Assembly (NCBI RefSeq): GCF_000243335.1
Contig: NZ_JH597773.1
Location: forward strand, 3,742,115 to 3,806,114
Direction: 5' to 3'
DNA from: Leptonema illini DSM 21528
GTDB taxonomy: Bacteria > Spirochaetota > Leptospiria > Leptospirales > Leptonemataceae
Length of the DNA: 64,000 bases
Positions 1 to 64,000 of this stretch are shown one piece after another. The position numbers and the translations under genes were made by a program. How positions within the stretch are numbered: the first letter of the stretch is position 1; the number at the start of each line of letters is the position of its first letter. The notes beneath the pieces are model-generated. The model saw nothing but the letters and a program-made list of their open reading frames with translations. It was not told the DNA's origin and ran no database searches.

Positions 1-245
1 AAGGGGATCGGATGCTCTTCGATGAACTGTTCGGTCAGCCGTTTGCCGCGAATGCAATGCTTCGCCTTCAGAGAGCCGGTTTTATAGTAGAGACCGGCAT
101 GCAGTACGCCCGAGTTGCGACCCGATATGCCGTCCCCTGGAGACGGATCGGCGATGGCGACGGAACGACCGCAACGCAGCGCATGCAGTGCGGCCCAGGA
201 GCCGACGATGCCGGCTCCGATGACGATAACGTCGAGTTGCGCCAT
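1..245 (-). CDS. FAD-dependent oxidoreductase, LhgO-like (partial)
   Basis: Only the N-terminal 81 residues lie in the window; the gene runs off the left edge. The start MAQLDVIVIGAGIVGS carries the GxGxxG dinucleotide-binding fold of the DAO superfamily. It is followed by GRNSGVLHAGLYY and a GSLKAKHC-type stretch, which is the pattern of L-2-hydroxyglutarate oxidases that bind FAD and oxidise 2-hydroxy acids. The start ATG overlaps the stop of the upstream transporter gene by one base (TGATG), so the two are co-transcribed. The substrate is inferred from family resemblance; glycerol-3-phosphate dehydrogenase-like relatives are the main alternative. Confidence 0.75.
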   Translation of the reverse strand, partial: MAQLDVIVIGAGIVGSWAALHALRCGRSVAIADPSPGDGISGRNSGVLHAGLYYKTGSLKAKHCIRGKRLTEQFIEEHPIP

Positions 246-1162
246 CAATCCATCGTATCGATCTCGACAAAAGACCAGCGCACGTCGGGTAACGCCGCCT
301 TGATCGATTTCTCAAGATCGTTGACGGCCTTGACGGCGTCGTTCAGGGCAAGGCCCGGTTTCATCTTTACCTTGCAGGCAAGCATAATATCGGGGCCGAG
401 CTGCGCCGTGATGATACGCAGCACTTTTTCAATGGAAGCGTTTGCTTCGATCTGTTTGTGAATCGTATGCTCGATTTCAGGATCGGCCGATTCGCCCACA
501 AGCATCGACTTGATTCGAACGGAGAGGGCGATGGAGATCACGACAAGAAGTACGCCGATAGAAGCCGAACCGAGCGCATCATAAACAGGGTTACCCGTGA
601 TGGCGGCAAGGGACAGGAAGAATCCGGCGAAAACAAGACCGGCAAGGGCGGCGACGTCTTCGCCGAATACGACGATAAGCTCAGCCTTGCGCGAGTGAAG
701 CAGCCATTTCAAGAGCGGCGTTTCGCCTCTGATCTTCTTGATCTCGCGCATCGCTCCGAACAGAGAACCGAGTTCGAGCAGAATGGAGAGACCGATGACG
801 CCGAGGGCGATATGGATGTCTTTCAGCGGCTCGGGCTCATACAGTTTATGAACGCCTTCATAGATCGAGAACATACCGCCCATGCTGAAAAGCAGGATGG
901 CGACCATAAACGACCAGAAGTATACCGCCTTCCCGTAGCCAAGAGGATGTCGATCATCGGGCGGACGCTGTGATCGCTTCATGCCCATATAGAGCAGAAC
1001 CTGATTCGCGCAATCGGCCGCCGAGTGAATGGACTCGGCAAGCATCGAGCCCGAACCCGTATACAGAGCGGCGGCAAGTTTAGAAAGAGCGATGCCAAGA
1101 TTGGCAAGAAAGGCATAGAGGATGGCTTTAACGGCGCCTTCGTTTCCGTGACCGTGTGACAT
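245..1162 (-). CDS. Cation diffusion facilitator (CDF) family transporter
   Basis: A 305-residue membrane protein. CDF proteins export divalent metal ions (Zn, Fe, Mn, Co) from the cytoplasm by proton exchange. Visible features: a His-rich N-terminus (MSHGHGNEG), about six hydrophobic segments in residues 12-215, the metal-site motif HSAAD near residue 46, HPLGYGKAVYFWSF after it, and a soluble C-terminal domain from about residue 215. The second intramembrane site reads FGEDVAALAG instead of the usual HxxxD, which recalls the ZnT9-type branch. It is translationally coupled to the oxidoreductase downstream. The transported metal cannot be told from sequence. Confidence 0.9.
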   Translation of the reverse strand: MSHGHGNEGAVKAILYAFLANLGIALSKLAAALYTGSGSMLAESIHSAADCANQVLLYMGMKRSQRPPDDRHPLGYGKAVYFWSFMVAILLFSMGGMFSIYEGVHKLYEPEPLKDIHIALGVIGLSILLELGSLFGAMREIKKIRGETPLLKWLLHSRKAELIVVFGEDVAALAGLVFAGFFLSLAAITGNPVYDALGSASIGVLLVVISIALSVRIKSMLVGESADPEIEHTIHKQIEANASIEKVLRIITAQLGPDIMLACKVKMKPGLALNDAVKAVNDLEKSIKAALPDVRWSFVEIDTMD

Positions 1163-1257
1163 GGAGTCTTTATTCTGTGGAAGCTCTGTAAAGACAATAA
1201 ATTATGGATCCTGCGGAATCGGGAAAATGAGGGGGGGGCGTATGACCGTGCTTTTTT

Positions 1258-1290
1258 TTAACCTCAGAGGTCGCGGAGGACGCAGAGAAA
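1258..1290 (+). repeat. Short repeat R, left flank of the GxxExxY gene
   Basis: Reads TTAACCTCAGAGGTCGCGG followed by AGGACGCAGAGAAA. A copy in the opposite orientation lies just 3' of the GxxExxY gene (1766-1790), and further copies fill 1835-2485. The repeats therefore bracket the gene as inverted ends. Seen directly by eye; no alignment was run. Confidence 0.75.
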
Positions 1291-1359
1291 AATACGAGTC
1301 GTTTGACCGGTGTTGAACCTATACCGGTTATGAGAGTAGAAAAATCCAAAAAGGATGGC

Positions 1360-1749
1360 ATGTGGATTGAGCCTGATCCAGAACTGACCGGTGTCGTTAT
1401 CGCTTCGGCAATAGAGGTGCATCGGTATTTTGGGCCCGGATTGCTTGAGAGTGTGTATGAGTCTGCCCTGTTTCTGGAGTTGCAACAAAGATCAATTCAT
1501 TCGAAAAGACAGGCACCCGTGCCGGCCCTTTACAAGGGGGTCGACCTGGGAACGGGCTTTCGTGCTGATTTGATCGTTGAGAACAGCCTTTTGCTGGAAA
1601 TCAAGACAGTTGACACGATTCATTCAGTACATCTGGCGCAGGCGTTGAGCTATATGAAAGCGTTGCGGTTCAGGCGCGGCCTGATTCTGAATTTCAATGC
1701 GCCACAACTCCGCCTGGGTATCAAACGAGTATCATTGGCTCCTTCATAA
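1360..1749 (+). CDS. GxxExxY family protein
   Basis: A 129-residue protein of the GxxExxY family (PD-(D/E)xK-like fold in PF13366). Motifs: GPGLLESVYESAL (the name-giving GxxExxY), a central ADLIVENSLLLEIKTVD that fits a D...ExK nuclease-type active site, and HLAQALSYMKALRFRRGLILNF near the end. The cellular role of the family is not established. The start at 1360 is chosen because AAGGA precedes it at a suitable distance; ATG 1330 and TTG 1303 are in frame but lack a ribosome-binding site. Inverted copies of a short repeat flank the gene, and a repeat array follows it. Confidence 0.8.
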   Translation: MWIEPDPELTGVVIASAIEVHRYFGPGLLESVYESALFLELQQRSIHSKRQAPVPALYKGVDLGTGFRADLIVENSLLLEIKTVDTIHSVHLAQALSYMKALRFRRGLILNFNAPQLRLGIKRVSLAPS

Positions 1750-1765
1750 CCCGGTCTATTAGAGT

Positions 1766-1790
1766 CTTCCTCTGCGACCTGTGTGGTTTA
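1766..1790 (-). repeat. Short repeat R, right flank of the GxxExxY gene
   Basis: On the minus strand it reads TAAACCACACAGGTCGCAGA then GGAAG, matching the repeat at 1258-1290 apart from a few bases and in inverted orientation. It starts about 15 bases after the GxxExxY stop codon. Confidence 0.7.
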
Positions 1791-1834
1791 CACTCTTCTG
1801 GCTTCTTTTAAGCGAAAAAAGAAAAGAAGAAATA

Positions 1835-2485
1835 ACCACGGAGGAAGGCAGAGAGAAGGGTAAGAGTTTTTTACCGCGAAATACACGAAAGGTGCGAAAG
1901 AAATCCAGGGCCCTTGATCCGTTTATCGATCGTATCTTCTCTCCGTGTCTCTGTGGTAGATTGTTCTGATTTTTTCGCAGCATCGCAGCAAAGAGGTTTA
2001 ACCGCGGAGGGCTCTGAGGGCGCGGAGGCAGAAGTGGAGTGGGGTAAGGCCTTTCAGCACGCGAGCGCTTCTCTATTCCGGATCGTTTTCGCGTATTTCG
2101 CGCTTTTCGCGGTCAAAAGGATTTTCTTACCGCTAAATACGCGAAAATCGCGAAAGAAGAGGGGAGAATCTAACGGTACCGATATTGAAAACCCTATCAC
2201 TTCTCCCGACTTTCCTTCTGGATTTCTCCGCGACCTCAGCGTCCTCTGTGGTGGATTGTTCAGATTTTTCTCGCAGCATCGCAGCAAAGAGGTTTAACCG
2301 CGGAGGGCTCGGAGGTAAGAGGTCGGTGAGATTTTCCAGTATAATCAGCCCTGTTATGTGATTTGTGCCTGATCGGATCGTTTTCGCGTATTTCGCGGTT
2401 CAGGGATTTTTCTGCTCTTTCTATATATGCAGCAAGCCAACAGAAGCGATGAGGCGCTATTCACACTGATCTCTCTCTGTGCTCT
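1835..2485. repeat. Array of two interleaved repeat families (R and S)
   Basis: This stretch has no convincing gene. It holds alternating, oppositely oriented copies of two short repeats. R (ACCACAGAG/CGCGGAGG type) occurs at about 1835-1858 (+), 1935-1960 (-), 1996-2032 (+), 2224-2256 (-), 2292-2320 (+), and as a split copy ending at 2485. S (ACCGCGAAATACGCGAAA type) occurs at about 1870-1900 (+), 2080-2118 (-), 2128-2160 (+) and 2375-2404 (-). Neighbouring copies face each other, so long hairpins could form in RNA or single-stranded DNA. Open frames here are made by the repeats and lack family similarity. Confidence 0.75.
1950..2398 (+). repeat. Imperfect direct duplication with a period of about 295 bp
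   Basis: The block from TCTGTGGTAGATTGTTC at 1950 to about 2019 recurs at 2245-2315, with GCAGCATCGCAGCAAAGAGG identical in both. The block GGATCGTTTTCGCGTATTTC at 2080 recurs at 2375. Both offsets are about 295 bases, so the array seems to have grown by duplication of a whole module, while the sequence between the matched blocks differs. Confidence 0.75.
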
Positions 2486-2530
2486 GTAGAGTAGAGAGGG
2501 TGCCGGAAATCCGGCAGCCCTCCCCCTCGT

Positions 2531-2565
2531 CAAACCGGACGTGCAGATTTCCCGCATCCGGCTTT
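2531..2565 (-). ncRNA. Group II intron domain V
   Basis: The minus strand shows AGCCGGATGCGGGAAATC, then TGCACGTCCGGTTT. This folds into the typical 34-nt domain V hairpin with the AGC catalytic triad at its base, a GNRA-like GGGAAA tip region and a two-base bulge on the 3' side. It lies between the reverse transcriptase stop and the 3' splice site, as expected. Domain VI is the following GC-rich stem (about 2490-2530). Confidence 0.8.
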
Positions 2566-2587
2566 CACGAATACCTGTTTCACTGCG

Positions 2588-3931
2588 TTAAGCATAGGAT
2601 AGGAATTGCAGCCCCTGTTTCCTCAAATAGGAATTCCAGGTGTCACCCTCCGGGAGCTTCGTCTTACGCTGGCTTTTCCTCGTGAGGAATTTCCAGAATT
2701 TCAGATGGAGATAGTAGTTTACTTCGCTGTAGGCTCTCTTGCGGTATCCCACTGCGAAGTAGTTATCCCATCCTCTGAGCGTGCGATTCAGCTCTGCGAT
2801 GGCCTGATCCACCGGTTTATAGGAGTTCCTGTAGGAGAGGAATTCGTGTATTTTCCCTTTTAGATTCTTGACGGATTTCTTTGACGGATAAACATTCAGG
2901 CATAGATAGTTCCTGTGATGGATTCCTTTTTCGTACCGGAAGGAGAAGCCGAGGAAATCAAGAATCGGGCCTGTCGTTCGCAGATCGACCCACCTTGTTT
3001 TCTCTCTGTTTATCGTCAGACGGAATCGTGTTTCAAGTAGATCCTCAAGATGATGGATCATCTCTTTCATCGGTTCCTTCATCAAGATCACGAAGTCATC
3101 CGCATAGCGTACAATGGATGCCTGAATCTTCCTGCTCGTAGTCATGGCATGGAAGTATTTCTCGAAGTGATGGAGGTAGATGTTGGCGAGAAGCGGCGAG
3201 ATGACGCCTCCCTGAGGCGTGCCTATCGTGCTTTTGTGCCATTTCTTCTTTCCATTCTCATCGACATCCACTATCGTCGCTTTCAACCACATACGAAGCA
3301 GCTTCAAAACGGATCGATCAACGATTCTTCTCTCGACTGCCTTCATGAGATTGTCATGCGGGATGGTATCGAAATAACCCTTCAGATCCGCGTCATAGAC
3401 AACACGCTTGCCTCCTTTCAGTTCAGACCGTATCGCTTCAACGGCATCATGTGCCGAACGACCCGGTCGGAAACCGTAAGAGGTGTCCAGAAAATCCGCC
3501 TCGAAGATCGGTTCGATGATCAGGAGGACGGCCATCTGGATAACGCGGTCTTTGATGGTGGGGATTCCAAGGGGTCTTTTCCGACCATCCTTCTTCGGAA
3601 TGTACACGCGTTTAACAGGGTCCGGACGATACGTTGATTCTTTCAGGCTGATTAACAGTCCCTCAAGAAATCCATCCACACCGTCTTTTCTCTTTTCAAT
3701 GTCCTCAAAGCTGATTCCGTCGATGCCCGGCGCACCCTTATTGGCCCTTACTCGTTTCCACGCAGATTCAAGGGTGTCCTTCCTGAGCACATGGCCGTAC
3801 AGCGAGTAGAATCGAAACTTTGCTTCCGCTTTTGCTTTGTGAAAGAGCTTCGTTCTCAAAAGAGAGAGGTCCGCAGAGAGTCCCCACTGGTTTAGCGGGC
3901 AGTAGTCTGCATTTTCCGTAGTAGTTTCCAA
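2588..3931 (-). CDS. ltrA: Group II intron reverse transcriptase/maturase
   Basis: A 447-residue intron-encoded protein that binds its intron RNA, helps it splice and copies it into DNA targets. Order of features: N-terminal RT0/RT1 region with ANKGAPGIDG (about residue 64), IPKKDGRKRPLGIPTIKDRV (RT2), SYGFRPGRSAHDAV (RT3), DADLKGYFDTIPHD (RT4), GTPQGGVISPLLANIYLH (RT5-6), catalytic YADD near residue 277, then a maturase (domain X) region with LNRTLRGWDNYF. No HNH endonuclease domain follows. The start is TTG at 3931 with AGGAG about 10 bases upstream. The frame looks intact, so the element may be active. Confidence 0.95.
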   Translation of the reverse strand: METTTENADYCPLNQWGLSADLSLLRTKLFHKAKAEAKFRFYSLYGHVLRKDTLESAWKRVRANKGAPGIDGISFEDIEKRKDGVDGFLEGLLISLKESTYRPDPVKRVYIPKKDGRKRPLGIPTIKDRVIQMAVLLIIEPIFEADFLDTSYGFRPGRSAHDAVEAIRSELKGGKRVVYDADLKGYFDTIPHDNLMKAVERRIVDRSVLKLLRMWLKATIVDVDENGKKKWHKSTIGTPQGGVISPLLANIYLHHFEKYFHAMTTSRKIQASIVRYADDFVILMKEPMKEMIHHLEDLLETRFRLTINREKTRWVDLRTTGPILDFLGFSFRYEKGIHHRNYLCLNVYPSKKSVKNLKGKIHEFLSYRNSYKPVDQAIAELNRTLRGWDNYFAVGYRKRAYSEVNYYLHLKFWKFLTRKSQRKTKLPEGDTWNSYLRKQGLQFLSYA

Positions 3932-4399
3932 TCGGTCTTTCTCCTCATCTGAATCAGCTTGTATTCGTCAAGCCTCCTTCGCTCCATCGGAGTTACCCGA
4001 CTTCGACGCTACTATGAAGCTCTCCGACTTCCCTTCCTGACCGCCCGACGGTTATTCATTCCCGCCGGACGTTTGCTGGCGCATCAGGAGGGATCTCCCA
4101 GGTTCCTCGCGTTCGCCTTACATGCGCGCTGTCCTCCAAGACCCCGGATAGCTCCGTGGCGGTGAGCGATTGTTGACCGCTCACGGATGGCAGGCTTCAC
4201 CATCACGGACAGGTTGGCCGCTATCAGTTGAGTAACGAGGCTGAATAGGTTCGCTTTCGCTACGGCTCGCATGTTCATTTCCCGTGGCTTCGGCCTTTCG
4301 GTTGCCCTATGACCGCACGGTTCCTTAACCGCCGAACAATCAATTAGCGGTCCAGGGACGTTTCACCCTGGTGGCTCACACAGGCTTATCCTGGCGCAC

Positions 4400-4416
4400 C
4401 CGCGATCTCTGTGGTT
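4400..4416 (-). repeat. 5'-exon half of the R repeat interrupted by the intron
   Basis: Minus-strand sequence AACCACAGAGATCGCGG ends exactly at the proposed intron start. Together with AGAGCACAGAGAGAGATC (2485 downward) it rebuilds a repeat of the type found at 1258-1290. Seen directly; identity as one split copy is an inference from the joined sequence. Confidence 0.65.
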
Positions 4417-4430
4417 GACCCTTTGACTTT

Positions 4431-5069
4431 TTACTCCTGCAAGACGGCGCGGATGCGACGGTGGATCTCGTCCAGCCCGAGTTTGTGAGTGGAGCTTACC
4501 GGAACGCTGATCTCGGGAAGCGGATCTTCTTTCTGCCATCGTCTGTGTGCGGCAGATCGTTCTTTTTGATTGAGTCGATCCCAGCGGCTGCGGGCGACGA
4601 AGAACGGCCGCTCGATAGACAGGCTGTGCTGCATGAGCGATAGCTCTTCTTCGCCGGCGTCACGCTTTGCGTCGAGCACGATGATCGTCAGGCGAAGATG
4701 CTTCTCTTTCAGAATATAGCTGCGGATCATCTCATGCAGCGCCGCCACTTCTTTCTGTGGAAGCTTCGCATAACCAAAGCCGGGAAGGTCGACGAGATAG
4801 AACTCCGGATGATCCGATCCGGCGGGAACATAGAAATAGTTGATGAGTCTTGTCTTTCCAGGAGTCTTCGAGATCTTTGCAAGGTCTTTCTGTTCACAGA
4901 GCGCCGATATGAGTGATGACTTGCCGGCGTTGGAGCGACCGGTGAAGGCGATGGCAGGAATCGGAGCGACATCACTTTTTGCCACGGCGCCGGCCGTCGG
5001 AAAAGAACGAAAGAAGCGTGCCTGACGGAAGGGCTCAAAGGTATCGCGCATAGGTGCATTTTTGCGCAT
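4431..5069 (-). CDS. engB: Ribosome-biogenesis GTP-binding protein EngB (YsxC/YihA)
   Basis: A small GTPase needed for assembly of the large ribosomal subunit. G1 is GRSNAGKSS, G3 is DLPGFGYAKLP, and G5-like VSSTHKLGLDEI is near the end. The G4 motif, normally TKxD for guanine choice, reads SRWD here, a conservative but unusual change. The chosen start (MRKNAPMRDTFEP, 5069) leaves room for a divergent promoter toward the lipoprotein gene at 5132; a start at 5051 is equally possible and an upstream in-frame ATG at 5150 would overlap that gene. The length of about 212 residues suits the family. Confidence 0.9.
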   Translation of the reverse strand: MRKNAPMRDTFEPFRQARFFRSFPTAGAVAKSDVAPIPAIAFTGRSNAGKSSLISALCEQKDLAKISKTPGKTRLINYFYVPAGSDHPEFYLVDLPGFGYAKLPQKEVAALHEMIRSYILKEKHLRLTIIVLDAKRDAGEEELSLMQHSLSIERPFFVARSRWDRLNQKERSAAHRRWQKEDPLPEISVPVSSTHKLGLDEIHRRIRAVLQE

Positions 5070-5131
5070 GAGCCTGTCCCGGCAATGGTTTCTCTTGACC
5101 GTCAGTCGGGCCAGATAGGATACATGCCTGT

Positions 5132-5806
5132 ATGCGCATGAAAAGGCCATTTTTGAACATCGTATTCTATTCTGCTCTGTTTTCCCTCGCCGGGTGTCAG
5201 ACGCCTCCTCTGTTGAAAGACTCTTCCGTAGCCCTTGAAGTGTATGTATTGCCCGTTACGATCGACGGGTATGCGGTGAACATGGACGAAGCTGATGATG
5301 TGCGCCTCGTGCTCGATCGTCGTATTCCTGAACTTGTTGCAAGAAAGCTTGATGATGCCGGCGTGCTCTGGAAATCAGGCAGCCTTACAGAAGAACAGAG
5401 AAAATTCATCGGGCGTTATGTCGAAACCATGCGATACGTCGACTACCTGACCGATGAACAGAGACTTGAACTTGAGGCCGAGGCGATGCAGCTGTGGCCT
5501 GATCCGGCAATCGTTGTTTTTCCTCTTATTGAAAAGAAGGATGTGCGCTTACAGACAGGTTTACACATGCTGCTCTGCGTGCTTGCTGTGGCGGCCCGAT
5601 CATCGCCAGGAAATCCACCACTGGAAATCTCCATGGATCTTGGCCTCTTTGTCCGCCGCGACCACGGACACCGCCCCATGCAACTGGAATGGACATCAAA
5701 GCCGTTACACCGGATGCGAGATGTACTCGGCTCTCAAGGTTATCTGAAATTCCTCGATACTGAATTGAATTCCGTGATCCCCCTGAAGCAAAAGCGTATG
5801 CCGTAA
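5132..5806 (+). CDS. Lipoprotein of unknown function
   Basis: A 224-residue protein with a lipoprotein signal peptide: basic MRMKRP, a hydrophobic core, and the lipobox LAGC with Cys22 as the lipidation site. No family is recognised for the mature part, which is rich in acidic residues and contains VVFPLIEKKDVRL and a C-terminal WTSKPLHRMRD. It is probably anchored in the outer or inner membrane facing the periplasm. A TTGACC about 37 bases before the start may be a -35 box. The gene is divergent from engB and is followed by the cyanophycin cluster after about 100 bases. Confidence 0.75.
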   Translation: MRMKRPFLNIVFYSALFSLAGCQTPPLLKDSSVALEVYVLPVTIDGYAVNMDEADDVRLVLDRRIPELVARKLDDAGVLWKSGSLTEEQRKFIGRYVETMRYVDYLTDEQRLELEAEAMQLWPDPAIVVFPLIEKKDVRLQTGLHMLLCVLAVAARSSPGNPPLEISMDLGLFVRRDHGHRPMQLEWTSKPLHRMRDVLGSQGYLKFLDTELNSVIPLKQKRMP

Positions 5807-5905
5807 CGTTTCGATAGGCTTGCGTGATTACAGAATCAGCGATAATTTTTGATTGACGGCGCCGGACATGGGAGTAGGCCGAGCGAGGCGGATTCCCGCC
5901 ATCCG

Positions 5906-8134
5906 ATGTTTACAGCGGCGATGGAAAAGCAGTTGCCTGCACCCTATCAGGCGACGATGGAATCGCGGCTGATGCCTGAAGAGACCGTCGAGGCCTTCCT
6001 CGAACTCGATCTTGATGAACGACTGCACTTCCGTCCCGGAATTCTGGCGCTTACGAATCGACGTCTTTTTTCGATGACGGAATCCGATTCTTCTGTTACA
6101 GAGCATCCGCTTTCAACTGACCTCAGTATGATCTTCAGCGACCATGCCGGAGCGGCCGCGCTTGCTCTTTTTAACAGTGATCGGCGTCTGGCGGTCTGGC
6201 GCTTTACGATAAGCCGAAAGCCGGCTGCCGATGCTCTCTTGCGACGCTTTGAAGAGATGCTGAAGTCCTCGTCTGGCGGAATCGATGCTGGAGGCAATCA
6301 CAGAAGCGATCACGGAACCGATGAGTCAGGGCGAACCGATGACGAGAATGTCGGCGAGACGGAAGAGATTCCGTCCACATGGACGCTTCTTCGTTTATGG
6401 CGATTTGCGCGTCCCTATAAACGACAGTTATTCACCGGATTTGTTCTCACGCTTCTTTCAACGGCGGCGACGCTTGTTCCGCCGTATCTGACGATGCCGC
6501 TCATCGACGATGTGCTTGTTCCCTATCAGAGCGGACAGCCGATGAACGTATCGCTTGCCGTGCTCTATCTTTCGGGCCTGATCGGCGCCGCCTTTATAGC
6601 CTGGGGGCTGGGATGGGCTCGCACCTATATCCTGGCCCTCGTATCGGAGCGCATCGGCCGAGACCTGCGAACGACTACCTTCGAGCATCTCATTCATCTC
6701 TCGCTTCAGTATTTCGGTGGAAAGCGCACAGGCGATCTCATGGCACGCATAGGATCAGAGACGGATCGCATCAACCTTTTTCTTTCGCTGCATCTTCTCG
6801 ACTTCGCCACCGACGTGCTCATGATCAGCCTGACGGCCGTTATCCTCTTTACGATCGACGGATATCTGGCTGCGGCAACGCTTCTTCCTCTACCGCTGAT
6901 CGCCTACCTCATTCATATCGTGCGCGACAGGCTGCGCACGGGCTTTGAAAAGGTCGATCGTATCTGGGCAGAAGTCACGAACGTGCTCACCGATACGATT
7001 CCGGGGATTCGCGTCGTCAAAGCCTTCGCACAGGAGAAACGTGAGGCGGCTCGATTTCAGGAGGCGAATCGTCTGAATCTCGTTCTGAACGATCGCATCA
7101 ACCGTACATGGTCGCTTTTTTCGCCTACGGTAACGTTGTTAACCGAATTCGGTCTTCTCATCGTCTGGATCGCGGGAATCTGGCAGATCTTTCGCGGGCA
7201 GATTACCGTCGGCGTGCTGACGGCCTTCCTGTCATATATCACCCGCTTTTACACTCGTCTTGATTCAATGAGCCGGATCGTTTCGGTAACGCAGAAGGCA
7301 GCGGCAGGGACGAAGCGTATCTTTGAGATCCTCGACCATGTATCCAGCGTACCCGAGCCTGAAAACCCCGTGCATCTGAAGGATCCGCGATGCGAGATCG
7401 AACTGAAAGGGGTGGGCTTTCGATATGGAACGCGTGCCGTTCTGAAAGACGTCAATCTTACGATTCGGCCAGGCGAGATGATCGGCCTCGTCGGCCACAG
7501 CGGCTCGGGTAAAAGCACCGTCGTGAATCTGATATGCCGGTTTTATGACGTGAGCGAAGGGGCGATCCGCATCGATGGCGTCGATATACGACAGGTGCCC
7601 GTAGGCGAATACCGCAGTCGTATCGGCCTCGTTTTACAGGAGCCGTTTCTCTTCTACGGTACGATAGCGGATAACATCGCCTACGGTCGCCCTGATGCCG
7701 ATCGAGAGCAGATCATCGCCGCCGCTCGTGCCGCTCACGCTCATGAGTTCATTCTGCGTATGCCGCTTGGCTATGATTCTCTCGTCGGCGAACATGGACA
7801 GGGGTTATCCGGAGGCGAACGTCAGCGCATTTCGATCGCTCGGGCGCTGCTCATTGATCCGCGCATCCTCATACTCGATGAGGCAACATCGTCGGTCGAT
7901 ACCGAGACCGAGAAAGAGATCCAACGAGCGCTCGACAACCTCGTGCAGGGGCGAACGACGATCGCCATCGCTCATCGTCTCTCGACTCTGCGTAAGGCTG
8001 ATCGTCTCGTCGTTATGGACCGCGGTGGGATCGTCGAGATCGGGAATCATGACGAATTGATGCGAAAAGAGGGGCACTACTATCGCCTTTATGAAGCGCA
8101 GGCGCGCAATGTCGATAGCGAGGTCGTTCTATGA
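5906..8134 (+). CDS. ABC exporter (fused TM and ATPase), cyanophycin-associated type
   Basis: A half-transporter of about 743 residues. An N-terminal soluble region of roughly 150 residues (LPAPYQATMESRLMPEETV...LRFRPG-type sequence, LALTNRRLF) precedes a six-helix exporter domain and an ATPase with Walker A GHSGSGKST, signature LSGGERQR, Walker B ILILDEATSS and a switch His in AIAHRLS. The N-terminal region and the position before DUF1854 and cphA genes match the family named cyanophycin metabolism-associated ABC transporter. Substrate unknown. Start 5906 or 5921; neither has a strong ribosome-binding site. It overlaps the next gene by ATGA. Confidence 0.88.
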   Translation: MFTAAMEKQLPAPYQATMESRLMPEETVEAFLELDLDERLHFRPGILALTNRRLFSMTESDSSVTEHPLSTDLSMIFSDHAGAAALALFNSDRRLAVWRFTISRKPAADALLRRFEEMLKSSSGGIDAGGNHRSDHGTDESGRTDDENVGETEEIPSTWTLLRLWRFARPYKRQLFTGFVLTLLSTAATLVPPYLTMPLIDDVLVPYQSGQPMNVSLAVLYLSGLIGAAFIAWGLGWARTYILALVSERIGRDLRTTTFEHLIHLSLQYFGGKRTGDLMARIGSETDRINLFLSLHLLDFATDVLMISLTAVILFTIDGYLAAATLLPLPLIAYLIHIVRDRLRTGFEKVDRIWAEVTNVLTDTIPGIRVVKAFAQEKREAARFQEANRLNLVLNDRINRTWSLFSPTVTLLTEFGLLIVWIAGIWQIFRGQITVGVLTAFLSYITRFYTRLDSMSRIVSVTQKAAAGTKRIFEILDHVSSVPEPENPVHLKDPRCEIELKGVGFRYGTRAVLKDVNLTIRPGEMIGLVGHSGSGKSTVVNLICRFYDVSEGAIRIDGVDIRQVPVGEYRSRIGLVLQEPFLFYGTIADNIAYGRPDADREQIIAAARAAHAHEFILRMPLGYDSLVGEHGQGLSGGERQRISIARALLIDPRILILDEATSSVDTETEKEIQRALDNLVQGRTTIAIAHRLSTLRKADRLVVMDRGGIVEIGNHDELMRKEGHYYRLYEAQARNVDSEVVL

Positions 8135-8598
8135 AGAACGGATTCGAATTGCAGATCGATGCGCACGGTCGCCTCGAACTATGTCTGTCAGAAGGACGCC
8201 GCTACGTCGGAGTGAGCGCCGTGCGTGCCTTTCCGATTTCGGCTCCGCAACAGAGCGTATCTATCGTCGATGCCGAAGGCCATGAGCGGCTCTTTATCGA
8301 ATCGCTTGCAGAACTGGATCCTGCCGATCGTTCGATCATCGAGTCGGATCTCACTGCCAGGGAGTTTGTTCCCGAGATTCTGCGAATCGTTTCGGTAAAT
8401 CGATATGCCGCTCCGTGTACGTTTACCGTCGATACGGATCGCGGAACGACCTCCTTTTTCTTACAGGGAGAAGAGTTTATACGTCGAATGACTCCGAAGA
8501 CGCTGCTGATCGCGGACAGAAGCGGCATACAGTATCTGGTCAGAGATCTTACGGCGCTTGATCGACAGAGCCGCCGAATTCTTGATCGCTTTCTGTAG
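8131..8598 (+). CDS. DUF1854 family protein, cyanophycin-associated
   Basis: A 155-residue soluble protein. Sequence such as EGRRYVGVSAVRAFPISAP, IVDAEGHERLFIESLAELD and PEILRIVSVNRYAAPCTFTVDTDRG fits DUF1854, a family usually found between an ABC transporter and cyanophycin synthetase genes. Biochemical role unknown; being translationally coupled to the transporter (ATGA overlap at 8131) suggests they act together. No signal peptide or membrane segment is visible. The next gene starts 35 bases downstream with its own GAGGAAGAG ribosome-binding site. Confidence 0.85.
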   Translation: MKNGFELQIDAHGRLELCLSEGRRYVGVSAVRAFPISAPQQSVSIVDAEGHERLFIESLAELDPADRSIIESDLTAREFVPEILRIVSVNRYAAPCTFTVDTDRGTTSFFLQGEEFIRRMTPKTLLIADRSGIQYLVRDLTALDRQSRRILDRFL

Positions 8599-8633
8599 AT
8601 TGAGGGAGCCGGTCCGTTTGAGGAAGAGATGCA

Positions 8634-10829
8634 ATGAAATGGGATATTGAATTCCTGGAGATCCGACATCTGAACGGGCCCAATATGTGGACCTACAGGC
8701 CGGTACTCGAAGCCATCGTAGACATTCATGATCTCGAGGATTATCCGTCGAATACGATTCCGGGTTTCGTCGATCGTCTTGTCGCCTGGGTTCCGACGCT
8801 GATCGAGCACCGCTGCAGTTATGATGAGCATGGCGGATTTGTGCGTCGTCTGCGAGAGGGCACCTGGCCCGCTCATATCCTTGAACATGTGACTCTGGAA
8901 TTGCAGAATCTTGCCGGCATGCCTGGTGGATTCGGCCGAGCACGCGACGGAGTGCGGCGTGGCGTCTATCGCGTCGTTGTGCGTGCCTGGCAGGAAGATG
9001 TTACGAGAGAGGCGCTTCATTCCGCTCGTGATCTGATTCTTTCGGCCATGCAGAATCCCGATGAACCCGATTACACCCCGTATGATGTCGCCGCGGCGGT
9101 CGGACGTCTGCGCGATCTGGCCAATCGTGAATTTCTCGGCCCCAGTACGGCAAGCATCGTCGAGGCAGCCGAGGACCGTCAGATACCGGCCATTCGTTTA
9201 TCCGAAGGCAATCTCGTGCAGCTCGGTTACGGAAAGGCCTCACGTCGCATCTGGACGGCCGAGACCGATCTGACAGGCGCCATCGCCGAGACGATCAGCC
9301 GCGACAAAGAGCTGACGAAAAGCCTGCTCGGCTCCTGCGGGTTACCCGTTCCGGAGGGTTATCCGGTGGACGGCGCGGCGCAGGCGTGGTTTCAGGCGCA
9401 GTCGCTGGGGCTGCCCGTCGTTATCAAACCAAACGACTCGAATCGCGGCAGAGGCGTGTTTATCGGTCTCAGCACCGAAGAGGAAGTGAAGCGCGCCTAC
9501 GGGATCGCCGTCTCAAAAGGCAGAGGCAGCGGAGTTCTTGTGGAGCGGTTGATTCCTGGCCTTGAACATCGACTGCTTGTGGTCGGGAATCGTATGGTTG
9601 CGGCCACCCGCGGCGAAACGATCAGCGTCATCGCGGACGGAGCCTCGACCGTCGTCGAACTCATCGAGGCGCAGCTGAACAGCGATCCGCGAAGAGGCGA
9701 CACCGAAGACTATCCGCTCTCTCGCATCGAGGTTAACTCGGCCCTGCGTATGGAGCTTTCGCGTCAGGGCTTGCACGAAGATTCCATTCCAGCAGAAGGC
9801 CGTTCCGTCTTGATCCAGCGCAACGGCAACCATGCCATCGACGTCACCGACCAGGTTCATCCTCAAACGGCGCAGATGGCGACGCTTGCCGCACGTATCA
9901 TCGGCCTTGATATCGCCGGCATCGACGTAGTCGCAGAGGATATTGCAAGGCCTCTTGCTGAGCAGCGCGGCGCCATCGTAGAGGTGAATGCCGGTCCGGG
10001 CTTGCTCATGCATCTGAAACCGGCGCAGGGACAGCCGAGGCCGGTCGGCCGTGCTATTGTCGATCATCTATTTCCTGCCGATACGACGGGCAGGATCCCC
10101 ATCATCGGCATAACGGGCACATCGGCGACGACGGAAACGGCCATGCTTGTGGCGCACCTGCTTTCTCTGAGCGGACGCATGGTCGGTATGTCATGTGCGA
10201 ACGGGGTTAGCTATGATCGCCGTTTCTTGAAGAAGACAAACCCCTCGCACTGGAAGTCGGCGCGTCAGATATTGCTGCATCGCGCCGTCGAGGCTGCCGT
10301 CATCGAAAGCGACATGAGAACGATCGCCGCAGAGGGGCTTGCCTATGATCGATGTCATATCGGAGTAATGACGTCCTTCTCGGGTTCAAAGCCGCTTACC
10401 GATCTGGGCATACCCGACGAAGAGGAGCAGATCTTTCGCGTCTTGCGAACACAGATCGACGTCGTCCTCTCAGGAGGCTATTCGATCCTCAACGCAGACG
10501 ACGAAAAGGCAGTGGAGATGTCATCACTCTCGGACGGCGAAGTCATCTTTTTTTCGGCGCAGCCGGATAACCCGACTGTTAATGATCACCTTTTTCAGGG
10601 TGGTACGGCGGTGCTCTTGCGCGATAATGAGATCGTTATTCATGCAAAAGGAGAGAACCGATCCGTTTCTGGCTATGACATGGCGCTCTTTGAAGGGGCA
10701 GGGGCCGCTGTTCCGGTGGCAAGCGTACTTGCCGCAATCGCCGTAGCGCACGCCATGCAGTTATCGGATGAATTGATCGTCGCCGGTTTGCAGACTTTTA
10801 CACAGCGACCGGCACCGGTGGAGATCTGA
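8634..10829 (+). CDS. Cyanophycin synthetase-like protein (CphA') with degenerate Mur-ligase site
   Basis: A 731-residue paralogue of the CphA that follows. It keeps the N-terminal CphA domain (IRHLNGPNMW, HILEHVTLELQNLAGMP) and an ATP-grasp domain (VVIKPNDSNRGRGVFIGL; DIAGIDVVAED; IVEVNAGPGLLMHL). The C-terminal Mur-ligase part is shorter, and its P-loop, GTNGKTT in active enzymes, reads GTSATTE near residue 495, so ATP binding there is probably lost. A second CphA-like gene next to cphA is known in other bacteria, where its job is unclear. Candidate roles are a partner subunit, a dipeptide-joining enzyme or a regulator. Only three bases separate it from cphA. Confidence 0.87.
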   Translation: MKWDIEFLEIRHLNGPNMWTYRPVLEAIVDIHDLEDYPSNTIPGFVDRLVAWVPTLIEHRCSYDEHGGFVRRLREGTWPAHILEHVTLELQNLAGMPGGFGRARDGVRRGVYRVVVRAWQEDVTREALHSARDLILSAMQNPDEPDYTPYDVAAAVGRLRDLANREFLGPSTASIVEAAEDRQIPAIRLSEGNLVQLGYGKASRRIWTAETDLTGAIAETISRDKELTKSLLGSCGLPVPEGYPVDGAAQAWFQAQSLGLPVVIKPNDSNRGRGVFIGLSTEEEVKRAYGIAVSKGRGSGVLVERLIPGLEHRLLVVGNRMVAATRGETISVIADGASTVVELIEAQLNSDPRRGDTEDYPLSRIEVNSALRMELSRQGLHEDSIPAEGRSVLIQRNGNHAIDVTDQVHPQTAQMATLAARIIGLDIAGIDVVAEDIARPLAEQRGAIVEVNAGPGLLMHLKPAQGQPRPVGRAIVDHLFPADTTGRIPIIGITGTSATTETAMLVAHLLSLSGRMVGMSCANGVSYDRRFLKKTNPSHWKSARQILLHRAVEAAVIESDMRTIAAEGLAYDRCHIGVMTSFSGSKPLTDLGIPDEEEQIFRVLRTQIDVVLSGGYSILNADDEKAVEMSSLSDGEVIFFSAQPDNPTVNDHLFQGGTAVLLRDNEIVIHAKGENRSVSGYDMALFEGAGAAVPVASVLAAIAVAHAMQLSDELIVAGLQTFTQRPAPVEI

Positions 10830-10832
10830 ACT

Positions 10833-13421
10833 ATGGAAATTTCCCGAATCCGAGCCCTGCGCGGACCGAACCTCTGGACCCGCAACACCGCCATTGAAGC
10901 GGTCATCACCTGTAGCGAGGCGGAGTTATCCATCGAGCGTCTTCCGGAGTTTGAGCGGGCGCTTCGCGAGCGATTTCCCGATCTGCCGGCATTTCGTCCT
11001 GATTCTGATGGGCTCGTGTCTCTTGCTCATGTCGTCGAAATCGTGACGCTTTCTATACAGACGATGATTGGATGTCCGGTTACGTTCAGCCGCACATCGA
11101 GAACCGTCGAGCCGGGCGTCTTTCAGGTCGTGGTCGAATACGACGAAGAATCGATCGGCAGACAGGCTATCGAACTTGCAGAGCAGCTCTGCCGCTCTGC
11201 CGGCACTGGAGATAGCTTCCCTCTTTCGGCTGCGCTTGAGCAATTGAAAGAGCGCTATGAGGATCTTCGCCTGGGACCGAGCACCGGATCAATCGTCAAT
11301 GCCGCTCTGGCCCGCGATATTCCTATCCGTCGCCTGACCGAGGGCAGTCTCGTTCAGTTCGGATGGGGTAGCCGTCAGCGTCGCATCCAGGCGGCCGAAA
11401 GCGATCGCACAAGCGCCATCGCCGAGGCCATAGCTCAGGATAAAGAGTTAACCAAAAAGCTTCTTCGCGCCGCCGGTATTTCCGTTCCGCGCGGACGCCC
11501 CGTCGATAACGAAGCGGACGCCTGGCAGGCCGCACTCAGCCTGGGCGGTCCCGTCGTCGTCAAACCGCAGGACAGCAATCAGGGGCGAGGGATTTCGGTG
11601 AACGTCATCGGCGAGCAGGCCGTCATAGCCGCCTATCGACGGGCCGCAGAAGTCAGCACGGATGTTCTCGTCGAAGAATATCTTCCAGGGCTCGATCACC
11701 GCTTCCTTATCGTCGACGGCCGATTGATCGCCGCCGCACGTCGCGAGCCGCCTCAGGTTACGGGCGACGGGTCGTTAACCATAGCGCAGCTTGTGGAACA
11801 GGTGAACGCCGATCCGCGGCGCGGAAGCGGGCATGCCACTTCGCTTACTAAGATTCCTCTCGACGCCATCGCCGTCAGCTGCCTCGCCGAACAGGGGTAC
11901 GGCGTCGATTCGGTTTTGCCGCTCGGCGTGCGTGTGTATCTGCGTAATAATGCTAACCTTTCAACGGGTGGTACGGCCACGGACGTCACCGACGACGTGC
12001 ATCCGGAGCTGGCCGCCTCAGCCGTCGCCGCCGCCCATGCCGTCGGTCTTGATATCTGCGGTATCGACGTCGTCTGTGAGACGGTTTTGCGGCCGCTTGA
12101 AGATCAGGGAGGCGGAATCGTCGAGGTGAATGCAGCGCCGGGACTGCGCATGCATCTTACTCCATCGTTTGGTAAAGGGCGCCCGGTCGGAGAGGCGGTG
12201 ATTGCTATGATGTTTCCCGATCCGGGTGATAACGGGCGTATTCCCGTCGTCGCCGTCGCCGGCACAAACGGGAAGACGACGACCGTCCGGCTCATTGAGA
12301 ACATCCTTTCGCGAAACGGATACCGGACGGGCATGACGACGACGGACGGCATCTACGTCGAAGGACAGCGCATCGATACGGGAGATTGCAGCGGACCGCG
12401 CAGCGCGCGAAACGTGCTCCTGCATCCCGACGTCGATGCCGCCGTATTTGAAACGGCGCGCGGAGGCGTTTTGCGCGAAGGCCTCGGCTTTGATCGATGC
12501 AACGTCGCCGTCGTCACGAATATCGGACAGGGCGACCACCTGGGATTGAACTATATCACGACGGTGGAAGATCTTGCCGTCGTTAAGCGCGTCATCGTCG
12601 AGAACGTCGCGCCGACAGGTTATGCCGTCTTGAACGCCGCCGATCCGATTGTTGCGGCTATGGCCGAGAGCTGTCCGGGCTCCGTTATCTTTTTTGCTCG
12701 TGACCGCATGCATCCGACGCTTGTGGCGCATCGAGCGAACGGGCGCAGGGTCGTCTATGTCGATCAGAGCGACATCGTCGCCTCTGAAGAAGGGTTCGAA
12801 CACCGGTTACCGTTATCGGCCATTCCCATCACGCGAAGCGGAAGCATCGCTTTTCAGGTTGAAAATGCAATGGCGGCGACCGCAGCAGCATGGGCCCTCG
12901 GTCTGAGCTGGGATGTGATTGCCGGCGGACTTGGCGCTTTCGTGAATGATGCGGTGAGCGCTCCGGGACGCTTCAACGTCTTTCATTACGGAGGGGCGAC
13001 GCTCATCGCCGATTACGGTCATAACGCCGACGCCATCGCCGCACTGGTTCAGGCTGTAAACGCCATGCCTTCGCGCAGACGATCGGTCGTGATCAGCGCG
13101 GCGGGCGATCGTCGCGATGAAGACATCCGCCGACAGACCGAGATTCTCGGACACAGTTTTGACGACGTCATATTGTATGAAGATGCCTGTCAGCGCGGAC
13201 GTCATGACGGCGAGGTGATGGCCCTGCTTCGCGAAGGCCTGAAAGGATGCAGTCGCACGGAGCGTGTCGAAGAGATACAGGGAGAATTCGTCGCCATCGA
13301 CCTTGCGCTCAGCCGGTTGCAGCCGGGCGACCTCTGCCTGATCCTTATCGATCAGGTCGAAGAGGCCCTTGAGCACATCGATAGAAGGTTAGCCGAGGTG
13401 GCGGGGTCTGGCGCCGCCTGA
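10833..13421 (+). CDS. cphA: Cyanophycin synthetase
   Basis: An 862-residue enzyme that adds Asp and Arg in turn to build multi-L-arginyl-poly-L-aspartate, a nitrogen store, using two ATP per dipeptide. Domains: N-terminal CphA domain (residues 1-160), ATP-grasp domain for the Asp step (about 215-470; VVVKPQDSNQGRGISVNV, GIVEVNAAPGLRMHL), and a Mur-ligase-like domain for the Arg step (from about 475) with intact P-loop GTNGKTTT, ETARGGVLREGLGFDRC and NADAIAALV. Length matches the family. It is the last gene of the cyanophycin unit; no cyanophycinase or isoaspartyl dipeptidase gene is nearby, so polymer breakdown must be encoded elsewhere. Confidence 0.95.
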   Translation: MEISRIRALRGPNLWTRNTAIEAVITCSEAELSIERLPEFERALRERFPDLPAFRPDSDGLVSLAHVVEIVTLSIQTMIGCPVTFSRTSRTVEPGVFQVVVEYDEESIGRQAIELAEQLCRSAGTGDSFPLSAALEQLKERYEDLRLGPSTGSIVNAALARDIPIRRLTEGSLVQFGWGSRQRRIQAAESDRTSAIAEAIAQDKELTKKLLRAAGISVPRGRPVDNEADAWQAALSLGGPVVVKPQDSNQGRGISVNVIGEQAVIAAYRRAAEVSTDVLVEEYLPGLDHRFLIVDGRLIAAARREPPQVTGDGSLTIAQLVEQVNADPRRGSGHATSLTKIPLDAIAVSCLAEQGYGVDSVLPLGVRVYLRNNANLSTGGTATDVTDDVHPELAASAVAAAHAVGLDICGIDVVCETVLRPLEDQGGGIVEVNAAPGLRMHLTPSFGKGRPVGEAVIAMMFPDPGDNGRIPVVAVAGTNGKTTTVRLIENILSRNGYRTGMTTTDGIYVEGQRIDTGDCSGPRSARNVLLHPDVDAAVFETARGGVLREGLGFDRCNVAVVTNIGQGDHLGLNYITTVEDLAVVKRVIVENVAPTGYAVLNAADPIVAAMAESCPGSVIFFARDRMHPTLVAHRANGRRVVYVDQSDIVASEEGFEHRLPLSAIPITRSGSIAFQVENAMAATAAAWALGLSWDVIAGGLGAFVNDAVSAPGRFNVFHYGGATLIADYGHNADAIAALVQAVNAMPSRRRSVVISAAGDRRDEDIRRQTEILGHSFDDVILYEDACQRGRHDGEVMALLREGLKGCSRTERVEEIQGEFVAIDLALSRLQPGDLCLILIDQVEEALEHIDRRLAEVAGSGAA

Positions 13422-13423
13422 CC

Positions 13424-14500
13424 TCAGTACCCGATCCTCTTGAAATATTCTTCAAGAGGCTGCATCTTCTGGCGTCTGTATAACTTAAGAGCGAGATCGG
13501 TGCGGTTCGTGAAGATGCCGTCGGTACCGAAAAAACGAAGAAGACGCATCTGCCAGGGCTTGTTCAGCGTATAATGATGCACGAGCACGCCGTTCCGGTG
13601 CGCCTCTCCCGTGCGCCACGGCCAGGCCTGATATCCCGACGGACCGAGATCGGCGTCATACTTCTTTGCGATGGCGATGAGTTCGTTCCATCCGCCTTTT
13701 TTCTCTTCGAGCTCTTCGTCAACGAGGTAGATACGCGGCACGTTCGGAGCGAGATCTTTCATGATGCGGATGCTTTCATCTTCGAACGATTGCAGAATGA
13801 CGCGTGCCGGACCGTCGGCGATACGCACGGGAGCGGGCTCGACCTCGCCATCGCCGTCTTCGAGCGGATCGACGTCGATGTCGTTGCCGACTTCAATGGA
13901 TTCCATTGACGCACCGTCTTCGATCCATCCGCGCGATTTCAGAAGATCGATGATCTCTTTTTCGATGCCCGGATAACGCAGAGCGGATTTCGTTTCAAGA
14001 TAAAGACCGGGGCGGTTGTCATGGCTTTCGGCGATGTCGATCAGCTCTTCAAGCGTCAGGATCTTCAGTTCGTGAAAGGTTTCGCGGGCGCGATCGGGAT
14101 TCTTCTCGTTGAACCAGGTGCCGATGTCGAGCATCATCAGTTCGGCGTAGGTGAACTTATCGATCGAATCCATCTCGCGTCCCGGAAAGACCTGCGCCGC
14201 ATCGGTGTTGCGATCAAGCGTGTCGTCGTGAAAGCAGACGAGAACGCCGTCGGCCGTGCGCTGAATGTCGGCTTCAAGATAGTCCGCTCCCATCTCAAGA
14301 GCGAGTCTGTAGGCCGGATCGGTTGCCTCGGGCGCAAGATCAGAGACGCCGCGATGCGCCATGATAGCGAGATAGGGGATGCCTTTTTTCTCAGCGATGC
14401 GCCGCCCTTCGCCTTTGCGATTCAATAGAAAGTAGGCGGCGGCGATGCCCGACGCCGATAGAACGATGATGGCTGCCAGTACTATTAACATACGTCTCAT
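13424..14500 (-). CDS. Glycerophosphodiester phosphodiesterase
   Basis: A 358-residue enzyme of the GDPD family, which splits glycerophosphodiesters into glycerol 3-phosphate and an alcohol. It has an N-terminal membrane segment (residues 4-26), then IMAHRGVSDLAPEAT (catalytic HRG), DYLEADIQRTADGVLVCFHDDTLDR (metal ligands E, D and second catalytic His), and YLETKS; the C-terminal part ends with FGTDGIFTNRTDLAL. An acidic stretch (DVDPLEDGDGEVEP) after residue 210 is an insertion. The start overlaps panC by four bases. It probably works in the periplasm, anchored to the inner membrane. Confidence 0.92.
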   Translation of the reverse strand: MRRMLIVLAAIIVLSASGIAAAYFLLNRKGEGRRIAEKKGIPYLAIMAHRGVSDLAPEATDPAYRLALEMGADYLEADIQRTADGVLVCFHDDTLDRNTDAAQVFPGREMDSIDKFTYAELMMLDIGTWFNEKNPDRARETFHELKILTLEELIDIAESHDNRPGLYLETKSALRYPGIEKEIIDLLKSRGWIEDGASMESIEVGNDIDVDPLEDGDGEVEPAPVRIADGPARVILQSFEDESIRIMKDLAPNVPRIYLVDEELEEKKGGWNELIAIAKKYDADLGPSGYQAWPWRTGEAHRNGVLVHHYTLNKPWQMRLLRFFGTDGIFTNRTDLALKLYRRQKMQPLEEYFKRIGY

Positions 14501-15351
14501 TCCCTGTCTCCGATTTCAAGGTTATCAATCAGTCGCACGCCTTCTGTGTAGGCGGCGACGGCGACGACCGTATCGTCGTTTACCGTGCTTACCGGCTGCA
14601 ACGTCGTGCCGTTTACGAATTCAATATACTCGACGCGATTGAGCGAGCCCGTCTCAATCACATCCCATGCGATCTCTTTCAACTCGCCCGGATCTCGCTT
14701 CCCTTCTACATACGATTTTTTCACGATTTTCAGGGCGCGATAGATCATCGTTGCATGTTTGCGCCCCTTTTCGCTGAGTCGCACGTTGCGCGAACTCATC
14801 GCAAGGCCGTCGACTTCTCGTATTAAAGAACATCCGACGATTTCGGTGGGCACGGATAACTCATAGGCCATGCGTTTGATGACGGCAAGCTGCTGATAGT
14901 CCTTCTTTCCAAAGAAGGCCCTGTCGGGCGAGAAAAGCTGTAACATCTTGAGAACGACGAAAAGCACTCCGTCAAAATGGCCGGGACGGTATTTGCCGCA
15001 GAGCTGCGATGTGAGATCGGGCATCTGCATCTTCAGCAGAGGCTCGCCGAACGGGTACATGTCATCGGCCGTAGGCAGAAAGACGAGATCGACGCCGGCC
15101 TTCTCAAGCATGCTCAGATCGCGTTCCGTATCGCGCGGATACTTACGCAGATCTTCGGGATCATTGAATTGCAGCGGATTCACGAAGATGCTGACCATCG
15201 TAATATCGCAGGCGGTCTTGCTCTGATTGACGAGCGAGATATGACCGTCGTGCAAATAGCCCATCGTCGGCACAAGGCCCGTCGTTTTGCCTTCGCGCTG
15301 ATAGGCCTGGATTTGCAGCCGCAGCTCTTTCTGGTTCTGGATGACTCTCAT
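14497..15351 (-). CDS. panC: Pantothenate synthetase
   Basis: A 284-residue cytoplasmic enzyme that joins pantoate and beta-alanine with ATP, the last step of pantothenate synthesis. Visible motifs: TMGYLHDGHISLV (the HxGH nucleotide-binding motif), VSIFVNPLQFNDPEDLRKYPRD, GHFDGVLFVVLKMLQLFSPDRAFFGKKDYQQLAVI, and the KMSKS-like MSSRNVRLSEKGR. Full length for the family. It lies 37 bases downstream of the HMG-CoA-lyase-like gene and overlaps the phosphodiesterase gene by ATGA, so the three are probably one transcript. panB and panD are not in the window. Confidence 0.97.
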   Translation of the reverse strand: MRVIQNQKELRLQIQAYQREGKTTGLVPTMGYLHDGHISLVNQSKTACDITMVSIFVNPLQFNDPEDLRKYPRDTERDLSMLEKAGVDLVFLPTADDMYPFGEPLLKMQMPDLTSQLCGKYRPGHFDGVLFVVLKMLQLFSPDRAFFGKKDYQQLAVIKRMAYELSVPTEIVGCSLIREVDGLAMSSRNVRLSEKGRKHATMIYRALKIVKKSYVEGKRDPGELKEIAWDVIETGSLNRVEYIEFVNGTTLQPVSTVNDDTVVAVAAYTEGVRLIDNLEIGDRE

Positions 15352-15388
15352 GTGCGCTATTCTTCGAAACTGAGCAAAGCCCGTCTGT

Positions 15389-16306
15389 TTACAACTTCTT
15401 TTCGGCGCTCAGATACACGCGCGAAGACGGCGTCTTGTGAATCGTCGCTGCCAGCTTGCGTGACGCTTCGATGACGGCATCCAGATCGACGCCCGTTTCA
15501 TAGCCCGAGCGATGCAGGGCGTAGAGCAGATCTTCGGTGGCCAGATTGCCGGCCGCACCGCGCGCATACGGACATCCGCCCAGGCCGCCTGCGGACGAGT
15601 CGAAACGCCGCATACCGTATTCAAGCGAGCGAAAGATAAGCGAAAGCGCCGTGCCGCGCGTATCGTGATAATGACCTGCCAGCCTGTCCACCGGCACATG
15701 CGGAATCAGCAGATCGAGAAGACGCGAAAGATCGTCCGGAACGGCCACACCGATCGTCTCGCCGAGGGAGATCTCAAAACACCCGACATCGAGCAGACGC
15801 TTGCAGACGTCGACCACTCGCTGCGGATCGACGGGCCCGGCATACGGACATTCGATGACGGTGCTGACGTAGCCGCGCACCGGTATGGCATTCTCGCCTG
15901 CAAGGCGGATAACGTCGGCGAAGCGATCGAAGCTCTCATCGACGGAGCATCCGATATTTTTCTGTGTGAAGGCATCTGAAGCCGCCGTGAAGACGGCCAC
16001 TTCCTGAACCCTGGCTTCGAGAGCCGTCTGCATGCCTTTCAGATTCGGAACAAGAGCGGAGAGCGTCGTTTGCGAAAGGGCGTCGTCGCCTTGCTGCTCG
16101 TGACGCAGAGAGCGATAGAGCTCTTCGGCATCGGCAAGTTGCGGAATGCGATCCGCTCTTACAAAGGAGGTCGCCTCGATGCGACGCAATCCGGCATGAG
16201 CGAGGTCTTTGATGAATTGCAGCTTCGCGGCCGTGGGCACGCTGGTCTTTTCGTTCTGCAGTCCGTCGCGGGGGCCGACTTCGATGATCTGGATCTTTTT
16301 TTTCAT
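15389..16306 (-). CDS. Hydroxymethylglutaryl-CoA lyase-like enzyme
   Basis: A 305-residue TIM-barrel enzyme of the DRE-metallolyase group. The N-terminus MKKKIQIIEVGPRDGLQNEK holds the catalytic Arg-Asp pair, EATSFVRADRIPQLAD follows, then CPYAGPVDPQRVVDV, ISLGETIGVAVP, the metal-binding HYHDTRGTAL and the loop GGLGGCPYARGAAGNLATEDLLY with the conserved Cys. This matches HMG-CoA lyases, which split HMG-CoA into acetyl-CoA and acetoacetate in leucine breakdown. Start 16306 is where family similarity begins; the frame stays open 88 codons further upstream but that part overlaps the ogt gene and has no similarity. Confidence 0.92.
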   Translation of the reverse strand: MKKKIQIIEVGPRDGLQNEKTSVPTAAKLQFIKDLAHAGLRRIEATSFVRADRIPQLADAEELYRSLRHEQQGDDALSQTTLSALVPNLKGMQTALEARVQEVAVFTAASDAFTQKNIGCSVDESFDRFADVIRLAGENAIPVRGYVSTVIECPYAGPVDPQRVVDVCKRLLDVGCFEISLGETIGVAVPDDLSRLLDLLIPHVPVDRLAGHYHDTRGTALSLIFRSLEYGMRRFDSSAGGLGGCPYARGAAGNLATEDLLYALHRSGYETGVDLDAVIEASRKLAATIHKTPSSRVYLSAEKKL

Positions 16307-16365
16307 AGGGGGATGGGCGGGGGGCAATATGCTTTCAGTGACACATGGTGGGCCTGAGCAAAAGT

Positions 16366-16941
16366 TCAGCGAGTCGGATGCCGATTTTTTTCGACGTCGC
16401 GTCGCTGTCGTGCAAAACCGTAGCGCTCTCGTTGAAACGGCAGCTGCTTCGATTCCAGTTTCAACAGAAAGTCCTTGCGCTTGAGCCCGCCGCCGAAGCC
16501 CGTCAGTTTGCCCGTGGAACCGGCGACGCGATGACAGGGAACGATGATGGCGACCGGATTGGATCCGCATGCGCCGCCGACGGCACGGGAGGCCTTCGGC
16601 TGGCCGAGCTCGTTTGCAATGTCGCCGTACGACTTCACGACGCCGAAGGGGATGGCCTCGAGGCGCTGCCAGGTGCGACGTCGGAACTCCGTCCCGTAGA
16701 GTCGAACGGGAACGCCGAAGTCCTGACGTTCGCCCTGAAAGTATTCGGCAAGCTCCACCACCGTTTGTGCAAGCAGCCGCTCTTCGTTCGCCGATTCGGG
16801 CAGCGCAAGCAGCGAGTAGAGGGCGTTGTCGGTGAAGAAATCCGACATCTCAAGGTCGTCGAAATCCAGTCGGATGACGGCATCGTCTTCGATGTCAATA
16901 TGCAGTGGCCCGACGGGCGAGCTGACCGTGGCGTGAAGCAT
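16366..16941 (-). CDS. ogt: Methylated-DNA-protein cysteine methyltransferase
   Basis: A 191-residue suicide repair protein that takes alkyl groups from O6 of guanine onto its own cysteine. The active site IVPCHRV is intact, preceded by FRRRTWQRLEAIPFGVVKSYGDIANELGQPKASRAVGGACGSNP (winged helix with arginine finger) and followed by GFGGGLKRKDFLLKLE. A tail of about 28 basic residues after the usual end is extra. Upstream on this strand, TTGACA with TTTGCT 17 bases later could be a promoter lying only seven bases before the ATG. Confidence 0.95.
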   Translation of the reverse strand: MLHATVSSPVGPLHIDIEDDAVIRLDFDDLEMSDFFTDNALYSLLALPESANEERLLAQTVVELAEYFQGERQDFGVPVRLYGTEFRRRTWQRLEAIPFGVVKSYGDIANELGQPKASRAVGGACGSNPVAIIVPCHRVAGSTGKLTGFGGGLKRKDFLLKLESKQLPFQRERYGFARQRRDVEKNRHPTR

Positions 16942-16947
16942 CGCCTA

Positions 16948-16981
16948 CAGCAAAGCAACTGCAGCAGGGGATGTCAAGCGG
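16948..16981 (-). repeat. Short dispersed element, copy 1 (promoter-like)
   Basis: On the minus strand CCGCTTGACATCCC, a variable stretch of 11 bases, then GCTTTGCTG. A second copy lies at 18816-18850. Both begin a few bases after the stop codon of a minus-strand gene. TTGACA and TTTGCT are spaced like a sigma-70-type promoter, here pointing at ogt. Confidence 0.5.
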
Positions 16982-16985
16982 TCGG

Positions 16986-17483
16986 TTAAAGCGTCAATTC
17001 GGAAAGAAGATCGTCGAGGAAGCGCCTGACGGCCTCCCTTTCTACGGGGCCATATTTCTTCAAACGATTCAGCAATCGCTTGTCCCGAGATTCGTGGAAT
17101 TGTTGGTGGGCGCCGTGGATGGCTCGGCCGGCATCGGTAAGGCCAAACAGAACTTCTTTCTTATTGTGGGGCTTTCTGTAGGTTTCGATCAGGTTCTTTT
17201 CGAGCAGGCGCGCCGAAATCTTCGAGATGGCGCTCTTCGTAAGTCCCGTCAGCTCGGCAATCGTCGTCAGGTTGGACTCCGGATGACTGCCGATACAATC
17301 GATCGCATGCAGCTCTGAAATCGAAAGATTCTGAAAATCCTCATCGTAACCTTTTTCGCGTATCAGATCGACGATAACATGTTTATGCTGCTCCTGAAAG
17401 GAGCGATACTGCTCGAAGAGCGTTCCCAGTCTCTTGATGAGATCGCGGCCTTCTTCCCGGCTTTCTTGAGACTTTCGGTTCAT
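16986..17483 (-). CDS. MarR family transcriptional regulator
   Basis: A 165-residue winged-helix dimer. The core NLTTIAELTGLTKSAISKISARLLEKNLIETYRKPHNKKEVLFGLTDAGRAIH shows the MarR recognition helix and the beta-wing. It is divergent from the oxidoreductase gene at 17684, and the 200-base gap holds a perfect 14-bp dyad (17649-17662) and a repeated GGAAACAATATG, which fit a MarR-type operator. It probably represses itself and the oxidoreductase and responds to a small aromatic or oxidising compound. This is inference from layout. Confidence 0.88.
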   Translation of the reverse strand: MNRKSQESREEGRDLIKRLGTLFEQYRSFQEQHKHVIVDLIREKGYDEDFQNLSISELHAIDCIGSHPESNLTTIAELTGLTKSAISKISARLLEKNLIETYRKPHNKKEVLFGLTDAGRAIHGAHQQFHESRDKRLLNRLKKYGPVEREAVRRFLDDLLSELTL

Positions 17484-17613
17484 GGCGATCGAAGGACATC
17501 CCAGAAACAGAAATCTTTACAATTCGTAAACCTTTTCTCGAAAAAGCGGCTTTTTCTGTAAGGCGCCGTGGACCGTAGAAAAACCTCCCTGCGAACCGTA
17601 AAATTGTTGACAC

Positions 17614-17668
17614 GGAAACAATATGCCGTTCCTGATTGCAGGAAAATAGTTTCCGAGGAAACAATATG
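17614..17668. promoter_or_regulatory. Candidate MarR operator region
   Basis: GGAAACAATATG occurs twice, at 17614-17625 and 17657-17668. The second copy overlaps a perfect dyad GTTTCC-GA-GGAAAC (17649-17662). The first is part of an imperfect dyad with TTGTT at 17604. Two sites of this kind between a marR gene and its divergent neighbour are typical of autoregulation. Confidence 0.6.
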
Positions 17669-17683
17669 TGTCTGGAGGGTTCC

Positions 17684-18274
17684 ATGAGAACGGTTATCGT
17701 CTTCAATCACCCCTACGAGGGTAGCTACTGCAACGCCATCTTGAAGTCCGTCATGAACGGACTGCATAAAGCGGATCAGGACGTCGATCTGATACACCTC
17801 GATAACGACCGCTTCGACCCCGTTATGACGAAAGAAGATCTGAAGGCCTTTCTGGATCGAAAGCCCGTCGATCCGGTCGTGTTGAACTATACGGAGCGCC
17901 TGGCCAGGGCCGATCATCTTATCTTCATCTTCCCCATCTGGTGGGAGATGATGCCCGCATTGACGAAGGGCTTCATCGACAGGGTCATCTTTCCCGGCGT
18001 GGCCTTTGAATTCAAAGAAAAGGGACACGGCATGAATCCGCTTCTCAAGAACCTGAAGGGCGTCACCGTTATCACGACGATGAACACTCCGCGCCTTCTC
18101 TATCGCCTTCGCTACGGCAACGCAGTGAAAAAGGCGCTGTTGACCGGAACCTTCTTCAAGCTCGGCTACAGAAATCTGAAGTGGATTAACCTCAGCATGG
18201 TGAAGTCGGCTTCGGATAAAAAACGCAGGAAGTGGCTGAACGACATCGAAGCGAAATTCGCATCACCGAATTGA
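17684..18274 (+). CDS. Flavodoxin-fold NAD(P)H oxidoreductase
   Basis: A 196-residue protein of the NAD(P)H:quinone oxidoreductase/KefF-like flavodoxin fold. MRTVIVFNHPYEGSYCNAIL is the FMN phosphate-binding start, and RADHLIFIFPIWWEMMPALTKGFIDRVIFPGVAF is the signature strand-turn region with the Trp-Trp that packs on the flavin. Such enzymes reduce quinones or azo/nitro compounds with two electrons. The start is set by GGAGG at 17674-17678; an upstream in-frame start would cover the operator. It is probably controlled by the divergent MarR protein and followed by a DUF4405 membrane gene after 45 bases. Confidence 0.9.
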   Translation: MRTVIVFNHPYEGSYCNAILKSVMNGLHKADQDVDLIHLDNDRFDPVMTKEDLKAFLDRKPVDPVVLNYTERLARADHLIFIFPIWWEMMPALTKGFIDRVIFPGVAFEFKEKGHGMNPLLKNLKGVTVITTMNTPRLLYRLRYGNAVKKALLTGTFFKLGYRNLKWINLSMVKSASDKKRRKWLNDIEAKFASPN

Positions 18275-18319
18275 AGACATGTCTGTAAGGAAAACTCTAA
18301 CTCTACAAGGAGAAGTAAG

Positions 18320-18811
18320 ATGAAGAAGAAGCAGAACTATAGCATTCCCATGGCCATTCTGTATATCGGACTTGCCGTTACGGGGATCATCATGTTCTTT
18401 CACGTTGATACGCCGGGCATGCAGATCCTGCATGAAATCTTCGGACTGATCTTCGTCGCTTACGCGGGCATGCACATCTTCCTGAACTGGAGAGTGCTTC
18501 GCAGCTATTTTCCGCATACGACCGTACGCATCCTCGCCGCAGTCTTTCTGGTCCTCGGTATCGGTGTTTATGTATACGGAGCCATGAATGGTCGCAATCC
18601 GCTCCAGACGGCGGCCTTTGAAATTCCGAATGCGCCGATATATGTCGTAGCCGATCTGCTCAGGCTCGAACACCATCAGGCAGTGCAGGCTTTACAGAAC
18701 GAGACGGGAGTACCGGTGCAGGCCGACGATACGATCCTCGCCGTTTCGGCAAAAAGCGGCAAGGATTTTCACGATCTCATCGCCGCATTGATCGAGGAGA
18801 GGGAGAAGTAG
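18320..18811 (+). CDS. DUF4405 family membrane protein (copy 1)
   Basis: A 163-residue protein with three hydrophobic segments (about residues 8-28, 37-55 and 70-90) and a soluble C-terminal domain of about 65 residues. The His in MFFHVDT, LHEIFG and GMHIFLNW are spaced like heme ligands of small cytochrome b-type membrane proteins, which fits DUF4405. A clear paralogue of the same length lies at 33586-34077. Its start has a good ribosome-binding site (AAGGAGAAG). The neighbourhood with a flavin oxidoreductase suggests electron transfer at the membrane, but this is inference. Confidence 0.75.
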   Translation: MKKKQNYSIPMAILYIGLAVTGIIMFFHVDTPGMQILHEIFGLIFVAYAGMHIFLNWRVLRSYFPHTTVRILAAVFLVLGIGVYVYGAMNGRNPLQTAAFEIPNAPIYVVADLLRLEHHQAVQALQNETGVPVQADDTILAVSAKSGKDFHDLIAALIEEREK

Positions 18812-18815
18812 GTCA

Positions 18816-18850
18816 CAGCAAAGCCAGGCTGGGCGTGGGATGTCAAGCGG
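18816..18850 (-). repeat. Short dispersed element, copy 2
   Basis: Minus strand CCGCTTGACATCCC, 12 variable bases, GCTTTGCTG; the outer blocks are identical to those at 16948-16981. Here no gene starts downstream, so if it acts as a promoter it would read antisense into the end of the DUF4405 gene. Confidence 0.5.
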
Positions 18851-19183
18851 CTACTTCAGATGTTCGGCAAGAACTTTCTTTGCATACGTCTGCCATGCCG
18901 TGTAGCCTTCCTGCCGAGCCTTCTCCTTTAACCGCTGCAAGAAGTTGGCAGAGAAGCGAATAGATACCAGCTCTTCTTTTTCTGCCTCCGGTTTTCTGGG
19001 GCGACCGACGTGTCGCTTAACGGCAATGGCAAGCTTCTTATGCTCGCTCTTGCTTACCGGGCGCAGCGATGCAATCTGCTCTTCTGTCAGTTCGGGCATC
19101 GAATCAAAGTCGTAGCCTTTCCACGGCTCTTTTTTCTTTGCTACTGAGTTTGCGCGCCGAGATGATCCGGATGACTTCTTCAT
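18851..19183 (-). CDS. BrnA-like/ribbon-helix-helix antitoxin-type protein
   Basis: A 110-residue basic protein. MPELTEEQIASLRP and the C-terminal VSIRFSANFLQRLKEKARQEGYTAWQTYAKKVLAEHL resemble BrnA-type antitoxins with a ribbon-helix-helix DNA-binding end; GRPRKPEAEKEE is a basic linker. It is 15 bases downstream of a HicB-like gene and likely in one operon with it. No BrnT-like toxin gene is visible beside it. Family assignment is by pattern only. Confidence 0.65.
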   Translation of the reverse strand: MKKSSGSSRRANSVAKKKEPWKGYDFDSMPELTEEQIASLRPVSKSEHKKLAIAVKRHVGRPRKPEAEKEELVSIRFSANFLQRLKEKARQEGYTAWQTYAKKVLAEHLK

Positions 19184-19198
19184 TGTCTTACCGTTTCG

Positions 19199-19447
19199 TC
19201 AGTATTTGGTCGACCGAGAATTCGGGAAAAAGGGAACGGCCACGATATTCTTGCCGCTCACCTTTTTTCGTGGGAGTGGAAAGATGATGCTTGAATCGGC
19301 CGGTTCATCAAGATACAGAGATAGAGCCTCTATCATGTTCTTCTCGAGATCGGGTATTGAATCAGCCTGCGTCATACAGCCCGGTAGTTCCACACATTCA
19401 GCCCAGAGCCCATCTTGATCTTTATGGATGCGAAAATGGTATTGCAT
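19199..19447 (-). CDS. HicB-like protein
   Basis: An 82-residue protein with the HicB fold: MQYHFRIHKDQDGLWAECVELPGCMTQADSIPDLEKNMIEALSLYLDE. HicB antitoxins have this partially degraded RNase H-like domain plus a C-terminal DNA-binding part; here the protein ends soon after the fold and the DNA-binding role may be served by the next gene. AGAGG six bases before ATG 19447 decides the start; an earlier ATG at 19468 lacks one. No HicA toxin is seen on either side. Confidence 0.75.
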   Translation of the reverse strand: MQYHFRIHKDQDGLWAECVELPGCMTQADSIPDLEKNMIEALSLYLDEPADSSIIFPLPRKKVSGKNIVAVPFFPNSRSTKY

Positions 19448-19766
19448 CGTTACCTCTCGCTTTGTCACAAACTTTTTAAAAGCTCTTGTTGGATCGTGAC
19501 GTAGTATGCGTTTTTTAGAAATCAGATCTGTTAATAACCGTTGAGACGGTTTGTTCGACCGCTACTCGGCCCGAGCCGGCAATTATGGTTTTTGTGCGCC
19601 GCACAAGCAAGGTTAAGATCGTCCTTCTCTTCGACCGAACACAATTCGTTTTTCGTATTAGTGTCCCCTGATTGTGATATTCTTCTCCTTTACCCTATCT
19701 GATGAATGTCAAGATTGATTTCTTACCTTGATTTGGTAGGGAGAACAGGGAGAATGACTTTTTAAG
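19448..19766. other. Intergenic stretch without a recognised gene
   Basis: About 320 bases, AT-rich near both ends. I see no open frame with family similarity, no HicA-like toxin and no tRNA. It carries TTGACA on the minus strand at about 19710 but no good -10 box at the right distance. It marks the start of the AT-richer restriction-modification segment. Confidence 0.6.
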
Positions 19767-20744
19767 GTGGTCAAGGTGTCGGTCCAGAGGAAAACCAAGG
19801 TGCTGCATGCGCCTGAAAGCAAGCTGAATGGATTTAAAAGGGGAAACACCAAAACATCCAGTTTTGGTGTTTCTAAACGCGAGAGTCATGATTCATCAAC
19901 TTTTTATTCCCGATTTCGGGCACCGTTGCTTTCCAATGATGAAATTATCAACAGGCTTGAATCTGTTGATCAAATTATCTGCGGTGATGCAAGGAAGATG
20001 CGGGTTTTGCCGGACAACTCCATTGCCCTGGTTGTTACATCTCCCCCATACTTTGTCGGTAAGGCGTATGAAGAGATTACACGCGGCTCGAAACAACCTA
20101 CTACTTATTCGTCTTACCTGAAAATGTTGCATTCAGTCTTCGCCGAATGCTATCGGGTTCTGGAGCCGGGGGGAAGAATTGCAATCAATGTCGCCAACTT
20201 GGGAAGAAAACCATACAGATCATTGTCAACGGACATTATCAGAATCTTGCAGGAGGAACTTGGTTTTTTGCTGAGGGGGGAGATAATATGGCAAAAAGCC
20301 GCGGGGGCTTCCGGTAACTGTGCTTGGGGGAGTTTCGCGAAGGCTACGAATCCAGTTTTGCGAGATCTTTCGGAGCGTATTATCGTCGCATGCAAGGGTC
20401 GTTTTGATCGAGCTATTGCACCTAAAAAGCGAGAAAAGCTTGGGTTGCCGTTTGAGAGCACCATTAGCAAAGAAGATTTCATGAGCTGGACACTGGATAT
20501 ATGGTCAGTGCCTCCCGAAAGCGCCAAACGAATAGGTCATCCCGCGCCATTCCCTGTGGAAATCCCTCGACGATTGATTGAGTTGTATACTTTCAAAGAC
20601 GATATAGTACTGGATCCCTTTATGGGTTCTGGCTCCACAGCCATCGCTGCCATAAAGACCGGGCGACATTATTTTGGCTATGATCTTGAACCTGATTACT
20701 GTCGTTCGGCTGCGGTGCGTATTGACCGGGAAAAGAACAATTGA
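19767..20744 (+). CDS. Site-specific DNA methyltransferase (beta class, TSPPY type)
   Basis: A modification enzyme of up to 325 residues. The catalytic motif VVTSPPYFVGKAYEE (motif IV) comes before the AdoMet-binding DPFMGSGSTAIAAIKTGRHYFGYDLEPDYC (motif I), the order of the beta class; TSPPY favours N4-cytosine methylation. The first 50-60 residues show no similarity and include a perfect hairpin in the DNA (19844-19872), so translation may really start at TTG 19926 (LSNDEIINRLESVDQIICGD). The GTG at 19767 is the longest option. It lies 12 bases before a probable endonuclease gene, and both are richer in A/T than their neighbours, suggesting transfer. Confidence 0.9.
   Translation: MVKVSVQRKTKVLHAPESKLNGFKRGNTKTSSFGVSKRESHDSSTFYSRFRAPLLSNDEIINRLESVDQIICGDARKMRVLPDNSIALVVTSPPYFVGKAYEEITRGSKQPTTYSSYLKMLHSVFAECYRVLEPGGRIAINVANLGRKPYRSLSTDIIRILQEELGFLLRGEIIWQKAAGASGNCAWGSFAKATNPVLRDLSERIIVACKGRFDRAIAPKKREKLGLPFESTISKEDFMSWTLDIWSVPPESAKRIGHPAPFPVEIPRRLIELYTFKDDIVLDPFMGSGSTAIAAIKTGRHYFGYDLEPDYCRSAAVRIDREKNN
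19844..19872 (+). promoter_or_regulatory. Perfect 12-bp inverted repeat near the methyltransferase start
   Basis: AAACACCAAAAC, loop ATCCA, GTTTTGGTGTTT. The stem is perfect over 12 bp. It lies within the longest reading frame of the methyltransferase but upstream of the part with family similarity, so it may be a regulatory hairpin or operator rather than coding sequence. Confidence 0.6.
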
Positions 20745-20756
20745 TGCAGGATAACC

Positions 20757-21770
20757 GTGTCCAGCTTGAGAACAAAAATTACTGAGTTGACTACTGGCAT
20801 GGGAATGCTGGGCCATGATTCAGTGGAAAAGGCCTTTGCCAGTCGCTCGCCTGTATTGGTTAATATTGCACCCGATCAATGGAATGAATTGGAGTTGGCC
20901 TATGCAAATGGTGGATTTAAGCAGGATTTCGAAAGTGCGTTTGGAAACGGGCAGGCATTTCTCCGTGCCAGTAGAGGGTTACGAAATCGCCCGCCACTAA
21001 GGATAGAGTGGAAAGGTGAGCACAAAAGTCGGGGTGATGAATCTGTTCCTGTCGACTTAAGAGTCGATTATGTTTACTTGATAAGCTGTAAGTATTTATC
21101 AAAAGTCCTGCATAACTCTTCGCCCACCAGGTTATTCCGTCATATGCTGCGTTCAAATGTCCAGATCCAATCGGAGGATTGGTACGATACTGTTGCGCCC
21201 GGCGAATTGCAGGCATTGTATGAACAAACCCAAAAAGCTTGTAAAAATAAGAACCTTGATCTGCCCAGTGCAGTGAGCGAGCTAAAAACGCAGCAAAGAA
21301 AGAACTTGCAAGAAGCCTTTCCTAAACCGTGGCCTGAAGCTGTTCAATCGGCGTATAAGGATCTTTGCGTCAAAGTATCAGATGTAACGGCCAAGCTATG
21401 GAAAGAAAATCTTGGCGATCGAAATGAACGGTTGAATCTTTTTTGGCGCCTTTTGCGCTTTGGGTCGGCACCTTACTTCGTGTTAGGAGCCAGTGATAAA
21501 GAATCAATTAACTTGCTAATCGCTACCGCTTGGGATTGGAGTCGACGATATCAGTTGCTCGATATTGAAATAAGCTCAAAGCATGCTGGCCAGCCAGTGG
21601 TTTCGTGGAAGTGTGCTGTGCATGATCGACTTGTGTCTGGGGATTTTGAAATCGACGGTCATGTCGAGATACGCTGGAGTCACGGTCGTTTTTGCGGCCC
21701 TCCGGAGGCAAAAATTTATCTAGACACGGACCATAAACTGGTCCCCGGTTATTGGCCAATAACCGATTAA
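20757..21770 (+). CDS. Probable type II restriction endonuclease
   Basis: A 337-residue protein with no close family that I can name. The segment RGDESVPVDLRVDYVYLISCKYLSKVL has an acid followed by a hydrophobic strand and CK, which could be a PD-(D/E)xK-like site in which the usual acid is replaced. Position right after a methyltransferase, shared AT-rich composition and size all fit the cleavage partner. GTG start at 20757 with AGGA six bases upstream. An alternative is an accessory protein of the modification system. C-terminal DGHVEIRWSHGRFCGPPEAKIYL is distinctive. Confidence 0.6.
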   Translation: MSSLRTKITELTTGMGMLGHDSVEKAFASRSPVLVNIAPDQWNELELAYANGGFKQDFESAFGNGQAFLRASRGLRNRPPLRIEWKGEHKSRGDESVPVDLRVDYVYLISCKYLSKVLHNSSPTRLFRHMLRSNVQIQSEDWYDTVAPGELQALYEQTQKACKNKNLDLPSAVSELKTQQRKNLQEAFPKPWPEAVQSAYKDLCVKVSDVTAKLWKENLGDRNERLNLFWRLLRFGSAPYFVLGASDKESINLLIATAWDWSRRYQLLDIEISSKHAGQPVVSWKCAVHDRLVSGDFEIDGHVEIRWSHGRFCGPPEAKIYLDTDHKLVPGYWPITD

Positions 21771-21784
21771 GCACCGCCCCGCCT

Positions 21785-22294
21785 TCACTTCGGAACGGTC
21801 GTCTTTCCGCTCAGCACGAAGTCGAGGATGTTCTCGGCCGTACGCATGACGATGCGCTGCACGTCCTGAAAGCCGGCAAAGCCGCCGTAGTACGGATCTG
21901 GAACATCGGGAATAGGATCGCTTTCGCGTTGCGGATCAAATGTGCGAAAGAGTACGACCTTCTTGCGATCGGCATCGTTCGTCGCCATCGACAGAAGATC
22001 ACTCAGGTTCTTATGATCCATGGCGAAGATCCAGTCGAACTTATCGAAGTCTTCGACCTCGAACTGGCGGGCCAGCGAATCAAGCGTGACGCCTTTTTCG
22101 CGCGCCGCTCTGCGCGTATCAGGATGCGGACGTTCGCCGATGTGAAACGACGAAGTGCCTGCCGAGTCGACGACAAAGCGTGAGAGCATCTCGCGTTCCT
22201 GTATCAGATGCTTGAAGGCTCCTTCGGCGGCCGGAGATCTACATATATTACCGTGACAGACAAAGAGTACGCGAAGGGGCTTCTGTTCGCTCAT
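21785..22294 (-). CDS. Low molecular weight protein-tyrosine phosphatase
   Basis: A 169-residue phosphatase. The P-loop VCHGNICRSPAAEGAF holds the catalytic Cys and Arg (CX5RS), and DVPDPYYGGFAGFQDV near the end holds the general acid Asp. Related enzymes dephosphorylate tyrosine kinases of capsule synthesis or stress regulators; some are arsenate reductases, but the DP-(Y)Y loop favours tyrosine phosphatase. The gene stands alone, convergent with the restriction gene, and next to the thioredoxin-domain gene. Confidence 0.92.
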   Translation of the reverse strand: MSEQKPLRVLFVCHGNICRSPAAEGAFKHLIQEREMLSRFVVDSAGTSSFHIGERPHPDTRRAAREKGVTLDSLARQFEVEDFDKFDWIFAMDHKNLSDLLSMATNDADRKKVVLFRTFDPQRESDPIPDVPDPYYGGFAGFQDVQRIVMRTAENILDFVLSGKTTVPK

Positions 22295-22346
22295 GATTCC
22301 ACCTGAATAAGATATGGCCGATTGTATTACGGACGGCCTGCCTCTG

Positions 22347-23129
22347 TCAATAGAGAATCATTGCCAGGCGCTTTCGAACCTCGTTCACAACGGGATGATT
22401 CTGTCCGAGGATACGAAAGCATGAAATCAGATCGGCTTTGAACTCAGCCTGACGTGTCGGATCTTCTTTCACTCGCTGTAGCAATGCCTCCAGTACATCG
22501 GCAGCCTTTGCTTCGTTGAAAAGCCCTTTTAACACGTCGAGCGATTCGGCAAGCGCCTCCGCTCCGCCTTCACTATGTCGGTGCATGTATTCTTTCAGCG
22601 CAAGAGCGGCATCGCTGAACGGGCTGCCGACTTCGGGAATGCGGCCGAGAACGTTCTGTAGCATCTGTGCATCGTCAAGCACGGCGGGCATCGCGCCCCA
22701 GAGGATGGCCTCGGCATCGGCGCCGCTGCGATTCTCGGCGAGGATCTGTCGCACGGCGGCCATCGGATCAGACGAGGCAAGGCCGATCAGCTCCTCCCGA
22801 CTCTCGTCGCTGATATGCTTTTCGAGGAACTTACGCAGATGCGGCTCGGGAAGCGCTCCGGTGAAGGTATCGACAGGCGCTCCGCCCGAGAAGAGAATAC
22901 AATGGGGAATGCCCGAGATGCGGAACTGAGCGGCCAGCGCCTGTTCTTCGTCGGTGTTGACCTTAACAAGCTTCCACTTACCGGCGTATTCTTTTTCGAG
23001 CTTTTCAAGGACGGGTCCGAGCATGCGACACGGACCGCACCAGGGGGCCCAGAAGTCGACAAGGACGGGCTGATCTTTTGACGCCTCAAGGACGTCGGTT
23101 TGGAAGGATTGCTGATTCGATTCGATCAT
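22347..23129 (-). CDS. Thioredoxin-domain protein, CnoX/YbbN-like
   Basis: A 260-residue cytoplasmic protein. Residues 1-108 form a thioredoxin domain with an intact redox site FWAPWCGPCRM and the cis-Pro in ISGIPHCILF; the rest (about 110-260) is a helical TPR-like region as in YbbN/CnoX co-chaperones, which hold unfolding proteins and guard their thiols during oxidative stress. In many YbbN proteins the site is not CGPC, so this one may also reduce disulfides. Divergent from the membrane gene at 23215. Confidence 0.87.
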   Translation of the reverse strand: MIESNQQSFQTDVLEASKDQPVLVDFWAPWCGPCRMLGPVLEKLEKEYAGKWKLVKVNTDEEQALAAQFRISGIPHCILFSGGAPVDTFTGALPEPHLRKFLEKHISDESREELIGLASSDPMAAVRQILAENRSGADAEAILWGAMPAVLDDAQMLQNVLGRIPEVGSPFSDAALALKEYMHRHSEGGAEALAESLDVLKGLFNEAKAADVLEALLQRVKEDPTRQAEFKADLISCFRILGQNHPVVNEVRKRLAMILY

Positions 23130-23214
23130 ACCCCCAGGGAGTATGAAATCGGTGAGATCGTCAAGCAGAAAAAGGGCGTCTCATCGCTTTCTTTGCCGAC
23201 AATAGAAGCGTATT

Positions 23215-25464
23215 ATGTCAGAAGCTCCCCGGACCCGTGATCTGCTGCGCATGGTGCGCTGGAGGATCGAGCCCTTTGCCGTCCTGCTTGTCGCCTTCGC
23301 CGTCGTTTTCTATCTGAACGTTCTCGTTCATGGCGATCCGTCGCGTCTTTCCAGCGGAGCTCTGCTCTATGCAGCAGGCTGGAACTTTCTACTCGCTCTT
23401 TTTCTCACGTTGCTGCTTGAGCTGACCTACGCCGCCATCCGCATCGTTGGATCGCTCTTTCAGCGCACGGGCCGTCTTTGGACTTACAGCGTTCCTGCGT
23501 TAAGCGTCTTCTTTTTGATCGTCGAACCGATGTTCTCGTCCGGGGGTATTCTCGACGCGATCCTGAAAGATGCAGGCATGATCTCGTCGCTGTATCTGAC
23601 GATGCTGATGTTCCTCTCGGTGGGCATCTTTCTACTGCTTGTGTATCTTCCTATCTTTCACGGGTTGAATGCGGCCTTTCTGCTCGCCTCGATTCTGCTT
23701 TCGCGTCTTCTGCTGTTGCCGCTGCAGAACCTTTTCTTTCCGCAGATTGCCGACTTCACGATCGGGCTCTTTCTGCTCTTTGTCGTGATCGCCTTTTCAC
23801 TGGCCGCGCTGTTTTATCTTTATCTGCAAACGCGTCGCCGTATCGGATTGTCTCCGCATTATGAGCGCTTCGCTCCTGACCGATTATGGTTCTTCGCCCT
23901 TCTGCCCGTGATCGCCTTTTCGGTATTCGGTCTCGTTTATCTTCGGGGCGAGCAGCGCGTCTTTCATCCGTTGCTTGATATCTTTTATCTGAACCTCATC
24001 GGATCGTTATCCGTCGCCCTGCTCACGCTTTTCACCATGCTGCGCTTTGAGGCGCGAAACGGACGGGCCCTGCGCCTGCCGGCGTCTCGTTCCGCTCTCT
24101 TTCTTGCCGTCGTCCTCTTCTCGACGGTGACCGGGCTCGTTCGCAGCTATCAGCCCGACTACGTCTTTTTCGCGAGAGAAACGGCAGCCGGTCGTTTTCT
24201 TGAATTGATTTCTGTGCTGGCCGACGGCGATCTTGACGGCAACTCCGTGTGGCCGGGACAGGATAGCGACGATAACAATGCCGGCGTGCGTCGCGAAAGC
24301 AAGGGCGAATATCGCAGCAATGCGCTCGATCTCAAGCCGTCGGGTTATCCGGGCGTGGATCGCATCCTGATCACCTTCGTTATCGACGGCGCCGTTCTTG
24401 AGAATCCGGTCTATGCTACGGATCGGGACGAGGCGGCCGGAGCCGAGCCCGGTCTGCAATCCGTAGCCCCTGAGGGCATGCGTTACTGGATGCAGCCTTC
24501 AAATCAACCGGAGCGGTCGTTGCGTGCTCTGTTGCAGGGGCTCAGCTCGTTTGAAGAGGTGCACGGCGTGGAGCGTCGAAGCCTGCTGTCTTTTGCCGCC
24601 GAAGACGGCTATCGTACGCTCTGCTTTGGATTCGACGACGGTTCGAATTACTTCTTGCATGATCATCCGGCAAGGCTTGATGCCGGATGCCAGGTTTTCG
24701 AGTCTCTTCCCGTTGCAGATTCGGCTAACTTCGAGGCCTGTATCGCCGATTCGTTGCAGGCGGCCGAAAAGCTGATTGCTCAGTATCGCGAAAAATATAC
24801 GTTTGCGTGGCTGCATATCGATACGCGACGCTGCATGGGACGCGAAGGACTGACGTCGGCCGATAAACGCCTTGCGCTCACGAAAGTACTCGACGATCTG
24901 AAATCGCCTGTGTCCCCATATCGCTTTCTGTCTGATCCGACGCGACGATTGCTTGGCGTCATCATGGAGACGGGATATCTTCCGTATTTTTACGTTTCGG
25001 CTCGCGACGAGTTCTGGCGCGCAAAACGAGGGGCGACGCTTTACAGCGAGATCCTTTCAGGCCATCTGTTTTTCATGCGCTGGTATTTTGCCGATATGCT
25101 TGAAGAAGCGTCGGATGATGAAGAAGATCCGGCGAACGTTCTGCGAAGCGCCGAACAGCTCTATCAGCGAAACGGCGCCGCCGACATGAACGGCTGGGTT
25201 TTTTTACAAGAAGCGCCCGATGAAAGCGTACGCTGGTTTCGCGAGACGATCGGTCTTCAGGGGACCGAGCATCGTCTGCCGGCGATGATGCTCTATTATG
25301 ATGCCCGTCGTCGTCGGCTCGTCTACTCGCACGGCATGTGGAACCGGACCGTGGAGTTTCAGAGCCGGGAGCGACTGAACGAAGAAGAGCCCGCCGACGG
25401 CTCAGGCGCCGACGGCGCGGACGGCGCGGAGCCGGGCGCCCTCGAAAGGCGTCTGCAACGCTGA
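23215..25464 (+). CDS. Membrane protein with degenerate sulfatase-like extracytoplasmic domain
   Basis: A 749-residue protein. Residues 15-310 contain about nine membrane segments; then comes DGDLDGNSVWPGQDSDDNN, an Asp-rich Ca-binding-like loop, and a large domain starting GVDRILITFVIDGAVLE. The order resembles LTA-synthase/sulfatase-family proteins, in which NVLLITIDTLR marks the metal site and nucleophile. Here the nucleophile Thr/Ser/Cys position is not preserved, and FAWLHIDTRRC replaces the usual metal His region, so catalysis is doubtful. It may be a structural or regulatory relative acting in the periplasm. The end is a low-complexity Asp-Gly-Ala stretch. Confidence 0.6.
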   Translation: MSEAPRTRDLLRMVRWRIEPFAVLLVAFAVVFYLNVLVHGDPSRLSSGALLYAAGWNFLLALFLTLLLELTYAAIRIVGSLFQRTGRLWTYSVPALSVFFLIVEPMFSSGGILDAILKDAGMISSLYLTMLMFLSVGIFLLLVYLPIFHGLNAAFLLASILLSRLLLLPLQNLFFPQIADFTIGLFLLFVVIAFSLAALFYLYLQTRRRIGLSPHYERFAPDRLWFFALLPVIAFSVFGLVYLRGEQRVFHPLLDIFYLNLIGSLSVALLTLFTMLRFEARNGRALRLPASRSALFLAVVLFSTVTGLVRSYQPDYVFFARETAAGRFLELISVLADGDLDGNSVWPGQDSDDNNAGVRRESKGEYRSNALDLKPSGYPGVDRILITFVIDGAVLENPVYATDRDEAAGAEPGLQSVAPEGMRYWMQPSNQPERSLRALLQGLSSFEEVHGVERRSLLSFAAEDGYRTLCFGFDDGSNYFLHDHPARLDAGCQVFESLPVADSANFEACIADSLQAAEKLIAQYREKYTFAWLHIDTRRCMGREGLTSADKRLALTKVLDDLKSPVSPYRFLSDPTRRLLGVIMETGYLPYFYVSARDEFWRAKRGATLYSEILSGHLFFMRWYFADMLEEASDDEEDPANVLRSAEQLYQRNGAADMNGWVFLQEAPDESVRWFRETIGLQGTEHRLPAMMLYYDARRRRLVYSHGMWNRTVEFQSRERLNEEEPADGSGADGADGAEPGALERRLQR

Positions 25465-25528
25465 AGCACAGGCTCTGCCCGACCGATGGGCTCCGGGGAG
25501 TGGCGTTTACGGCGCCCCGCCCGGACGG

Positions 25529-26278
25529 TTAACCCGCAGCCTTAACGATTCCGTAGAAGCTATCGGCCTTCAGGGCGGCTCCGCCGATCAGACCTCCGTC
25601 GATGTCGGGCTGTGCGAGCAGGCCGGCGGCGTTGTCGGGCTTCATGCTTCCACCGTAGAGGATGCGCATTCCATCGGCGACGGCAGCAGAGAAAAGCGAG
25701 GCGATCGTTTTACGAATAAATGCATGCATCTCCTGCGCCTGCTCGGGCGTGGCGTTGCGTCCGGTGCCGATGGCCCATACCGGTTCGTAGGCAAGCACCG
25801 TATGCCCGGCGTCTTTCATGCCGGCGAATCCGCCTTCAAGCTGCTTCTTCACGACATCGAAGGCCCGGCCGCCATCGCGTTCTTCAAGCGTTTCGCCGAT
25901 GCAGAAGATTGGAACAAGTCCGCCTGCAAGGGCCTTGATCAGCTTCTTGTTCACCGTGGCGTCGGTTTCATGAAAGTAGGTGCGTTGTTCGGAGTGTCCG
26001 ATGATGACGTGTGTGCAGCCGGCATCAAGCAGCATATCGGCCGAGATCTTGCCGGTGAAGGCGCCCTGATCCTCCCAGTGAAGATCCTGCGCTCCAAGGT
26101 GGATGGAACTTCCTTTAAGTGCGTCGCGAACAGGAATAAGTGCGGTGTAGGGAGGACATACGACGATCTCTGCGGCTTCCTTTCCGCTCACCGTCTTTTT
26201 CAGAGCGTCGGCGAGCACTACGGCCTGCGAAGGGGTCTGGTTCATCTTCCAGTTTCCGGCAATCAGTTTCTTTCTCAT
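25529..26278 (-). CDS. tpiA: Triosephosphate isomerase
   Basis: A 249-residue TIM-barrel enzyme that interconverts dihydroxyacetone phosphate and glyceraldehyde 3-phosphate in glycolysis. Catalytic residues are all visible: Lys in GNWKMN, His in VIIGHSEQR, Glu in AYEPVWAIGTG, and the phosphate-binding loops ILYGGSMKPDNA and GLIGGAAL. The start MRKKLIAGNWKMN at 26278 gives the usual length; the frame continues 21 codons upstream without similarity. Convergent with the membrane gene that ends at 25464. Confidence 0.98.
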   Translation of the reverse strand: MRKKLIAGNWKMNQTPSQAVVLADALKKTVSGKEAAEIVVCPPYTALIPVRDALKGSSIHLGAQDLHWEDQGAFTGKISADMLLDAGCTHVIIGHSEQRTYFHETDATVNKKLIKALAGGLVPIFCIGETLEERDGGRAFDVVKKQLEGGFAGMKDAGHTVLAYEPVWAIGTGRNATPEQAQEMHAFIRKTIASLFSAAVADGMRILYGGSMKPDNAAGLLAQPDIDGGLIGGAALKADSFYGIVKAAG

Positions 26279-26402
26279 GCCTCCGATTCTACTGCTCGAT
26301 AGAGAGAGGCAAGCGCTTTCCTTTGCCTCAAGCTTGTCCATGCAGAGATTTCGAGATGTGAATTTCTCTTGTCAATGATCGGCGATCTCTGAAGACGGAG
26401 GG

Positions 26403-28181
26403 ATGCTGTTACGCATCGGACAGCGACTGTATGCCCGTCTGCGCGTAACCAGTCCTCTGCACGTTTATCTGTACGCGATCCTGATCGGGTTGACGACGGG
26501 TCTTTTTGGACTCCTGTTCAATCATATTCTGCATCTTGTTCGCGATGCTATCTTTCTTCACGGCATAGGGCTATCGCTTCCGAATCCGCGAGGCGAAGGT
26601 GTTGCCGGTCTTGCCGTCGTTCCGTTTTCGCCGTATCTGCTTTTTATCGCTCCGGCGATCGGCGGCCTTTTCTCGGGCGTCGTGACGACATATTTCTGTC
26701 ATGATGCCCGCGGAGGCGGAACAGACGCCATCATCCGAGCCTTTCATTCCGAAGGGGGGCGCATCGGTGGACGGGTTCCTTTCTTTAAATCGCTGGCAAC
26801 GATCTTTACCGTCGGCTTCGGCGGAAGCGCGGGCAAAGAAGGGCCGATCATGCAGATCGGAGCCGGCATCGGTTCTTTTTTCGGTAAGATATTGAACGTC
26901 GGGGATCGCGCCCACCGTTCGATGATGCTTGCCGGAGTGGCGGCCGGACTGGCCACAGTTTTTCGCGCACCATTTGGAGGAGCGTTAACCGCAGTCGAGG
27001 TCGTGTATCGCGAAGATATAGAGAGCGACTCGCTTCTGCCGGCGATTCTTTCGGCCGTCTCTGCCTACATGGTCGTGCGCGCCTTTCAGGCCGATGCGGC
27101 CATGTTCGTCGTTCCTCCCGTTCACCTGAATACCTTTTATGAGCTGCTCTTTTATGTTCTGCTCGGTCTTGTATGTGTCGGCACCGGCTATCTTTTCACG
27201 GCCTATTTTCGATTGGTGCGGCGAGTTTTCGAGAACTGGAACGTGCATCCTATTCTCAAGCCGGCTGCGGGCGGTCTTGTCGTCGGGTTAGCCGCCGTAT
27301 TCTTCCATGATTCGATCGGCGATGGACTTGGCGTATTACAAGAGGTTATCCTGGGACGCCGTCCCGATGCGGAGTGGTGGGGTGTGGCCGGGTTTTTTCT
27401 TTTTCTGGCCGGGCTGAAGATCATTACTACAAGCTTCACTGTGGCCACCGGCGGATCGGGCGGCGTCTTTACTCCTTCGCTTTTTATCGGCGGCATGCTC
27501 GGCGGCTCCGTCGGCGTCGTCGCACAGCATTTCTTTCCCGAGCTGCAGATCTCAGTCGTTTCGTTTATTATGGTGGGCATGGGCGGATTCTTTATCGGCG
27601 TGGCGCACGCTCCGATTGCCGGCATGGTGATGGTATGCGACATGGTGGGGAATTATACGCTTCTTCCGGCCCTGATGATCGTATCGGTGCTCTCGACCGT
27701 CATCTCGCGGTTTTCTATCTATGAGGGGCAGGTCGAGAACCGCTTTCATTCGCCGGCTCATTACTGGGATATGAATCTCAATCTGCTCTCGCAGATGAAG
27801 ATCGCCAGCTTTACGAATCTGCTGCGGCATATAACCCTGGTCGAGCCGAGACGCCTCGTTCACGAGGTCGAGCAGGATGCCCTTGAACTGAAGGCCACCG
27901 ACTTCGTCGTCGTGGGCAAAGGCGGCGCTTACGAGGGCATCTGCTCTCTGCGCCATTTCAGGCATACTCCAGAAACCGAAGAGCTGCGAACTCTGCTCAC
28001 CGTCGCAGACGTTGCGCGTGAGGTTCGTCCGCTCAGGTTAACCGATACGTTCAGCGACGCCTTGCAGGTTATGATGGAAAACGAGATCGATAAGGCCGCC
28101 GTCGTCGGCGATCGCGACGAAGTTCTCGGTTATCTGCGCTTCGTCGACATTATGAAAGCCTACAATCAGCGCGTGAGGTAA
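26403..28181 (+). CDS. ClC-type chloride channel/antiporter with CBS domains
   Basis: A 592-residue membrane protein. Selectivity-filter motifs are clear: GGSAGKEGPIMQIGAGIGS (about residue 140; the Glu of GKEGP is the gating/proton glutamate) and GGSGGVFTPSLFIGGMLGG (about 355). Around 10-11 hydrophobic stretches end near residue 440, followed by a cytoplasmic C-terminal region with CBS-type sequence (VVVGKGGAYEGICSLRHFR; AAVVGDRDEVLGYLRFVDI). The proton glutamate suggests a Cl-/H+ exchanger rather than a channel. thiD follows after three bases. Confidence 0.95.
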   Translation: MLLRIGQRLYARLRVTSPLHVYLYAILIGLTTGLFGLLFNHILHLVRDAIFLHGIGLSLPNPRGEGVAGLAVVPFSPYLLFIAPAIGGLFSGVVTTYFCHDARGGGTDAIIRAFHSEGGRIGGRVPFFKSLATIFTVGFGGSAGKEGPIMQIGAGIGSFFGKILNVGDRAHRSMMLAGVAAGLATVFRAPFGGALTAVEVVYREDIESDSLLPAILSAVSAYMVVRAFQADAAMFVVPPVHLNTFYELLFYVLLGLVCVGTGYLFTAYFRLVRRVFENWNVHPILKPAAGGLVVGLAAVFFHDSIGDGLGVLQEVILGRRPDAEWWGVAGFFLFLAGLKIITTSFTVATGGSGGVFTPSLFIGGMLGGSVGVVAQHFFPELQISVVSFIMVGMGGFFIGVAHAPIAGMVMVCDMVGNYTLLPALMIVSVLSTVISRFSIYEGQVENRFHSPAHYWDMNLNLLSQMKIASFTNLLRHITLVEPRRLVHEVEQDALELKATDFVVVGKGGAYEGICSLRHFRHTPETEELRTLLTVADVAREVRPLRLTDTFSDALQVMMENEIDKAAVVGDRDEVLGYLRFVDIMKAYNQRVR

Positions 28182-28184
28182 GCT

Positions 28185-29000
28185 GTGAATATGGAACCCA
28201 ATGGAATTCTTCCTGTCGTGTTAACCATCGCCGGATCAGACTCGGGCGGTGGCGCCGGTATTCAAGCTGATCTGAAAACATTTCAAGCCTTTCGGTGCTT
28301 CGGTACGAGCGTGATTACGGCCATCACGGCTCAGAATACGAAGGGGGTGACGGCCGTTCAGGGCATCGATGCCGACGTGGTCGCCGCGCAGCTTGAGGCC
28401 GTTCTCGACGATTTTCCCGTCAAAGCCGCGAAGACCGGCATGTTGTTTTCAGCGCCGATTATCAAGGCGATCAAGCGCGTCTGGCAGAAGCATACGGAGC
28501 GCATTCCGCTGGTTGTTGATCCCGTTATGGTCGCATCAACGGGCGCCCGGCTGCTCGAACCCGAGGCCGAGACGGCGTTAACCGATTTCTTGAAGCTGGC
28601 GCGCCTGATCACGCCGAACCTTCCGGAGACCGAATGCCTTCTCGGGCATACGATCAGCGGTGAATCGGGTATGAAAGAAGCGGCGCTGGAGCTCTATGAC
28701 CGTTTTGGATCGTCCGTACTTGTTAAGGGTGGTCATCGCCTCGGCCTTGATGGTCGGGTGCTCGACGTGCTTTATGACGGCACAAAGTTCCTGACATTCA
28801 CCTCAGAACGCTTGCCCGAGAAAAATACGCACGGAACGGGCTGCACGTTAAGCGCCGCCATTGCCGCCAATCTCGCCCTCGGCCTCGGCCTTCAAGAGGC
28901 GGTCGCCGGCGCTCGCGATTACCTGGTGGGGGCCATTAAGAATGCGCCGGGTCTTGGCGAGGGCTATGGCCCGCTCAATCATCTATGGCGAGATCTATAA
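28185..29000 (+). CDS. thiD: Hydroxymethylpyrimidine/phosphomethylpyrimidine kinase
   Basis: A 271-residue ribokinase-fold enzyme of thiamine synthesis; it phosphorylates HMP and then HMP-P. VLTIAGSDSGGGAGIQADLKTFQAFRCFGTSVITAITAQNT is the family N-terminus, and NTHGTGCTLSAAIAANLALG holds the anion hole and catalytic Asp/Cys region. GTG 28185 is preferred because GAGG lies six bases upstream; ATG 28191 is an alternative. No thiamine riboswitch is visible since the gene is tightly packed behind the ClC gene. It overlaps the GH18 gene by 16 bases. Confidence 0.96.
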   Translation: MNMEPNGILPVVLTIAGSDSGGGAGIQADLKTFQAFRCFGTSVITAITAQNTKGVTAVQGIDADVVAAQLEAVLDDFPVKAAKTGMLFSAPIIKAIKRVWQKHTERIPLVVDPVMVASTGARLLEPEAETALTDFLKLARLITPNLPETECLLGHTISGESGMKEAALELYDRFGSSVLVKGGHRLGLDGRVLDVLYDGTKFLTFTSERLPEKNTHGTGCTLSAAIAANLALGLGLQEAVAGARDYLVGAIKNAPGLGEGYGPLNHLWRDL

Positions 29001-29950
29001 GGGCATATCGTTTCATCACGGTCTTTTTCTTTCTCGCTCTTATCGGATGCGAGCAGAAAGTACCTACGGCTGCGGAGCCTCCGCACGCGAAGAGGTGGGG
29101 ATACGTGATTCCGGAATCCTTTCTTGCATCGGATATCGAAAACCGTCTCTCTGCCTATGAGGTTCTCTGTATCGGCGTCTATCGCTTGAATGCAAGAGGC
29201 GAGCTCTATAAAACTCCGTCATTGTCGAAAGGCCAGCGGCAGATGCTTGTGCGGTTACAGAAGAAACGCCCTCTCTATCCGCTTGTCTCGTTGCGAAATG
29301 CACGGGAAGGTGCCCGCATGCTTGATGATCCGAGCATTGCGAAAAAGGCCGCCGCTGCTCTCGTAGCGCTCTTGAAACGAGAAGGCTATGATGGGCTTCA
29401 TATCGATTTTGAGTATCTGACGGGGCGACACAGTAACGCCTTCGGATCCTTCTTGAGAATGCTCAAAGAGGATCCAGCCATGCGCGAAAGGACGTTAAGC
29501 ATCGCCGCTTTTCCACCCCTGCACGGCAAACCGGAAGAGGCGGCCTTTTATGATCTGACTGTGCTGGCGCCCATTGTCGATGAGATCGTTTATATGACAT
29601 ATGATTATCACGTTCAGAAGCCCGGACCTGTAACGCACCTTTACTGGGTGCGGCAGAATCTTGATATCGTGCGGAAGTCCTTTCCAATGAAAAAGGTATG
29701 GCTCGGAGTACCTTCGTACGGCTATGAATGGAAAGGCCCTGGACGACCGCGAGCCGTCAGTGAGGCAGAAGGTCACAGACAGTGCGAGAAGTATGGCTGT
29801 GAGCGCCATGACTCCGGCATGTTGCGCGTGAAGCGAGAGGACCGCACCGTTTATTTTTCGGATGCAGAGCTGCGACAGAACATGGCCACGATTGCCGCGC
29901 AGTATCAGACGCTCGGCACGGCTACATGGCGAGTCGGATTCGAGCAATGA
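28985..29950 (+). CDS. GH18-type glycoside hydrolase lipoprotein
   Basis: A 321-residue exported protein with lipobox LIGC (Cys22). The fold is a glycoside hydrolase family 18 barrel: GYDGLHIDFEYL carries the DxxDxDxE-type motif with the catalytic Glu, EIVYMTYDYH the second conserved strand, and KVWLGVPSYGYEW the third. It resembles YaaH/SleL-like enzymes that act on N-acetylglucosamine in peptidoglycan or chitin. The first acid of the usual DGxDxDxE is replaced (DGLHIDFE), but D and E nearest the substrate remain. It is coupled to thiD upstream and to the next gene by ATGA. Confidence 0.82.
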   Translation: MARSIRAYRFITVFFFLALIGCEQKVPTAAEPPHAKRWGYVIPESFLASDIENRLSAYEVLCIGVYRLNARGELYKTPSLSKGQRQMLVRLQKKRPLYPLVSLRNAREGARMLDDPSIAKKAAAALVALLKREGYDGLHIDFEYLTGRHSNAFGSFLRMLKEDPAMRERTLSIAAFPPLHGKPEEAAFYDLTVLAPIVDEIVYMTYDYHVQKPGPVTHLYWVRQNLDIVRKSFPMKKVWLGVPSYGYEWKGPGRPRAVSEAEGHRQCEKYGCERHDSGMLRVKREDRTVYFSDAELRQNMATIAAQYQTLGTATWRVGFEQ

Positions 29951-30441
29951 GCATGAACCGGATTGAACAAGAGCTGTATCGCCGCTTGCTGGACTTTCGT
30001 CTGGACGAGCCGGGAGTTCCCTTTGCCTATTCGGACCGTCTTGCACGAGAGAACGGCTGGAGCATGGCGTACACGTTTCGCGTCATTGCAGAATATCGTA
30101 AGTTCCTGTTTCTATGCTGCGTGATGGAAACGAACCCCACGCCTTCGGATCAGGTCGATCAGGCGTGGCATCTTCATCTGCTTTATACGAAGTCTTACTG
30201 GATCGATCTCTGCCGCCATACGATCGGTCGCGAATTGCACCATATACCCACTGAGGGCAGACAGGAGCGACAGAGGTTCGTCGAGCAGTATCTGAAAACG
30301 CTTGATACCTACCGTCAGTACTTTGGAAATCCGCCCGCCGACGTCTGGCCGGACGAGAAGACTCGCTTCGCGAGTATCCGCTGGATGAGAATCAATCTGC
30401 ATACGTACATTCCCGTGAGGAGACTATGGAAGATCTTCTGA
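29947..30441 (+). CDS. Conserved protein resembling glycine-rich-domain (DUF1399-like) proteins
   Basis: A 164-residue soluble protein without signal peptide. The segment NPTPSDQVDQAWHLHLLYTKSYWIDLCRHTIGRELHH resembles the His-containing VDxxWHxHLL motif of the DUF1399/GRDP family; ERQRFVEQYLKTLDTYRQYFGNPPADVWP follows. Function unknown. Start is ATG 29947 (ATGA overlap with the GH18 gene) or ATG 29953. It overlaps the next gene by 16 bases, so the two are surely co-expressed. Confidence 0.65.
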   Translation: MSMNRIEQELYRRLLDFRLDEPGVPFAYSDRLARENGWSMAYTFRVIAEYRKFLFLCCVMETNPTPSDQVDQAWHLHLLYTKSYWIDLCRHTIGRELHHIPTEGRQERQRFVEQYLKTLDTYRQYFGNPPADVWPDEKTRFASIRWMRINLHTYIPVRRLWKIF

Positions 30442-31208
30442 ATGGTTATACACCGGCCGAGATCAGGCTGCTCATTGATCCGAAGGCAACGCGCATCGAG
30501 CTACTCAAGCTGACATTTCGCGATCTTGTTTTAAGATGCATACTCCGGCTCGAGGGAGAAGGTGATGACGTTGATGTGACGAAGGGCGAGTCGTTCCGAC
30601 CATGGCCGCAGAAAAGGCATGAGACGGTCTTTACGAATATGTTTCTTGAAATCACCGATATGACCGTTCCCGTAATGAAGTATTTCAAGGCGGTTTATGA
30701 CGAATCCGATTCGGATCGACAGTATCGCATCGTAATGACCGCACATGATCTGAAGAAGAACGGCCTTGTAAACGACAGTGCCATCGATCGCATGCTCGAT
30801 CACGTTACTCTTACGAAGAATGGGAAGGACTTTGTGAAGAGGCTTCGCAGCCTTTTCAACGACTATGAATCCAGAATAGGGAAGCAGCTCGATCCGCAGC
30901 GAGTCGCCGGAATCGTTCAACCGCTTGGTACGCACTTCCTTTTACTTGCAAACATGCCAATGGCGATCTACCCGGCCCTTGTGCCTTTGCTCGATCTATC
31001 GTTACCCGTCGAGCAGCGCCAGCTTGATTCGACATCCGGCTCCGATGGTTCGGGTTTCGATACGTTTTCAAGCTCCGATATCGATACGATGCTTGATTGC
31101 GACTCGTCGTTTGCAGATGCCTGCACCGATGGGGGCGGCGCTGATTCGGATTCGGGCGATTCGTCAGATTCGGGATGCTCGGGTTGCGGAGGATGTGGTG
31201 GCGATTAG
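30426..31208 (+). CDS. Unknown protein with Ser/Asp-rich region and Cys/Gly tail
   Basis: A 260-residue protein. The first 190 residues are ordinary globular sequence (FRDLVLRCILRLEG; KNGKDFVKRLRSLFNDYESRIGKQ) with one hydrophobic stretch near 180-198 (HFLLLANMPMAIYPALVPLL). The last 60 are low complexity, rich in Ser and Asp, ending SDSGCSGCGGCGGD. Such CGGCGG tails occur in TIGR04222-type membrane proteins, which also sit beside glycine-rich-domain genes, and could bind metal or be processed. No start ambiguity: ATG 30426 with GTGAGGAG just upstream. Confidence 0.6.
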   Translation: MEDLLNGYTPAEIRLLIDPKATRIELLKLTFRDLVLRCILRLEGEGDDVDVTKGESFRPWPQKRHETVFTNMFLEITDMTVPVMKYFKAVYDESDSDRQYRIVMTAHDLKKNGLVNDSAIDRMLDHVTLTKNGKDFVKRLRSLFNDYESRIGKQLDPQRVAGIVQPLGTHFLLLANMPMAIYPALVPLLDLSLPVEQRQLDSTSGSDGSGFDTFSSSDIDTMLDCDSSFADACTDGGGADSDSGDSSDSGCSGCGGCGGD

Positions 31209-31311
31209 GGTTTTTTCTTGGGCGGAGAGCTGGTAGCCACGAGATCGCTGAAAGATTCGCCCGCTCAGCTTTTTTTTGTGACAGTTCGGCTGTTTTCTGA
31301 CCGGCATCGTC

Positions 31312-31794
31312 ATGAACGAACAGACTCGAGTGGATCGGGAGCCCTATTACCGATCGCGATCCACGTTGCTCATTCCGGAATCTCTTTTCAAGCGGTTCTT
31401 CTGGCGGAGTCCTTACATCAAAGTGGGGCAATGGGCCCTTGGCGGGTTTCTATCCATACTGATGGATGATCCGGCGTTGGAATACAAGCTGAGCTTCCTG
31501 GAAAGAACCGGCAAATGGAAGAAGCAGTACCAAGAAGAAGGACAGGAGTTATGTCGGGTGAATTTTTATCCGGATGATCGGGATTGGGGGCGGTTGTCTG
31601 CGATTGCGAATGCGACGGGATATTCTCGATGTTACATCTTCGTTTACCTGATGCTCATCGCATTGGGGGTGATAGCTCTGGAGAATGGAGGAACTCAGCG
31701 GTCTTGGGTGAAGGGCCACTGGAATCCGATAATGATTTGCTCTATGACTGTCGATGCGGTCAGCCGAAAACTCACAAGAATCCTACAAACATAG
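31312..31794 (+). CDS. DUF1564 family protein (copy 1)
   Basis: A 160-residue protein of a family known mainly from Leptospira. Core: RVNFYPDDRDWGRLSAIANATGYSRCYIFVYLMLIAL, which looks like a DNA-binding ribbon-helix-helix-type segment in other members. The N-terminus MNEQTRVDREPYYRSRSTLLIPESLF is basic. A close relative, about four residues in five identical, lies at 48358-48840 on the other strand. Role unknown; the family is highly duplicated in Leptospirales and often lies near mobile DNA. Copy 2 is immediately next to an insertion sequence; this copy is not. Confidence 0.82.
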   Translation: MNEQTRVDREPYYRSRSTLLIPESLFKRFFWRSPYIKVGQWALGGFLSILMDDPALEYKLSFLERTGKWKKQYQEEGQELCRVNFYPDDRDWGRLSAIANATGYSRCYIFVYLMLIALGVIALENGGTQRSWVKGHWNPIMICSMTVDAVSRKLTRILQT

Positions 31795-31903
31795 CGCGCG
31801 ACTCCGCACACCCTCATTAACAGTCACTGCATCCTTCCTCGCCCGAGCCACCGGCCCGGGCAAACATAGCCCTTTACAAAAAGAGGCTTGATCACGTCAG
31901 AAG

Positions 31904-32704
31904 TTAAGCGGCGACTTGCTCGTCATGTCTGACCAGCTGCTTCTTGCCCCGCGATGTCTTCGCGTTTCGCAGAAAGCGGATGATACCCAGAGCGGCAAAG
32001 AGACGCATCACCTGAAACGTCGGATCAAACTCAAAACGACGATAGGCGAAGTTCGGCGAATCCGGATGCGCATGGTGGTTGTTCTGGTAAAGCTCTCCCA
32101 CGATTAAGAAATCGACGGGCAGGGTGTTTCGGGATTGGTCCTTGGTGCGACGGTGATTGATGTAGCCGTACTTATGTCCCGCCCAGTTCACGATGGCGCC
32201 ATGTACGGGGCCCATCAGCCAGTGAAAAGGAAGCAGGAGATACAGGTACCACATCCCCGCCGGAACGAAAGCGATATAGAAAAGGGTATAAATGGCGCCG
32301 AAGCCGATGCGGACCGTCCAGGAGACCGACAGACGTTCGATGAGCGGCCACTCTGGAAACGCAGTATGAGTCGTTTCTCTCGGCGCCTCGACAAGCCTGC
32401 GAGAGTATCCGTCATAGATCATCGCCGTTTTGTACATCATACTGAAGATGTTCGTCGAGAAGTGCGGCGAATGCGGATCTCTATCCGTATCGCTGTGATT
32501 GTGGTGCAGTCGATGCAGAATGGCGTATCCGCGCGGATTGAGAAAGCTCGAACCCTGTGTAATAAAAGTAAAGAGAAAGAAGAACCGCTCCCAGAAAGGG
32601 CTCATCGAGAACATGTGATGAGCGGCATAGCGATGTAAAAAGAAGCTCTGACTGAAGGCCGAGAGCAGCCAGTGGAGGGTGAATAGAGTAAAAATAGCGA
32701 TCAT
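31904..32704 (-). CDS. Acyl-CoA/fatty acid desaturase
   Basis: A 266-residue membrane di-iron enzyme that puts a double bond into fatty acyl chains (delta-9 type likely). The three His boxes are present: HRYAAHH near residue 24, HRLHHNH near 65, and NNHHAHP near 210, with four hydrophobic segments between them. NWAGHKYGYINHR adds the extra His pair. Upstream, a 19-bp palindrome (32805-32823) in a 360-base gap before a divergent DoxX gene could be an operator of a lipid-responsive repressor. Confidence 0.92.
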   Translation of the reverse strand: MIAIFTLFTLHWLLSAFSQSFFLHRYAAHHMFSMSPFWERFFFLFTFITQGSSFLNPRGYAILHRLHHNHSDTDRDPHSPHFSTNIFSMMYKTAMIYDGYSRRLVEAPRETTHTAFPEWPLIERLSVSWTVRIGFGAIYTLFYIAFVPAGMWYLYLLLPFHWLMGPVHGAIVNWAGHKYGYINHRRTKDQSRNTLPVDFLIVGELYQNNHHAHPDSPNFAYRRFEFDPTFQVMRLFAALGIIRFLRNAKTSRGKKQLVRHDEQVAA

Positions 32705-33065
32705 AACTACTGAGAACCTGATTCTGAATCACAGTTGCAATAAAATGGCGCGTTTTGCTACTTATAGCCTTGCTCCTCGCGGATAAGCGTGCATGGGTTA
32801 TCCGTATTTAATACTATTAAATAGTTAACAGGGGCGAAACACTGTCTGTCAGCAAAAATGTCGTCTATCTTTTATTGTAAGCCAATGACTTTTTCGCCGT
32901 TTCTGCCTTGACATTTATTCTCATCTGGCCTGATTCTGATTACAAGATTCCGTCTCAAATAGGATTCTGTCGCTGCGTATCCCGCCAAACAGAGAATCCG
33001 TTTTGAGGCAGAGCCTTCGTAGAAGAGCGAATCACAAACAATACAAAAAGGAAGAGAAGCGAGAT
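32705..33065. other. Divergent regulatory region, no gene
   Basis: About 360 bases between the desaturase and DoxX genes. It holds the palindrome TATTTAATACTATTAAATA and, nearer the DoxX gene, TTGACA at about 32910 followed by weak -10 options. The first in-frame codons of the longer DoxX frame (33003) lack a ribosome-binding site, so I treat them as leader. Confidence 0.6.
32805..32823. promoter_or_regulatory. Perfect 19-bp palindrome, candidate operator
   Basis: TATTTAATA-C-TATTAAATA: nine-base arms with a one-base centre, in otherwise GC-richer DNA about 100 bases upstream of the desaturase start. Size and symmetry suit a TetR- or MarR-type repressor. Confidence 0.55.
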
Positions 33066-33515
33066 ATGAGCCTCATCAAAAAACCAGAAACGACGGAAAA
33101 GGCGTTACCCACGGACTCTCTGGCCTACCTGGCGGGCCGACTGATGATCGGTATGAGTATGTTCGGCCACGGCCTTGTGCGGATTCCAAAAATCCCCGAA
33201 TTCAGCGACTGGATGATGCATACCTTTGCCGATTCCATGGTGCCTACGTTTATCGTGCAAGGATTCTCAACCTTGCTGCCCATCGGAGAGCTTGCCGTCG
33301 GAGTTCTGCTTTTACTAGGGTTCTTCACACGTCAGGCGGCACTTACCGGCGCGCTTCTTATGTCCATTCTGATCTTTGGAACGTGCATGATCGAGAACTG
33401 GGACGCCATCGGACTTCAGCTGCTCCATGGTGCCTTCTTTCTTTTCTTACTCTATCACCGAGACGAAAACCTGCTCTCCCTCGATGCCGTATTTAACAAG
33501 CGCACGGTGGCTTGA
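33066..33515 (+). CDS. DoxX family membrane protein
   Basis: A 149-residue protein with four hydrophobic helices. AYLAGRLMIGMSMFGHGLVRI, LLPIGELAVGVLLLLGFFTRQAALTGALLMSILIFGT and LLHGAFFLFLLYHRDENLLSLD are typical of DoxX/DoxD-like proteins. The family is linked to thiol or quinone metabolism in the membrane; exact role unknown. Start 33066 is the codon where similarity begins, preceded by a purine-rich leader. It is convergent with the DUF4405 gene and the pair is separated by a GC hairpin. Confidence 0.85.
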   Translation: MSLIKKPETTEKALPTDSLAYLAGRLMIGMSMFGHGLVRIPKIPEFSDWMMHTFADSMVPTFIVQGFSTLLPIGELAVGVLLLLGFFTRQAALTGALLMSILIFGTCMIENWDAIGLQLLHGAFFLFLLYHRDENLLSLDAVFNKRTVA

Positions 33516-33550
33516 GCAGAGCCTCGTTGCATAAAAGGCATTCTGTTAAT

Positions 33551-33577
33551 GCCCCGGGGGCAAGTGACAGCCGGGGC
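33551..33577. terminator. GC-rich hairpin between convergent genes
   Basis: GCCCCGG, 13-base loop, CCGGGGC. It lies between the ends of the DoxX and DUF4405 genes and could stop transcription from both sides, although no T tract follows. Confidence 0.45.
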
Positions 33578-33585
33578 CAACCTCT

Positions 33586-34077
33586 TTACCTGTTATGCGT
33601 AAAGACTGCATTGAGTACCTGTGCCTGTTTCTTGACGTCCTCACCGACAAGGTCTTTCAGCGATTGCCGATCCGAAGTCATCGTAACTCCGGCCTCCTGC
33701 AGGCGATGGCGAAGCTCCTCCGGGTTTACGTGAGCTACCTCGGCCACCGTAGCGAGCGGAGCGTTTCCGAGGGCGCGTATCGGCGCTACAAAGGGAGGTT
33801 CACCGCCGGCACGAATCGGTAAAAACGAGGCGGCAAGGATCAGAGCAAAGACGCCGATCAGGGACAACCCTTTTGTCGTGCTGAAAGCCTTCTTGAACGG
33901 CTTTACGTTCGCTATGATATGCAGTCCGATAGCGCCGAGGAAGATCCAGCTCAGCCATTCATGCGCCTGTTTGTTCCAGCCTGTATCGAAGTGAAAAAAC
34001 ATCAGCACGCCGGTTATGGCGACAAGGATGAACGACCCTATTGTCAGGGGGGTGATCCAATCTCTATTTAGTTTCAT
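33586..34077 (-). CDS. DUF4405 family membrane protein (copy 2)
   Basis: A 163-residue paralogue of the protein at 18320-18811, with the same plan: three membrane segments (VAITGVLMFFHFDTG; AHEWLSWIFLGAIGLHIIANV; LIGVFALILAASFLPI) and a C-terminal soluble part containing GNAPLATVAEVAHVNPEELRHRLQEAGV. The conserved His residues in MFFHFD, AHEW and GLHII could bind heme. Partners differ between copies: a MarR/flavin oxidoreductase there, DoxX here. Both could belong to redox chains of the membrane. Regulation not visible. Confidence 0.75.
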   Translation of the reverse strand: MKLNRDWITPLTIGSFILVAITGVLMFFHFDTGWNKQAHEWLSWIFLGAIGLHIIANVKPFKKAFSTTKGLSLIGVFALILAASFLPIRAGGEPPFVAPIRALGNAPLATVAEVAHVNPEELRHRLQEAGVTMTSDRQSLKDLVGEDVKKQAQVLNAVFTHNR

Positions 34078-34391
34078 CTTGTAAGGCTCCTGTGAGCGAT
34101 TGCCGCTCTAATAGGGATACCCGGCTGCCTCCGCAAAAGGTTCAGAAACAATTGTAAATAACTGTGGTGCTTTCGTATGCAGGAGGCGCCAGAGGGAAGC
34201 AGCGGCCTTGAGGCCAATTCACGCAACAAAAGTGTTGCCTTTTCTTGCGCAGTCTTTTTTATGCAATATAAAGGTTGCGTGTTCTCTGGCTCTGTGTAAA
34301 GAGGATGAACCAGGCTGTGCGACTTTGCCCAAAAACCGTCTCGGTCCTGAAATCCTTCTTGGGTATCAGAACCGGCTCTAAGGAGATTCGA
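34078..34391. other. Divergent regulatory region with two matching dyads, no gene
   Basis: About 310 bases between the DUF4405 and SRPBCC genes with no convincing gene. The right half holds two dyads of the same type (34223-34238 and 34263-34278) and a possible promoter TTGCGC...TATAAA between and over them. Confidence 0.6.
34223..34278. promoter_or_regulatory. Paired dyads, candidate ArsR-family operators
   Basis: GCAAC-AAAAGT-GTTGC at 34223-34238 and GCAAT-ATAAAG-GTTGC at 34263-34278, exactly 40 bases apart. The second covers the likely -10 box (TATAAA, 34267-34272; -35 TTGCGC at 34245). An ArsR-type regulator is encoded as the second gene of the unit just downstream, so autorepression is likely. 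Confidence 0.6.
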
Positions 34392-34844
34392 ATGGAAAAG
34401 CAAACGGAAAATGAGATCGTCCGGCGCATTGAGATCGGCGCCCCGGTTTCAAAGGTATGGCAGGCGTTGACCGATCATAAAAAATTCGGAGAGTGGTTCC
34501 GGGTGAAAATCGACGGCCCTTTTGTCGTCGGGCAACGCTCTCTCGGTAAGATAACGTATCCCGGGTATGAAGGTTATCCGTGGGAGGCCACCGTTGTCGC
34601 TATCGAGCCCGAGCACTATTTTGCATATCGATGGCCGGCCGGAGCCGAACAGGGCGAACAGGAGACAGAAGAGAACTGGACGCTGGTGGAGTTTCGACTG
34701 GAGGCGAAAGGCAACGGTTGTGTATTGACGCTGACCGAGACCGGGTTTGAAAACATTCCGCCGAATCGGCGTTCGGTAGCGTTCCGCGATAATAGCGGGG
34801 GATGGACGATTCAGATGCAGAATATCAAAGAGTATGTTGAATGA
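34392..34844 (+). CDS. SRPBCC (AHSA1-like) domain protein
   Basis: A 150-residue protein with the START-like AHSA1 fold: RRIEIGAPVSKVWQALTDHKKFGEWFRVKIDGPFVVGQ and ending LTETGFENIPPNRR...GGWTIQMQNIKEYVE. Such proteins bind hydrophobic ligands in a helix-grip pocket. The start is fixed by AAGGAGA just upstream of ATG 34392. It overlaps an ArsR regulator gene by four bases, a common SRPBCC-ArsR pair in which the regulator controls both genes. The ligand is unknown. Confidence 0.88.
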   Translation: MEKQTENEIVRRIEIGAPVSKVWQALTDHKKFGEWFRVKIDGPFVVGQRSLGKITYPGYEGYPWEATVVAIEPEHYFAYRWPAGAEQGEQETEENWTLVEFRLEAKGNGCVLTLTETGFENIPPNRRSVAFRDNSGGWTIQMQNIKEYVE

Positions 34845-35185
34845 CAGCACTCAAGAACCTGACTCCGGCAAAGGCGCAGGCCTTTGCTGCCGTTTTTGCC
34901 GCGCTGGGCGATGAAACACGACTGAGCCTCGTTGCACGGTTGGCCGACGGCCGGCCTCAGTCCATCAGCACGCTGACCGCGAACACAGAACTGACGCGAC
35001 AGGCCGTTACCCGACATCTTCGCGTTCTCGAAGAGGTCGGGCTTGTGCAGAGCTTGCGTTCGGGACGCGAAACTCTCTTTGAAATCGATCTGCGTCCGTT
35101 CAAGGACATGAACGATTACATGAACCTCGTATCGAGCAAATGGGATCAGGCTCTCGGCCGACTGAAATCATTCGTGGAGCAGTGA
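34841..35185 (+). CDS. ArsR family transcriptional regulator
   Basis: A 114-residue winged-helix protein: AAVFAALGDETRLSLVARLADGRPQSISTLTANTELTRQAVTRHLRVLEEVGLVQSLRSGRETLFEIDLRPF. No Cys pair for metal binding is seen in the recognition helix, so this belongs to the non-metal branch that is usually coupled to SRPBCC proteins. Likely binds the two dyads upstream of the unit. Confidence 0.92.
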   Translation: MTALKNLTPAKAQAFAAVFAALGDETRLSLVARLADGRPQSISTLTANTELTRQAVTRHLRVLEEVGLVQSLRSGRETLFEIDLRPFKDMNDYMNLVSSKWDQALGRLKSFVEQ

Positions 35186-35199
35186 ATGTCCACGTAGCC

Positions 35200-35985
35200 T
35201 TACTGTGCCAGGTCTCGTATGCGAGCCTTCAGCTCGTCATACGGAAGCTCCAGTCGCACGGCGAGGTCGGTCAAAGAGAAGAGGCGCAGCTCTGTGTCCT
35301 TGCCGCGCGGCACGTACCGGCCGATTGGCTGAACGTTTGAGAGATTTCCCGCCGCAAGCACGCTTTCATCGAAGATCACGGAGCGACCGACCTTGCGCGT
35401 CACAGCCTGCAGGCGAGCCGCCGTATTCACCGTATCGCCGAGATAGGTATAGTCCTTTCTGCTCACCGACCCCACATTACCTTCAAGCACCTTACCCGTT
35501 GAGATTCCGAATCCGGCGAAGAGCAGCGAGAAAGGATCGTTAGCCGAACGGGAGGCGCGCAGACTTTTGAGCTTTGCTGAGATCTGTCGCACGGCTTCGA
35601 GAGAGGCTGCCGTTTCGTCGGCATTGAATACCGCCATCAGACCGTCGCCAAGCATCTCTGAGACCGGACGCATGAGAAAATCCTGCGAGTCGTCGAGGAT
35701 GACGGTTTTCATCGCCCAATCCGAATAGGCGCGCGTTTCGAGATTCAATTCCACTTTGAGAACGAAAAGATCTCTATGCCTGTCATCGGCGAAGATCTTT
35801 GACAGACGTGCGTCGAGTATTTCAACAGGGCCTTCAATGATCTGGTAGAAGACGTCTTTGTAGGTAAAGAGCACTCCGGTCAATCCGTCTCGCTCGTTGT
35901 TTCGAATGGAGAGCTCGGCGATCTTCTGTATCTCTTCGCCTGTCAGATGACGGCTGAATCGGCTGATGTATGTGACTCGTTTCAT
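35200..35985 (-). CDS. BLUF photoreceptor with truncated class III cyclase domain
   Basis: A 261-residue protein. Residues 1-95 are a complete BLUF blue-light domain with the flavin-contacting Tyr6, Asn30 and Gln48 and the Trp90-Met92 end (SDWAMK). The rest is a class III nucleotidyl cyclase domain, but it begins abruptly at GDGLMAVF (residue 113). The preceding part, which in BLUF cyclases such as bPAC carries the linker, the first metal Asp (FSDI/FADI motif) and the substrate Lys of KFIGD, is absent. The later part (GFGISTGKVLEGNVGS; YLGDTVNTAARLQAVTR) is well kept. Catalysis is unlikely unless complemented in a heterodimer. Convergent with the ArsR gene. Confidence 0.85.
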   Translation of the reverse strand: MKRVTYISRFSRHLTGEEIQKIAELSIRNNERDGLTGVLFTYKDVFYQIIEGPVEILDARLSKIFADDRHRDLFVLKVELNLETRAYSDWAMKTVILDDSQDFLMRPVSEMLGDGLMAVFNADETAASLEAVRQISAKLKSLRASRSANDPFSLLFAGFGISTGKVLEGNVGSVSRKDYTYLGDTVNTAARLQAVTRKVGRSVIFDESVLAAGNLSNVQPIGRYVPRGKDTELRLFSLTDLAVRLELPYDELKARIRDLAQ

Positions 35986-36142
35986 GGAACCTCGATGGCA
36001 ATTAATGCAGGAAAGTGCATTCCGTCGATGATCATCGACGCTTCTCTTTGTTGTTTCTCTAAGAGCAGAAACACAATCTATCGACGACGATTTTCTATTA
36101 TATACGATGAAAATATCCGGTCTGATCGGCCCGCTTTGTAAC

Positions 36143-36172
36143 TTGACATCTTTCCGGAATCCGGGCTGGTAT
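36143..36172 (+). promoter_or_regulatory. Candidate promoter giving a leaderless transcript
   Basis: TTGACA at 36143-36148, an 18-base spacer, TGGTAT at 36167-36172, and the ATG of the next gene at 36177. A start site six to seven bases after the -10 box would fall on the start codon itself. No ribosome-binding site is seen before that ATG. Confidence 0.45.
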
Positions 36173-36176
36173 TCTC

Positions 36177-36509
36177 ATGCAGCCTCTTTCGGACTGGTAC
36201 ACGGTATCCTTTGACGAAACGCATGTGCGTCGCCATGTTCGACCTCCGTCGGGCGAGCCCTGGCAGGACTCTTTTTCCTGGTCGAACATCGTAAGGGTCT
36301 GCTACGAACCCGGTGAATTCCTGACCTCCGATACCTTTCACGTTTTCATAAACGATCGAGAGGCGAGTTTTGCCATTCCATCAGAAGCGGAGGGGGCGGT
36401 TGAGTTCTGGGGCGAGATCATCCGTCGCGGCTTTTTCGACGCCGAGACCTCTATCAAGATCAGTACCGGCCAGCTGGGGTTAACCTGCTGGCCTCCGATA
36501 GAGGGGTGA
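36177..36509 (+). CDS. Hypothetical small protein
   Basis: A 110-residue protein I do not recognise. It is soluble, rich in aromatic residues (DWYTVSFDETHVRRHVRPPSGEPWQDSFSW) and looks like a compact beta-rich domain ending QLGLTCWPPIEG. It overlaps the AraC-type gene by one base (TGATG), which argues that it is real and co-expressed. If the promoter at 36143 is right, the mRNA would be leaderless. Confidence 0.6.
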   Translation: MQPLSDWYTVSFDETHVRRHVRPPSGEPWQDSFSWSNIVRVCYEPGEFLTSDTFHVFINDREASFAIPSEAEGAVEFWGEIIRRGFFDAETSIKISTGQLGLTCWPPIEG

Positions 36510-37324
36510 TGGCTCTGCGTCCTCCATTCGATTTGAAGCAACTCGCTCTCGGAGCGGTTCACCGTGTGGTGCGGCCGCCTTCAGATCTGCGTCCGTGGGT
36601 GGTCTGCTTCTGGTCTATGTCTGCTCGGGCCGATTCCGATCAGATCGTTTTGATTCCCGACGCCTGCGTGGATTTTATTTTTTCGCGGCAGGAGCCCGGA
36701 GGCGGTTTTCTCTCGGTCAGCCCTCTTGAGGCGCAGAGCATCGCGCTCGGGCAGCGCACCTATTATGGAATCCGTTTCTTGCCTGGTGTGTTTACGGCTC
36801 TTACCCGTATTCCCACGAAAGAGCTGGCTTCGCTGTTTGTGCAGGCCTCTGACGTTGAATTTCCGGAAACAGAGGAGCTTCAATCAACCGTTGCAGAAAG
36901 TCGTAGCGAGGCCGATGTGTTTCAGAGGATGCAGGAATGGGTGCGCTTGCTTCTTGCTTCGCGCAGCCCTGAGCTGAACCCGAAGCTGGCGTATGCGCTT
37001 GATAAGATCTACTCAGGCCATCGTCTGATCGAATCCGATATTGGATCGCTGATCGGACCGAGGCAGCTAAGACGCCTTTTCGCCGAGCAGACGGGCCTCA
37101 GTCCGAGAAGTATGATCCAGATTATGCGGTTCCAGAGAGCGCTCGATGAATTTGTAAAGACTCCTGATCAGACTCCATCGGAATACTTCGATCAGGCGCA
37201 CTGGATAAAGGAATGCAAGCGCTTCACAGGAATGACGCCGGGCTCCCTTCGCCGGGTGCTTATTCCGGAAATGTCCGATTCATACAATGAGGGCGATCGT
37301 CTTCACGCTACACTGACATTATGA
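36509..37324 (+). CDS. AraC family transcriptional regulator
   Basis: A 271-residue regulator. The N-terminal sensing part (VVRPPSDLRPWVVCFWSMSA, LIPDACVDFIFSR, YGIRFLPGVF) matches the DUF6597-type domain found in many AraC proteins; the C-terminal part has the two-helix DNA-binding domain (IGPRQLRRLFAEQTGLSPRSMIQIMRFQRALDEF, FDQAHWIKECKRFTGMTPGSLRRVL). It starts one base inside the previous gene and overlaps the VOC gene by ATGA, so it is the middle gene of three. It probably regulates this unit. Confidence 0.9.
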   Translation: MALRPPFDLKQLALGAVHRVVRPPSDLRPWVVCFWSMSARADSDQIVLIPDACVDFIFSRQEPGGGFLSVSPLEAQSIALGQRTYYGIRFLPGVFTALTRIPTKELASLFVQASDVEFPETEELQSTVAESRSEADVFQRMQEWVRLLLASRSPELNPKLAYALDKIYSGHRLIESDIGSLIGPRQLRRLFAEQTGLSPRSMIQIMRFQRALDEFVKTPDQTPSEYFDQAHWIKECKRFTGMTPGSLRRVLIPEMSDSYNEGDRLHATLTL

Positions 37325-37698
37325 AAATGAATGTCGGATACGTTACCCATAACCTGCAGCCATGCCGCGACTTCTACGTGCAGAAGCTCGGCTTTTCGGT
37401 GCAGTTCGAGAACGAATGGTATGTTCTTTTGAAGGCGCCGGATTCTGGAATAGAGATCTCGTTCTTGCAGCCCGGACTGGAGTTTCAGGCGCCTGTCTTT
37501 CAGACCGCTTACAACGGAAAAGGAACCTATCTAACGATAGAAGTGCCCGACGTTGAGGCGCTCTATGGCGACTTTAAGGAACGAGGAATTACGATCTACA
37601 GAGATCTCAAGAATGAGGAATGGGGCGACCACCATTTCATCGTTCTTGATCCGAACGGCACGGGATTGGATTTTGTTACGTACAGGCCCACAGAGTAG
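37321..37698 (+). CDS. VOC/glyoxalase-superfamily protein
   Basis: A 125-residue protein of the vicinal-oxygen-chelate fold: MNVGYVTHNLQPCRDFYVQKLGFSVQFENEWYVLLKAP, then EVPDVEALYGDFKERGITIYRDLKNEEWGDHHFIVLDPNGTGLDFV. Single-domain members include glyoxalases, ring-cleavage dioxygenases and antibiotic-binding proteins; the metal ligands cannot be assigned with confidence. Co-expressed with an AraC regulator, a common pairing. Confidence 0.88.
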   Translation: MKMNVGYVTHNLQPCRDFYVQKLGFSVQFENEWYVLLKAPDSGIEISFLQPGLEFQAPVFQTAYNGKGTYLTIEVPDVEALYGDFKERGITIYRDLKNEEWGDHHFIVLDPNGTGLDFVTYRPTE

Positions 37699-37704
37699 GG
37701 AGCC

Positions 37705-37776
37705 TACCCCTGGCAGGAATCGAACCTGCGCGCACGGCTTCGGAGACCGATGCTCTATCCACTGAGCTACAGGGGC
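37705..37776 (-). tRNA. tRNA-Arg (CCG)
   Basis: A 72-nt cloverleaf can be drawn on the minus strand: acceptor GCCCCTG/CAGGGGT, D-stem GCTC/GAGC, anticodon loop CTCCGAA with anticodon CCG, T-arm GCAGG-TTCGATT-CCTGC, discriminator A. The anticodon stem has a T-T mismatch at its outer pair and a G-T pair at its inner end. CCA is not encoded. Confidence 0.92.
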
Positions 37777-37842
37777 TGTTGACCGCTCTTTTGATAAGAG
37801 CCCGTTCAGGTTTTTCGCTGCCGTTGCTCCGTCAATGCCGTT

Positions 37843-39231
37843 CTACAATGAGCGGGCCATCTCGACGGCGCGGCGGGCTCCAAAATAAAGCCCCGTCTCG
37901 CTTCGTCGCTGAATGGCTTCGTTGCGGCGGATGAGCGGGCCGTCTTCCGGAAGCATCGAGAGGATAAGGTCGGCCGCCTGCTCGGGGCGACTGCATTCGG
38001 CGTCGCATTCGTCGAGTTCGACCAGATAGTTCGAGCTATCGATTTCGTGATCGGCGAGACGGCGCAAAAGAACTTTCGGAACAGGAAAATACGCCACCTG
38101 CGCCGGTCTTGTTACAAGCAGATCGACGCAGCGGATCAACTCATCGGTGGCGCGCACGCTCAGTCCGTGTTCAGTGAAACGAAAGATGGTGACCGCATGC
38201 GTTGGCTCATCAGATGAGATGGCATGCCATCGCCCGAAGCGACTGAGGCCTTCGGAGCTATCGACTTCCGTAAACGGTATCTTCTTCGCCTCAAGAAGCG
38301 AGATCAACTCCGAGGCGAAGTCCGCATGTTCGCCGCAGTTGATCATAAGAAACAGCCGGCCCTCATCGATAGCGGGAAGAATGCGCTCGATGAGCTTGCG
38401 CAGGAAGCCGGCCTGCGCTCCCGTTCCGCCAAGCGAAAGAAGGCAGCGAAGCGGAGCGTTGCGTCGTCTGCGTTCGATGCGGTGCTGCGCGTCGATGGCG
38501 ACGTTTTCGGCGATGCTTCGCGGAACGAAATGACCGGCGCATTCGATCTCATCGGCCGGTACGCCCATCTTCTGGAAGCGAGCGCACGACGACTGGGTCT
38601 GTACGACGTTACGAGCACCAGGAGCAAGCAGATAGTACTGCGGATGGTTATCCGGAATCAGATTAAGAACCTTTGTAAAACCGGCGGCCACGGCCATCTG
38701 CGCGGCGAACGGATAACTGGCCATGCAGAGCAGATCTTTCTGCAAAGACGAAAAGAGCGGACTGTACTGCTTTGCAAGATCGGTGGAGATGGCCAGCGTA
38801 TCGATCGTGCCGCGAAGCAGGATGGCGTTCCACAGCGCCTGCATGGGCCCGCCTATGTCGAAGCTGAGGCGGCTGAAAAGCGAGTAGAGCCCTTCCATGT
38901 CGCGAATCAATCCGGATTGCGGAGCATCGACCGACATCAGATCAAGCAGCGCCGGATGCATATCGTCGGCCCATGTGATGACGGCGCGGGCGATGCGATG
39001 ATGACCGTAGCCCATGCGGATGCTGCTCAGAAGCAGCCCGATATCGTGTATATTGCCTGTTTCATTATCGCCGGCCTGAAGCTGCACGCATCGTTCGTGC
39101 AGAGCGGACGGCTGTGCCTTCAGAGATAACGGCTTGATGCGTCCGCCGTAGCGAACGTTCAGATAAAGGCGAAGCGCCTCGGAACCAGCCCAGGAGAGAG
39201 GACCGGGCTGCTGTCCGTACAGCGACGGCAT
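37843..39231 (-). CDS. GT-B-fold glycosyltransferase-like protein
   Basis: A 462-residue protein. LLLSSIRMGYGHHRIARAVITWA resembles the glycine-rich acceptor loop (GxGH..A) of MurG/MGDG-synthase-type GT-B enzymes, and LRCLLSLGGTGAQAGFLRKLIERILPAI resembles the start of their C-terminal donor domain; TDELIRCVDLLVTRPAQVAYFPVPKVLLRRLADHE fits the nucleotide-sugar end, although less clearly. No membrane segment or signal. It may transfer a sugar to a lipid or belong to a non-catalytic branch. It is followed after 66 bases by the tRNA-Arg. Confidence 0.6.
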   Translation of the reverse strand: MPSLYGQQPGPLSWAGSEALRLYLNVRYGGRIKPLSLKAQPSALHERCVQLQAGDNETGNIHDIGLLLSSIRMGYGHHRIARAVITWADDMHPALLDLMSVDAPQSGLIRDMEGLYSLFSRLSFDIGGPMQALWNAILLRGTIDTLAISTDLAKQYSPLFSSLQKDLLCMASYPFAAQMAVAAGFTKVLNLIPDNHPQYYLLAPGARNVVQTQSSCARFQKMGVPADEIECAGHFVPRSIAENVAIDAQHRIERRRRNAPLRCLLSLGGTGAQAGFLRKLIERILPAIDEGRLFLMINCGEHADFASELISLLEAKKIPFTEVDSSEGLSRFGRWHAISSDEPTHAVTIFRFTEHGLSVRATDELIRCVDLLVTRPAQVAYFPVPKVLLRRLADHEIDSSNYLVELDECDAECSRPEQAADLILSMLPEDGPLIRRNEAIQRRSETGLYFGARRAVEMARSL

Positions 39232-39252
39232 ACCCGGTTTATCTTTGAAGGC

Positions 39253-40779
39253 TCAGAGACTGTCAAGAGAGAATCGCACTCTTTCTTGCACGATCTGCCA
39301 TCCGAGCAAAGAAAAGAGCACGTTCAGTTCGAGACCGGCCAGCGAGCCCGTCGCCGCGGCGCGAACGGGCATGAAAAGGCCTTTGCCCTTCTGTCCGCTG
39401 CGTGCGCCCGTCTCTTTGATGGCCTCGCCGAATTCGTCGGGCGTCGCCGGCTTCTTCTCGTCAAGCAGCGCGAGAAAGGCTTCAAGCACGGTCTTCGCCT
39501 CGGGCGTTCCGGCCATGGCCTTCGCGTCGGCGTCCATCTCGACCTTCTCGCGAAAGATCTCTTTCAAATACGGAACGGCGTCTTCAAGCGTATAGATATA
39601 CTCTTTCACCGAGGCAAAGGCGCGACGAACGTTCGCTTCATCGCTTCGGATGAGTGCGGCGACCCGGGCGTCTTTTTCGAGAAAGGGAAGCGCAAGATCC
39701 CAGACCTGATCGGTCGGATAATGACGCAGATACTTCTGATTGAGCCAGTTTAGCTTGCTCTTTCCGTTGATGATCTTGCCCAGCTCTTCACGGCTGAGCT
39801 TCGTCGGATCAAACTCGCTTTCATCGTTCGCCTGAAAGAAGTCGAACATGGCCGGCGACTTCGAACAGCGGGCGACGTCGAACTTTCGCGCAAGCTCGCC
39901 GTCGGGCATGAACTCGACGGCGTCTTCAGGATACCAGCCGAGAAGGGCCATGTAATTGACAAGGCCTTCAGAGAGATATCCGAGTTCTTTGAAGAAAAGT
40001 ACGGACGTGGCGCCTCTTCGCTTCGACAGCTTCTTGCGATCCGTGCCGACGATCTCTGAAATATGTGCGTAGGTGGGTAACGGCAGTCCAAGCGCCTCAT
40101 GGATCAGGATCTGTCGCGGAGTATTGGAAAGATGGCCGACGCCGCGAATGACGTGCGAGATTTTCATCTCATGATCGTCGATGACGACGGCATAGTTATA
40201 CGAGGGAAAGCCGTCGGACTTGACGATGACGAAGTCGCCGATCAGTCGCGCATCAAACTTTACCTTGCCCTGCACGAGGTCGTTAACGGCGATCTCGTTC
40301 GGCTCCACCTTGAAGCGGATGGCATGCGGTTCGCCGGCGTCGATCTTCGCCTTCGCCTCTTCGGCCGTGAGGTTGCGACACTTGCCGTCATAGACGTGCG
40401 GCAATCCAAGCTTGCGCGAGCGCTCCTGCTTCGCTTCCAGCTCTTCGTCGGTGCAGAAGCACGGGTAGGCATTGCCCGCCGCAAGCAGCTTCTCGGTAAA
40501 AGGCCGGTAGTGATCGAGCCTCTCTGACTGACGATAGGGAGCGTAGGGCCCGCCTTCGCGCACGCCTTCGTCGGCCTTGATGCCCAGCCATTCAAGCGAA
40601 TCAAGGATGATCTTTTCGGATTCCGGAGTGGAGCGTTCCTGGTCGGTGTCTTCGACACGGATGACGAAGGAGCCTTTCATCGCCTTCGCGTACAGGTAAT
40701 TGAAAAGCGCGGTGCGAGCTCCTCCGATATGAAGGTATCCGCTCGGGCTCGGTGCGAATCGTGTACGAATCTCAGACAT
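39253..40779 (-). CDS. gltX: Glutamyl-tRNA synthetase
   Basis: A 508-residue class I synthetase that charges tRNA-Glu (and possibly tRNA-Gln, as in many bacteria using the amidotransferase route). RFAPSPSGYLHIGGARTALFNYLYA carries the HIGH motif, and EIVGTDRKKLSKRRGATSVLFF the KMSKS motif. The zinc-site Cys pair may be FCTDEELEAKQERSRKLGLPHVYDGKCRNL. Full length. It stands between the GT-B-like gene (21 bases) and a lipoprotein gene. Confidence 0.97.
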   Translation of the reverse strand: MSEIRTRFAPSPSGYLHIGGARTALFNYLYAKAMKGSFVIRVEDTDQERSTPESEKIILDSLEWLGIKADEGVREGGPYAPYRQSERLDHYRPFTEKLLAAGNAYPCFCTDEELEAKQERSRKLGLPHVYDGKCRNLTAEEAKAKIDAGEPHAIRFKVEPNEIAVNDLVQGKVKFDARLIGDFVIVKSDGFPSYNYAVVIDDHEMKISHVIRGVGHLSNTPRQILIHEALGLPLPTYAHISEIVGTDRKKLSKRRGATSVLFFKELGYLSEGLVNYMALLGWYPEDAVEFMPDGELARKFDVARCSKSPAMFDFFQANDESEFDPTKLSREELGKIINGKSKLNWLNQKYLRHYPTDQVWDLALPFLEKDARVAALIRSDEANVRRAFASVKEYIYTLEDAVPYLKEIFREKVEMDADAKAMAGTPEAKTVLEAFLALLDEKKPATPDEFGEAIKETGARSGQKGKGLFMPVRAAATGSLAGLELNVLFSLLGWQIVQERVRFSLDSL

Positions 40780-40818
40780 CTTTGTTTCCTCGTTTAAAGA
40801 TAAGAATGCTCGGCCGTT

Positions 40819-41244
40819 CTATCGGATCTGCTGGAACTGCTCGCGCAGGCCGTAGTCGTTGATATGGTAGACGACGTCATAGTAGTGGTTCTCTGTTTTC
40901 TGCACGGCGATGATCTGGCCTTTTTTATGGATCAGGTCTTTCAGTCGCTGTACTCCGTACGGGCTGATCGTAATGTAGATGAAAGGCTCTTTCAAAAGAT
41001 AACGCAGAGCAAGAGGCTCGCATTCGTTTCGTGCCATATCAAGCGCCTCGCTGTAGGATCGGGCCGAGACGCGAAAATAGACCTGATAGGTGGAGCTTGA
41101 GATCATTCCGGTGCGTTTATATTCGTCGGGGATGTTGTCGCGCAGCTGTTCCGCCTCGCGACGGTAATCCTCCCCGGTTTTGCAGCCGGGCAGGAACGCA
41201 CTCAGGAGTAGAGCGAGAAGGATTGAATGAATCGTTCGGCCCAT
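40819..41244 (-). CDS. Lipoprotein of unknown function
   Basis: A 141-residue protein with a lipoprotein signal (MGRTIHSILLALLLSAFLPGC, Cys21). The mature part has TYQVYFRVSARSYSEALDMARNECEPLALRYLLKEPFIYITISPYG, which recalls spirochaete lipoproteins with a LPP20-like helix-strand unit, but I cannot name a family. Its signal-peptide region overlaps the end of lipB by 43 bases, which is long for this genome. It is convergent with nothing and followed by gltX, so the three genes may be one operon. Confidence 0.72.
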   Translation of the reverse strand: MGRTIHSILLALLLSAFLPGCKTGEDYRREAEQLRDNIPDEYKRTGMISSSTYQVYFRVSARSYSEALDMARNECEPLALRYLLKEPFIYITISPYGVQRLKDLIHKKGQIIAVQKTENHYYDVVYHINDYGLREQFQQIR

Positions 41245-41876
41245 ATCCGACAGAATTCCTTTTTTTTCGCATCGGTCTCGGGGTCATGCTTCTTTTCTGC
41301 CTGGCCTGTCAGCTGTAGCACGGACTGCATACGTAATCCCGGATACCCGCACGGATGGATGAACGAAAACGTCTGTAGCTCATTGCTGTAGTTGACGGCG
41401 ACGCCCGATGAACTGAAGCCCGAGCGGATCTCAAGGCCCGACGAGACCACCTTCTCGCCGGCGTCGGTGTACAGTCCGGGCGCCTTCGCATCGGGACGTA
41501 GCTTCAGTCCGAAAACGGAATCAAGGCTCTCTGATGTGATGTCGAGCATCGCTTTTACGAAATCCGACAGGGGGATCTTGCGAGAGCGCAGGTCGATATG
41601 CGGATAAATGACGATCTGTCCCGGCTCATGCGCCGTTGCGTCGCCGCCACGCTTCACCGGAACGATATCGACGGCGTTGCGGGCAAAGTCCTCGGCGCTG
41701 AGAAGAAGCGAACTGGCCTGCGTCTGTACGCCCATCGTGACGACCGGATAATGCTGACAGAAAACAAGGTTCTCTCGACGGCTGCGACGCAGCAGCTCTG
41801 TATAACGCACATAGCGCCCGTAACGCATGGGCTTTTCGAGATACAGAATAGAAATAGGCTGCCTGTTCATAATCAT
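41202..41876 (-). CDS. lipB: Octanoyltransferase (lipoate biosynthesis)
   Basis: A 224-residue enzyme that moves octanoyl groups from acyl carrier protein to lipoyl domains. VPVKRGGDATAHEPGQIVIYPHIDL is the substrate loop with the conserved His, KAPGLYTDAGEKVVSSGLEIRSGFSSSGVAVNYS carries the catalytic Lys, and IHPCGYPGLRMQSVLQL the acyl-Cys. RGGDATAHEPGQ departs from the usual RGGQVTYHGPGQ, but the key residues stay. lipA is not in the window. Confidence 0.9.
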   Translation of the reverse strand: MIMNRQPISILYLEKPMRYGRYVRYTELLRRSRRENLVFCQHYPVVTMGVQTQASSLLLSAEDFARNAVDIVPVKRGGDATAHEPGQIVIYPHIDLRSRKIPLSDFVKAMLDITSESLDSVFGLKLRPDAKAPGLYTDAGEKVVSSGLEIRSGFSSSGVAVNYSNELQTFSFIHPCGYPGLRMQSVLQLTGQAEKKHDPETDAKKKEFCRIWAERFIQSFSLYS

Positions 41877-41945
41877 AGCAAGGGGATGTGTCGGTTTCTT
41901 CAGAATTGCAACAGGGCTGCCTGTAGCGGCGTTCCTTTATACTAT

Positions 41946-42617
41946 TTATACTAAAGGAACGAAACGAACGGGGATGACGACTCTTTTTGTAAATTCCGTT
42001 TCGGATTGCTTTGTGATGATGACAAGATCGGCCGCTTCTCGTCCAAGCGGAAGCACCATCCACCCGCCTGTGCGCAGCTGCGACTTCCAGGCCTCGGGCA
42101 CCGTGTCTGCCGTCGCCGCACAGAGGATGCGATCAAAAGGAGCGGCCTCGGGCACTCCGTCACGGCCGTTGCGCAGATACAGATGAATACGCTTGATTGC
42201 CGGATCGGTGAACTCTGCCATCCGCTTTTTTGTGCCCTCATACAGCTCGGGAACGATCTCCACCGAATGCACCTCAGAGCAAAGGCAGGCAAGGATAGCT
42301 GACTGATACCCGCAGCCTGTGCCGATTTCGAGTACCTTCTCGTCGCCGGTCAGTCGCAGCAGATGCGTCATCAGGGCGACGATATACGGTTGCGAGATCG
42401 TTTGCCCTTCGCCGATGGGAAGCGGTCCATCGTCACAGGCGCGATGCTGCAAGGATGCGGGCACAAACAAGTGCCTCGGGAATCGATGAAAGGCCGCTTC
42501 CAGAGCAGGATCATGGATGTCCCGACTCCGGATCTGTGTGCGGAGCATCTCTTCGATCTCATCCCCGTGAGCGTCCTGAGCGTCGTGGCCCTCACCCTTT
42601 TTGCTTCCCGGTGCCAT
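41946..42617 (-). CDS. pcm: Protein-L-isoaspartate O-methyltransferase
   Basis: A repair enzyme of about 223 residues that methylates isoaspartyl residues in aged proteins using AdoMet. Sequence runs through FPRHLFVPASLQHRACDDGPLPIGEGQTISQPYIVALMTHLLRLTGDEKVLEIGTGCGYQSAILA (motif I GTGCGYQ), then LRNGRDGVPEAAPFDRILCAATADTVPEAW. Family similarity starts at about residue 25; starts at 42653 (TTG), 42617 (ATG) and 42548 (ATG) are all possible. Cyanophycin contains beta-linked Asp, but no direct link to this gene is implied. Divergent from the ABC1 kinase gene. Confidence 0.9.
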   Translation of the reverse strand: MAPGSKKGEGHDAQDAHGDEIEEMLRTQIRSRDIHDPALEAAFHRFPRHLFVPASLQHRACDDGPLPIGEGQTISQPYIVALMTHLLRLTGDEKVLEIGTGCGYQSAILACLCSEVHSVEIVPELYEGTKKRMAEFTDPAIKRIHLYLRNGRDGVPEAAPFDRILCAATADTVPEAWKSQLRTGGWMVLPLGREAADLVIITKQSETEFTKRVVIPVRFVPLV

Positions 42618-42665
42618 CCCGTTATAGCTTGCACGCACCGTGGCAAAAGTCAAATCGTAACTGTA

Positions 42666-43979
42666 ATGGAAGAAGAGAATCTGATCACGGGCGCTCTGTC
42701 ACGCCTCTTCAAGATCGGTGAAACGGCCGGTCGGATGGGCCTGTCACTGATGCAGCGCAAGGTGCTTGAGGCGCTGAACCGGCCCGGGGCGTCTGGCGCC
42801 GGACTCGATCAGGTCATGCGTGCGGTGGAGACGCTTTCGAGGTTGAAGGGCGCTCCGATGAAGATCGGTCAGATGCTCAGTCTTCATGAAGATCTGCTTC
42901 CTCCTGAGATCATCTCGATCTTCAAGCTCTTACAGAATGAGGCGAAGGCCGCTCCGTTCTCGCAGATGAAGCGTGTGCTCGAAGAGGATCTCGGCGACCG
43001 TCTGGGCGGTATCACGTCGATCGAAGAGCGTCCCTTTGCCGCCGCCTCGATCGGACAGGTGCATCGCGCCGTTACAGAGGACGGTCGTGACATTGTTTTC
43101 AAGATCCAGTATCCCGATATACGGGGAGCCATCGACTCTGACCTGAAGTCGTTGCGCGTCGTCTTTTCGTCGCTCTTTCAGGTTCTCGATCTGCCCTTTG
43201 ATACGGTCTGGCCCGAGCTTGTGTCACGATTACACGAAGAGCTCGATTACGAAGAAGAGCTGCGGCATCTGAATCGTTACAGAGAGCAGCTGCATATTGA
43301 AGGTCTTGTTGTGCCCGAGCCCATTCCCGAGTTCAGTGCTCTGCGTGTGCTGGCCATGCGCCGCGAAGAGGCGATGTCGCTTGACCGGGCCCTGTCTTTC
43401 GCCGCTTCTCTGCCGGCCGATGAAGCGGATCGTCTTAAAGACCGATGGTCGATGACGCTTCTGCATCTGATCGTCGACGGACTGTTTCATCTACGTTTCT
43501 TGCATGCCGATCCAAATGCGGCTAACTTTGGCTTTCGCGAAAACGGCGACGTGGTTCTCTACGATCTCGGATGCATGAAGGTCGTACCCGAGCCGATCTC
43601 GAAGGCCTACGCAGCCGTGGCGCGCAGTGTTCTGGTTAACGATGAGCAGGCGATTCCCGGCCTCCTGAAAGAGGCCGGCATCCATCGCATAAACGGCGAT
43701 CCGCTTTCGCTGGATCTGCTCGGGCCTCATATCAGCCTCATCACCGATGTTTTTCCCGATAAGGAAACTGCCTTCGGCTCTGATCCTCTTGTATATGCGA
43801 AGATCATCGAGCTGGGCCGCGAGTCATGGACGGAGTCGCGAAACATCGCCTTCCCGGGCGACATCCTCTTTATTCATCGTACGCTGGGCGGTCATTTCGG
43901 GAATCTGCGTCGTCTTGCTGCAAGGCGTAACTGGCGTCAGGCCTTTCTCGAATTGCTTGACGCAGTTCAGGCCGAATGA
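42666..43979 (+). CDS. ABC1/UbiB-family atypical kinase
   Basis: A 437-residue protein kinase-like protein. The KxGQ signature (LKGAPMKIGQMLSLHEDLLPPE), the AAAS loop (FAAASIGQVHRA), the ATP-binding Lys in IVFKIQYP, and the catalytic HADPNAANF with DLG in VVLYDLGCMK are all present. Members aid quinone synthesis or membrane lipid homeostasis by binding ATP; true protein kinase activity is doubtful. Start 42666 is where similarity begins; upstream frame overlaps pcm in the opposite direction. The last codons lie in a tandem duplication GCCGAATGAT x2. Confidence 0.92.
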   Translation: MEEENLITGALSRLFKIGETAGRMGLSLMQRKVLEALNRPGASGAGLDQVMRAVETLSRLKGAPMKIGQMLSLHEDLLPPEIISIFKLLQNEAKAAPFSQMKRVLEEDLGDRLGGITSIEERPFAAASIGQVHRAVTEDGRDIVFKIQYPDIRGAIDSDLKSLRVVFSSLFQVLDLPFDTVWPELVSRLHEELDYEEELRHLNRYREQLHIEGLVVPEPIPEFSALRVLAMRREEAMSLDRALSFAASLPADEADRLKDRWSMTLLHLIVDGLFHLRFLHADPNAANFGFRENGDVVLYDLGCMKVVPEPISKAYAAVARSVLVNDEQAIPGLLKEAGIHRINGDPLSLDLLGPHISLITDVFPDKETAFGSDPLVYAKIIELGRESWTESRNIAFPGDILFIHRTLGGHFGNLRRLAARRNWRQAFLELLDAVQAE

Positions 43980-44061
43980 TGCCGAATGATGCAGGATGGT
44001 CGCTGCCGTTCTTTATCGTGCGTTACCATTCACTACCGTACGGGGCCGGACCTGCCTCCGC

Positions 44062-44469
44062 CTACAGATCGAATTCCAGAGCCGCTTCAGGTTGAAAGAG
44101 GATCTCGTCGACGACGAAGTAGCGCGTTCCGGCCGGAACCTTCCATTCGATCACGTTACCCGTTTTCTGTCCGAGCACGGCCGTTCCGATAGGGGATAGT
44201 ACTGAAAGCTTTCCCGAAAGAAAGTCCGCCTCATCGGGATATACAAGCGTGTATTCAAAGCTCTGCGGATTGCCGAGGTCTTTGAGACGAAATCTTGATC
44301 TCATGGTGACGACGTCGGGCGGGATCTTCGCCTGCTTCACGCGACGGGCTCGCGTCAATTCAAGACGCAGCAGATGTAGATTCTCAGCTTCGCGCGGGGT
44401 GTGTTTTTCAGCGATGCATTCGTTGATGCGACGATAGTCGATATCGGTTATATAGATTTCAGCGGGCAT
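44062..44469 (-). CDS. Rnk/GreA-type transcription factor
   Basis: A 135-residue protein with a short N-terminal coil (residues 10-50) and a GreA/GreB-like C-terminal domain: VVTMRSRFRLKDLGNPQSFEYTLVYPDEADFLSGKLSVLSPIGTAVLGQKTGNVIEWKVPAGTRYFVV. This is the layout of Rnk (regulator of nucleoside diphosphate kinase), which binds RNA polymerase but lacks the long Gre coiled coil that triggers transcript cleavage. Ends close to the ABC1 kinase gene, convergent with it. Confidence 0.9.
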   Translation of the reverse strand: MPAEIYITDIDYRRINECIAEKHTPREAENLHLLRLELTRARRVKQAKIPPDVVTMRSRFRLKDLGNPQSFEYTLVYPDEADFLSGKLSVLSPIGTAVLGQKTGNVIEWKVPAGTRYFVVDEILFQPEAALEFDL

Positions 44470-44614
44470 GTTTGTGACCTCAAAGTGTATCGGATTGCTT
44501 TAGAGAGTGACCCTTTTGCGTTTTCAACAGACACAGGAAAAGATGGCGGATCTGCTGGTATGCTACGAACAGTGTTTGTGCGCAGATCCGCCAGGAGAGA
44601 ACCAGGAGTCGGTT

Positions 44615-45433
44615 CTACGATATCAGGTTTGCAATGGGCTGTCGTCTTGCTTTATAAAGCGAGATGAATGAAGGCTGTATAAGAGACGGGGCCGGCGTGG
44701 ACTGTGTCGCTACCTGTCGGAAGCGAAGCGGTGTCGTGCCCGTGATCTGTCGAAAGGCCGTATGAAATGCGCCTTTGGAGCGAAAGCCCGCCTCATAACA
44801 GATTTCAATGAGAGAAAGCTCGCCTCTCTCACGCAAGAGACGACACGCCTCGGCGACGCGATAGCGGTTCACAAGTTCGGTATAAGAAAGGCCCAGGCGG
44901 CGATTCAGGAACTCCGACATCTGATGCGTTGAAAGTCGCAGACGTCGCGCAAGTTCTTCGAGCGAAAGATCTTCATCAAGGTGTACGCGTTCCTGCTCGA
45001 AGAGCGCCTGCAGGGATTTCAGAATATGGTGATCGTCGACCCTTGAAAGATGAGTCTGCGTTTTCTGTTTATCGGACCAGGAGAGATCAACGATGAATCC
45101 TCCGACGACGATGGCGTCGCCGCTTCGTTCGCGAACACGTCCGCGCAAAAGGATCGTATGGAAGCGATGATCGGCTGACAATCGCAGTCGCAGGCTCATG
45201 ATATCCTCTTCGAGAAGCAGGGCGGCCTCGGCGCGTTCAAGCCGCCGTCGATCGGCTGCATGAATCCGCTCGGTAAAGGCGCGCCCATCCGTCAGGACTT
45301 CGTCGGAACGAAGCTGCAGGATGAGAGCGGCGTCACTCCACTGTAGGAAACGACGCTGACCCTCACGATTAAGATGGTATTCAAAAGTGGCGCAGCCGAG
45401 AAGATCGGCTGCGTCTGTTCTTTCCGTTATCAT
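44615..45433 (-). CDS. AraC family regulator with PAS-like sensor
   Basis: A 272-residue regulator. The N-terminal half (FEYHLNREGQRRFLQWSDAALILQLRSDEVL...HRFHTILLRGRVRERSGDAIVVGGFIVDLSW) looks like a PAS/PAC fold; the C-terminal half has the AraC double helix-turn-helix (LSLEELARRLRLSTHQMSEFLNRRLGLSYTELVNRYRVAEACRLL, LSLIEICYEAGFRSKGAFHTAFRQITGTTPLRFR). Start 45433 is set by AGGAGA; a longer frame begins 45 bases earlier without one. Target genes are unknown. Confidence 0.88.
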   Translation of the reverse strand: MITERTDAADLLGCATFEYHLNREGQRRFLQWSDAALILQLRSDEVLTDGRAFTERIHAADRRRLERAEAALLLEEDIMSLRLRLSADHRFHTILLRGRVRERSGDAIVVGGFIVDLSWSDKQKTQTHLSRVDDHHILKSLQALFEQERVHLDEDLSLEELARRLRLSTHQMSEFLNRRLGLSYTELVNRYRVAEACRLLRERGELSLIEICYEAGFRSKGAFHTAFRQITGTTPLRFRQVATQSTPAPSLIQPSFISLYKARRQPIANLIS

Positions 45434-45642
45434 GGCATTCTCCTGAGCACACGCATAGCGCGCAAAAAGCGCCGACACAATGCGACGCCTGTTTCAGTAT
45501 GCCCCGGAATCCCCTTTCTGTCGTCCTCTTTTATAAAGAATGACCGAATAAAGAAGGAATGGTGTAGATTCAGGCGGCCGGGGCAGGGGAGTCATTTGAT
45601 TAAAGGGTGACAGAATTACCGCCTCACGTTATTTTCCTGCCC

Positions 45643-46551
45643 ATGTTCTCTTTCCGTCCCTTGCTGCGATCTCTGGTGGGTTCAGGTCTTCTGTTCGGCC
45701 TCCTGCCTTCCTTTTTCGCCCTCTTTCTCGCAGTCACCTGCTCGAAATCCGTCGAAGGTTTTTCGGCCGAAACAAACGAACGCCTGCAGGAGTTTTTCGA
45801 GCGTCATCGCCATACACAGAGCCGGAAGGTCGCCGTCTTTGACGGTGACGGCACCGTATTCGGTCAGGTACCTCATTACCTGGCCGATGAATGTCTGTTT
45901 CAATATGCGAAACAGCATCCTGATCGCCGGCCTGAAATCATCGAACGCATGAAAGGCCTCTCTAACGTCAGCATCCCCTATGTGCAGATGCGCGTGCACT
46001 ACTTCGCCGGTCAAACTCCCGAGTTCTTGCGAGAGCTCGGTCAGGAATGTTACGAGCGTGACTATCGCGGTCGGGAGTATCCGCAGATGAAGCGGTTGAT
46101 CTCTCTTCTGCAAGATGAAGGTTTCGAGGTGTGGATCGTTACAGCCTCGCCGGAGGTTCTCTATCAGGGATTTCTCAGTGAGGCGCTGGGCATCCCCCTT
46201 ACAAACGTAGTCGGAGTGAAATCCATTGTGCGCGAAGGATGCATGAGCGAAGAGATCGTTCAACCTGTGCCGCAGGATGAAGGGAAACTCGAGGCCATCG
46301 CAACGTTTGTGCAGGCACGACCGTTGCTGGTGGGTGGGAATTCGCGCGGCGATCGCGAGATGATAGGCTTTGCATCCGATCTGCATCTCATTATTAATCC
46401 CGATGAGCACGTGGAGGCAGGCGAAACGGAAAGCGTGGCCAGCGTTGCCCGGCAAAGCGGATGGCTGGTGGAGCGTATCGAGGATCGTCCTGCGCCTGGC
46501 TTTCCTGCCGTCTCCCGTGAATACGGCATCCGGCAGAATAAAGAACACTGA
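45643..46551 (+). CDS. Exported HAD-family phosphatase
   Basis: A 302-residue protein of the haloacid-dehalogenase superfamily. Motif I is KVAVFDGDGTVFG, motif II WIVTASPEVLY, and motif IV VGGNSRGDREMI; it resembles SerB-like phosphatases that hydrolyse small phosphate esters. An N-terminal hydrophobic stretch (LVGSGLLFGLLPSFFALFLAVTC) points to export, perhaps as a lipoprotein at that Cys. GTG 45607 is a longer in-frame start. The IS element begins about 80 bases downstream. Confidence 0.85.
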   Translation: MFSFRPLLRSLVGSGLLFGLLPSFFALFLAVTCSKSVEGFSAETNERLQEFFERHRHTQSRKVAVFDGDGTVFGQVPHYLADECLFQYAKQHPDRRPEIIERMKGLSNVSIPYVQMRVHYFAGQTPEFLRELGQECYERDYRGREYPQMKRLISLLQDEGFEVWIVTASPEVLYQGFLSEALGIPLTNVVGVKSIVREGCMSEEIVQPVPQDEGKLEAIATFVQARPLLVGGNSRGDREMIGFASDLHLIINPDEHVEAGETESVASVARQSGWLVERIEDRPAPGFPAVSREYGIRQNKEH

Positions 46552-46627
46552 GACGTTCTTACGGTGGGGCGCGAGGAGGCGACAGCTCTGTGTCAGCAAT
46601 GGGAGGCGTGGGTAGTTTTAGCGTCAG

Positions 46628-46631
46628 GTGT
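46628..46631 (+). repeat. Target-site duplication of the IS (left)
   Basis: GTGT immediately before the left inverted repeat; the same four bases follow the right inverted repeat at 48344-48347. Confidence 0.65.
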
Positions 46632-48343
46632 GAGTCTGTCGAAAAACCTGAATCAATTCTGAATTCCCCTGGAAATTACCGGCCGGGTAGATTATCGGGG
46701 AGCATGGCACGCTACAAACAGCCTGACTCTGATCAGAGCCAGATCGTTATCTTGAATTTCTCGGAGTTGTTTCCGGAGGATCATCCCATCTCCCGCCTGC
46801 TTGAGACGGTCCGGCGGCTAGATCTCAGCCGCTTTGATGCGAGTTACAGGAATGATTCGAAGCAGGGAGGTCGCCCGGCCATGCCGCCCGACCGAGTTCT
46901 GGCTATCATCATCTATTCATTGTTGTATGGAAACCTTTCCATGCGAGCCCTTGAGCGAGATCTCGGACAGCGTGCAGATTTGATGTATCTGTCCGGTGGG
47001 ATGGAGATGGATCATTCAACCCTCGGAAAGTTCCGGCTGAGGCATGCGGCAGCAATTCAGGAATTGTTCACGCAGACAGTGTTCCTCGGTATCGAATCGG
47101 GATTCATCGATCTGGATACCGTCAGCATTGACAGCACAAAGATCAAGGCCAGTGCAAACAGACGGGATATAGGCACTCGCGAGGAACTTGAAAGGCGTTA
47201 CGAGCATCTTGAATCTGTCTGTAAGAAACGCTACGATGAATGGGAGGCATCACAGAACGATGCAGAACAGGAATTACTGGCAAAGAAAATCCAACAACTG
47301 GAGATCCAGAAAGAGAAGCTGTCTCTGGGGCTGGAGTTCTTGAAATCCAGACCTGACCGAAAGCGAGTTCATCTTACAGATCCAGATGCAGACTGGCACA
47401 AAGACGGATCCAACAGCTTCATCGTGGGTTATTCGACCCAGAATGCAGTGGATTTCCAGAGTGGCATGATTGTTTATCAGGAAATTGTTACGGGACAGAG
47501 CGACAGTACATTCACCAGTTCGCTTGTGAACAGAGTTGAGGGCGTAAAGGCGGAGTTCCTTCCCAAAAAAACAGACGAAATCAAATACGTTCTCGATTGT
47601 GGATATGCGAGCGAGAATATTCTCAAAGAGCTTACAGGGCATGACCTCTATATGCCAGACCGGGAACTGGCACACAAGAAGACCGGCGGTAAGATCAAGC
47701 CGGAGGAAAGAAATGAGGCTGCCGCTGAACCGCCTCTGATTGAGAGCAGCCATGCCTTGTTGCAATTCCACTACGACCGAGACAACGATTGCCTTCAGTG
47801 TCCGGCCGGCGAAATCCTCACCTTCCAGCGCGAGAGAAATCTACAGGGAGTCCTCTACCGGCACTATCGACGTTATGGCTGTTCCCGGGGCTCTATGAAA
47901 GAGCAATGTATTGGCCCGGAAGGCAAGCGCAAAGAGCTCTGGATTCAGACCAAACATATTCCCGATTTACAAGTCCGTAGTTTACCTCCCATCATGGAAG
48001 CAAAAAAAAGAAACGGGGATGCGGTCTATTTCCAATCCCCTTACCCTTCTCATGAGAGAGAAGCTGGCAACTCCAGATGGGAAGAAAACCTATGCTCGCC
48101 GATTTCCATCTGTCGAGGGCGTCTTTGGTGTGATGAAAAGTGCTCGTAATGGCTGGCAGTTCTTGCGGCGAACAAGAGAAAGGGTTCAAGTTGAATGGTC
48201 TGAGCGGTGCATTGCCCATAACCTTGCCCGAATGATCGGGTTTGTCCGGGTAAATCCGATTGCGGCTGACAATATCTGAGCAAGAGCCCGGTCGGGCGAC
48301 CGGGAGCTCACGCGCTTAACGAGATAGGTTTTTCGACAGACTC
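46632..48343 (+). mobile_element. IS1182-like insertion sequence
   Basis: An element of 1712 bp with perfect 18-bp terminal inverted repeats: GAGTCTGTCGAAAAACCT at 46632-46649 and its complement at 48326-48343. It is flanked by a 4-bp direct repeat, GTGT. One transposase gene fills it, broken by a frameshift near an A-run. A hairpin CCCGGTC-GGGC-GACCGGG follows the transposase stop. It inserted beside the 3' end of DUF1564 copy 2. Confidence 0.9.
46704..48279 (+). pseudogene. IS1182-family transposase, frameshifted
   Basis: The frame starting at MARYKQPDSDQSQIVIL (ATG 46704, GGGGAG upstream) encodes the DDE transposase N-terminal and core: GRPAMPPDRVLAIIIYSLLYGNLSMRALERD, DTVSIDSTKIKASAN (first catalytic Asp), and VLDCGYASENIL (second Asp). 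Just after LPPIMEA comes a run of eight A (48002-48009). The frame with the expected end, MREKLATPDGKKTYARRFPSVEGVFGVMK (catalytic Glu) to MIGFVRVN, lies +1 from the first. One A fewer would join them. It may be a disabled gene, a sequencing error or a slippage site. Confidence 0.85.
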
Positions 48344-48357
48344 GTGTAGGGTGGGTG

Positions 48358-48840
48358 CTATGTTTGTAGGATTCTCGTGAGTTCTCTCGTGACTGCATCG
48401 ACCGAAATGGAACAAATCACTACAGGATTCCAGTGCCCCCTCACCCAAGCTGGTGAAGTTCCTCCATCTTCAAGGGACACCACCCCCAATGCGATTAGCA
48501 TAAGGTAGACGAAGATGTAGCAGCGAGAGTATCCAGTCGCATTCGAAATCGCCGCCAGCCGCCCCCAATCCCGGTCATCCGGGTAAAAATTCACCCGCAC
48601 CAGGCCCTGCCCTTCGTCCTGATACTGCTTCTTCCACTTTCCCGTTGTCTCCAGGAAGCTCAGTTTGTATTCCAGCTGCGGGTCATTCATTAGCCCGCTC
48701 AGATAGGAGGCAAGAGCCCAATGCCCTATTTTGATGTAAGGACTCCGCCAGAAGAACCGCCTGAATAGAGTTTCCGGAATAAGCAACGTGGATCGCGATC
48801 GGTAATAGGGCTCCCGATCCATTCGAGTTTGTTCGTTCAT
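48358..48840 (-). CDS. DUF1564 family protein (copy 2)
   Basis: A 160-residue protein nearly identical in plan to the one at 31312-31794, with VNFYPDDRDWGRLAAISNATGYSRCYIFVYLMLIALGV kept. Differences cluster in residues 41-60 and 125-135. The IS1182-like element ends 15 bases beyond the stop codon. The upstream regions of the two copies do not match, so this looks like an older duplication rather than a recent copy carried by the element. Confidence 0.82.
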   Translation of the reverse strand: MNEQTRMDREPYYRSRSTLLIPETLFRRFFWRSPYIKIGHWALASYLSGLMNDPQLEYKLSFLETTGKWKKQYQDEGQGLVRVNFYPDDRDWGRLAAISNATGYSRCYIFVYLMLIALGVVSLEDGGTSPAWVRGHWNPVVICSISVDAVTRELTRILQT

Positions 48841-48999
48841 GAAGATGCAGGTCGGAATAGGGTCGAATCGATAGAAGAAAAGTGGAGCTTCTCAGAAAAA
48901 TTCCCTGACGAGCCGAAGGCCTCTGCTGTGACATAAAAAATACTGTCGGACTTTTTTTTTCTGTACAGAATCGCGGTACTGCGCGATGCGGAGAGCAGG

Positions 49000-49227
49000 A
49001 TGAACGTCATCCATCTCAACAACACGACGGGAAAGCGCAAAGGTCGGTGGATTCGCTATGAATTCGGCGAGGATCTTTTCGGATTCTTCTACTACGATGT
49101 GTTCAGCGGACGCAGCCGAAACGGCCGTCGGCTGAAGACGCGCATCTTTGCCGATCCCGCAGATTTCCTCTGTTCACTGGATATCGAGCTGTACAACAGC
49201 GAGAATCGCGACTACGTTCCTCGCTGA
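49000..49227 (+). CDS. Hypothetical small protein
   Basis: A 75-residue soluble protein, MNVIHLNNTTGKRKGRWIRYEFGEDLFGFFYYDVFSGRSRNGRRLKTRIFADPADFLCSLDIEL. AGCAGG lies just before the ATG, and the codon use resembles that of neighbours, so it is probably real. No family recognised. It lies divergent from DUF1564 copy 2 and convergent with the TonB receptor gene, with a GC hairpin between. Confidence 0.5.
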   Translation: MNVIHLNNTTGKRKGRWIRYEFGEDLFGFFYYDVFSGRSRNGRRLKTRIFADPADFLCSLDIELYNSENRDYVPR

Positions 49228-49232
49228 TATTG

Positions 49233-49270
49233 GCGCCCGGTTTCCCGTCTCATCCGGCATTGCCGGGCGC
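49233..49270. terminator. GC-rich hairpin between convergent genes
   Basis: GCGCCCGG at 49233-49240 pairs perfectly with CCGGGCGC at 49263-49270 (22-base loop). It lies between the small gene ending at 49227 and the receptor gene ending at 49289. There is no T tract on either side. Confidence 0.45.
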
Positions 49271-49288
49271 TCCCTCATCCCCTGACCA

Positions 49289-51505
49289 TCATCGCTCAGT
49301 CGGCTTCTTTTCCTCGGTGGATATCGATTCGATTCTTCTGTCAGCCGTGGGCACCGGCGCCGAATAGTTAGTACGGACGCCGAAGTAAAAGAATCGTGGC
49401 CTTATCGGATCAAGCTGCGCATCGTAATGATCGAGCATGTTGTCCACACCCACAAAGGCCTCGTAGTTTTCGAGGAACTTGTAAGAGAGCCGCAGATCCA
49501 GGATATGGTTGGCGTTTTTCATCTCGTAGCCGTAATCGGGCGTATCGGGATCGAGATCAATGAGCTTGAAGTCCCGATTCTGCTCTGCGGCGCGAAGAAT
49601 TACGTTTCGGTCCACGACAAGGCGGCCACCCTGAAGCGTCGCCAGAGATTCTTTCTCATAGTAGAAGGCCTGTTTGCCGTTCACAGAGCCCTGTAGCGAT
49701 ATGCCGAGACCTGTTTTTCCGCCATAAGAGATACGATAGATGCCGCGATGCAAGGATCTCCCTTCCAGAGGAATATCCTGAAGACGATCCAGCGTATCGG
49801 TCAGCGTATAACCCACGGCAAACCTCAGCTTTTCAAAGGGACGTATCTCAACGAGAAACTCCGCCCCTCGCGTGTAGGCCTTACTGACGTTCACCGTTTG
49901 ATAGGTCGTCAGATCGTTCTTGCGATCGGCAGTGCGGCGAAAGTCGATCAGATTCGTGATGGAGTTATAGTAACCGTCCAGACCGATCCACAGCCACTTC
50001 TTCGGCTCATATTCGATGCCGCCGTTGTAGCCGACGGAATGCTCCGGCTTCAGGTTTTCGTTGCCGACAACCTGATATCCGACGCCGGGATTCTGGAAGG
50101 CAAAATAGAGATCCTTGAACGACGGAGCTCTGTAGCCGCGCCCAACGCCAAAACGCAGCTTGACGTCCGATGAAGGATCCCAGCGCATCGACAGCTTCGG
50201 AGTCGTCTGCGATCCGAATTGCGAGTCGGATTCATAGCGCAAGCCCGGCACAATATAGAAATAATCGTCAAAGGGCTTATACTCGTCCTGTGCGAATACC
50301 GAGGCCCGCTGTCTGTAGCCATATCCGCCTTCACTGATGCGCGGCGATTTGTATTCTTCCCAGAGGCCTTCCACTCCTACGGAAAGCATGTGGCGTGAAC
50401 CCATGGCGATATCAAGCTGCGCCCGCGCCTCCTGCACGCGATCGTCCTGGACCTCTTCAGAATCCAGCTCGTCCGAGGCGCGCTGATCCTGCGTTAGTGT
50501 ATCCAGAAATCGCGCATGAGAGTAGGCGATGGAGAGTCGGTTATACGTACCGAACCGATAGTCCGTACGCAGACCGGCCATCACGTCGTGTGTTTCATTA
50601 CTGCGATCGAGGATGGTGCGCGGAGGGCTGTAGTCCACCTTTTCCTGATTGAGGTAATGGTACGAGGCCCGTCCGGTAATATCCCATGCATCGGTGATCT
50701 TTACTTTTGTTCGGTTCGAGACGTTCAGATCCTGATAGGACGATCCCGTCGTGCCCTCGGTTACCGGCAGATCTTCGTTGCGCAGTCCGGGGATGTGCCC
50801 GACAAGAGAGCGTATCAATTTCAGGTCGTTCGTTTCGGGATCAAGATCATAGCCGTCCGATCGATGCCATCCCGTCGTCCACAGTGTGCTGATCCGCTCG
50901 CCTTTGACGCCCGTCGTCGCCGATGCATGCGTCTCATTGCCGCTACCGTAGTGTAAAGCTCGCCCCGAACCATACTGTAGCTCTGTGCTCAAACGTGCGG
51001 GCTCTTTCGGGTCGCGCGTGATGATGTTGATCACGCCACCGAGCGCATCGGCGCCGTATAGAGCAGAAGACGGTCCTTTGATGATCTCCACTCGCTCGAT
51101 CTCTTCGGCTTTGAAGCGTGTGAGGTCGATGGCTCCGTCAAGACGTCCGGTGACGCGGTCCCCGTCGACAAGGATCAAGACGTATTCAGGCGAGAGTCCC
51201 TGAAGCCGCACTTCCTGCCCGCGGATGGCCGGCTTGATCTCGATGCCGTTTCGCGAACGCAGGATCTCGGCCAGGTTACGCGATCCCTGTGCTTCGATCT
51301 GCTGCCGGCTGATCACCTCAGTTCGGGTGACCGTATCTTCGACGGGCTTTTCGCGTCGATCGCCGGTCACGACGATCTCTGCGCGGTTCTCGTCTTCTGC
51401 AAGAAGAGGCGAAAAAAGAGGCGTAAGAAGAACGTTTATTCCCGTGCTAAAAGCAGCGAGCAGCAGTAAGGCTCGGATGTTCGTAATATTGAGAGGCTTC
51501 TTCAT
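49289..51505 (-). CDS. TonB-dependent outer-membrane receptor (heme/HmuR-like)
   Basis: A 738-residue outer-membrane barrel with a signal peptide. The plug domain runs from AEIVVTGDRREKPVEDTVTRTEVISRQQIEAQG to GGVINIITRDP, including the TonB-box-like ENRAEIVVTG; the C-terminus ends with a FYFGVRTNYS-type strand after VDNMLDHYDAQLDP. It is one base downstream of an HmuY-like heme-binding lipoprotein gene, and a TonB-ExbB-ExbD set and heme oxygenase lie nearby, so heme is the likely cargo. The last residues extend beyond the usual terminal aromatic. Ligand assignment is inferred from context. Confidence 0.9.
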   Translation of the reverse strand: MKKPLNITNIRALLLLAAFSTGINVLLTPLFSPLLAEDENRAEIVVTGDRREKPVEDTVTRTEVISRQQIEAQGSRNLAEILRSRNGIEIKPAIRGQEVRLQGLSPEYVLILVDGDRVTGRLDGAIDLTRFKAEEIERVEIIKGPSSALYGADALGGVINIITRDPKEPARLSTELQYGSGRALHYGSGNETHASATTGVKGERISTLWTTGWHRSDGYDLDPETNDLKLIRSLVGHIPGLRNEDLPVTEGTTGSSYQDLNVSNRTKVKITDAWDITGRASYHYLNQEKVDYSPPRTILDRSNETHDVMAGLRTDYRFGTYNRLSIAYSHARFLDTLTQDQRASDELDSEEVQDDRVQEARAQLDIAMGSRHMLSVGVEGLWEEYKSPRISEGGYGYRQRASVFAQDEYKPFDDYFYIVPGLRYESDSQFGSQTTPKLSMRWDPSSDVKLRFGVGRGYRAPSFKDLYFAFQNPGVGYQVVGNENLKPEHSVGYNGGIEYEPKKWLWIGLDGYYNSITNLIDFRRTADRKNDLTTYQTVNVSKAYTRGAEFLVEIRPFEKLRFAVGYTLTDTLDRLQDIPLEGRSLHRGIYRISYGGKTGLGISLQGSVNGKQAFYYEKESLATLQGGRLVVDRNVILRAAEQNRDFKLIDLDPDTPDYGYEMKNANHILDLRLSYKFLENYEAFVGVDNMLDHYDAQLDPIRPRFFYFGVRTNYSAPVPTADRRIESISTEEKKPTER

Positions 51506-51506
51506 C

Positions 51507-52160
51507 TCACAGCCTCTTCCATCGGAAAGTCGGATAACCAGACGTTCCGGCGTCGCTATAATAATCCGTAAACTGGATGGCGATGATATCGGTACCGTTC
51601 TGCTGACGAATCAAGTAAACGATGTCCTTCGATTCAAGAACATGCGTCGTGCCATTGTAGCTGTACCAGTCGATCATGACCGACGATCCAGGAAAGGTCG
51701 ATGAAGAGGATTCGCCGTCCTGCGATGTCTGCATCGTGTCGGCGACGAAGTTCGGGCATTCTCCTGCCGTCGCCGAAGAGAACTGACCGAGGCTCGTTAC
51801 GGCATTGAGATCGGTGAGCCCGGTGCTACAGGCGCCGCCGTTAGCCGAACCGGACGCCCCGCTGTTCGTGCCGACCTGATACCGGCGAAATCTGAGATCC
51901 CACGACGTGCCCGTTGTATCGAGAATGCCAAGGTCCATGTTGCAATGCGTCCACTCCTTCGTAGAGATCGCCTTTGCAATGGTAGTGAGAACTCCGCCGG
52001 CCGATGTTGTACAGCTTCCTGTACCGGCTGCTTCGTCGATCTGCTCTTCTATAAGAGACCTCAGAAGAGCATTCTCCGGTTTATCCCAACGACAGCTGGC
52101 TGTTCCTGTGATAACGAGTGCGACAAGAAGGGCCGCTCGGAGGACCGTACTGGTTGTCAT
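51507..52160 (-). CDS. HmuY-like heme-binding lipoprotein
   Basis: A 217-residue lipoprotein (signal MTTSTVLRAALLVALVITGTASC, Cys23). The mature part follows the HmuY pattern: TSWDLRFRRYQVGTNSGASG, then MIDWYSYNGTTHVLESKDIVYLIRQQNGTDIIAIQFTDYYSDAGTSGYPTFRWK. HmuY proteins capture heme at the cell surface and hand it to the TonB receptor HmuR. Start 52160 is preferred over ATG 52196 because it gives a normal signal peptide and leaves the dyad at 52170-52182 upstream. The first heme-ligand residue cannot be assigned with certainty. Confidence 0.82.
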   Translation of the reverse strand: MTTSTVLRAALLVALVITGTASCRWDKPENALLRSLIEEQIDEAAGTGSCTTSAGGVLTTIAKAISTKEWTHCNMDLGILDTTGTSWDLRFRRYQVGTNSGASGSANGGACSTGLTDLNAVTSLGQFSSATAGECPNFVADTMQTSQDGESSSSTFPGSSVMIDWYSYNGTTHVLESKDIVYLIRQQNGTDIIAIQFTDYYSDAGTSGYPTFRWKRL

Positions 52161-52169
52161 ATTGAGAAC

Positions 52170-52182
52170 GAGAATGAATCTC
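52170..52182. promoter_or_regulatory. Dyad GAGAATGAATCTC upstream of hmuY-like gene
   Basis: A 6-1-6 imperfect palindrome just before the chosen start of the HmuY-like gene. It resembles the dyads at 52242-52254 and 54515-54527 and could be a Fur-type site. Confidence 0.45.
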
Positions 52183-52241
52183 AAAAAAACTTGCATAATC
52201 TAACCGGATAAAATATGCGGTTAGAGGAGTCAAATGAAATT

Positions 52242-52254
52242 GAGTCTCAGAATC
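52242..52254. promoter_or_regulatory. Dyad GAGTCTCAGAATC between divergent heme-locus genes
   Basis: Differs by one base from the perfect palindrome GATTCTCAGAATC at 54515-54527. It lies between the HmuY-like gene and the divergent lipoprotein gene, with a second small dyad (GAATCA-GAAA-TGATTC, 52250-52265) overlapping it. Confidence 0.55.
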
Positions 52255-52293
52255 AGAAATGATTCATCTTGAGACCGGCTCAGGAGCTAAAGT

Positions 52294-52836
52294 ATGAAAC
52301 GTTTTTTACCCTCACTGATTCTAACAGTGCCTTTTTTCATCGGATGCCCGGGCGGCGAATCCAGCGATGACAGTGCAGCAGCATTGCTGTTACTTGCAGC
52401 GGGTGATAGCTCGCCGACCTGTTCCATCACCCACAGTGGGAACACGTATCAGATTCCAACCGTGCGGCTGAGTGGTGATTCTTCGGCAACGCTTCCGACT
52501 GTTCCCAAGGTTGCAAATCATGCACACTTTGCAGCTGTGCTCTTGCCCGCCGTCAAGCAAGGAACTACAGTGACGTTTGGATCTGATCCCAAGTATGCCC
52601 CAGGTGGTCCAACTTCGATGATCCTTGGCTACACGCAAACTAACTGTCCGACAGAATCCGGTAATGCGGATACTGCCATGTCAAATGCTGGGTTCAATGG
52701 AACGAACTATGCGTATAACGATGCCACGAAAACGATTACGTTCAATGCTACGGGAAACAACAAGGATATGATTATTATCATGGGCCCGGGAACAACTGAC
52801 CCGTCTGGCGCGACAATTACAAGAAACGACCCCTGA
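52294..52836 (+). CDS. Lipoprotein of unknown function in the heme locus
   Basis: A 180-residue lipoprotein (MKRFLPSLILTVPFFIGC, Cys18) followed by a low-complexity PGGESSDDSAAALLLLAAGDSS linker that is typical of spirochaete lipoproteins. The mature part (SPTCSITHSGNTYQIPTVRLSGD...HAHFAAVLLPAVKQGTTVTFG) looks like a beta-sandwich and has HAHF as a possible metal or heme ligand. Divergent from the HmuY-like gene, sharing its regulatory region; a strong terminator follows. Possibly a second surface heme- or iron-binding protein, which is inference. Confidence 0.75.
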   Translation: MKRFLPSLILTVPFFIGCPGGESSDDSAAALLLLAAGDSSPTCSITHSGNTYQIPTVRLSGDSSATLPTVPKVANHAHFAAVLLPAVKQGTTVTFGSDPKYAPGGPTSMILGYTQTNCPTESGNADTAMSNAGFNGTNYAYNDATKTITFNATGNNKDMIIIMGPGTTDPSGATITRNDP

Positions 52837-52871
52837 TATGTCATTGTAGTCTGGAGAAATCGAGAGCTTCC

Positions 52872-52897
52872 GGGGGATCAGTGATCCCCCTTTTTTT
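52872..52897 (+). terminator. Rho-independent terminator
   Basis: GGGGGATCAGTGATCCCCC followed by seven T. Perfect eight-base stem. It ends the lipoprotein gene at 52294-52836 and, read from the other side, faces the end of tonB. Confidence 0.9.
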
Positions 52898-52903
52898 GCC
52901 CGC

Positions 52904-53449
52904 TCAATGCATTCTGAAATCAAGCGTCACGTAGAGTACGGTTTCGCTCTCTTTGAATTCCGGTGGAAAGGGAGGAAACGGACCGGCACGGCGGATGCTG
53001 GCCAGCGCCTCGCTGTTGAAACCGTCATATGAGCTTGTGCCCGTTAGAGAGCATTCTTTTACAGAGCCGTCGGCCTGAATGCGCAGCTTAACGGTGACTC
53101 GATCCTCGATGCCGGCCGCCTGTTCGCGCCGCGGATAACGCTTTGCCGCTTCGATACGGCGGATCACGTCGCTCAGATACACGTGTCGCGCCCCTTCGCT
53201 GGAGGATCCGGCCTCGGGAGCCGTTCCTTTCTTCTCGGTCGTCTGGAGGCTATCCGTCGTTTTCTTTGAGTCGTTCGTTGCGAAATGCACTGAGATGTTT
53301 TCGTACCGCACCTCTTTTGCTCTACTGTCAGGAGTGGCCGCGACCAATCCGAGGGCAAAGATCGGCGCGCTGGCTACGATCAATGCTGGTAGAAAGGTAC
53401 GACCTTTTTCAATAGAGTCGTCCTTGCGGGCGTACGCTCTATGGCTCAT
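52904..53449 (-). CDS. tonB: TonB-like energy transducer
   Basis: A 181-residue protein with one N-terminal membrane segment (FLPALIVASAPIFALGLVAA), a short periplasmic linker rich in Lys/Thr/Ser, and a TonB C-terminal domain (YPRREQAAGIEDRVTVKLRIQADGSVKECSLTGTSSYDGFNSEALASIRRAGPFPPFPPEF). It carries energy from ExbB-ExbD to outer-membrane receptors such as the one at 49289. The linker lacks the long Pro-rich region of E. coli TonB. It overlaps exbD by ATGA. Confidence 0.92.
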   Translation of the reverse strand: MSHRAYARKDDSIEKGRTFLPALIVASAPIFALGLVAATPDSRAKEVRYENISVHFATNDSKKTTDSLQTTEKKGTAPEAGSSSEGARHVYLSDVIRRIEAAKRYPRREQAAGIEDRVTVKLRIQADGSVKECSLTGTSSYDGFNSEALASIRRAGPFPPFPPEFKESETVLYVTLDFRMH

Positions 53450-53853
53450 CGCGATACCTCGTGCTCGATATGGAATTCGGGAATTCCCGCTTTGCGCGCT
53501 CCGTCCATCAGCTTCATAAATAGATGGAAGGGCGTATCTCGATCGGCGCGCAACGTCAGCTCTGTGATTTCAAGCGCCTTGATGCGACGGGGTAGCTCGG
53601 CCTCAAGGCTGTCGGTTGGAATCTCTTTCTCGTTAAGCAGAACGCGGCCGTCAGCCGTCACGCTGAGCACGGCCGTCATCTTTGATTGCGTCTGGCCGGT
53701 TGCTGCTTCGGGTAACGTAAGTTCGATCTGCGGCTTCACAAAGCGCGATCCGACAAGAAAGAAGATGAGCAGCAGAAAAACGAGATCAACAAGCGGAGCG
53801 ATATCGACCCAGGCCCGCTGCCGTATGGGTAATTCAAATCGTGGCGGTGTCAT
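53446..53853 (-). CDS. exbD: ExbD/TolR family proton-channel subunit
   Basis: A 135-residue inner-membrane protein: one segment, WVDIAPLVDLVFLLLIFFLVGSRF, with the conserved Asp that carries protons (PLVDLVFLLLIF), then a periplasmic domain (AVLSVTADGRVLLNEKEIPTDSLEAELPRRIKAL). Works with ExbB and TonB. ATGA overlaps on both sides show a tight exbB-exbD-tonB operon. Confidence 0.95.
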   Translation of the reverse strand: MTPPRFELPIRQRAWVDIAPLVDLVFLLLIFFLVGSRFVKPQIELTLPEAATGQTQSKMTAVLSVTADGRVLLNEKEIPTDSLEAELPRRIKALEITELTLRADRDTPFHLFMKLMDGARKAGIPEFHIEHEVSR

Positions 53854-54497
53854 GATAGTTTACCGTCATGATAGAGTTGCAGCAGCCTGTCCTGAAAGCG
53901 GTTCATGCGCTGCAGTCGTTCGTTTATGCGCGAAAGCAGAAATCCATGCAGCAGCTGCGCGGGGATGGCGGCGATGAGTCCGAAGGCCGTCGTGATCATC
54001 GCCACCCAGATGCCGTCGGCGAGCGTGGCAATATCGGCCTGTCCGCCTGTGATGGCCAGGGCATGAAAGGCTTCCATCATACCGGCGACGGTTCCAAGCA
54101 GTCCGAAGAGCGGCGAGAGCGATCCGATCGTATGCAGCGCATCGACGCGCTTCATCATTCGCTCCTGCATCAGCGTACCCAGGCTGCGAAGCGAGGCGAG
54201 GCGACTTTCAAGCGACGATCCGGCCTGTTCTAAAAAAGTACGGGCAAGGCGCACACCGGGATCGCGTGCAAAGCGCTGTTCTCTGTTCGGAAGCAGGCGA
54301 TCGAGCACGCTCTGGTGAGAAGCGGGCTGAAGCGATTCGGCGAGCTGCTCTTCGGGTTCGCCCGGAGTCGTATACGTCCACAGCATGTAGAGGGCACGCT
54401 CAAGGCCGATGGCCACCGTAAAGATCAGGCCGATGAGAATCGGCCACATAAAGATTCCGCCGGCAGCAAAGAGCTGCGAAAGAGACATCGAGTTCAT
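53850..54497 (-). CDS. exbB: ExbB/TolQ family proton-channel subunit
   Basis: A 215-residue membrane protein with three hydrophobic segments (GGIFMWPILIGLIFTVAIGLERALY; TIGSLSPLFGLLGTVAGMMEAFHAL; ADGIWVAMITTAFGLIAAIPAQLLHGFLL), including the GLLGTVxGM signature of ExbB. It builds the pentameric stator that powers TonB. Start 54497 is where the family N-terminus begins, with AGGAAT upstream; the frame stays open 22 codons further. Upstream, the dyad at 54515-54527 suggests iron control together with the divergent heme oxygenase. Confidence 0.93.
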   Translation of the reverse strand: MNSMSLSQLFAAGGIFMWPILIGLIFTVAIGLERALYMLWTYTTPGEPEEQLAESLQPASHQSVLDRLLPNREQRFARDPGVRLARTFLEQAGSSLESRLASLRSLGTLMQERMMKRVDALHTIGSLSPLFGLLGTVAGMMEAFHALAITGGQADIATLADGIWVAMITTAFGLIAAIPAQLLHGFLLSRINERLQRMNRFQDRLLQLYHDGKLS

Positions 54498-54514
54498 AGA
54501 TTGTATTCCTGCGC

Positions 54515-54527
54515 GATTCTCAGAATC
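54515..54527. promoter_or_regulatory. Perfect dyad GATTCTCAGAATC between exbB and heme oxygenase
   Basis: A 6-1-6 perfect palindrome in the 108-base gap between the divergent exbB and heme oxygenase genes. A near-identical 13-mer lies in the other divergent gap of this locus (52242-52254). An additional imperfect inverted repeat (TTGAAAATGAGAC ... GTCTTAATATCAA) follows at about 54535-54563. Confidence 0.6.
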
Positions 54528-54605
54528 TCCGATATTGAAAATGAGACTGCGTCTTAATATCAATTAAACGCTTGTCGAGTCAGGACGCAATCGAAAAACG
54601 ACAGA

Positions 54606-55277
54606 ATGGAACTGGCAGGAAAGCTCAAAGAACATACGTCTGTCGTTCACCGCCAGACGGAGAACTCGTTCTTTATGAAGTGTTTTATCAGAGGGATGCT
54701 GGAGCGCGAAGAATACGCCCGCCTTCTTGCATCTCTATGGCCCCTTTATGAATCGCTCGAAGATGCGATGCGACGCAATCGTACGCATCGCATCGCCGGA
54801 AAGCTCTACTTCCGTGAACTCGAACGATTGCAGAACCTTGAAGAGGATCTTCAGTATCTGATGGGATCGCGCTGGAAAGAGATTCCCGTTCCCGACGCCT
54901 CTAAGGCCTACGCGGCACGGTTGCGTGAGCTCATGATAGATCATCCGCATCGCCTTGTCGCGCACGCCTATGTGCGGTATCTGGGCGATCTTTCAGGCGG
55001 ACAGATACTCAAGAAGATCGCTTCGAAAACGCTCGGGCTCGATCGTCAGGGGCTTCGCTTCTATCATTTCGATGGGATCGTCGATGCCGACACATTCAAG
55101 ACGAGCTATCGCGCAAGGCTGGATTCGCTTCCCGTCTCTGAAGAAGAGGAGAAGGATATCCTTGAAGAGGCCCTTCTGTCTTTTGAGATGAACGGACACA
55201 TCTTTCAGGAACTGGAAGGCCCCGTGCGGCAGCGCCTGGGACCGAAGGCGGCGGCACTCGAAACGGCAGGCGCATGA
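54606..55277 (+). CDS. hemO: Heme oxygenase (biliverdin-producing)
   Basis: A 223-residue enzyme that opens heme to biliverdin, CO and iron. LKEHTSVVHRQTENSFF carries the proximal His (VHRQTE), and AYVRYLGDLSGGQILKKIASKTLGL the distal glycine helix that gives room for oxygen. Length and order match canonical bacterial and Leptospira HemO. It is first in a unit with an MFS transporter and divergent from exbB, so iron release from imported heme is the clear role. Confidence 0.95.
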   Translation: MELAGKLKEHTSVVHRQTENSFFMKCFIRGMLEREEYARLLASLWPLYESLEDAMRRNRTHRIAGKLYFRELERLQNLEEDLQYLMGSRWKEIPVPDASKAYAARLRELMIDHPHRLVAHAYVRYLGDLSGGQILKKIASKTLGLDRQGLRFYHFDGIVDADTFKTSYRARLDSLPVSEEEEKDILEEALLSFEMNGHIFQELEGPVRQRLGPKAAALETAGA

Positions 55278-56524
55278 ATACGGTGGTTCTCACGGATCGG
55301 CAAAGCGACGGATGGCGTATCGCTCTGCCGGTCGTGCTTATCTTCTTTGTAATGGCCGCGAACACGGCCATCGTTCCCGTTCTGAAAGAGAGCGTGAAGG
55401 ATCGCATTGATGAGAAGGCCCTGGGATGGTTTCTCAGTCTGTCGTATCTCGGCTCGTTTCTCTGCGCTCCGCTGGCGGGATGGTTATCCGACCGCAGCGG
55501 ACACAGGAAGACGTGGATCGTGGCGACAGCCGCCCTTTCGGCTCTTTCGTATCTGTGGATGTCGTTTTTTCCCGATCCTTACATCTTCTTTGCCGTGCGC
55601 TTTTTCGAAGGGGCGGTCGGCGCCTTTGTTCTCTCGCTTCTCATGGCCTCCGTCGGCGATCTTGAGGTAGAACTCGGTCGTCCGTATCTGATGGGGCTTG
55701 CCGGTATGACGCTGGCGCTGGGTGGCGGTCTGGGCATGCCTCTTGGAGCGGCCGGCAAGGCTGATCCGGCTGTGCCGTTTATGATTTCAGCGGGCTTCAT
55801 GGCTCTTGTCGCCGTCGGCGCGCTTGCTTTGCGAGATGCGGGACGTTTAGTCGAAAGCTCACATACGACCGTCGCCGATTTCTTCAAGCTTCTTCGCCTC
55901 GAATGGCTTCTGTTTATACCGCTTCTTTTTGTCTTTATCGATCGCTTTACGGCCGGATTTGTGACGGCTTCGTTGAATCTTCATCTGCGCGAAACGCTGC
56001 ATCTCGGTCCTGGACAGACGGGCAGTATGCTTGGCCTTGTATTCTGGCCGATGGGCCTGCTCTCGTTTCCTGTGGCGCTGCTCATGAAGCGCACCGGCGT
56101 GCTTTTGCCCGTGCTTCTCGGATCATTCGTTTACGGCCTGGCCCTGCTGCTTCTTGGCTGGACGGATAACGTTGTTTTGCTGATCGCTCTTCTGGCCCTG
56201 GCAGGTCTCGGTGCGGCGTTGATGTTTGTGCCGACGCTTACGCTTGCTTCAAGGCTCGCGCCCGAGTCCTATCGTGGAACGGCCATCGGAGCCTACATGG
56301 GCATCGGCTCGCTGGGCTTTCTGCTCGGTCCGCTTGCGTCGGTATATTTAAAGTCCATGCTTGCCGATTATTTCGAGGGCATGACGCTCTTTGCCGTTCT
56401 ATCTGGTATCTTCGGTTCGCTTGAGATACTGGTCGTGCTTGTGGTGCTGCCGCTGTACGGCTGGATCGGGCGACGGCTGCGCCAGAGCGAGGGAAAAGAC
56501 GATTCAGGATTTTATCGACGATAG
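55274..56524 (+). CDS. MFS transporter
   Basis: A 416-residue protein with about 12 hydrophobic helices. The loop GWLSDRSGHRKTWIV between helices 2 and 3 is the MFS signature; PESYRGTAIGAYMGIGSLGFLLGPL lies in the second half. It overlaps heme oxygenase by four bases, so it probably serves heme metabolism, for example export of biliverdin or uptake/efflux of a tetrapyrrole. The substrate is inference from position only. Confidence 0.85.
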   Translation: MNTVVLTDRQSDGWRIALPVVLIFFVMAANTAIVPVLKESVKDRIDEKALGWFLSLSYLGSFLCAPLAGWLSDRSGHRKTWIVATAALSALSYLWMSFFPDPYIFFAVRFFEGAVGAFVLSLLMASVGDLEVELGRPYLMGLAGMTLALGGGLGMPLGAAGKADPAVPFMISAGFMALVAVGALALRDAGRLVESSHTTVADFFKLLRLEWLLFIPLLFVFIDRFTAGFVTASLNLHLRETLHLGPGQTGSMLGLVFWPMGLLSFPVALLMKRTGVLLPVLLGSFVYGLALLLLGWTDNVVLLIALLALAGLGAALMFVPTLTLASRLAPESYRGTAIGAYMGIGSLGFLLGPLASVYLKSMLADYFEGMTLFAVLSGIFGSLEILVVLVVLPLYGWIGRRLRQSEGKDDSGFYRR

Positions 56525-56735
56525 GAAACAGGGTAGCGCCTCCAAGAACGGCTACAAGCATCCACCGGGTCATGACGACGTTGTCCCGGTGAAGGATCGC
56601 TATGTCTGACTTGAACTCCGACTTCAGCTCGGCCTTCATTGCAACCATCTCGGAACGCAGCTCTCCCATTTCAACATGCAGCTTTGAAACTTCCGTTTGC
56701 AGGGTTTTTTCGAAGGAGAGCGCCGACACTTTCAT
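56238..56735 (-). CDS. Small coiled-coil membrane protein
   Basis: A protein of up to 165 residues. The first 80 are convincing: MKVSALSFEKTLQTEVSKLHVEMGELRSEMVAMKAELKSEFKSDIAILHRD is a heptad-type coil and VVMTRWMLVAVLGGATLFPIV a membrane anchor, the plan of DUF1640-like/small coiled-coil proteins common in Leptospira. After residue 70 the frame runs antisense over the end of the MFS gene and is Arg/Ala/Gln-rich, so the true C-terminus may be shorter or lost. AAGGAAG precedes the start. Confidence 0.5.
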   Translation of the reverse strand: MKVSALSFEKTLQTEVSKLHVEMGELRSEMVAMKAELKSEFKSDIAILHRDNVVMTRWMLVAVLGGATLFPIVDKILNRLFPRSGAAVARSSRTAAAPQARPVSQANRRYQIERQRASCPRNNRQAWTLNIPTQADRAESPASRCPCRLRWPFHDRTRARALKQA

Positions 56736-56775
56736 CACATCTTCCTTCTGTAAGGTGAAGGGGGAGGCGAGAAAG

Positions 56776-56838
56776 TCAATGAATTTTGGAGCGGCCGGTG
56801 GCGGCCACTTCGTCGGGCAGATGGATCAGGTTCGACAT
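56776..56838 (-). pseudogene. Possible truncated N-terminus of a small gene
   Basis: The minus strand has GAGGTACGGC followed by an ATG frame of 20 codons, MSNLIHLPDEVAATGRSKIH, then a stop. The start MSNLIHLPDEV looks like the beginning of a small conserved protein that breaks off after the 11th residue; the next gene (56735) begins shortly after. Could equally be a leader peptide. Confidence 0.3.
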
Positions 56839-56935
56839 GCCGTACCTCTACCAGAAGGGGTCTGAAATCGCGAAAGAGGCAAAAAAAAAATCTGTCGTTT
56901 GTGGATTAAAAAATGATGTGATTGGAAAGTAGAAT

Positions 56936-58228
56936 CTACTCACCAACCGTTTCGACACGCGCTCCGATCGAGCCCTGGCCAAGGCGTACGTGAACGGTCG
57001 ATCCGACCTTCGCTTCCATGGCTGAGCGTACGATACGACCGGCATCATCGGTAACGATTGCATAGCCGCGCTTCAGCGTCGACTCGGGCGAGAGCGTCTC
57101 CAGGCGATTGGAGAGCAGCGCCAGGCGATGCTTCTCTTTTTCGAGAGCCCTCTCCATTAATAGAGACATGCTTTCGGTGCTCTGCACTCGCAGTCGCAGC
57201 GTTTCAAAGACGGAGCGCGAAAGGGCGCGCATCTCTGAAATGCTCTGATCGAGTCGGTACTGAAATGGATCAAGGATGGCAAGCGGATTGCGATATACCT
57301 TCGATCCGGTAAGAAAACGAAGCGACTCTCGAGAGCGATCGAGCCGCTGTCTCAGATTTCTATGGATGCGATTTACCTGCAAATCCATCGTATAGACAAG
57401 ATCACCGACCACCGGAACGCACATCTCGGCGGCGTTAGACGGCGTAGCGGCGACGGCGTCGGCTGCCAGCTCGCAAAGTGGATGATCGATCTGATGCCCG
57501 ACGGCGGCCACGATAGGAAGGCGTGCGTTTGCGAAGGCTCGAACGATCGGCTCTTCGTGAAACGGAAGCAGATCTTCGAACGAGCCGCCGCCGCGACCGG
57601 CGATGATGACGTCGACGTTCCATCTCGGATCATGCAGCGCCTCGATGGCTGCCGGTACCGAAGTTAAAGCCTCTTCGCCCTGCACGATACACGGAGCGAG
57701 AACGATGTTGATGTCGGGAAAGCGGCTGCGGGCGACCTGAACGATGTCGCGAATGGCCGCTCCGGTGGCCGCAGTGGCCACGCCTAACGTAATCGGAGCG
57801 GCTGGTAGAGGCTTTTTGCGCTCTGCATCGAACAGGCCTTCTTTGGCCAGCTTCTCGTAAAGCTTGCGCAGACGCTCGTGTACGTCGCCCTTGCCGGCCT
57901 CGGCGACGCGAAGTACGTTCAGCTGATAGCTGCCGCCTTTTGTATAAACCGAGATGTCGCCAAAGGCCCGAATCTTCTTGCCGCTTTCCAGCTTTATGCG
58001 CATGCTCATATTGGCACGCTTGAAGAAGGTGCAGCGCAGAACGGACTCGCTGTCTTTCAAAGAGAAATAGATATGCCCGCTTGAATGGTGCTTCAGATCG
58101 AAGATTTCGCCTTCGATCCAGACGTTCTGCAGCTCGGGCTCCGATTCGAGCAGCTGGCGAATGAGACCGTTTGCCGCCGTCGGACTGAGGACGCGCGCAT
58201 CCTCTTCGAGTAGCTGCACATCCTTCAT
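56936..58228 (-). CDS. xseA: Exodeoxyribonuclease VII large subunit
   Basis: A 430-residue nuclease subunit. The N-terminal OB-fold (LQNVWIEGEIFDLKHHSSGHIYFSLKDSESVLRCTFFK) binds single-stranded DNA; the catalytic region has VATAATGAAIRDIVQVARSRFPDINIVLAPCIVQGEEA and VIIAGRGGGSFEDLLPFHEEPIVRAFANARLPIVAAVGHQIDHPLCELAADAVAATPSNAAE; then a long coiled coil and an ending TLKRGYAIVTD. Full length. The small subunit gene xseB is not adjacent. ATGA overlap with the permease gene upstream. Confidence 0.97.
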   Translation of the reverse strand: MKDVQLLEEDARVLSPTAANGLIRQLLESEPELQNVWIEGEIFDLKHHSSGHIYFSLKDSESVLRCTFFKRANMSMRIKLESGKKIRAFGDISVYTKGGSYQLNVLRVAEAGKGDVHERLRKLYEKLAKEGLFDAERKKPLPAAPITLGVATAATGAAIRDIVQVARSRFPDINIVLAPCIVQGEEALTSVPAAIEALHDPRWNVDVIIAGRGGGSFEDLLPFHEEPIVRAFANARLPIVAAVGHQIDHPLCELAADAVAATPSNAAEMCVPVVGDLVYTMDLQVNRIHRNLRQRLDRSRESLRFLTGSKVYRNPLAILDPFQYRLDQSISEMRALSRSVFETLRLRVQSTESMSLLMERALEKEKHRLALLSNRLETLSPESTLKRGYAIVTDDAGRIVRSAMEAKVGSTVHVRLGQGSIGARVETVGE

Positions 58229-59427
58229 GAACGGTCATCCTTACCGGGAGAAGCGGATTCTTCACCGCTTTTTCGTGACGGTTCCATCGCAGTATGCGAA
58301 TGTTCGTGCTCCTCGCTCTCTTCCCAGATATGGTAGATACGCCAGATTGTGAGGAAGATGGCGAGAATCAGAGGCCCCAGGATGAAACCCGTAATGCCGA
58401 ACTCTTTCAGTCCGCCGAGAATCGCGAAGAAAAGCAGCAGCGAATGAACTCCGAGTTTGCGATCGAGGATGCGCGGCTTGACGATGTTCTCAAGAACGAG
58501 GTAGCAGGTTAACCCATAGACGGCCAGGCCGACGGCCAGAACGGTGTCCTGCTTGAGAAAGTAGAGGAATAGCGCTGCCGGACCCCAGACCATCGCCGTG
58601 CCGATGACGGGAATGATCGAGAAGAACGTGGCGACGGAACCGTACAGCAGAGCATTCGGAATGCCGCAGAACCAGAGTCCGACGCCGACCATCGTGCCCT
58701 GTAAGATGGCGATGAAAACGTTCCCTTTAAGAATGGCCTGGAGGATCTCTTTCATGCGATCCTTGAACTGATCGACGACATCTCCTGAAAGAGGCATGGC
58801 GCGGCGAATCATCTGATAGAAAGAATCGCCTTCGCGAAACATGAAATAGAGCAGAATCAATCCGAAGCTGAGATTCAGAATGAACGCAAGCGACATGCCG
58901 ATGCCGCCGAGAAAGTAGCTGTAAGCGCCGCCGACGAGCTCCCCGACTCGCAATGAATCGACGACGTCAGAATATTCGTTAAGAACGAGAAAGAGCCGAT
59001 CGAGCCAGTAAACCCAGAAGAAGCTGCGTTCGGTAATGAGATCAATGAGCCCGGGAAAGGTCTTCGCCAGGATGAGGATCTGTTCGGATTCAACAAAGCC
59101 TCTGAGGTAAGTGACGATATCAAGACCCTGCTGGACGACCAGAACAAGCACCGTACCAAGAGGACCGAGTACGACGAATAGAATGATCACGAGCGTCAGG
59201 CTGGCGGCCACATCGCGACTGCGTACGGTGCTGTGCAGACGGTGATAGATCCCTTCGAAGGCTGTATAAAGCAGGATGGCCATGAAGACGGCCCATCCGA
59301 AAGAACGAAACGTGAAGAATACAAGGACGCCGGCGCCGATCAGGAAAAGACCGGAGGCGATGGGAGCGATGACCTCACGCTGTACGGTGCGGATCTGCGG
59401 CCGCTTCTTTTTCTCGGATTCGTTCAT
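58225..59427 (-). CDS. AI-2E family (UPF0118) membrane transporter
   Basis: A 400-residue membrane protein with about seven hydrophobic segments: early pair GLFLIGAGVLVFFTFRSFGWAVFMAILLYTAFEGIYHRL, middle YFLGGIGMSLAFILNLSFGLILLYFMFREG, late ALLYGSVATFFSIIPVIGTAMVWGPAALFLY and FLLFFAILGGLKEFGITGFILGPLILAIFLTIW. This matches the AI-2E family of putative permeases (TqsA/PerM-like). Substrates vary (sodium-proton exchange, signals), so none is assigned. Its end overlaps xseA. Confidence 0.9.
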   Translation of the reverse strand: MNESEKKKRPQIRTVQREVIAPIASGLFLIGAGVLVFFTFRSFGWAVFMAILLYTAFEGIYHRLHSTVRSRDVAASLTLVIILFVVLGPLGTVLVLVVQQGLDIVTYLRGFVESEQILILAKTFPGLIDLITERSFFWVYWLDRLFLVLNEYSDVVDSLRVGELVGGAYSYFLGGIGMSLAFILNLSFGLILLYFMFREGDSFYQMIRRAMPLSGDVVDQFKDRMKEILQAILKGNVFIAILQGTMVGVGLWFCGIPNALLYGSVATFFSIIPVIGTAMVWGPAALFLYFLKQDTVLAVGLAVYGLTCYLVLENIVKPRILDRKLGVHSLLLFFAILGGLKEFGITGFILGPLILAIFLTIWRIYHIWEESEEHEHSHTAMEPSRKSGEESASPGKDDRS

Positions 59428-59519
59428 CGTTCATTTTTTGCGAGCTATGTCAACAACCAGCATCCGTGTTGGTCCGTGGCAAAAGATTTTTGAAGCCATT
59501 TTTGAGATGGGCTCTAAGC

Positions 59520-59951
59520 TCAATCGTCGGAGCTTTTTTTCAGATATAGCTTCACGCGGGCCGCTTCACCGTCTTCGACGACGATGGTGACGGTCTGCTG
59601 TACAAAGCTCTCGGCGACGATGACCGTCTTTCCATCTTTCTCAAAATGCCGGCTCTGTAATATCTGCCAGTTATCCCTTTTCAGAAGATTCAAATAGTGG
59701 TCGATTACGGTCTCGGCCTGATCCGTTGTTTCGATGAGCACGGCGTATTGGGCCGGCGACCAGAAACCCGCCGTATCAAGGACGCCGAGAAGCTTCGGCT
59801 TCCCGCTCGGATAAACAAGCTCGGGCGGAAAATCCTGGGGAAACTCGGCGGGATTCCTCGACAGCGTAAGATCGCCGCTGTGAATCGTCCGGTCGCCGCA
59901 GGCCGACAGAGCAAGAACGGCGACAAGACATGCGATGCGAAGGGTCTTCAT
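59520..59951 (-). CDS. Lipoprotein of unknown function
   Basis: A 143-residue lipoprotein (MKTLRIACLVAVLALSAC, Cys18). The mature part contains PQDFPPELVYPSGKPKLLGVLD and QAETVIDHYLNLLKRDNWQILQSRHFEKDGKTVIVAESFVQQTVTIVVEDGE, a pattern of small alpha-beta domains that pack against an envelope partner. I do not recognise the family. It begins one base inside the end of the helicase-associated-domain gene (TGATG), so the two are co-translated. An upstream frame extension antisense to nothing is a shadow. Confidence 0.75.
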   Translation of the reverse strand: MKTLRIACLVAVLALSACGDRTIHSGDLTLSRNPAEFPQDFPPELVYPSGKPKLLGVLDTAGFWSPAQYAVLIETTDQAETVIDHYLNLLKRDNWQILQSRHFEKDGKTVIVAESFVQQTVTIVVEDGEAARVKLYLKKSSDD

Positions 59952-61921
59952 CAGCGCACCAGCTTCACGATAAGATTCAGCCGCTCCACCTGTTCGACGA
60001 CTTCGTAGATGCGATCGGGATCGATGAGAATCGTCGTCGGGCTGATCTGCTGCAGTACGACTTTCTTTGCGCCGATCTGGCCGAGCAGCAGATCCATGTG
60101 ATTCGGATCTTCGGTCTGAAGAACGACGCATTCGTCTGTGATCGTAACAAGCGGAAAGTTATTCGTCCATTCTTCAACGGAGTACGAAAGGTTCTGCGGC
60201 AGATCGTTGCGTGACGTCTTTTTGAGAAAGTCGAGGAACTCTTCTTTCTTCGCCTTCAGTAGAATGCCTTCCTGAAAGGATTCTCTGGTGAGCTGGAAGT
60301 TATACACGTTCTCGAACGACTTCACCTCACAGAAGGCTTTGAGTAGATAGAGGCCGTGCAGGCTGAGTTTTTCGGGAATGGCGATGATGCTCAGGTCGGG
60401 GTTGATGATGATACCGCCCTTCTCATCGTCTTCTTTCAGCGGCTTGTGTTTGAAGAAATGCTCGCCAAGAGAAGAGATCTCGATCCAGCGATCGGGATAA
60501 TGGGCGCGAATCAATCCGAAAAGCTGTAAAAAGAAGAGCGCCGACGTCAGTTCTTTGCGATATTCGTTCAGGCGATCGGGAAAGTTCTGAATGCGAAAAT
60601 CCTTATCGAGAACGACGTGATCGCGAATCATGATGGCCATGACGGTCGTGTAGAGGCAACGCCCCATCTCGCCGATCAGTTTCACCGTTTCGTCGAACAC
60701 GGCAGGCTGAAAGAACGGCACATAAACCGATTCAAAGACCTCTTCGTAACGGGTAACGCGCTCGCGTGATTTACGCACCTCGGCCATCACCTGCTTCATC
60801 AGTTTCAGCGGATCGCTCTGAAGAACTGCGTCGAAGTCATTGCGCAGCACCACATCGTCGCGTTTTGTGCGGACGATGTCGAGCAGCCGCATAACGGGCA
60901 GCAGCAGTTCGATCTGATAGATCTGACTTTTTTCGAGGAAGAGGGCGATGTCGGGGCGCAGCAGTCGGTTCTCGGTTTCGCGCAGGTCCGTCTGTTTGAT
61001 CTTGCCCGATTTGGCAAGATTCAGTCCTTTGCGCGTGATATACACGATCTGCTTTTTGATGTTGATGAAGAAATCGAGATCGTTGCCGATGACTTTTTCC
61101 TGGCTGCGTTTGATGCCTTTTTTCGGCTTCAGAATAAGAGGGAATTCCGTAAGGTATTCGAAAACCTCGATCGGCATCACAAGCATGCGCACAAAGCGTT
61201 CGTCGACGTAGTAGTCGTCGAGCAGCAATCCGGCTGCGTCCATCTTGCGCACGATGTCGATCCACTTACCGCGTTCCTCTTCGATGAACTCACGTGCGGG
61301 GGAGATCTCGAGGATGCCGCCCTGATTGTAGGCGCGCAGGACAATCTCCTGTTCGAGATCGCCAAGCTCATCGACGAGCTTCTTCAGCTGTTCCTGTATG
61401 CCTGCCTTCGTATTGAGCGCGTTGGCCGCCTTTTTCCATTCGGCGGGCAGATCCTTGCGCGAACGCAGCACCTTGACGAGCGACTGCCGGAACTTCTGTC
61501 CTTTGTCGTTCGTCTCGACGCGAACATGGTCGGAGCTCTCGCGATACGCATAATAGCGGTCGAGCGTGTTCGTCAATCGCTCACGATTCTTGCGCTGGTA
61601 GACGAGAAAGTAGCGCTTGAGAACGCCCATCTCCATCTCAGCCGAGGCCGGTTGAAGCGTGAACTTTCTTGCGATTTCGCCGAGCGTCATCACCCGGTCT
61701 TTCGTTGACAGGATGGCGGTGTAGATGCCTACCTGTACGGGACTGAGCTTTTCGAGGATGCCGCGTACGTAGAACTCATCACTCATCGTATCGATGAGCT
61801 GCTGAATCTGACTTTTCTTGTCCCGGCCCGGTTTCTGGATGTTCCAGATCTTGAGCAGCCGTTTCAGCGAAGCGGCATCGAGGCGGTACAGTTCCGTAAA
61901 CAGGGGATTTTCTTCGGTCAT
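59951..61921 (-). CDS. Helicase-associated-domain protein (PF13625-like)
   Basis: A 656-residue protein. The N-terminus has SAP-like LKRLLKIWNIQKPGRDKKSQIQQLID; the C-terminal third has GGIIINPDLSIIAIPEKLSLHGLYLLKAFCEVKSFENVYNFQLTRESFQEGILLKAKKEEFLDFLKKTSRNDLPQNLSYSVEEW, the helicase-associated domain that precedes or flanks XPB/Ssl2-type helicases. No Walker motifs are present, so it lacks a helicase of its own. In many bacteria an XPB-like helicase gene is a neighbour; none is here. It may bind DNA or a helicase in trans. Its start codon overlaps that of the divergent signal peptidase gene. Confidence 0.78.
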   Translation of the reverse strand: MTEENPLFTELYRLDAASLKRLLKIWNIQKPGRDKKSQIQQLIDTMSDEFYVRGILEKLSPVQVGIYTAILSTKDRVMTLGEIARKFTLQPASAEMEMGVLKRYFLVYQRKNRERLTNTLDRYYAYRESSDHVRVETNDKGQKFRQSLVKVLRSRKDLPAEWKKAANALNTKAGIQEQLKKLVDELGDLEQEIVLRAYNQGGILEISPAREFIEEERGKWIDIVRKMDAAGLLLDDYYVDERFVRMLVMPIEVFEYLTEFPLILKPKKGIKRSQEKVIGNDLDFFINIKKQIVYITRKGLNLAKSGKIKQTDLRETENRLLRPDIALFLEKSQIYQIELLLPVMRLLDIVRTKRDDVVLRNDFDAVLQSDPLKLMKQVMAEVRKSRERVTRYEEVFESVYVPFFQPAVFDETVKLIGEMGRCLYTTVMAIMIRDHVVLDKDFRIQNFPDRLNEYRKELTSALFFLQLFGLIRAHYPDRWIEISSLGEHFFKHKPLKEDDEKGGIIINPDLSIIAIPEKLSLHGLYLLKAFCEVKSFENVYNFQLTRESFQEGILLKAKKEEFLDFLKKTSRNDLPQNLSYSVEEWTNNFPLVTITDECVVLQTEDPNHMDLLLGQIGAKKVVLQQISPTTILIDPDRIYEVVEQVERLNLIVKLVR

Positions 61922-62822
61922 GTGGGAGATGTTGCCTCTGAAAATTGGAAAAAAAGAAACAGAGAACAGAAGAGATCAGAGCTACTCTCCTGTAAAACCA
62001 TTTTCAATCTCGCGAAAGTGGGTGCACGCCGTCGCCTTCCTGTATGGCGGATGGTTTTTTTCCAATCGCCTGCTCTCCGATCCGGCGCTATACTATAGTC
62101 CGTTCTTTCGCGTTCTGGCCGGTTTCGTGATAATAGCGGGCATGGTCTTCGCGGTAGCATGCTTCCTGCGACCGAGGCCTGGCCTTCTTCGTGTGATGGC
62201 CCTGATGCTGCTTCTTTTTCATGTGCGACTCATGCTTGTCGATATCGTTCGCGTGCAGGGGCCGAGCATGCAGCCCGCTTTGCATGATGGTGACCTCATC
62301 GTTGTGGAGCGCCTGAGCAGCGGACTTCATCTTCCTGCCCTTGATTTTCCGTTCACGCTTTTTCGTGCAGACGATCCGGGCCCGCCCTGGTCGCGCACGC
62401 TCTTTGCCACAACAGCGAAGAAAGGCGATGTTGTTGTCTTTGATTTTCCGGAACGCCGGAGTGCCGGGCGATTCTACGTCAAACGGGTCGTCGCCCTTCC
62501 GGGGCAGCATTACCACTTTACCGAACACCTGCTTTTTATCGATGGAGAGCCGGTTTTGAATCCGGCCGGACAGATCGCCGTTATCGAGCCGTATCCCGAG
62601 CGGCATCAGACTCCGGTTATGGATCCGCCGGCCCGCCTGCTTGCACTCGACGCAGCCTTCGTCTATGCCAGCATGAACGGCGTCGGTGTGTCGGGGCGTG
62701 TGCCCGAAGGAGGCCTGCTTGTGATCGGTGATTCGTATAAAGAGAGCCGGGATTCTCGCGTAATCGGATTTGTTCCGATTTCGGCTGTACAGGGACGTCG
62801 CTGGAGCGATCTGGTATTCTGA
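61920..62822 (+). CDS. lepB: Signal peptidase I
   Basis: A membrane protease of up to 300 residues that cuts signal peptides of exported proteins. Two or three hydrophobic segments precede the catalytic core: VRVQGPSMQPALHDGDLIVVERL with the nucleophile Ser, RFYVKRVVALPGQ with the catalytic Lys, and the ending GDSYKESRDSRVIGFV (box E). An insertion PALDFPFTLFRADDPGPPWSRTL occurs between boxes. The start at 61920 overlaps the divergent gene; 61929 or a downstream GTG (WVHAVAF) are possible. Confidence 0.92.
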   Translation: MWEMLPLKIGKKETENRRDQSYSPVKPFSISRKWVHAVAFLYGGWFFSNRLLSDPALYYSPFFRVLAGFVIIAGMVFAVACFLRPRPGLLRVMALMLLLFHVRLMLVDIVRVQGPSMQPALHDGDLIVVERLSSGLHLPALDFPFTLFRADDPGPPWSRTLFATTAKKGDVVVFDFPERRSAGRFYVKRVVALPGQHYHFTEHLLFIDGEPVLNPAGQIAVIEPYPERHQTPVMDPPARLLALDAAFVYASMNGVGVSGRVPEGGLLVIGDSYKESRDSRVIGFVPISAVQGRRWSDLVF

Positions 62823-62836
62823 GATCAGAAATTCGT

Positions 62837-64000
62837 ATGGAAAAGCGCCGACTCAGATTGATGCTCTTTCTGGCCTTTCTCGGGCTTGGCTTTCTGGTGG
62901 TGCTCGGTCGCGCCGCCTATCTTGCCGGTCTCTTCGATCTGTCGGATCGCATGCCCGGTCCGGGATCGTCGATCCGCGGCCCGATCAAGGATCGACGCAG
63001 TATCAGCCTGGCGGTTACCGAAGAGGCGAGCACCATCGGACTGGCGCCGCCCGAGCTGCTTGATCCGGAATTCACCGCCCGGTATCTTGCCGGTTATCTC
63101 GAAACCGATTCGGGCGAGATCCTGAGAAAGATCTATCTCTATCAGGGGCGCAAGTACTTTCTGTTGCAGAGGCAGGTGGATAACTTTACGGCGCAGCAGA
63201 TTATGGATCTGCGTCTGCCCGGCGTTTACAGAGAATACGAGAATCGTCGTGTTTATCCATCCGGACGTCTGGCCTCGAATCTGCTCGGCTTCACCGGCCG
63301 CGATTCGGCGCAGGCCCTGGCCGGTCTTGAATACGTATATAACGACGTGCTCACCGGCAGCGGTTATGAGCGCGGTCCTACGCTCTATCTGACAATCGAT
63401 TCCATCTTGCAGTACCGGATGGAGAAAGCCCTGCGTAAAGGCTTCGAAGGCTCCGGCGCCGATCGGGCCGTCGGAATCATGATGGACGTCGAGACGGGAG
63501 AGGTGCTGGCGGTGGCGAACCTGCCCGACTTTGATCCGAATTTTTACTACAGAGACGACGCCGCGGCGAAGGGAAACTGGGCCATTCGGTTAAACTTCGA
63601 GCCGGGCTCGACAATGAAGGTGTTCGCCGCCGCCGCCGTCCTGAACGAGCGACCTGAAATCCTGAATAAGCGTTTTATGTGCAAGGGAGAGTTTCCCTTT
63701 CAGGGAGGATCGGTACGCTGCCTGCGACATGGCAAGACGCAGGCACACGGTGAGCTCGACCTGTTCGGAATCATCGAGCAGTCGTGTAACGTCGGCATGA
63801 TCCAGGCGGCGTCGACGATCGACGATGCCACCCTCTACAAATACCTCGTCGAGTTCGGATTCCAGGAGCGCACCGGAGTTCTGCCCGAAGGCAGCGGCGA
63901 AACTCGCGGCTATATGCCCGAGCTGAAAAGCTGGGTGCAGTCCACGCACTATTATACGCCGATCGGCCAGGGCATCAGCGTTACGCCGATGCAGCTTCTG
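62837..64000 (+). CDS. Class B penicillin-binding protein, FtsI-like (partial)
   Basis: 388 codons are visible before the window ends, so the C-terminus is missing. One N-terminal membrane segment (LMLFLAFLGLGFLVVLG), then a pedestal domain with GPGSSIRGPIKDRRSISLAVT, then ASNLLGFTGRD and the transpeptidase domain with SxxK in FEPGSTMKVFA (Ser about 258) and SxN in IEQSCNVGM. The KTG motif lies beyond the window. It crosslinks septal (FtsI) or other peptidoglycan. It starts 14 bases after lepB and is probably in the same transcript. Confidence 0.93.
   Translation, partial: MEKRRLRLMLFLAFLGLGFLVVLGRAAYLAGLFDLSDRMPGPGSSIRGPIKDRRSISLAVTEEASTIGLAPPELLDPEFTARYLAGYLETDSGEILRKIYLYQGRKYFLLQRQVDNFTAQQIMDLRLPGVYREYENRRVYPSGRLASNLLGFTGRDSAQALAGLEYVYNDVLTGSGYERGPTLYLTIDSILQYRMEKALRKGFEGSGADRAVGIMMDVETGEVLAVANLPDFDPNFYYRDDAAAKGNWAIRLNFEPGSTMKVFAAAAVLNERPEILNKRFMCKGEFPFQGGSVRCLRHGKTQAHGELDLFGIIEQSCNVGMIQAASTIDDATLYKYLVEFGFQERTGVLPEGSGETRGYMPELKSWVQSTHYYTPIGQGISVTPMQLL

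Follow-up and report, generated by a model that had tools for sequence, protein, structure and literature searches.

A GxxExxY-family gene between inverted copies of a dispersed short repeat: a candidate one-gene mobile element

Introduction

Why does a gene of the GxxExxY family in Leptonema illini lie between inverted copies of a short repeat, and does the repeat belong with the protein? The locus is part of a 64,000-nucleotide stretch of the L. illini DSM 21528 genome, analysed here as a whole and called the window. An earlier note on this DNA had offered two options: a cassette moved by enzymes acting in trans, or a protein that acts on its own repeats. Family annotation of GxxExxY is limited to the motif. 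In the open-access literature GxxExxY is mentioned in just two papers, in passing in both, and the TIGR04256 model is unused; we found no link there between the family and repeats or mobility, and since subscription journals and preprints lay outside the search, an earlier description elsewhere is possible.

The cassette in the window

The left repeat, a copy of R of the GAG type at positions 1260–1287 (plus strand), reads AACCTCAGAGGTCGCGGAGGACGCAGAG, that is, AACC followed by three 9-nt units of roughly CRCNRARNN; it faces inward and forms the cassette's 5′ end. The GxxExxY gene occupies 1330–1749 on the plus strand; it starts at the ATG at 1330, within a frame that is open from a TTG at 1303, and its D, E-x-K and QxxxY residues are intact. 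The right repeat is inverted and lies at about 1768–1788, where the minus strand reads AACCACACAGGTCGCAGAGGA; it makes up the 3′ end of the cassette. Inverted copies of R thus do bracket the gene, as the earlier note had described, but not over the 25–33 bp given there: the matching arms are 21 bp long, with 18 positions identical, because the third unit of the right copy has decayed. The flank match score of the window gene is 13.5; shuffled flanks reach at most 10, and scores of at least 13 occur at 1.6% of control positions elsewhere. Taken alone, this match is suggestive. What places the bracketing beyond chance is that the same geometry is found at most GxxExxY genes elsewhere, and the position and orientation of the left R recur in most homologous loci.

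The GxxExxY protein

The protein encoded in the window is a clear member of the GxxExxY family, scoring 130.8 bits against TIGR04256 (cut-off 35) and 125.2 bits against PF13366 (PDDEXK_3; cut-off 22). The residues that are invariant in the alignment are the G, E and Y of the motif, followed by D, ExK and QxxxY. This order is the RecB/lambda-exonuclease/Cas4 pattern and, on sequence grounds, identifies the protein as a PD-(D/E)xK nuclease. In an AlphaFold2 model (pLDDT 89) the nearest structures, at moderate E-values, are lambda exonuclease (E=8e-4) and the Cas4 protein SSO0001 (E=8e-3), while a sequence-based homology search of solved structures with the protein returned no homologue. Active site and predicted fold are both of the lambda-exonuclease/RecB/Cas4 type. 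Although GxxExxY resembles lambda exonuclease, RecB and Cas4 in predicted fold and motif order, it differs from them in its length of about 115 residues, in having no helicase or partner gene and in being bracketed by repeats. Unlike Cas4, the window protein has no cysteine for an Fe-S cluster, and there is no CRISPR-type array at the locus; a CRISPR-like array was rejected as an account of the repeats, since the R copies alternate in orientation and no regularly spaced direct repeats are present.

Comparison of the resident gene between genomes G273 and G312 gave a dN of 0.046 and a dS of about 1.9, and this gene is under strong purifying selection. A role in anti-phage defence was considered and rejected, as PADLOC gave no match for GxxExxY. 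Likewise, we rejected phage or plasmid cargo because the gene is nearly absent from such records: it was found in 0 of 50,697 phage records, in 8 of 72,556 plasmid records and, in a scan with a single strict peptide pattern, in one of 2.9 million viral contigs. This viral copy is also flanked by repeats.

Inverted repeats at GxxExxY genes across phyla

How general is the arrangement? Of 296 Spirochaetota genomes, 62 have a GxxExxY match that exceeds the cut-off. For each gene we took the 250 bp on either side and scored their best inverted match without gaps; positions of the same locus at a distance of more than 2 kb served as controls. At 60 Spirochaetota loci, 58% of the genes have inverted flanks (score of at least 14), against 0.6% of 1200 control positions. 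Across a further 76 loci from about 20 phyla, including archaea, the figure is 66% of genes against 0.7% of 1420 controls, in a set that was collected with the GPGLLE pattern (the alignment being too diverse for a collection scan) and is accordingly biased to the GPGLLE clade. Clear inverted flanks are absent from roughly a third to 40% of GxxExxY genes. Direct flank matches are enriched as well in the Spirochaetota loci (42% versus 0.5%), and their source is tandem modules.

The enrichment that the earlier note had proposed to look for, of R at GxxExxY genes over background, is pronounced: in the 60 bp nearest the gene the density of GAG-type R is about 2 per kb, and at a distance of 4–10 kb it falls to 0.00–0.03 per kb. 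Within the same 60 bp the copies face inward: upstream of the gene they are forward (15:0), and downstream they are reverse (19:1); these statements on orientation come from the 60-locus, 76-locus and distance-profile analyses, in which loci were oriented by the gene. Nor do the flanks match by low complexity, which that note had named as a possible refutation, for the ends of one locus match each other best: 61% of end pairs from the same locus reach a score of 14, compared with 6.6% of pairs drawn from different GAG-type loci (p=2e-23). Ends that co-vary within a locus are as expected for the terminal repeats of one element. At L031/L059 the two ends agree at every position over 29 bp. Low complexity and chance are rejected both by the control positions within the loci and by a reversed-pattern control, in which the genome of the window contains 103 near-exact matches to GAG-type R and 1 match to the reversed pattern.

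Repeat type and protein clade

Repeat type follows protein clade, not genome. In the Spirochaetota set, on which the clade comparison rests because of the bias of the cross-phylum set, GAG-type flanks accompany 23 of 30 genes of the GLL clade (GPGLLES) versus 0 of 29 of the GF clade (G-x-G-F(L/Q)E; p=1.7e-10), and the GF-clade genes have GAT-type units at their flanks instead. The same pairing is seen among paralogues inside single genomes (G100, G176, G015 and G020), and the protein tree shows one switch of repeat type within Spirochaetota and two overall. This linkage would also follow if R and the gene simply travelled together.

Dispersed R accumulates in genomes that carry the gene: at least five GAG-type copies are present in 19 of 62 Spirochaetota genomes with GxxExxY versus 5 of 234 without it (odds ratio 20). 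Two draft genomes, G057 and G075, contain 32 and 17 GAG-type copies, and GxxExxY was not detected in them; gene loss, an assembly gap or gene-independent spread of R are possible reasons.

Mobility of R-gene-R′ cassettes and of gene-less R-R′ pairs

The R-gene-R′ cassettes and R-R′ pairs are mobile, discrete insertions with R at their edges. In genome G231 of the genus g72, a cassette lies exactly at the hisG/hisB junction, where the relatives G297, G272 and G344 have 0–36 bp, and this insert of ~500 bp has R at both its start and its end. In G273, G312, G313, G314 and G327 the same junction holds a GxxExxY gene of a different clade, with GAT-type R. Each of these five genomes contains 24–52 matches to a gene-less R-R′ element, while searches of 15 g72 congeners without the cognate gene returned flank matches only and no element. 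Both ends are present in 38 of the 40 copies that we fetched, mostly spaced by 117–120 nt; 37 of these 38 lie outside open frames, and the fetched copies contain no gene. Alignment with empty sites at hisH|hisF and four other junctions shows that R marks both borders of the R-R′ insert and that the edges are rich in A/T; no consistent or fixed-length target duplication was seen at the g72 sites compared. Most empty sites lack R (for example hisG|hisB in G297 and G344, and hisH|hisF in G314, G313 and G319), so R arrives together with the element.

The hisG|hisB and hisH|hisF junctions (L098, L066, L284 and L270) hold differing repeat types and clades in different species, and inserts at the his junctions of g72 often provide a stop codon and a GAGG ahead of the next start; g72 elements may have a target preference for gene junctions. 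A different short insert at hisG|hisB, with GGTTGAGCCTGTCGAAACC, was seen in G272 (C7, about 17920–17953; L228) and is probably another interspersed repeat.

Genome G131 contains five copies of a ~505-bp unit, 90–97% identical and on different contigs, as well as a sixth copy from which most of the gene has been deleted while both ends are kept, with ATATGACG on either side. The 9-bp flanks match exactly in L101 (AGTATGCAC), nearly so in L106, and exactly or nearly in most copies. Beyond R, the G131 copies have an additional outer terminal repeat, CTGACWTCTACCCACA. In this draft genome the outer ends occur only on GxxExxY elements, nowhere else and on no transposase gene, and no IS with such ends was found in the draft. 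The gene copies in G131 drift and collect stops. Broken GxxExxY copies with stops or truncations are numerous (G131: C5, C15, C34, C37 and C81; G285: C302), which suggests rapid turnover in the two genomes.

Discussion

What kind of entity is the block? On balance we think it probable that it is a one-gene mobile element with R at its ends and a GxxExxY nuclease gene between them, that the R-R′ pairs are its miniature derivatives and that the protein cuts or resects R. We propose that R, in two copies that face inward and consist of about three tandem 9–10-nt units each, makes up the ends of the element, and that the sole gene, GxxExxY, encodes a putative minimal PD-(D/E)xK nuclease of the lambda-exonuclease/RecB/Cas4 type. 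The gene-less R-R′ pairs would be miniature non-autonomous derivatives, found in REP/BIME-like mosaics. GxxExxY would recognise its cognate R and cut or resect there, so that nuclease activity might initiate movement, and the R-bounded DNA would then be copied or moved to AT-rich intergenic junctions, in the manner proposed for REPs and their RAYT transposases. GxxExxY is probably the mobilising nuclease. More tentatively, and with slightly less than even confidence, we suggest that GxxExxY takes the place of a transposase in a new class of mobile elements, where it would recognise the tandem-unit ends and spread its own half-kilobase element and the gene-less copies in bacterial and archaeal chromosomes. 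The findings narrow the two options of the earlier note to a mobile unit that ends in R.

The closest analogy is with REP/BIME sequences and their RAYTs. There the gene is always enclosed by a pair of inverted short repeats, further copies of which are scattered intergenically, mosaics alternate in orientation, repeat and protein families track each other, and the gene is mostly chromosomal and at low copy number; the RAYT itself belongs to the tyrosine transposases related to IS200/IS605, and REPs are imperfect palindromes headed by GTAG or GTGG (PMC2817692). Similarly, an inverted pair of short repeats encloses the GxxExxY gene and more copies of R occur elsewhere in the genome, R mosaics alternate in orientation, repeat and protein types track each other, and the GxxExxY gene is likewise mostly chromosomal and at low copy number. 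However, by profile, motif and predicted fold GxxExxY is a PD-(D/E)xK nuclease rather than a tyrosine transposase, and R, with three 9–10-nt units in tandem, is neither palindromic nor headed by GTAG or GTGG. The best reading of this comparison is of a REP/RAYT-like system assembled from unrelated parts, with R as the terminal repeat. The R-R′ pairs also resemble MITEs, which are moved in trans, in being short, gene-less and intergenic and in having terminal inverted repeats; as in MITEs and IS elements, these repeats coincide with the insertion edges, both in the empty-site alignments and at the boundaries of the G131 paralogues. As to target duplications, which in MITEs and IS elements have a fixed length, 9-bp matching flanks are found only in G131, and the g72 insertions show none of fixed length; nor did the G131 draft yield a transposase gene that bears the element's ends.

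The main rival explanation builds on that resemblance: R-gene-R′ and R-R′ would be MITE-like units moved in trans by a conventional transposase, for example of the DDE type, with GxxExxY as a passenger. We regard this as unlikely overall, yet in G131 it is favoured by the duplications. The outer terminal repeats and 9-bp matching flanks of that genome are of the DDE kind, 9-bp duplications with terminal repeats being typical of DDE transposition, and the G131 ends resemble the Tn5/IS50 end CTGACTCTTATACACA. Against a transposase in trans stand the restriction of these ends to GxxExxY elements, the confinement of the gene-less R-R′ copies of g72 to genomes with GxxExxY, and the need for one passenger gene to recur, together with its own repeat type, across about 20 phyla. 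A homing-type spread, in which GxxExxY would cut R or R-like sites already in place and recombination between repeats would copy the cassette in, seems to us distinctly improbable. It accords with the nuclease fold, with the nested R mosaics of the window's genome and with the GAT-type cassette of the G273 clade, which adjoins a GAG-type R remnant at hisG|hisB; but a homing endonuclease should find its recognition sequence intact at empty sites, and R is missing from most of these. Least probable of all, and very improbable in our judgement, is that R is a static regulatory or RNA-structure repeat and GxxExxY an RNA- or DNA-processing enzyme under hairpin control. Inverted pairs would indeed form hairpins, and the inserts between operon genes provide stop codons and ribosome-binding-like GAGG, but presence and absence among close relatives, near-identical multiple copies and an internally deleted copy are signs of mobility.

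A one-gene element with its own terminal repeats would give a testable function to a widespread family known by its motif only, and would account for a large group of interspersed repeats, the ACCACAGAGGACACAGAG-like ones and their relatives, in many phyla. It would also add to REP/RAYT a second, unrelated way in which chromosomes are populated. Should the nuclease be what moves the element, this would be a mobile element driven by an enzyme of the RecB/lambda-exonuclease type, for which we know of no precedent.

R copies beyond the cassette

More R copies follow the gene, as the earlier note had observed: between positions 1875 and 2400 R recurs as two subtypes, GAG and AAA, and the copies alternate in orientation. 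The AAA-type copies lie at 1875–1899 (plus strand; CGCGAAATACACGAAAGGTGCGAAA), 2087–2111 (minus), 2131–2155 (plus) and 2381–2399 (minus), the last being the partner of the copy at 2129–2147 (I2). Those of the GAG type are found at 1938–1957 (minus, partial; CTCCGTGTCTCTGTGGTAG), 2003–2027 (plus; CGCGGAGGGCTCTGAGGGCGCGGAG), 2226–2250 (minus; reverse complement CACAGAGGACGCTGAGGTCGCGGAG) and 2297–2315 (plus, partial; family D1). Mosaics such as AAA-minus, AAA-plus, GAG-minus, GAG-plus recur elsewhere in the same 4.5-Mb genome, whose second GxxExxY gene has AAA-type R modules nearby and no tight or direct bracketing. A pure tandem array of about 13 units of the 9-mer GTCGCAGAG (G000:C1:569801–569918; L201 1802–1919) adjoins R mosaics, and the R unit is thus itself capable of expansion. 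Finally, we note a group II intron on the minus strand of the window at 2486–4399, with an RF00029 match at 2486–2566 and a reverse transcriptase/maturase at 2588–3931; its edges read AACCACAGAGATCGCG on the 5′ side (about 4401–4419) and ACAGAGCACAGAGAGAG on the 3′ side (about 2462–2482), and it appears to have inserted within a copy of R.

Follow-up and report, generated by a model that had tools for sequence, protein, structure and literature searches.

A group II intron of Leptonema illini DSM 21528 lies within a copy of a short dispersed repeat, here called R, which raises the question of whether the intron recognizes R as its DNA target. We addressed this question starting from a 64,000-nucleotide stretch of the genome (the window), for which a sequence-only reading had proposed a partnership between the intron and R. 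The partnership was borne out and proved wider than proposed: a second intron occupies the other strand of R, and relatives in several phyla include some that use R as well. Judging from the sequence comparisons below, we consider it very probable that this is a mobile group II intron, encoding an endonuclease-less maturase and targeting R in DNA.

Results

The minus strand of window positions 2486–4399 (intron A; Table 1), exactly the interval given by the sequence-only reading, is on its sequence a complete group II intron with an intact RT/maturase ORF. The Rfam model RF00029 was matched in full (49.4 bits; window 2486–2566, minus strand), and the intron, read from 4399 to 2486, begins with GTGCGCC and ends with CTCTAC. 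Domains V and VI of the window copy were predicted to fold with −46.2 kcal/mol (z −6.3), leaving the A at 2492 bulged. The maturase carries YADD, and a profile search matched no HNH family in it. Intron A thereby combines the features of mobile group II introns: domains V and VI, boundary motifs, branch-point A, RT and maturase domains, and EBS–IBS pairing. The upstream EngB/YsxC ORF is a plausible candidate for the origin of a transcript that would read through into the intron.

Table 1 Features in and around intron A (window coordinates)
Feature	Coordinates	Strand	Details
Group II intron A	2486..4399	minus	1914 nt, 5′ end 4399; RF00029, boundary motifs and two more genomic copies
Domains V (2532-2564) and VI (2489-2528)	2489..2564	minus	Predicted fold, bulged branch-point A at 2492
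Intron-encoded RT/maturase	2588..3931	minus	447 aa, TTG start; TIGR04416 399 bits, RVT_1, GIIM
EngB/YsxC GTPase ORF	4431..5150	minus	TIGR03598 154.6 bits; ends 31 nt upstream of intron A, same strand
5′ half of split R copy	4400..4416	minus	AACCACAGAGATCGCGG; contains IBS1 and IBS2
3′ half of split R copy	2460..2485	minus	AGAGCACAGAGAGAG...; +1 = A
R-rich island adjoining intron A	1256..2330	both	R arms; two repeat units ~295 bp apart
EBS1 (predicted)	4203..4208	minus	CCGTGA, intron nt 192-197; pairs TCGCGG at −6..−1, 6 pairs including one G-U
EBS2 (predicted)	4230..4232	minus	CTC, intron nt 168-170; pairs GAG core of R at −10..−8
EBS3 (predicted)	4139..4139	minus	U, intron nt 261; pairs A at +1

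Joining the minus-strand flanks 4400–4416 and 2485–2460 gave AACCACAGAGATCGCGG^AGAGCACAGAGAGAG, in which the R motif runs across the junction with 0 mismatches. Thus, as had been proposed, the intron splits one copy of R and its splice sites fall within the repeat. The motif was settled after A, the second intron B and some relatives were already known; 60 of 20,000 random positions in a sample of the own genome fitted it with at most one mismatch (0.3%; 0.25% at the relatives' loci, 20,000 draws each). R had also been described as present many times, and its core, AACCRCNGAGR, occurs 122 times in the genome as against 10 occurrences of a reversed-pattern control; a three-unit pattern of 24 nt occurs 89 times (control, 1). 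The repeat is built of ~9 bp units, AACCRCNGAGNNCNCRGAG...; an initial pattern, AACCRCRGAGGNNNNNRGAG, had 2 matches and was dropped as too strict. R neighbourhoods make up about 0.8% of a random 400-kb sample of the own genome, in which 19 of 44 R matches lie within crude ORFs (at least 100 aa). Among the first 100 R cores listed, neighbours within 500 bp were convergent at 11, divergent at 5 and in the same direction at 17. These figures bear on R as a possible REP- or MITE-like element, which would be mostly extragenic and carry its arms as inverted pairs.

Several further observations concern the repeat itself. R subtypes with CRGAG and CGCGAAA units of ~9 bp occur at window 1864–2400 as facing arms, with units ~295 bp apart, and a tandem run of at least 14 units is found elsewhere in the genome (G000:C1:569803-569925). 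A GxxExxY (PD-(D/E)XK) gene at 1330–1749 sits between inverted R arms (window 1256–1790), and the one further GxxExxY gene that the genome contains is beside inverted CACGAAA-type arms (L160, 1450–2400). R and GxxExxY might form a REP/RAYT-like pair, given that two of two such genes in this one genome adjoin such arms. No paper describing R strings was found in the open-licence literature.

We searched the genome for further introns. At the DNA level, three copies of intron A (100%, 100% and 99%) and seven of a second intron, B, were recovered; a search for the RT/maturase family found exactly ten group II RT genes, namely those of the three A and seven B copies. The intron-encoded proteins of A and B are 52% identical. 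The expectation that more copies would be found at R was confirmed at non-collinear sites: all ten insertion junctions are R, nine of them by a formal two-unit motif with at most one mismatch and the tenth (L002) with two. The A junction reads AACCAC(N)GAG..GG^AG on one strand of R; that of B, CTCCGTG..CTCCG^TGG, is on the opposite strand and at another position. Two A copies, L001 and L002, are identical; of the seven B copies, six have the full length and carry no more than one substitution. The junctions of these copies are unrelated. These identical copies at different sites show a recent spread of the introns. The seven B copies vary at one position only: there, a one-base deletion in L007 (G000:C1:1814445) breaks the maturase frame, and L008 varies at the same position.

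The intron-sense strand is the G-richer one in nine of the ten copies, the exception being the window copy. Orientation was considered as a sign of RmInt1-like lagging-strand homing and dropped, because empty B-type sites on contig C1 are similarly skewed (14 of 20 on the minus strand). Over most of the stretches sampled on C1 the GC skew is weakly negative, but it is positive near 1.3 Mb and again beyond about 3.7 Mb. A simple two-replichore pattern would look different, and the contig order or orientation may be wrong.

We then asked whether the introns carry exon-binding sites that fit R. In a blind covariation scan, all stretches in the 5′ part of the intron were scored for their pairing with all exon stretches, with permuted exons as the reference, using A, B and 19 relatives whose 5′ junction could be read (21 introns; L085 was excluded as a near-duplicate, and an earlier run had used 17 introns). 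Three signals in a consistent antiparallel register emerged: EBS1, from intron A nt 192 onward with the exon upstream from −1 (z 9.6); EBS2, from nt 168 onward with about −8 to −12 (z 4.4); and EBS3, nt 261 with +1 (z 5.3). At EBS3, 18 of the 20 introns having a 3′ exon pair with +1, one forms a G-U and L098 is unpaired. The same scan gave additional, weaker single-base signals (z 3.3–4.1). The pairing check suggested by the sequence-only reading thus came out in its favour, as the sites found blind are predicted to pair with the R-derived exons of the window copy (EBS1 6 bp, EBS2 3 bp, EBS3 1 bp); in the other two A copies, by manual count, EBS1 pairs at only 4 of 6 positions. In intron B, the predicted EBS1, CGGAG, pairs with CTCCG. 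Two other candidates were rejected: EBS3 at the T/A of a GTTAC loop, where the blind scan placed EBS2, with EBS3 at nt 261; and EBS1 of B in GTCGGAG...CATAGTAG, a conserved stretch that does not vary with the exons.

Relatives were sought in one genome per species, and the best 80 of 335 were kept; 68 of these loci plus A and B make up the 70 rows of the maturase tree, the other 12 being duplicates or too short. A, B and every R-located intron fall in one 33-row clade (support 98/88), whose hosts include Bacteroidota, Cloacimonadota, Planctomycetota, Chlamydiota, Kiritimatiellota, Ignavibacteriota, Spirochaetota and others. The R motif was scored in 21 clade introns with both junctions read (L085 was included; L154, having no 3′ junction, was not). 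Eight are at the motif with at most one mismatch (A, B, L081, L082, L090, L091, L094 and L095) and 13 fail this rule. Among the latter, L087, L089 and L098 (the same element as L051) have two mismatches and L099 three, which are weaker fits; L083, L084, L085, L088, L093, L096, L097, L105 and L110 score as non-R (3–5 mismatches), although L097 has CGGTTAA and L093 TGGTT in the 3′ exon. R-like sites are used by relatives with retuned EBS in several phyla. Introns that use R do not group together among the tested rows of the tree. L084, L085 and L144, of a rumen subclade, lie directly after ATG (5′ junction near 2483), which may be a start codon; the clade is therefore able to take non-R sites. 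For L086, just TG is visible at the contig end.

R itself exceeded its control in five of the six hosts, other than L. illini, of the introns at the motif (G107, 8:0; G117, 45:1; G108, 11:0; G102, 11:1; G101, 5:1); in the sixth, G116, which hosts L090, the tested patterns revealed no repeat (0:0). Of two other R patterns, one showed no excess in G101 and G108 and the other none in G101, G102 and G117. R-type strings were present in 17 of 61 genomes. In a weak outgroup control, in which both ends were available for 6 of 14 introns, none was R-like (4–5 mismatches). Among near relatives of L. illini, 20 of 100 genomes matched the maturase at all, and most had no close one. Viral contigs gave distant or partial RT relatives only (best, 47% over part of the query), and the best 5000 plasmid records were all below 60% identity.

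Intact, unoccupied targets are still present in the genome, 22 of the B type and 5 of the A type, as against 0 and 0 for the reversed-pattern controls. Most copies in one repeat family, with empty copies of it left, is the way of life of RmInt1, and it is what we found here.

Occupation of R need not mean that R is specifically targeted, since introns that accept loose IBS matches anywhere would survive mainly at harmless intergenic sites, and R could be a frequent intergenic carrier of the IBS. The B pattern GTGN1-3CTCCGT occurred at 12 sites in the 400-kb sample, 3 near R and 9 outside it, and 7 of these 9 fall in ORFs on a crude map; R already makes up a large share of the IBS sites outside ORFs. 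EBS pairing and the loss of harmful insertions explain part of the R pattern, and selection against genic insertions may contribute. However, none of the ten insertions lies outside R, two different EBS sets fit R while other EBS of the relatives fit R variants, and the B sites are constant past the IBS, with CTCCG upstream and TGGT downstream in seven of seven. This constancy points to extra recognition at B sites, perhaps by the maturase, and we consider it unlikely that R is not specifically targeted.

The copies might instead have arisen mainly by recombination or duplication of intron-bearing R islands rather than by retrohoming, and the flanks of several copies do share R-island similarity of up to 89% over 377 bp. 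The common blocks, however, are displaced or inverted with respect to the junctions, and collinearity does not extend across these, so that we read the copies as separate insertions; the immediate flanks differ as well, as do the R variants found at the junctions, making this origin very improbable. Another account holds that the introns are of class C type and read structure such as terminator-like hairpins, R being picked for its folding and not for its sequence. The best solved-structure matches of the maturase include GsI-IIC (6ar1, 202.6 bits) and 7uim (203.2 bits), and relatives from Bacillales in the tree sit immediately downstream of T-rich sequences that resemble hairpins, as read by eye. 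Yet no terminator-like site was found at the window copy on the minus strand of 2380–4520, and the introns enter R at fixed points of its sequence. To our knowledge, class C introns are without EBS2 pairing, which was detected here over 21 introns, and we regard this account as very improbable.

Discussion

We favour the reading that A is a mobile group II intron with R as its DNA target. From the anatomy, the near-identical copies at different sites and the covariation, we infer that the intron would splice and retrohome. The intron RNP would read the R site through EBS2 (3–4 bp), EBS1 (5–6 bp) and EBS3 (1 bp), and intron B would do so on the opposite strand of R and at another position. Splicing of the window copy would join AACCACAGAGATCGCGG to AGAGCACAGAG. 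The low cost of insertion would be the reason for using R.

Group II introns often nest in intergenic regions or other mobile elements, according to PMC8919778. RmInt1 and RmInt2 of Sinorhizobium meliloti home to IS elements, ISRm2011-2 and the inverted repeats of ISRm17; they resemble A and B in having an endonuclease-less maturase, in coexisting as two related introns on multi-copy mobile targets, and in being present more than once per genome (strain GR4 has 10 and 7 copies) (PMC5894124). In contrast to the S. meliloti pair, A and B use one short repeat, on opposite strands, which relatives in other phyla use as well, and R is no known IS. In Pseudomonas putida KT2440, PMC1525189 places two of nine group II introns in REP sequences, which are short dispersed extragenic repeats, as R may be too; here the figure is ten of ten, with a fit at the EBS level and relatives in other phyla. 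The review PMC4424553 lists the specificities known in bacteria as homing sites, terminators and attC sites. The class C introns it treats, at terminators and attC sites, share with ours an endonuclease-less maturase and many harmless sites per genome, whereas in our case EBS1, EBS2 and EBS3 would read a sequence repeat and not a terminator hairpin. The nested introns of Methanosarcina acetivorans likewise have a repeated element as a lasting homing site (PMC4424553); the harbour there is other introns, and here a non-intron repeat. In the open-licence literature, we found no paper naming both L. illini and group II introns; among titles concerned with introns inserted into REPs, inverted-repeat elements, or intergenic or dispersed repeats, none dealt with the R pattern.

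Intron homing into multi-copy elements is already known; what is new is a cross-phylum lineage on an apparently undescribed repeat with a 9-bp period. We tentatively put forward a wider reading, which may well not hold: the lineage would cross phyla because the R landing pad, present in unrelated bacteria, does so, transfer would need only small EBS changes, and two introns would share a genome by each using a different strand of R. On this reading R would serve retroelements as a general harbour and might be maintained by its own dedicated system, both GxxExxY genes of the L. illini genome being beside R-like arms.

The clade would offer a natural example of a retroelement linked to a dispersed bacterial repeat through base pairing, and it draws attention to R as a widespread repeat. 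EBS1, EBS2 and EBS3 rules are now supplied for the clade; since the sequence reveals the EBS, one can trace across phyla how intron and R, parasite and harbour, are tuned to each other. Our results suggest a possible route by which multi-copy introns may persist without disrupting genes.

Follow-up and report, generated by a model that had tools for sequence, protein, structure and literature searches.

Within the window, a 64,000-nt stretch of the Leptonema illini DSM 21528 genome, we find a BLUF-cyclase gene that lacks the first half of its cyclase, and we conclude that an in-frame loss-of-function deletion has probably turned a former photoactivated cyclase (PAC) into an inactive protein that keeps its BLUF domain and persists as a young relic under relaxed selection. 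The gene, delimited by its open reading frame, Pfam matches, and alignment to OaPAC, runs from an ATG start at 35985 to 35200 on the minus strand (35200..35985), encodes 261 aa comprising a BLUF domain and the C-terminal half of a class III cyclase, and probably corresponds to the published LiPAC. The genome has no other BLUF gene, and scanning the region around this one for promoters yielded no hit above chance.

Domain organization and the 86-residue deletion

The BLUF photoreceptor domain (residues 1–93; 35707..35985, minus strand) is intact, in agreement with the preliminary description of this DNA. Specifically, the domain gives a complete match to Pfam PF04940 (profile positions 1–92 of 92; 77 bits versus a cut-off of 25), and the flavin-pocket residues Y6, N29, N30, Q48, W90, and M92 are all present; judged from these residues, flavin binding and photocycling should both be preserved in the BLUF half. 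The start of the linker helix (residues 99–112; 35650..35691, minus strand, assigned by alignment) is followed by the remaining cyclase half (residues 113–240; 35266..35649, minus strand, assigned by Pfam and alignment), which retains the second metal Asp (D114), T180, N187, and R191. While the BLUF domain and helix start are present, the Pfam Guanylate_cyc match (residues 110–198) covers profile positions 55–142 of 183 only, and the alignment to OaPAC falls into two stretches, with residues 1–112 of the query matching OaPAC residues 1–112 and residues 108–213 matching OaPAC residues 194–299.

We aligned the L. illini protein, using MAFFT, with 21 full-length relatives: 20 BLUF genes from 19 of the 47 other genomes of the class, and one Thiomargarita PAC. 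Exactly 86 alignment columns (258 bp), located between L112 and G113 (35649..35650, minus strand), are empty in L. illini alone, and the segment is present in all 21 relatives. The preliminary description had estimated a loss of about 85–90 residues with the joint at residues 110–113, and had called for a search for a full-length version in relatives; the alignment confirms both estimates and supplies that version 21 times. The lost segment comprises most of the linker helix, through which PACs transmit the light signal to their cyclase; the first metal Asp (bPAC D157); α1 and α2; and the surrounding strands, including half of the catalytic β-sheet. The preliminary description had placed the linker, the first metal Asp, and the substrate Lys in the lost block. 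This is correct for the first Asp and for most of the linker; the place of the Lys (bPAC K197), in contrast, is filled in the L. illini protein by Glu110 (35656..35658, minus strand), as indicated by the alignment register (VSEMLGDG in L. illini versus VSKLLGDG in the relative L039). The catalytic set is thus incomplete, with the first metal Asp deleted and Glu at the substrate-Lys position.

In L039, a V-S-x-x-L motif flanks both ends of the segment, and in relatives the sequence of the upstream copy is VSDML or ISEML; Glu110 probably derives from this upstream copy. A deletion between two short similar stretches would be the simplest origin of the joint, a step that we infer because the ancestral DNA is irrecoverable. 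The short form was not found in any other genome of the class that has a BLUF gene; a wider contig search returned only the full-length Thiomargarita PAC and one unrelated BLUF; and a search of the L. illini genome for the missing segment matched only other cyclases, with no lone first half.

An AlphaFold2 model of the L. illini protein, built with 12 sequences, has a sound BLUF domain, and pLDDT is below 50 at the joint (residues 99–114) and at residues 173–179. In the model of the full-length relative L034, the cyclase strands span residues 149–160, 196–201, 204–210, and 246–257; the first two of these are deleted in L. illini, residues 113–121 (strand β3 in the full-length relative) form no strand, and the 12-residue β4 is reduced to fragments. 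On these models, the deletion is predicted to take out β-strands needed for the cyclase fold. In a structural comparison, the remnant still matches the later half of the cyclase domain of bPAC (5mbg; Z 14.6; rmsd 3.1; 142 residues). Its pLDDT depends on having intact relatives in the alignment and is therefore no proof of domain stability.

Condition of the remnant and of its clade

The later half of the cyclase, which the preliminary description had called well preserved, keeps 28 of the 29 positions that are conserved among relatives. With the tree held fixed, the terminal branch of L. illini measures 0.33 for the BLUF domain and 0.42 for the cyclase half, giving a ratio of 1.27 versus 1.8 for the whole tree (cyclase half 12.5, BLUF 7.0), indicating that the remnant evolves without acceleration. 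The frame is open, with no stops or frameshifts and no increase in branch length, and the GC content by codon position resembles that of the neighbouring genes. The lack of stops bounds the time of neutral evolution at about 0.1 substitutions per site, and a second bound on the neutral time since the deletion lies at about 0.15 replacements per site; identity to the nearest relative is about 65% for the BLUF domain and 51% for the cyclase half, a distance at which synonymous sites would be saturated. The state of the remainder is compatible with a fairly young deletion and with continuing selection alike. The age of the deletion, which had been described as recent, is compatible with these data and only loosely bounded by them. 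The contrary outcome that had been considered, a short form shared among relatives and drifting neutrally, was not seen: among the genomes compared, the form occurs in L. illini only, and its remainder is not drifting.

The tree places the L. illini gene in a clade (support 100; 81 within the clade) with L034 (genome G179), L040 (G062), L050 (the second copy of G062), and L039 (G095). All of these genes carry candidate lesions. In particular, L050 (from about 1502 of G062:C16) has one in-frame TGA at a conserved BLUF Trp and a Lys-to-Arg substitution at the K197 position; L039 (from about 1501 of G095:C314) has one in-frame TGA at codon 11; and L034 and L040 have the catalytic Arg replaced by Lys (R278K) and the conserved Asp of the same motif replaced by His or Tyr (D271H/Y), with 8 of 31 conserved cyclase positions altered in L034. 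For the L034/L040 pair, dN/dS is 0.17, a value based on only 14 changes and like that of neighbouring genes.

The ortholog in G017, which belongs to the genus of G095, is truncated by a deletion of about 0.6 kb, unlike that of L. illini, which removed the BLUF domain and the first cyclase half and left a 137-aa C-terminal frame (L061 2350–2739, minus strand, G017:C45); the flanks of the cut gene are 84.5% identical to those in G095 (L057 7222–7922). Comparison of the remaining gene half between G017 and G095 gives a dN/dS of 0.17 at a dS of 0.59, within the range of the flanking genes (0.05–0.18), indicating that the lesions are young or are tolerated by a still-selected remnant.

Candidate lesions are thus present in 6 of 6 clade genes versus 0 of the 17 other BLUF cyclases compared. 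They comprise two different deletions, two TGA stops, and an Arg-to-Lys change in a sister pair, and would represent at least five separate events. The TGA stops, which lie in draft genomes (the MAGs G062 and G095), may be sequence errors instead of lesions, and R278K may lower rather than abolish activity. What is new here is that the entire LiPAC clade looks damaged, several times independently, with its sister clades intact, and the loss of light-cAMP signalling in aquatic spirochetes thereby becomes testable.

Relation to LiPAC and other PACs

Spectroscopy of LiPAC was reportedly published by Penzkofer et al. in 2014. The passages on LiPAC in PMC8522238 and PMC9043183 trace the name to 2014 and to the BLUF cyclase of L. 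illini 3055T. The protein bearing this name is most likely the 261-aa protein described here, because the gene is the sole BLUF gene of the strain. In the Xenopus oocyte data given in those passages, LiPAC yields <0.0005/min in the dark and in light with both fusions, versus 93/min for bPAC in light in the same assay, and bPAC single mutants retain 2–3% of activity (K197A, 2.6/min; R278A, 1.6/min; PMC8522238). The LiPAC passages of that paper give neither a structural reason for the inactivity nor an accession. Provided that LiPAC is this gene, the 86-residue deletion would account for the inactivity, offering a plain sequence reason for a puzzling null result in optogenetics: a named photoactivated cyclase without activity.

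The L. illini protein resembles bPAC (Beggiatoa) and OaPAC (Oscillatoria acuminata) in having an N-terminal BLUF domain, the start of a linker helix, and a C-terminal cyclase half, with about 36% identity over the aligned model and two matched stretches of sequence; unlike them, it has 86 residues fewer, Glu at the substrate-Lys position, and no full catalytic fold. TpPAC of the related spirochete Turneriella parva is likewise a BLUF-cyclase fusion but differs in being active, at 5/min in light and 0.033/min in the dark in the data reported alongside those for LiPAC (PMC8522238). LiPAC, a BLUF cyclase of the same strain as our gene, bears the published name of a photoactivated cyclase although those data describe it as inactive. 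"Degenerate PAC with intact BLUF domain" is the appropriate term for the 261-aa protein, which falls outside the catalytic definition of a PAC.

We propose that the ancestor would have been a PAC of the bPAC/OaPAC kind in the Leptonema lineage, and that its cyclase activity would have ended when 258 bp were lost in frame in a single event, with PVSEML and a VSKLLGDG-type motif as the probable endpoints. With Glu in place of the substrate Lys, and with β1-α1-α2-β2, the first metal Asp, and the bulk of the linker helix lost, the light signal would then lack a functional output. What remains today is most likely a young relic, left by a pathway on which selection has relaxed in this gene clade. 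The preliminary description had offered, as the first of two readings, that an in-frame deletion disabled catalysis; the full-length relatives, the loss of catalytic residues, the non-drifting remainder, and the inactivity given in the LiPAC passages all favour this reading.

Alternative explanations

The open frame, the 28 of 29 conserved positions, and the unraised rate would also be expected of a functional short protein and, to that extent, count against a relic. Selection would then maintain the short protein as a blue-light switch that acts without enzymatic activity, its cyclase remnant serving to bind a partner protein; the retained BLUF residues also point this way, as does a precedent, E. 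coli BluF (YcgF), in which a BLUF domain is likewise joined to a degenerate, non-catalytic output domain, in that case an EAL domain instead of a cyclase, and antagonizes a known partner, the repressor BluR (PMC3509220). The dN/dS of the R278K pair L034/L040 indicates, moreover, that an altered cyclase of this clade can remain selected. We nevertheless consider such selection unlikely: the short form is absent from all relatives examined, clade mates carry stops and another deletion, and a deletion dating back less than about 0.1 neutral substitutions per site would leave the remainder just as intact. The gene is also isolated: an AHSA1-ArsR pair converges on it from one side, and on the other a divergent series of genes encodes a small protein, an AraC-type regulator, and a glyoxalase-like protein; L. 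illini shares no conserved neighbourhood or partner gene with the PACs of relatives. The narrower proposal of a pseudo-cyclase, in which LiPAC after the loss of catalysis became a non-enzymatic blue-light switch with the cyclase remnant as its protein-binding output, is somewhat less likely still.

It is highly improbable that the cell does contain the 258 bp and that the assembly process omitted them: the species is represented by a single assembly (4,522,760 bp in 3 contigs, two of them 4,325,094 and 184,087 bp), but the L. illini 3055T genome has 1312x combined coverage and an error rate of <1 in 100,000 (PMC3746420), the joint has no long repeat that could collapse, the join is exactly in-frame, and LiPAC is inactive according to the passages cited above (PMC8522238).

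The second reading of the preliminary description, a light-controlled partner that contributes the Asn/Arg half of a site shared with another class III cyclase, gains no positive support here and has very little probability. D114, T180, N187, and R191 are retained, class III active sites lie between two subunits, and chytrid fungi have light-controlled cyclases that are heterodimeric (PMC12264004); the lost half of the fold, however, carries the dimer and sheet elements, Glu occupies the substrate-Lys position, and the genome search gave no lone complementary half. In addition, the L. illini genome encodes 18 further class III domains, 17 of which keep the Asp, Lys, Asp, Thr, Asn, and Arg residues and are complete alone; no obvious half-enzyme in need of a partner emerged.

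The eighteenth of these domains belongs to a REC-cyclase of L. illini (L003 850–2010, plus strand); it carries Glu in place of the substrate Lys and Ala in place of the substrate Thr, and keeps both metal Asp residues, Asn, and Arg. Its residues suggest an altered substrate choice, and it may be a guanylyl cyclase.
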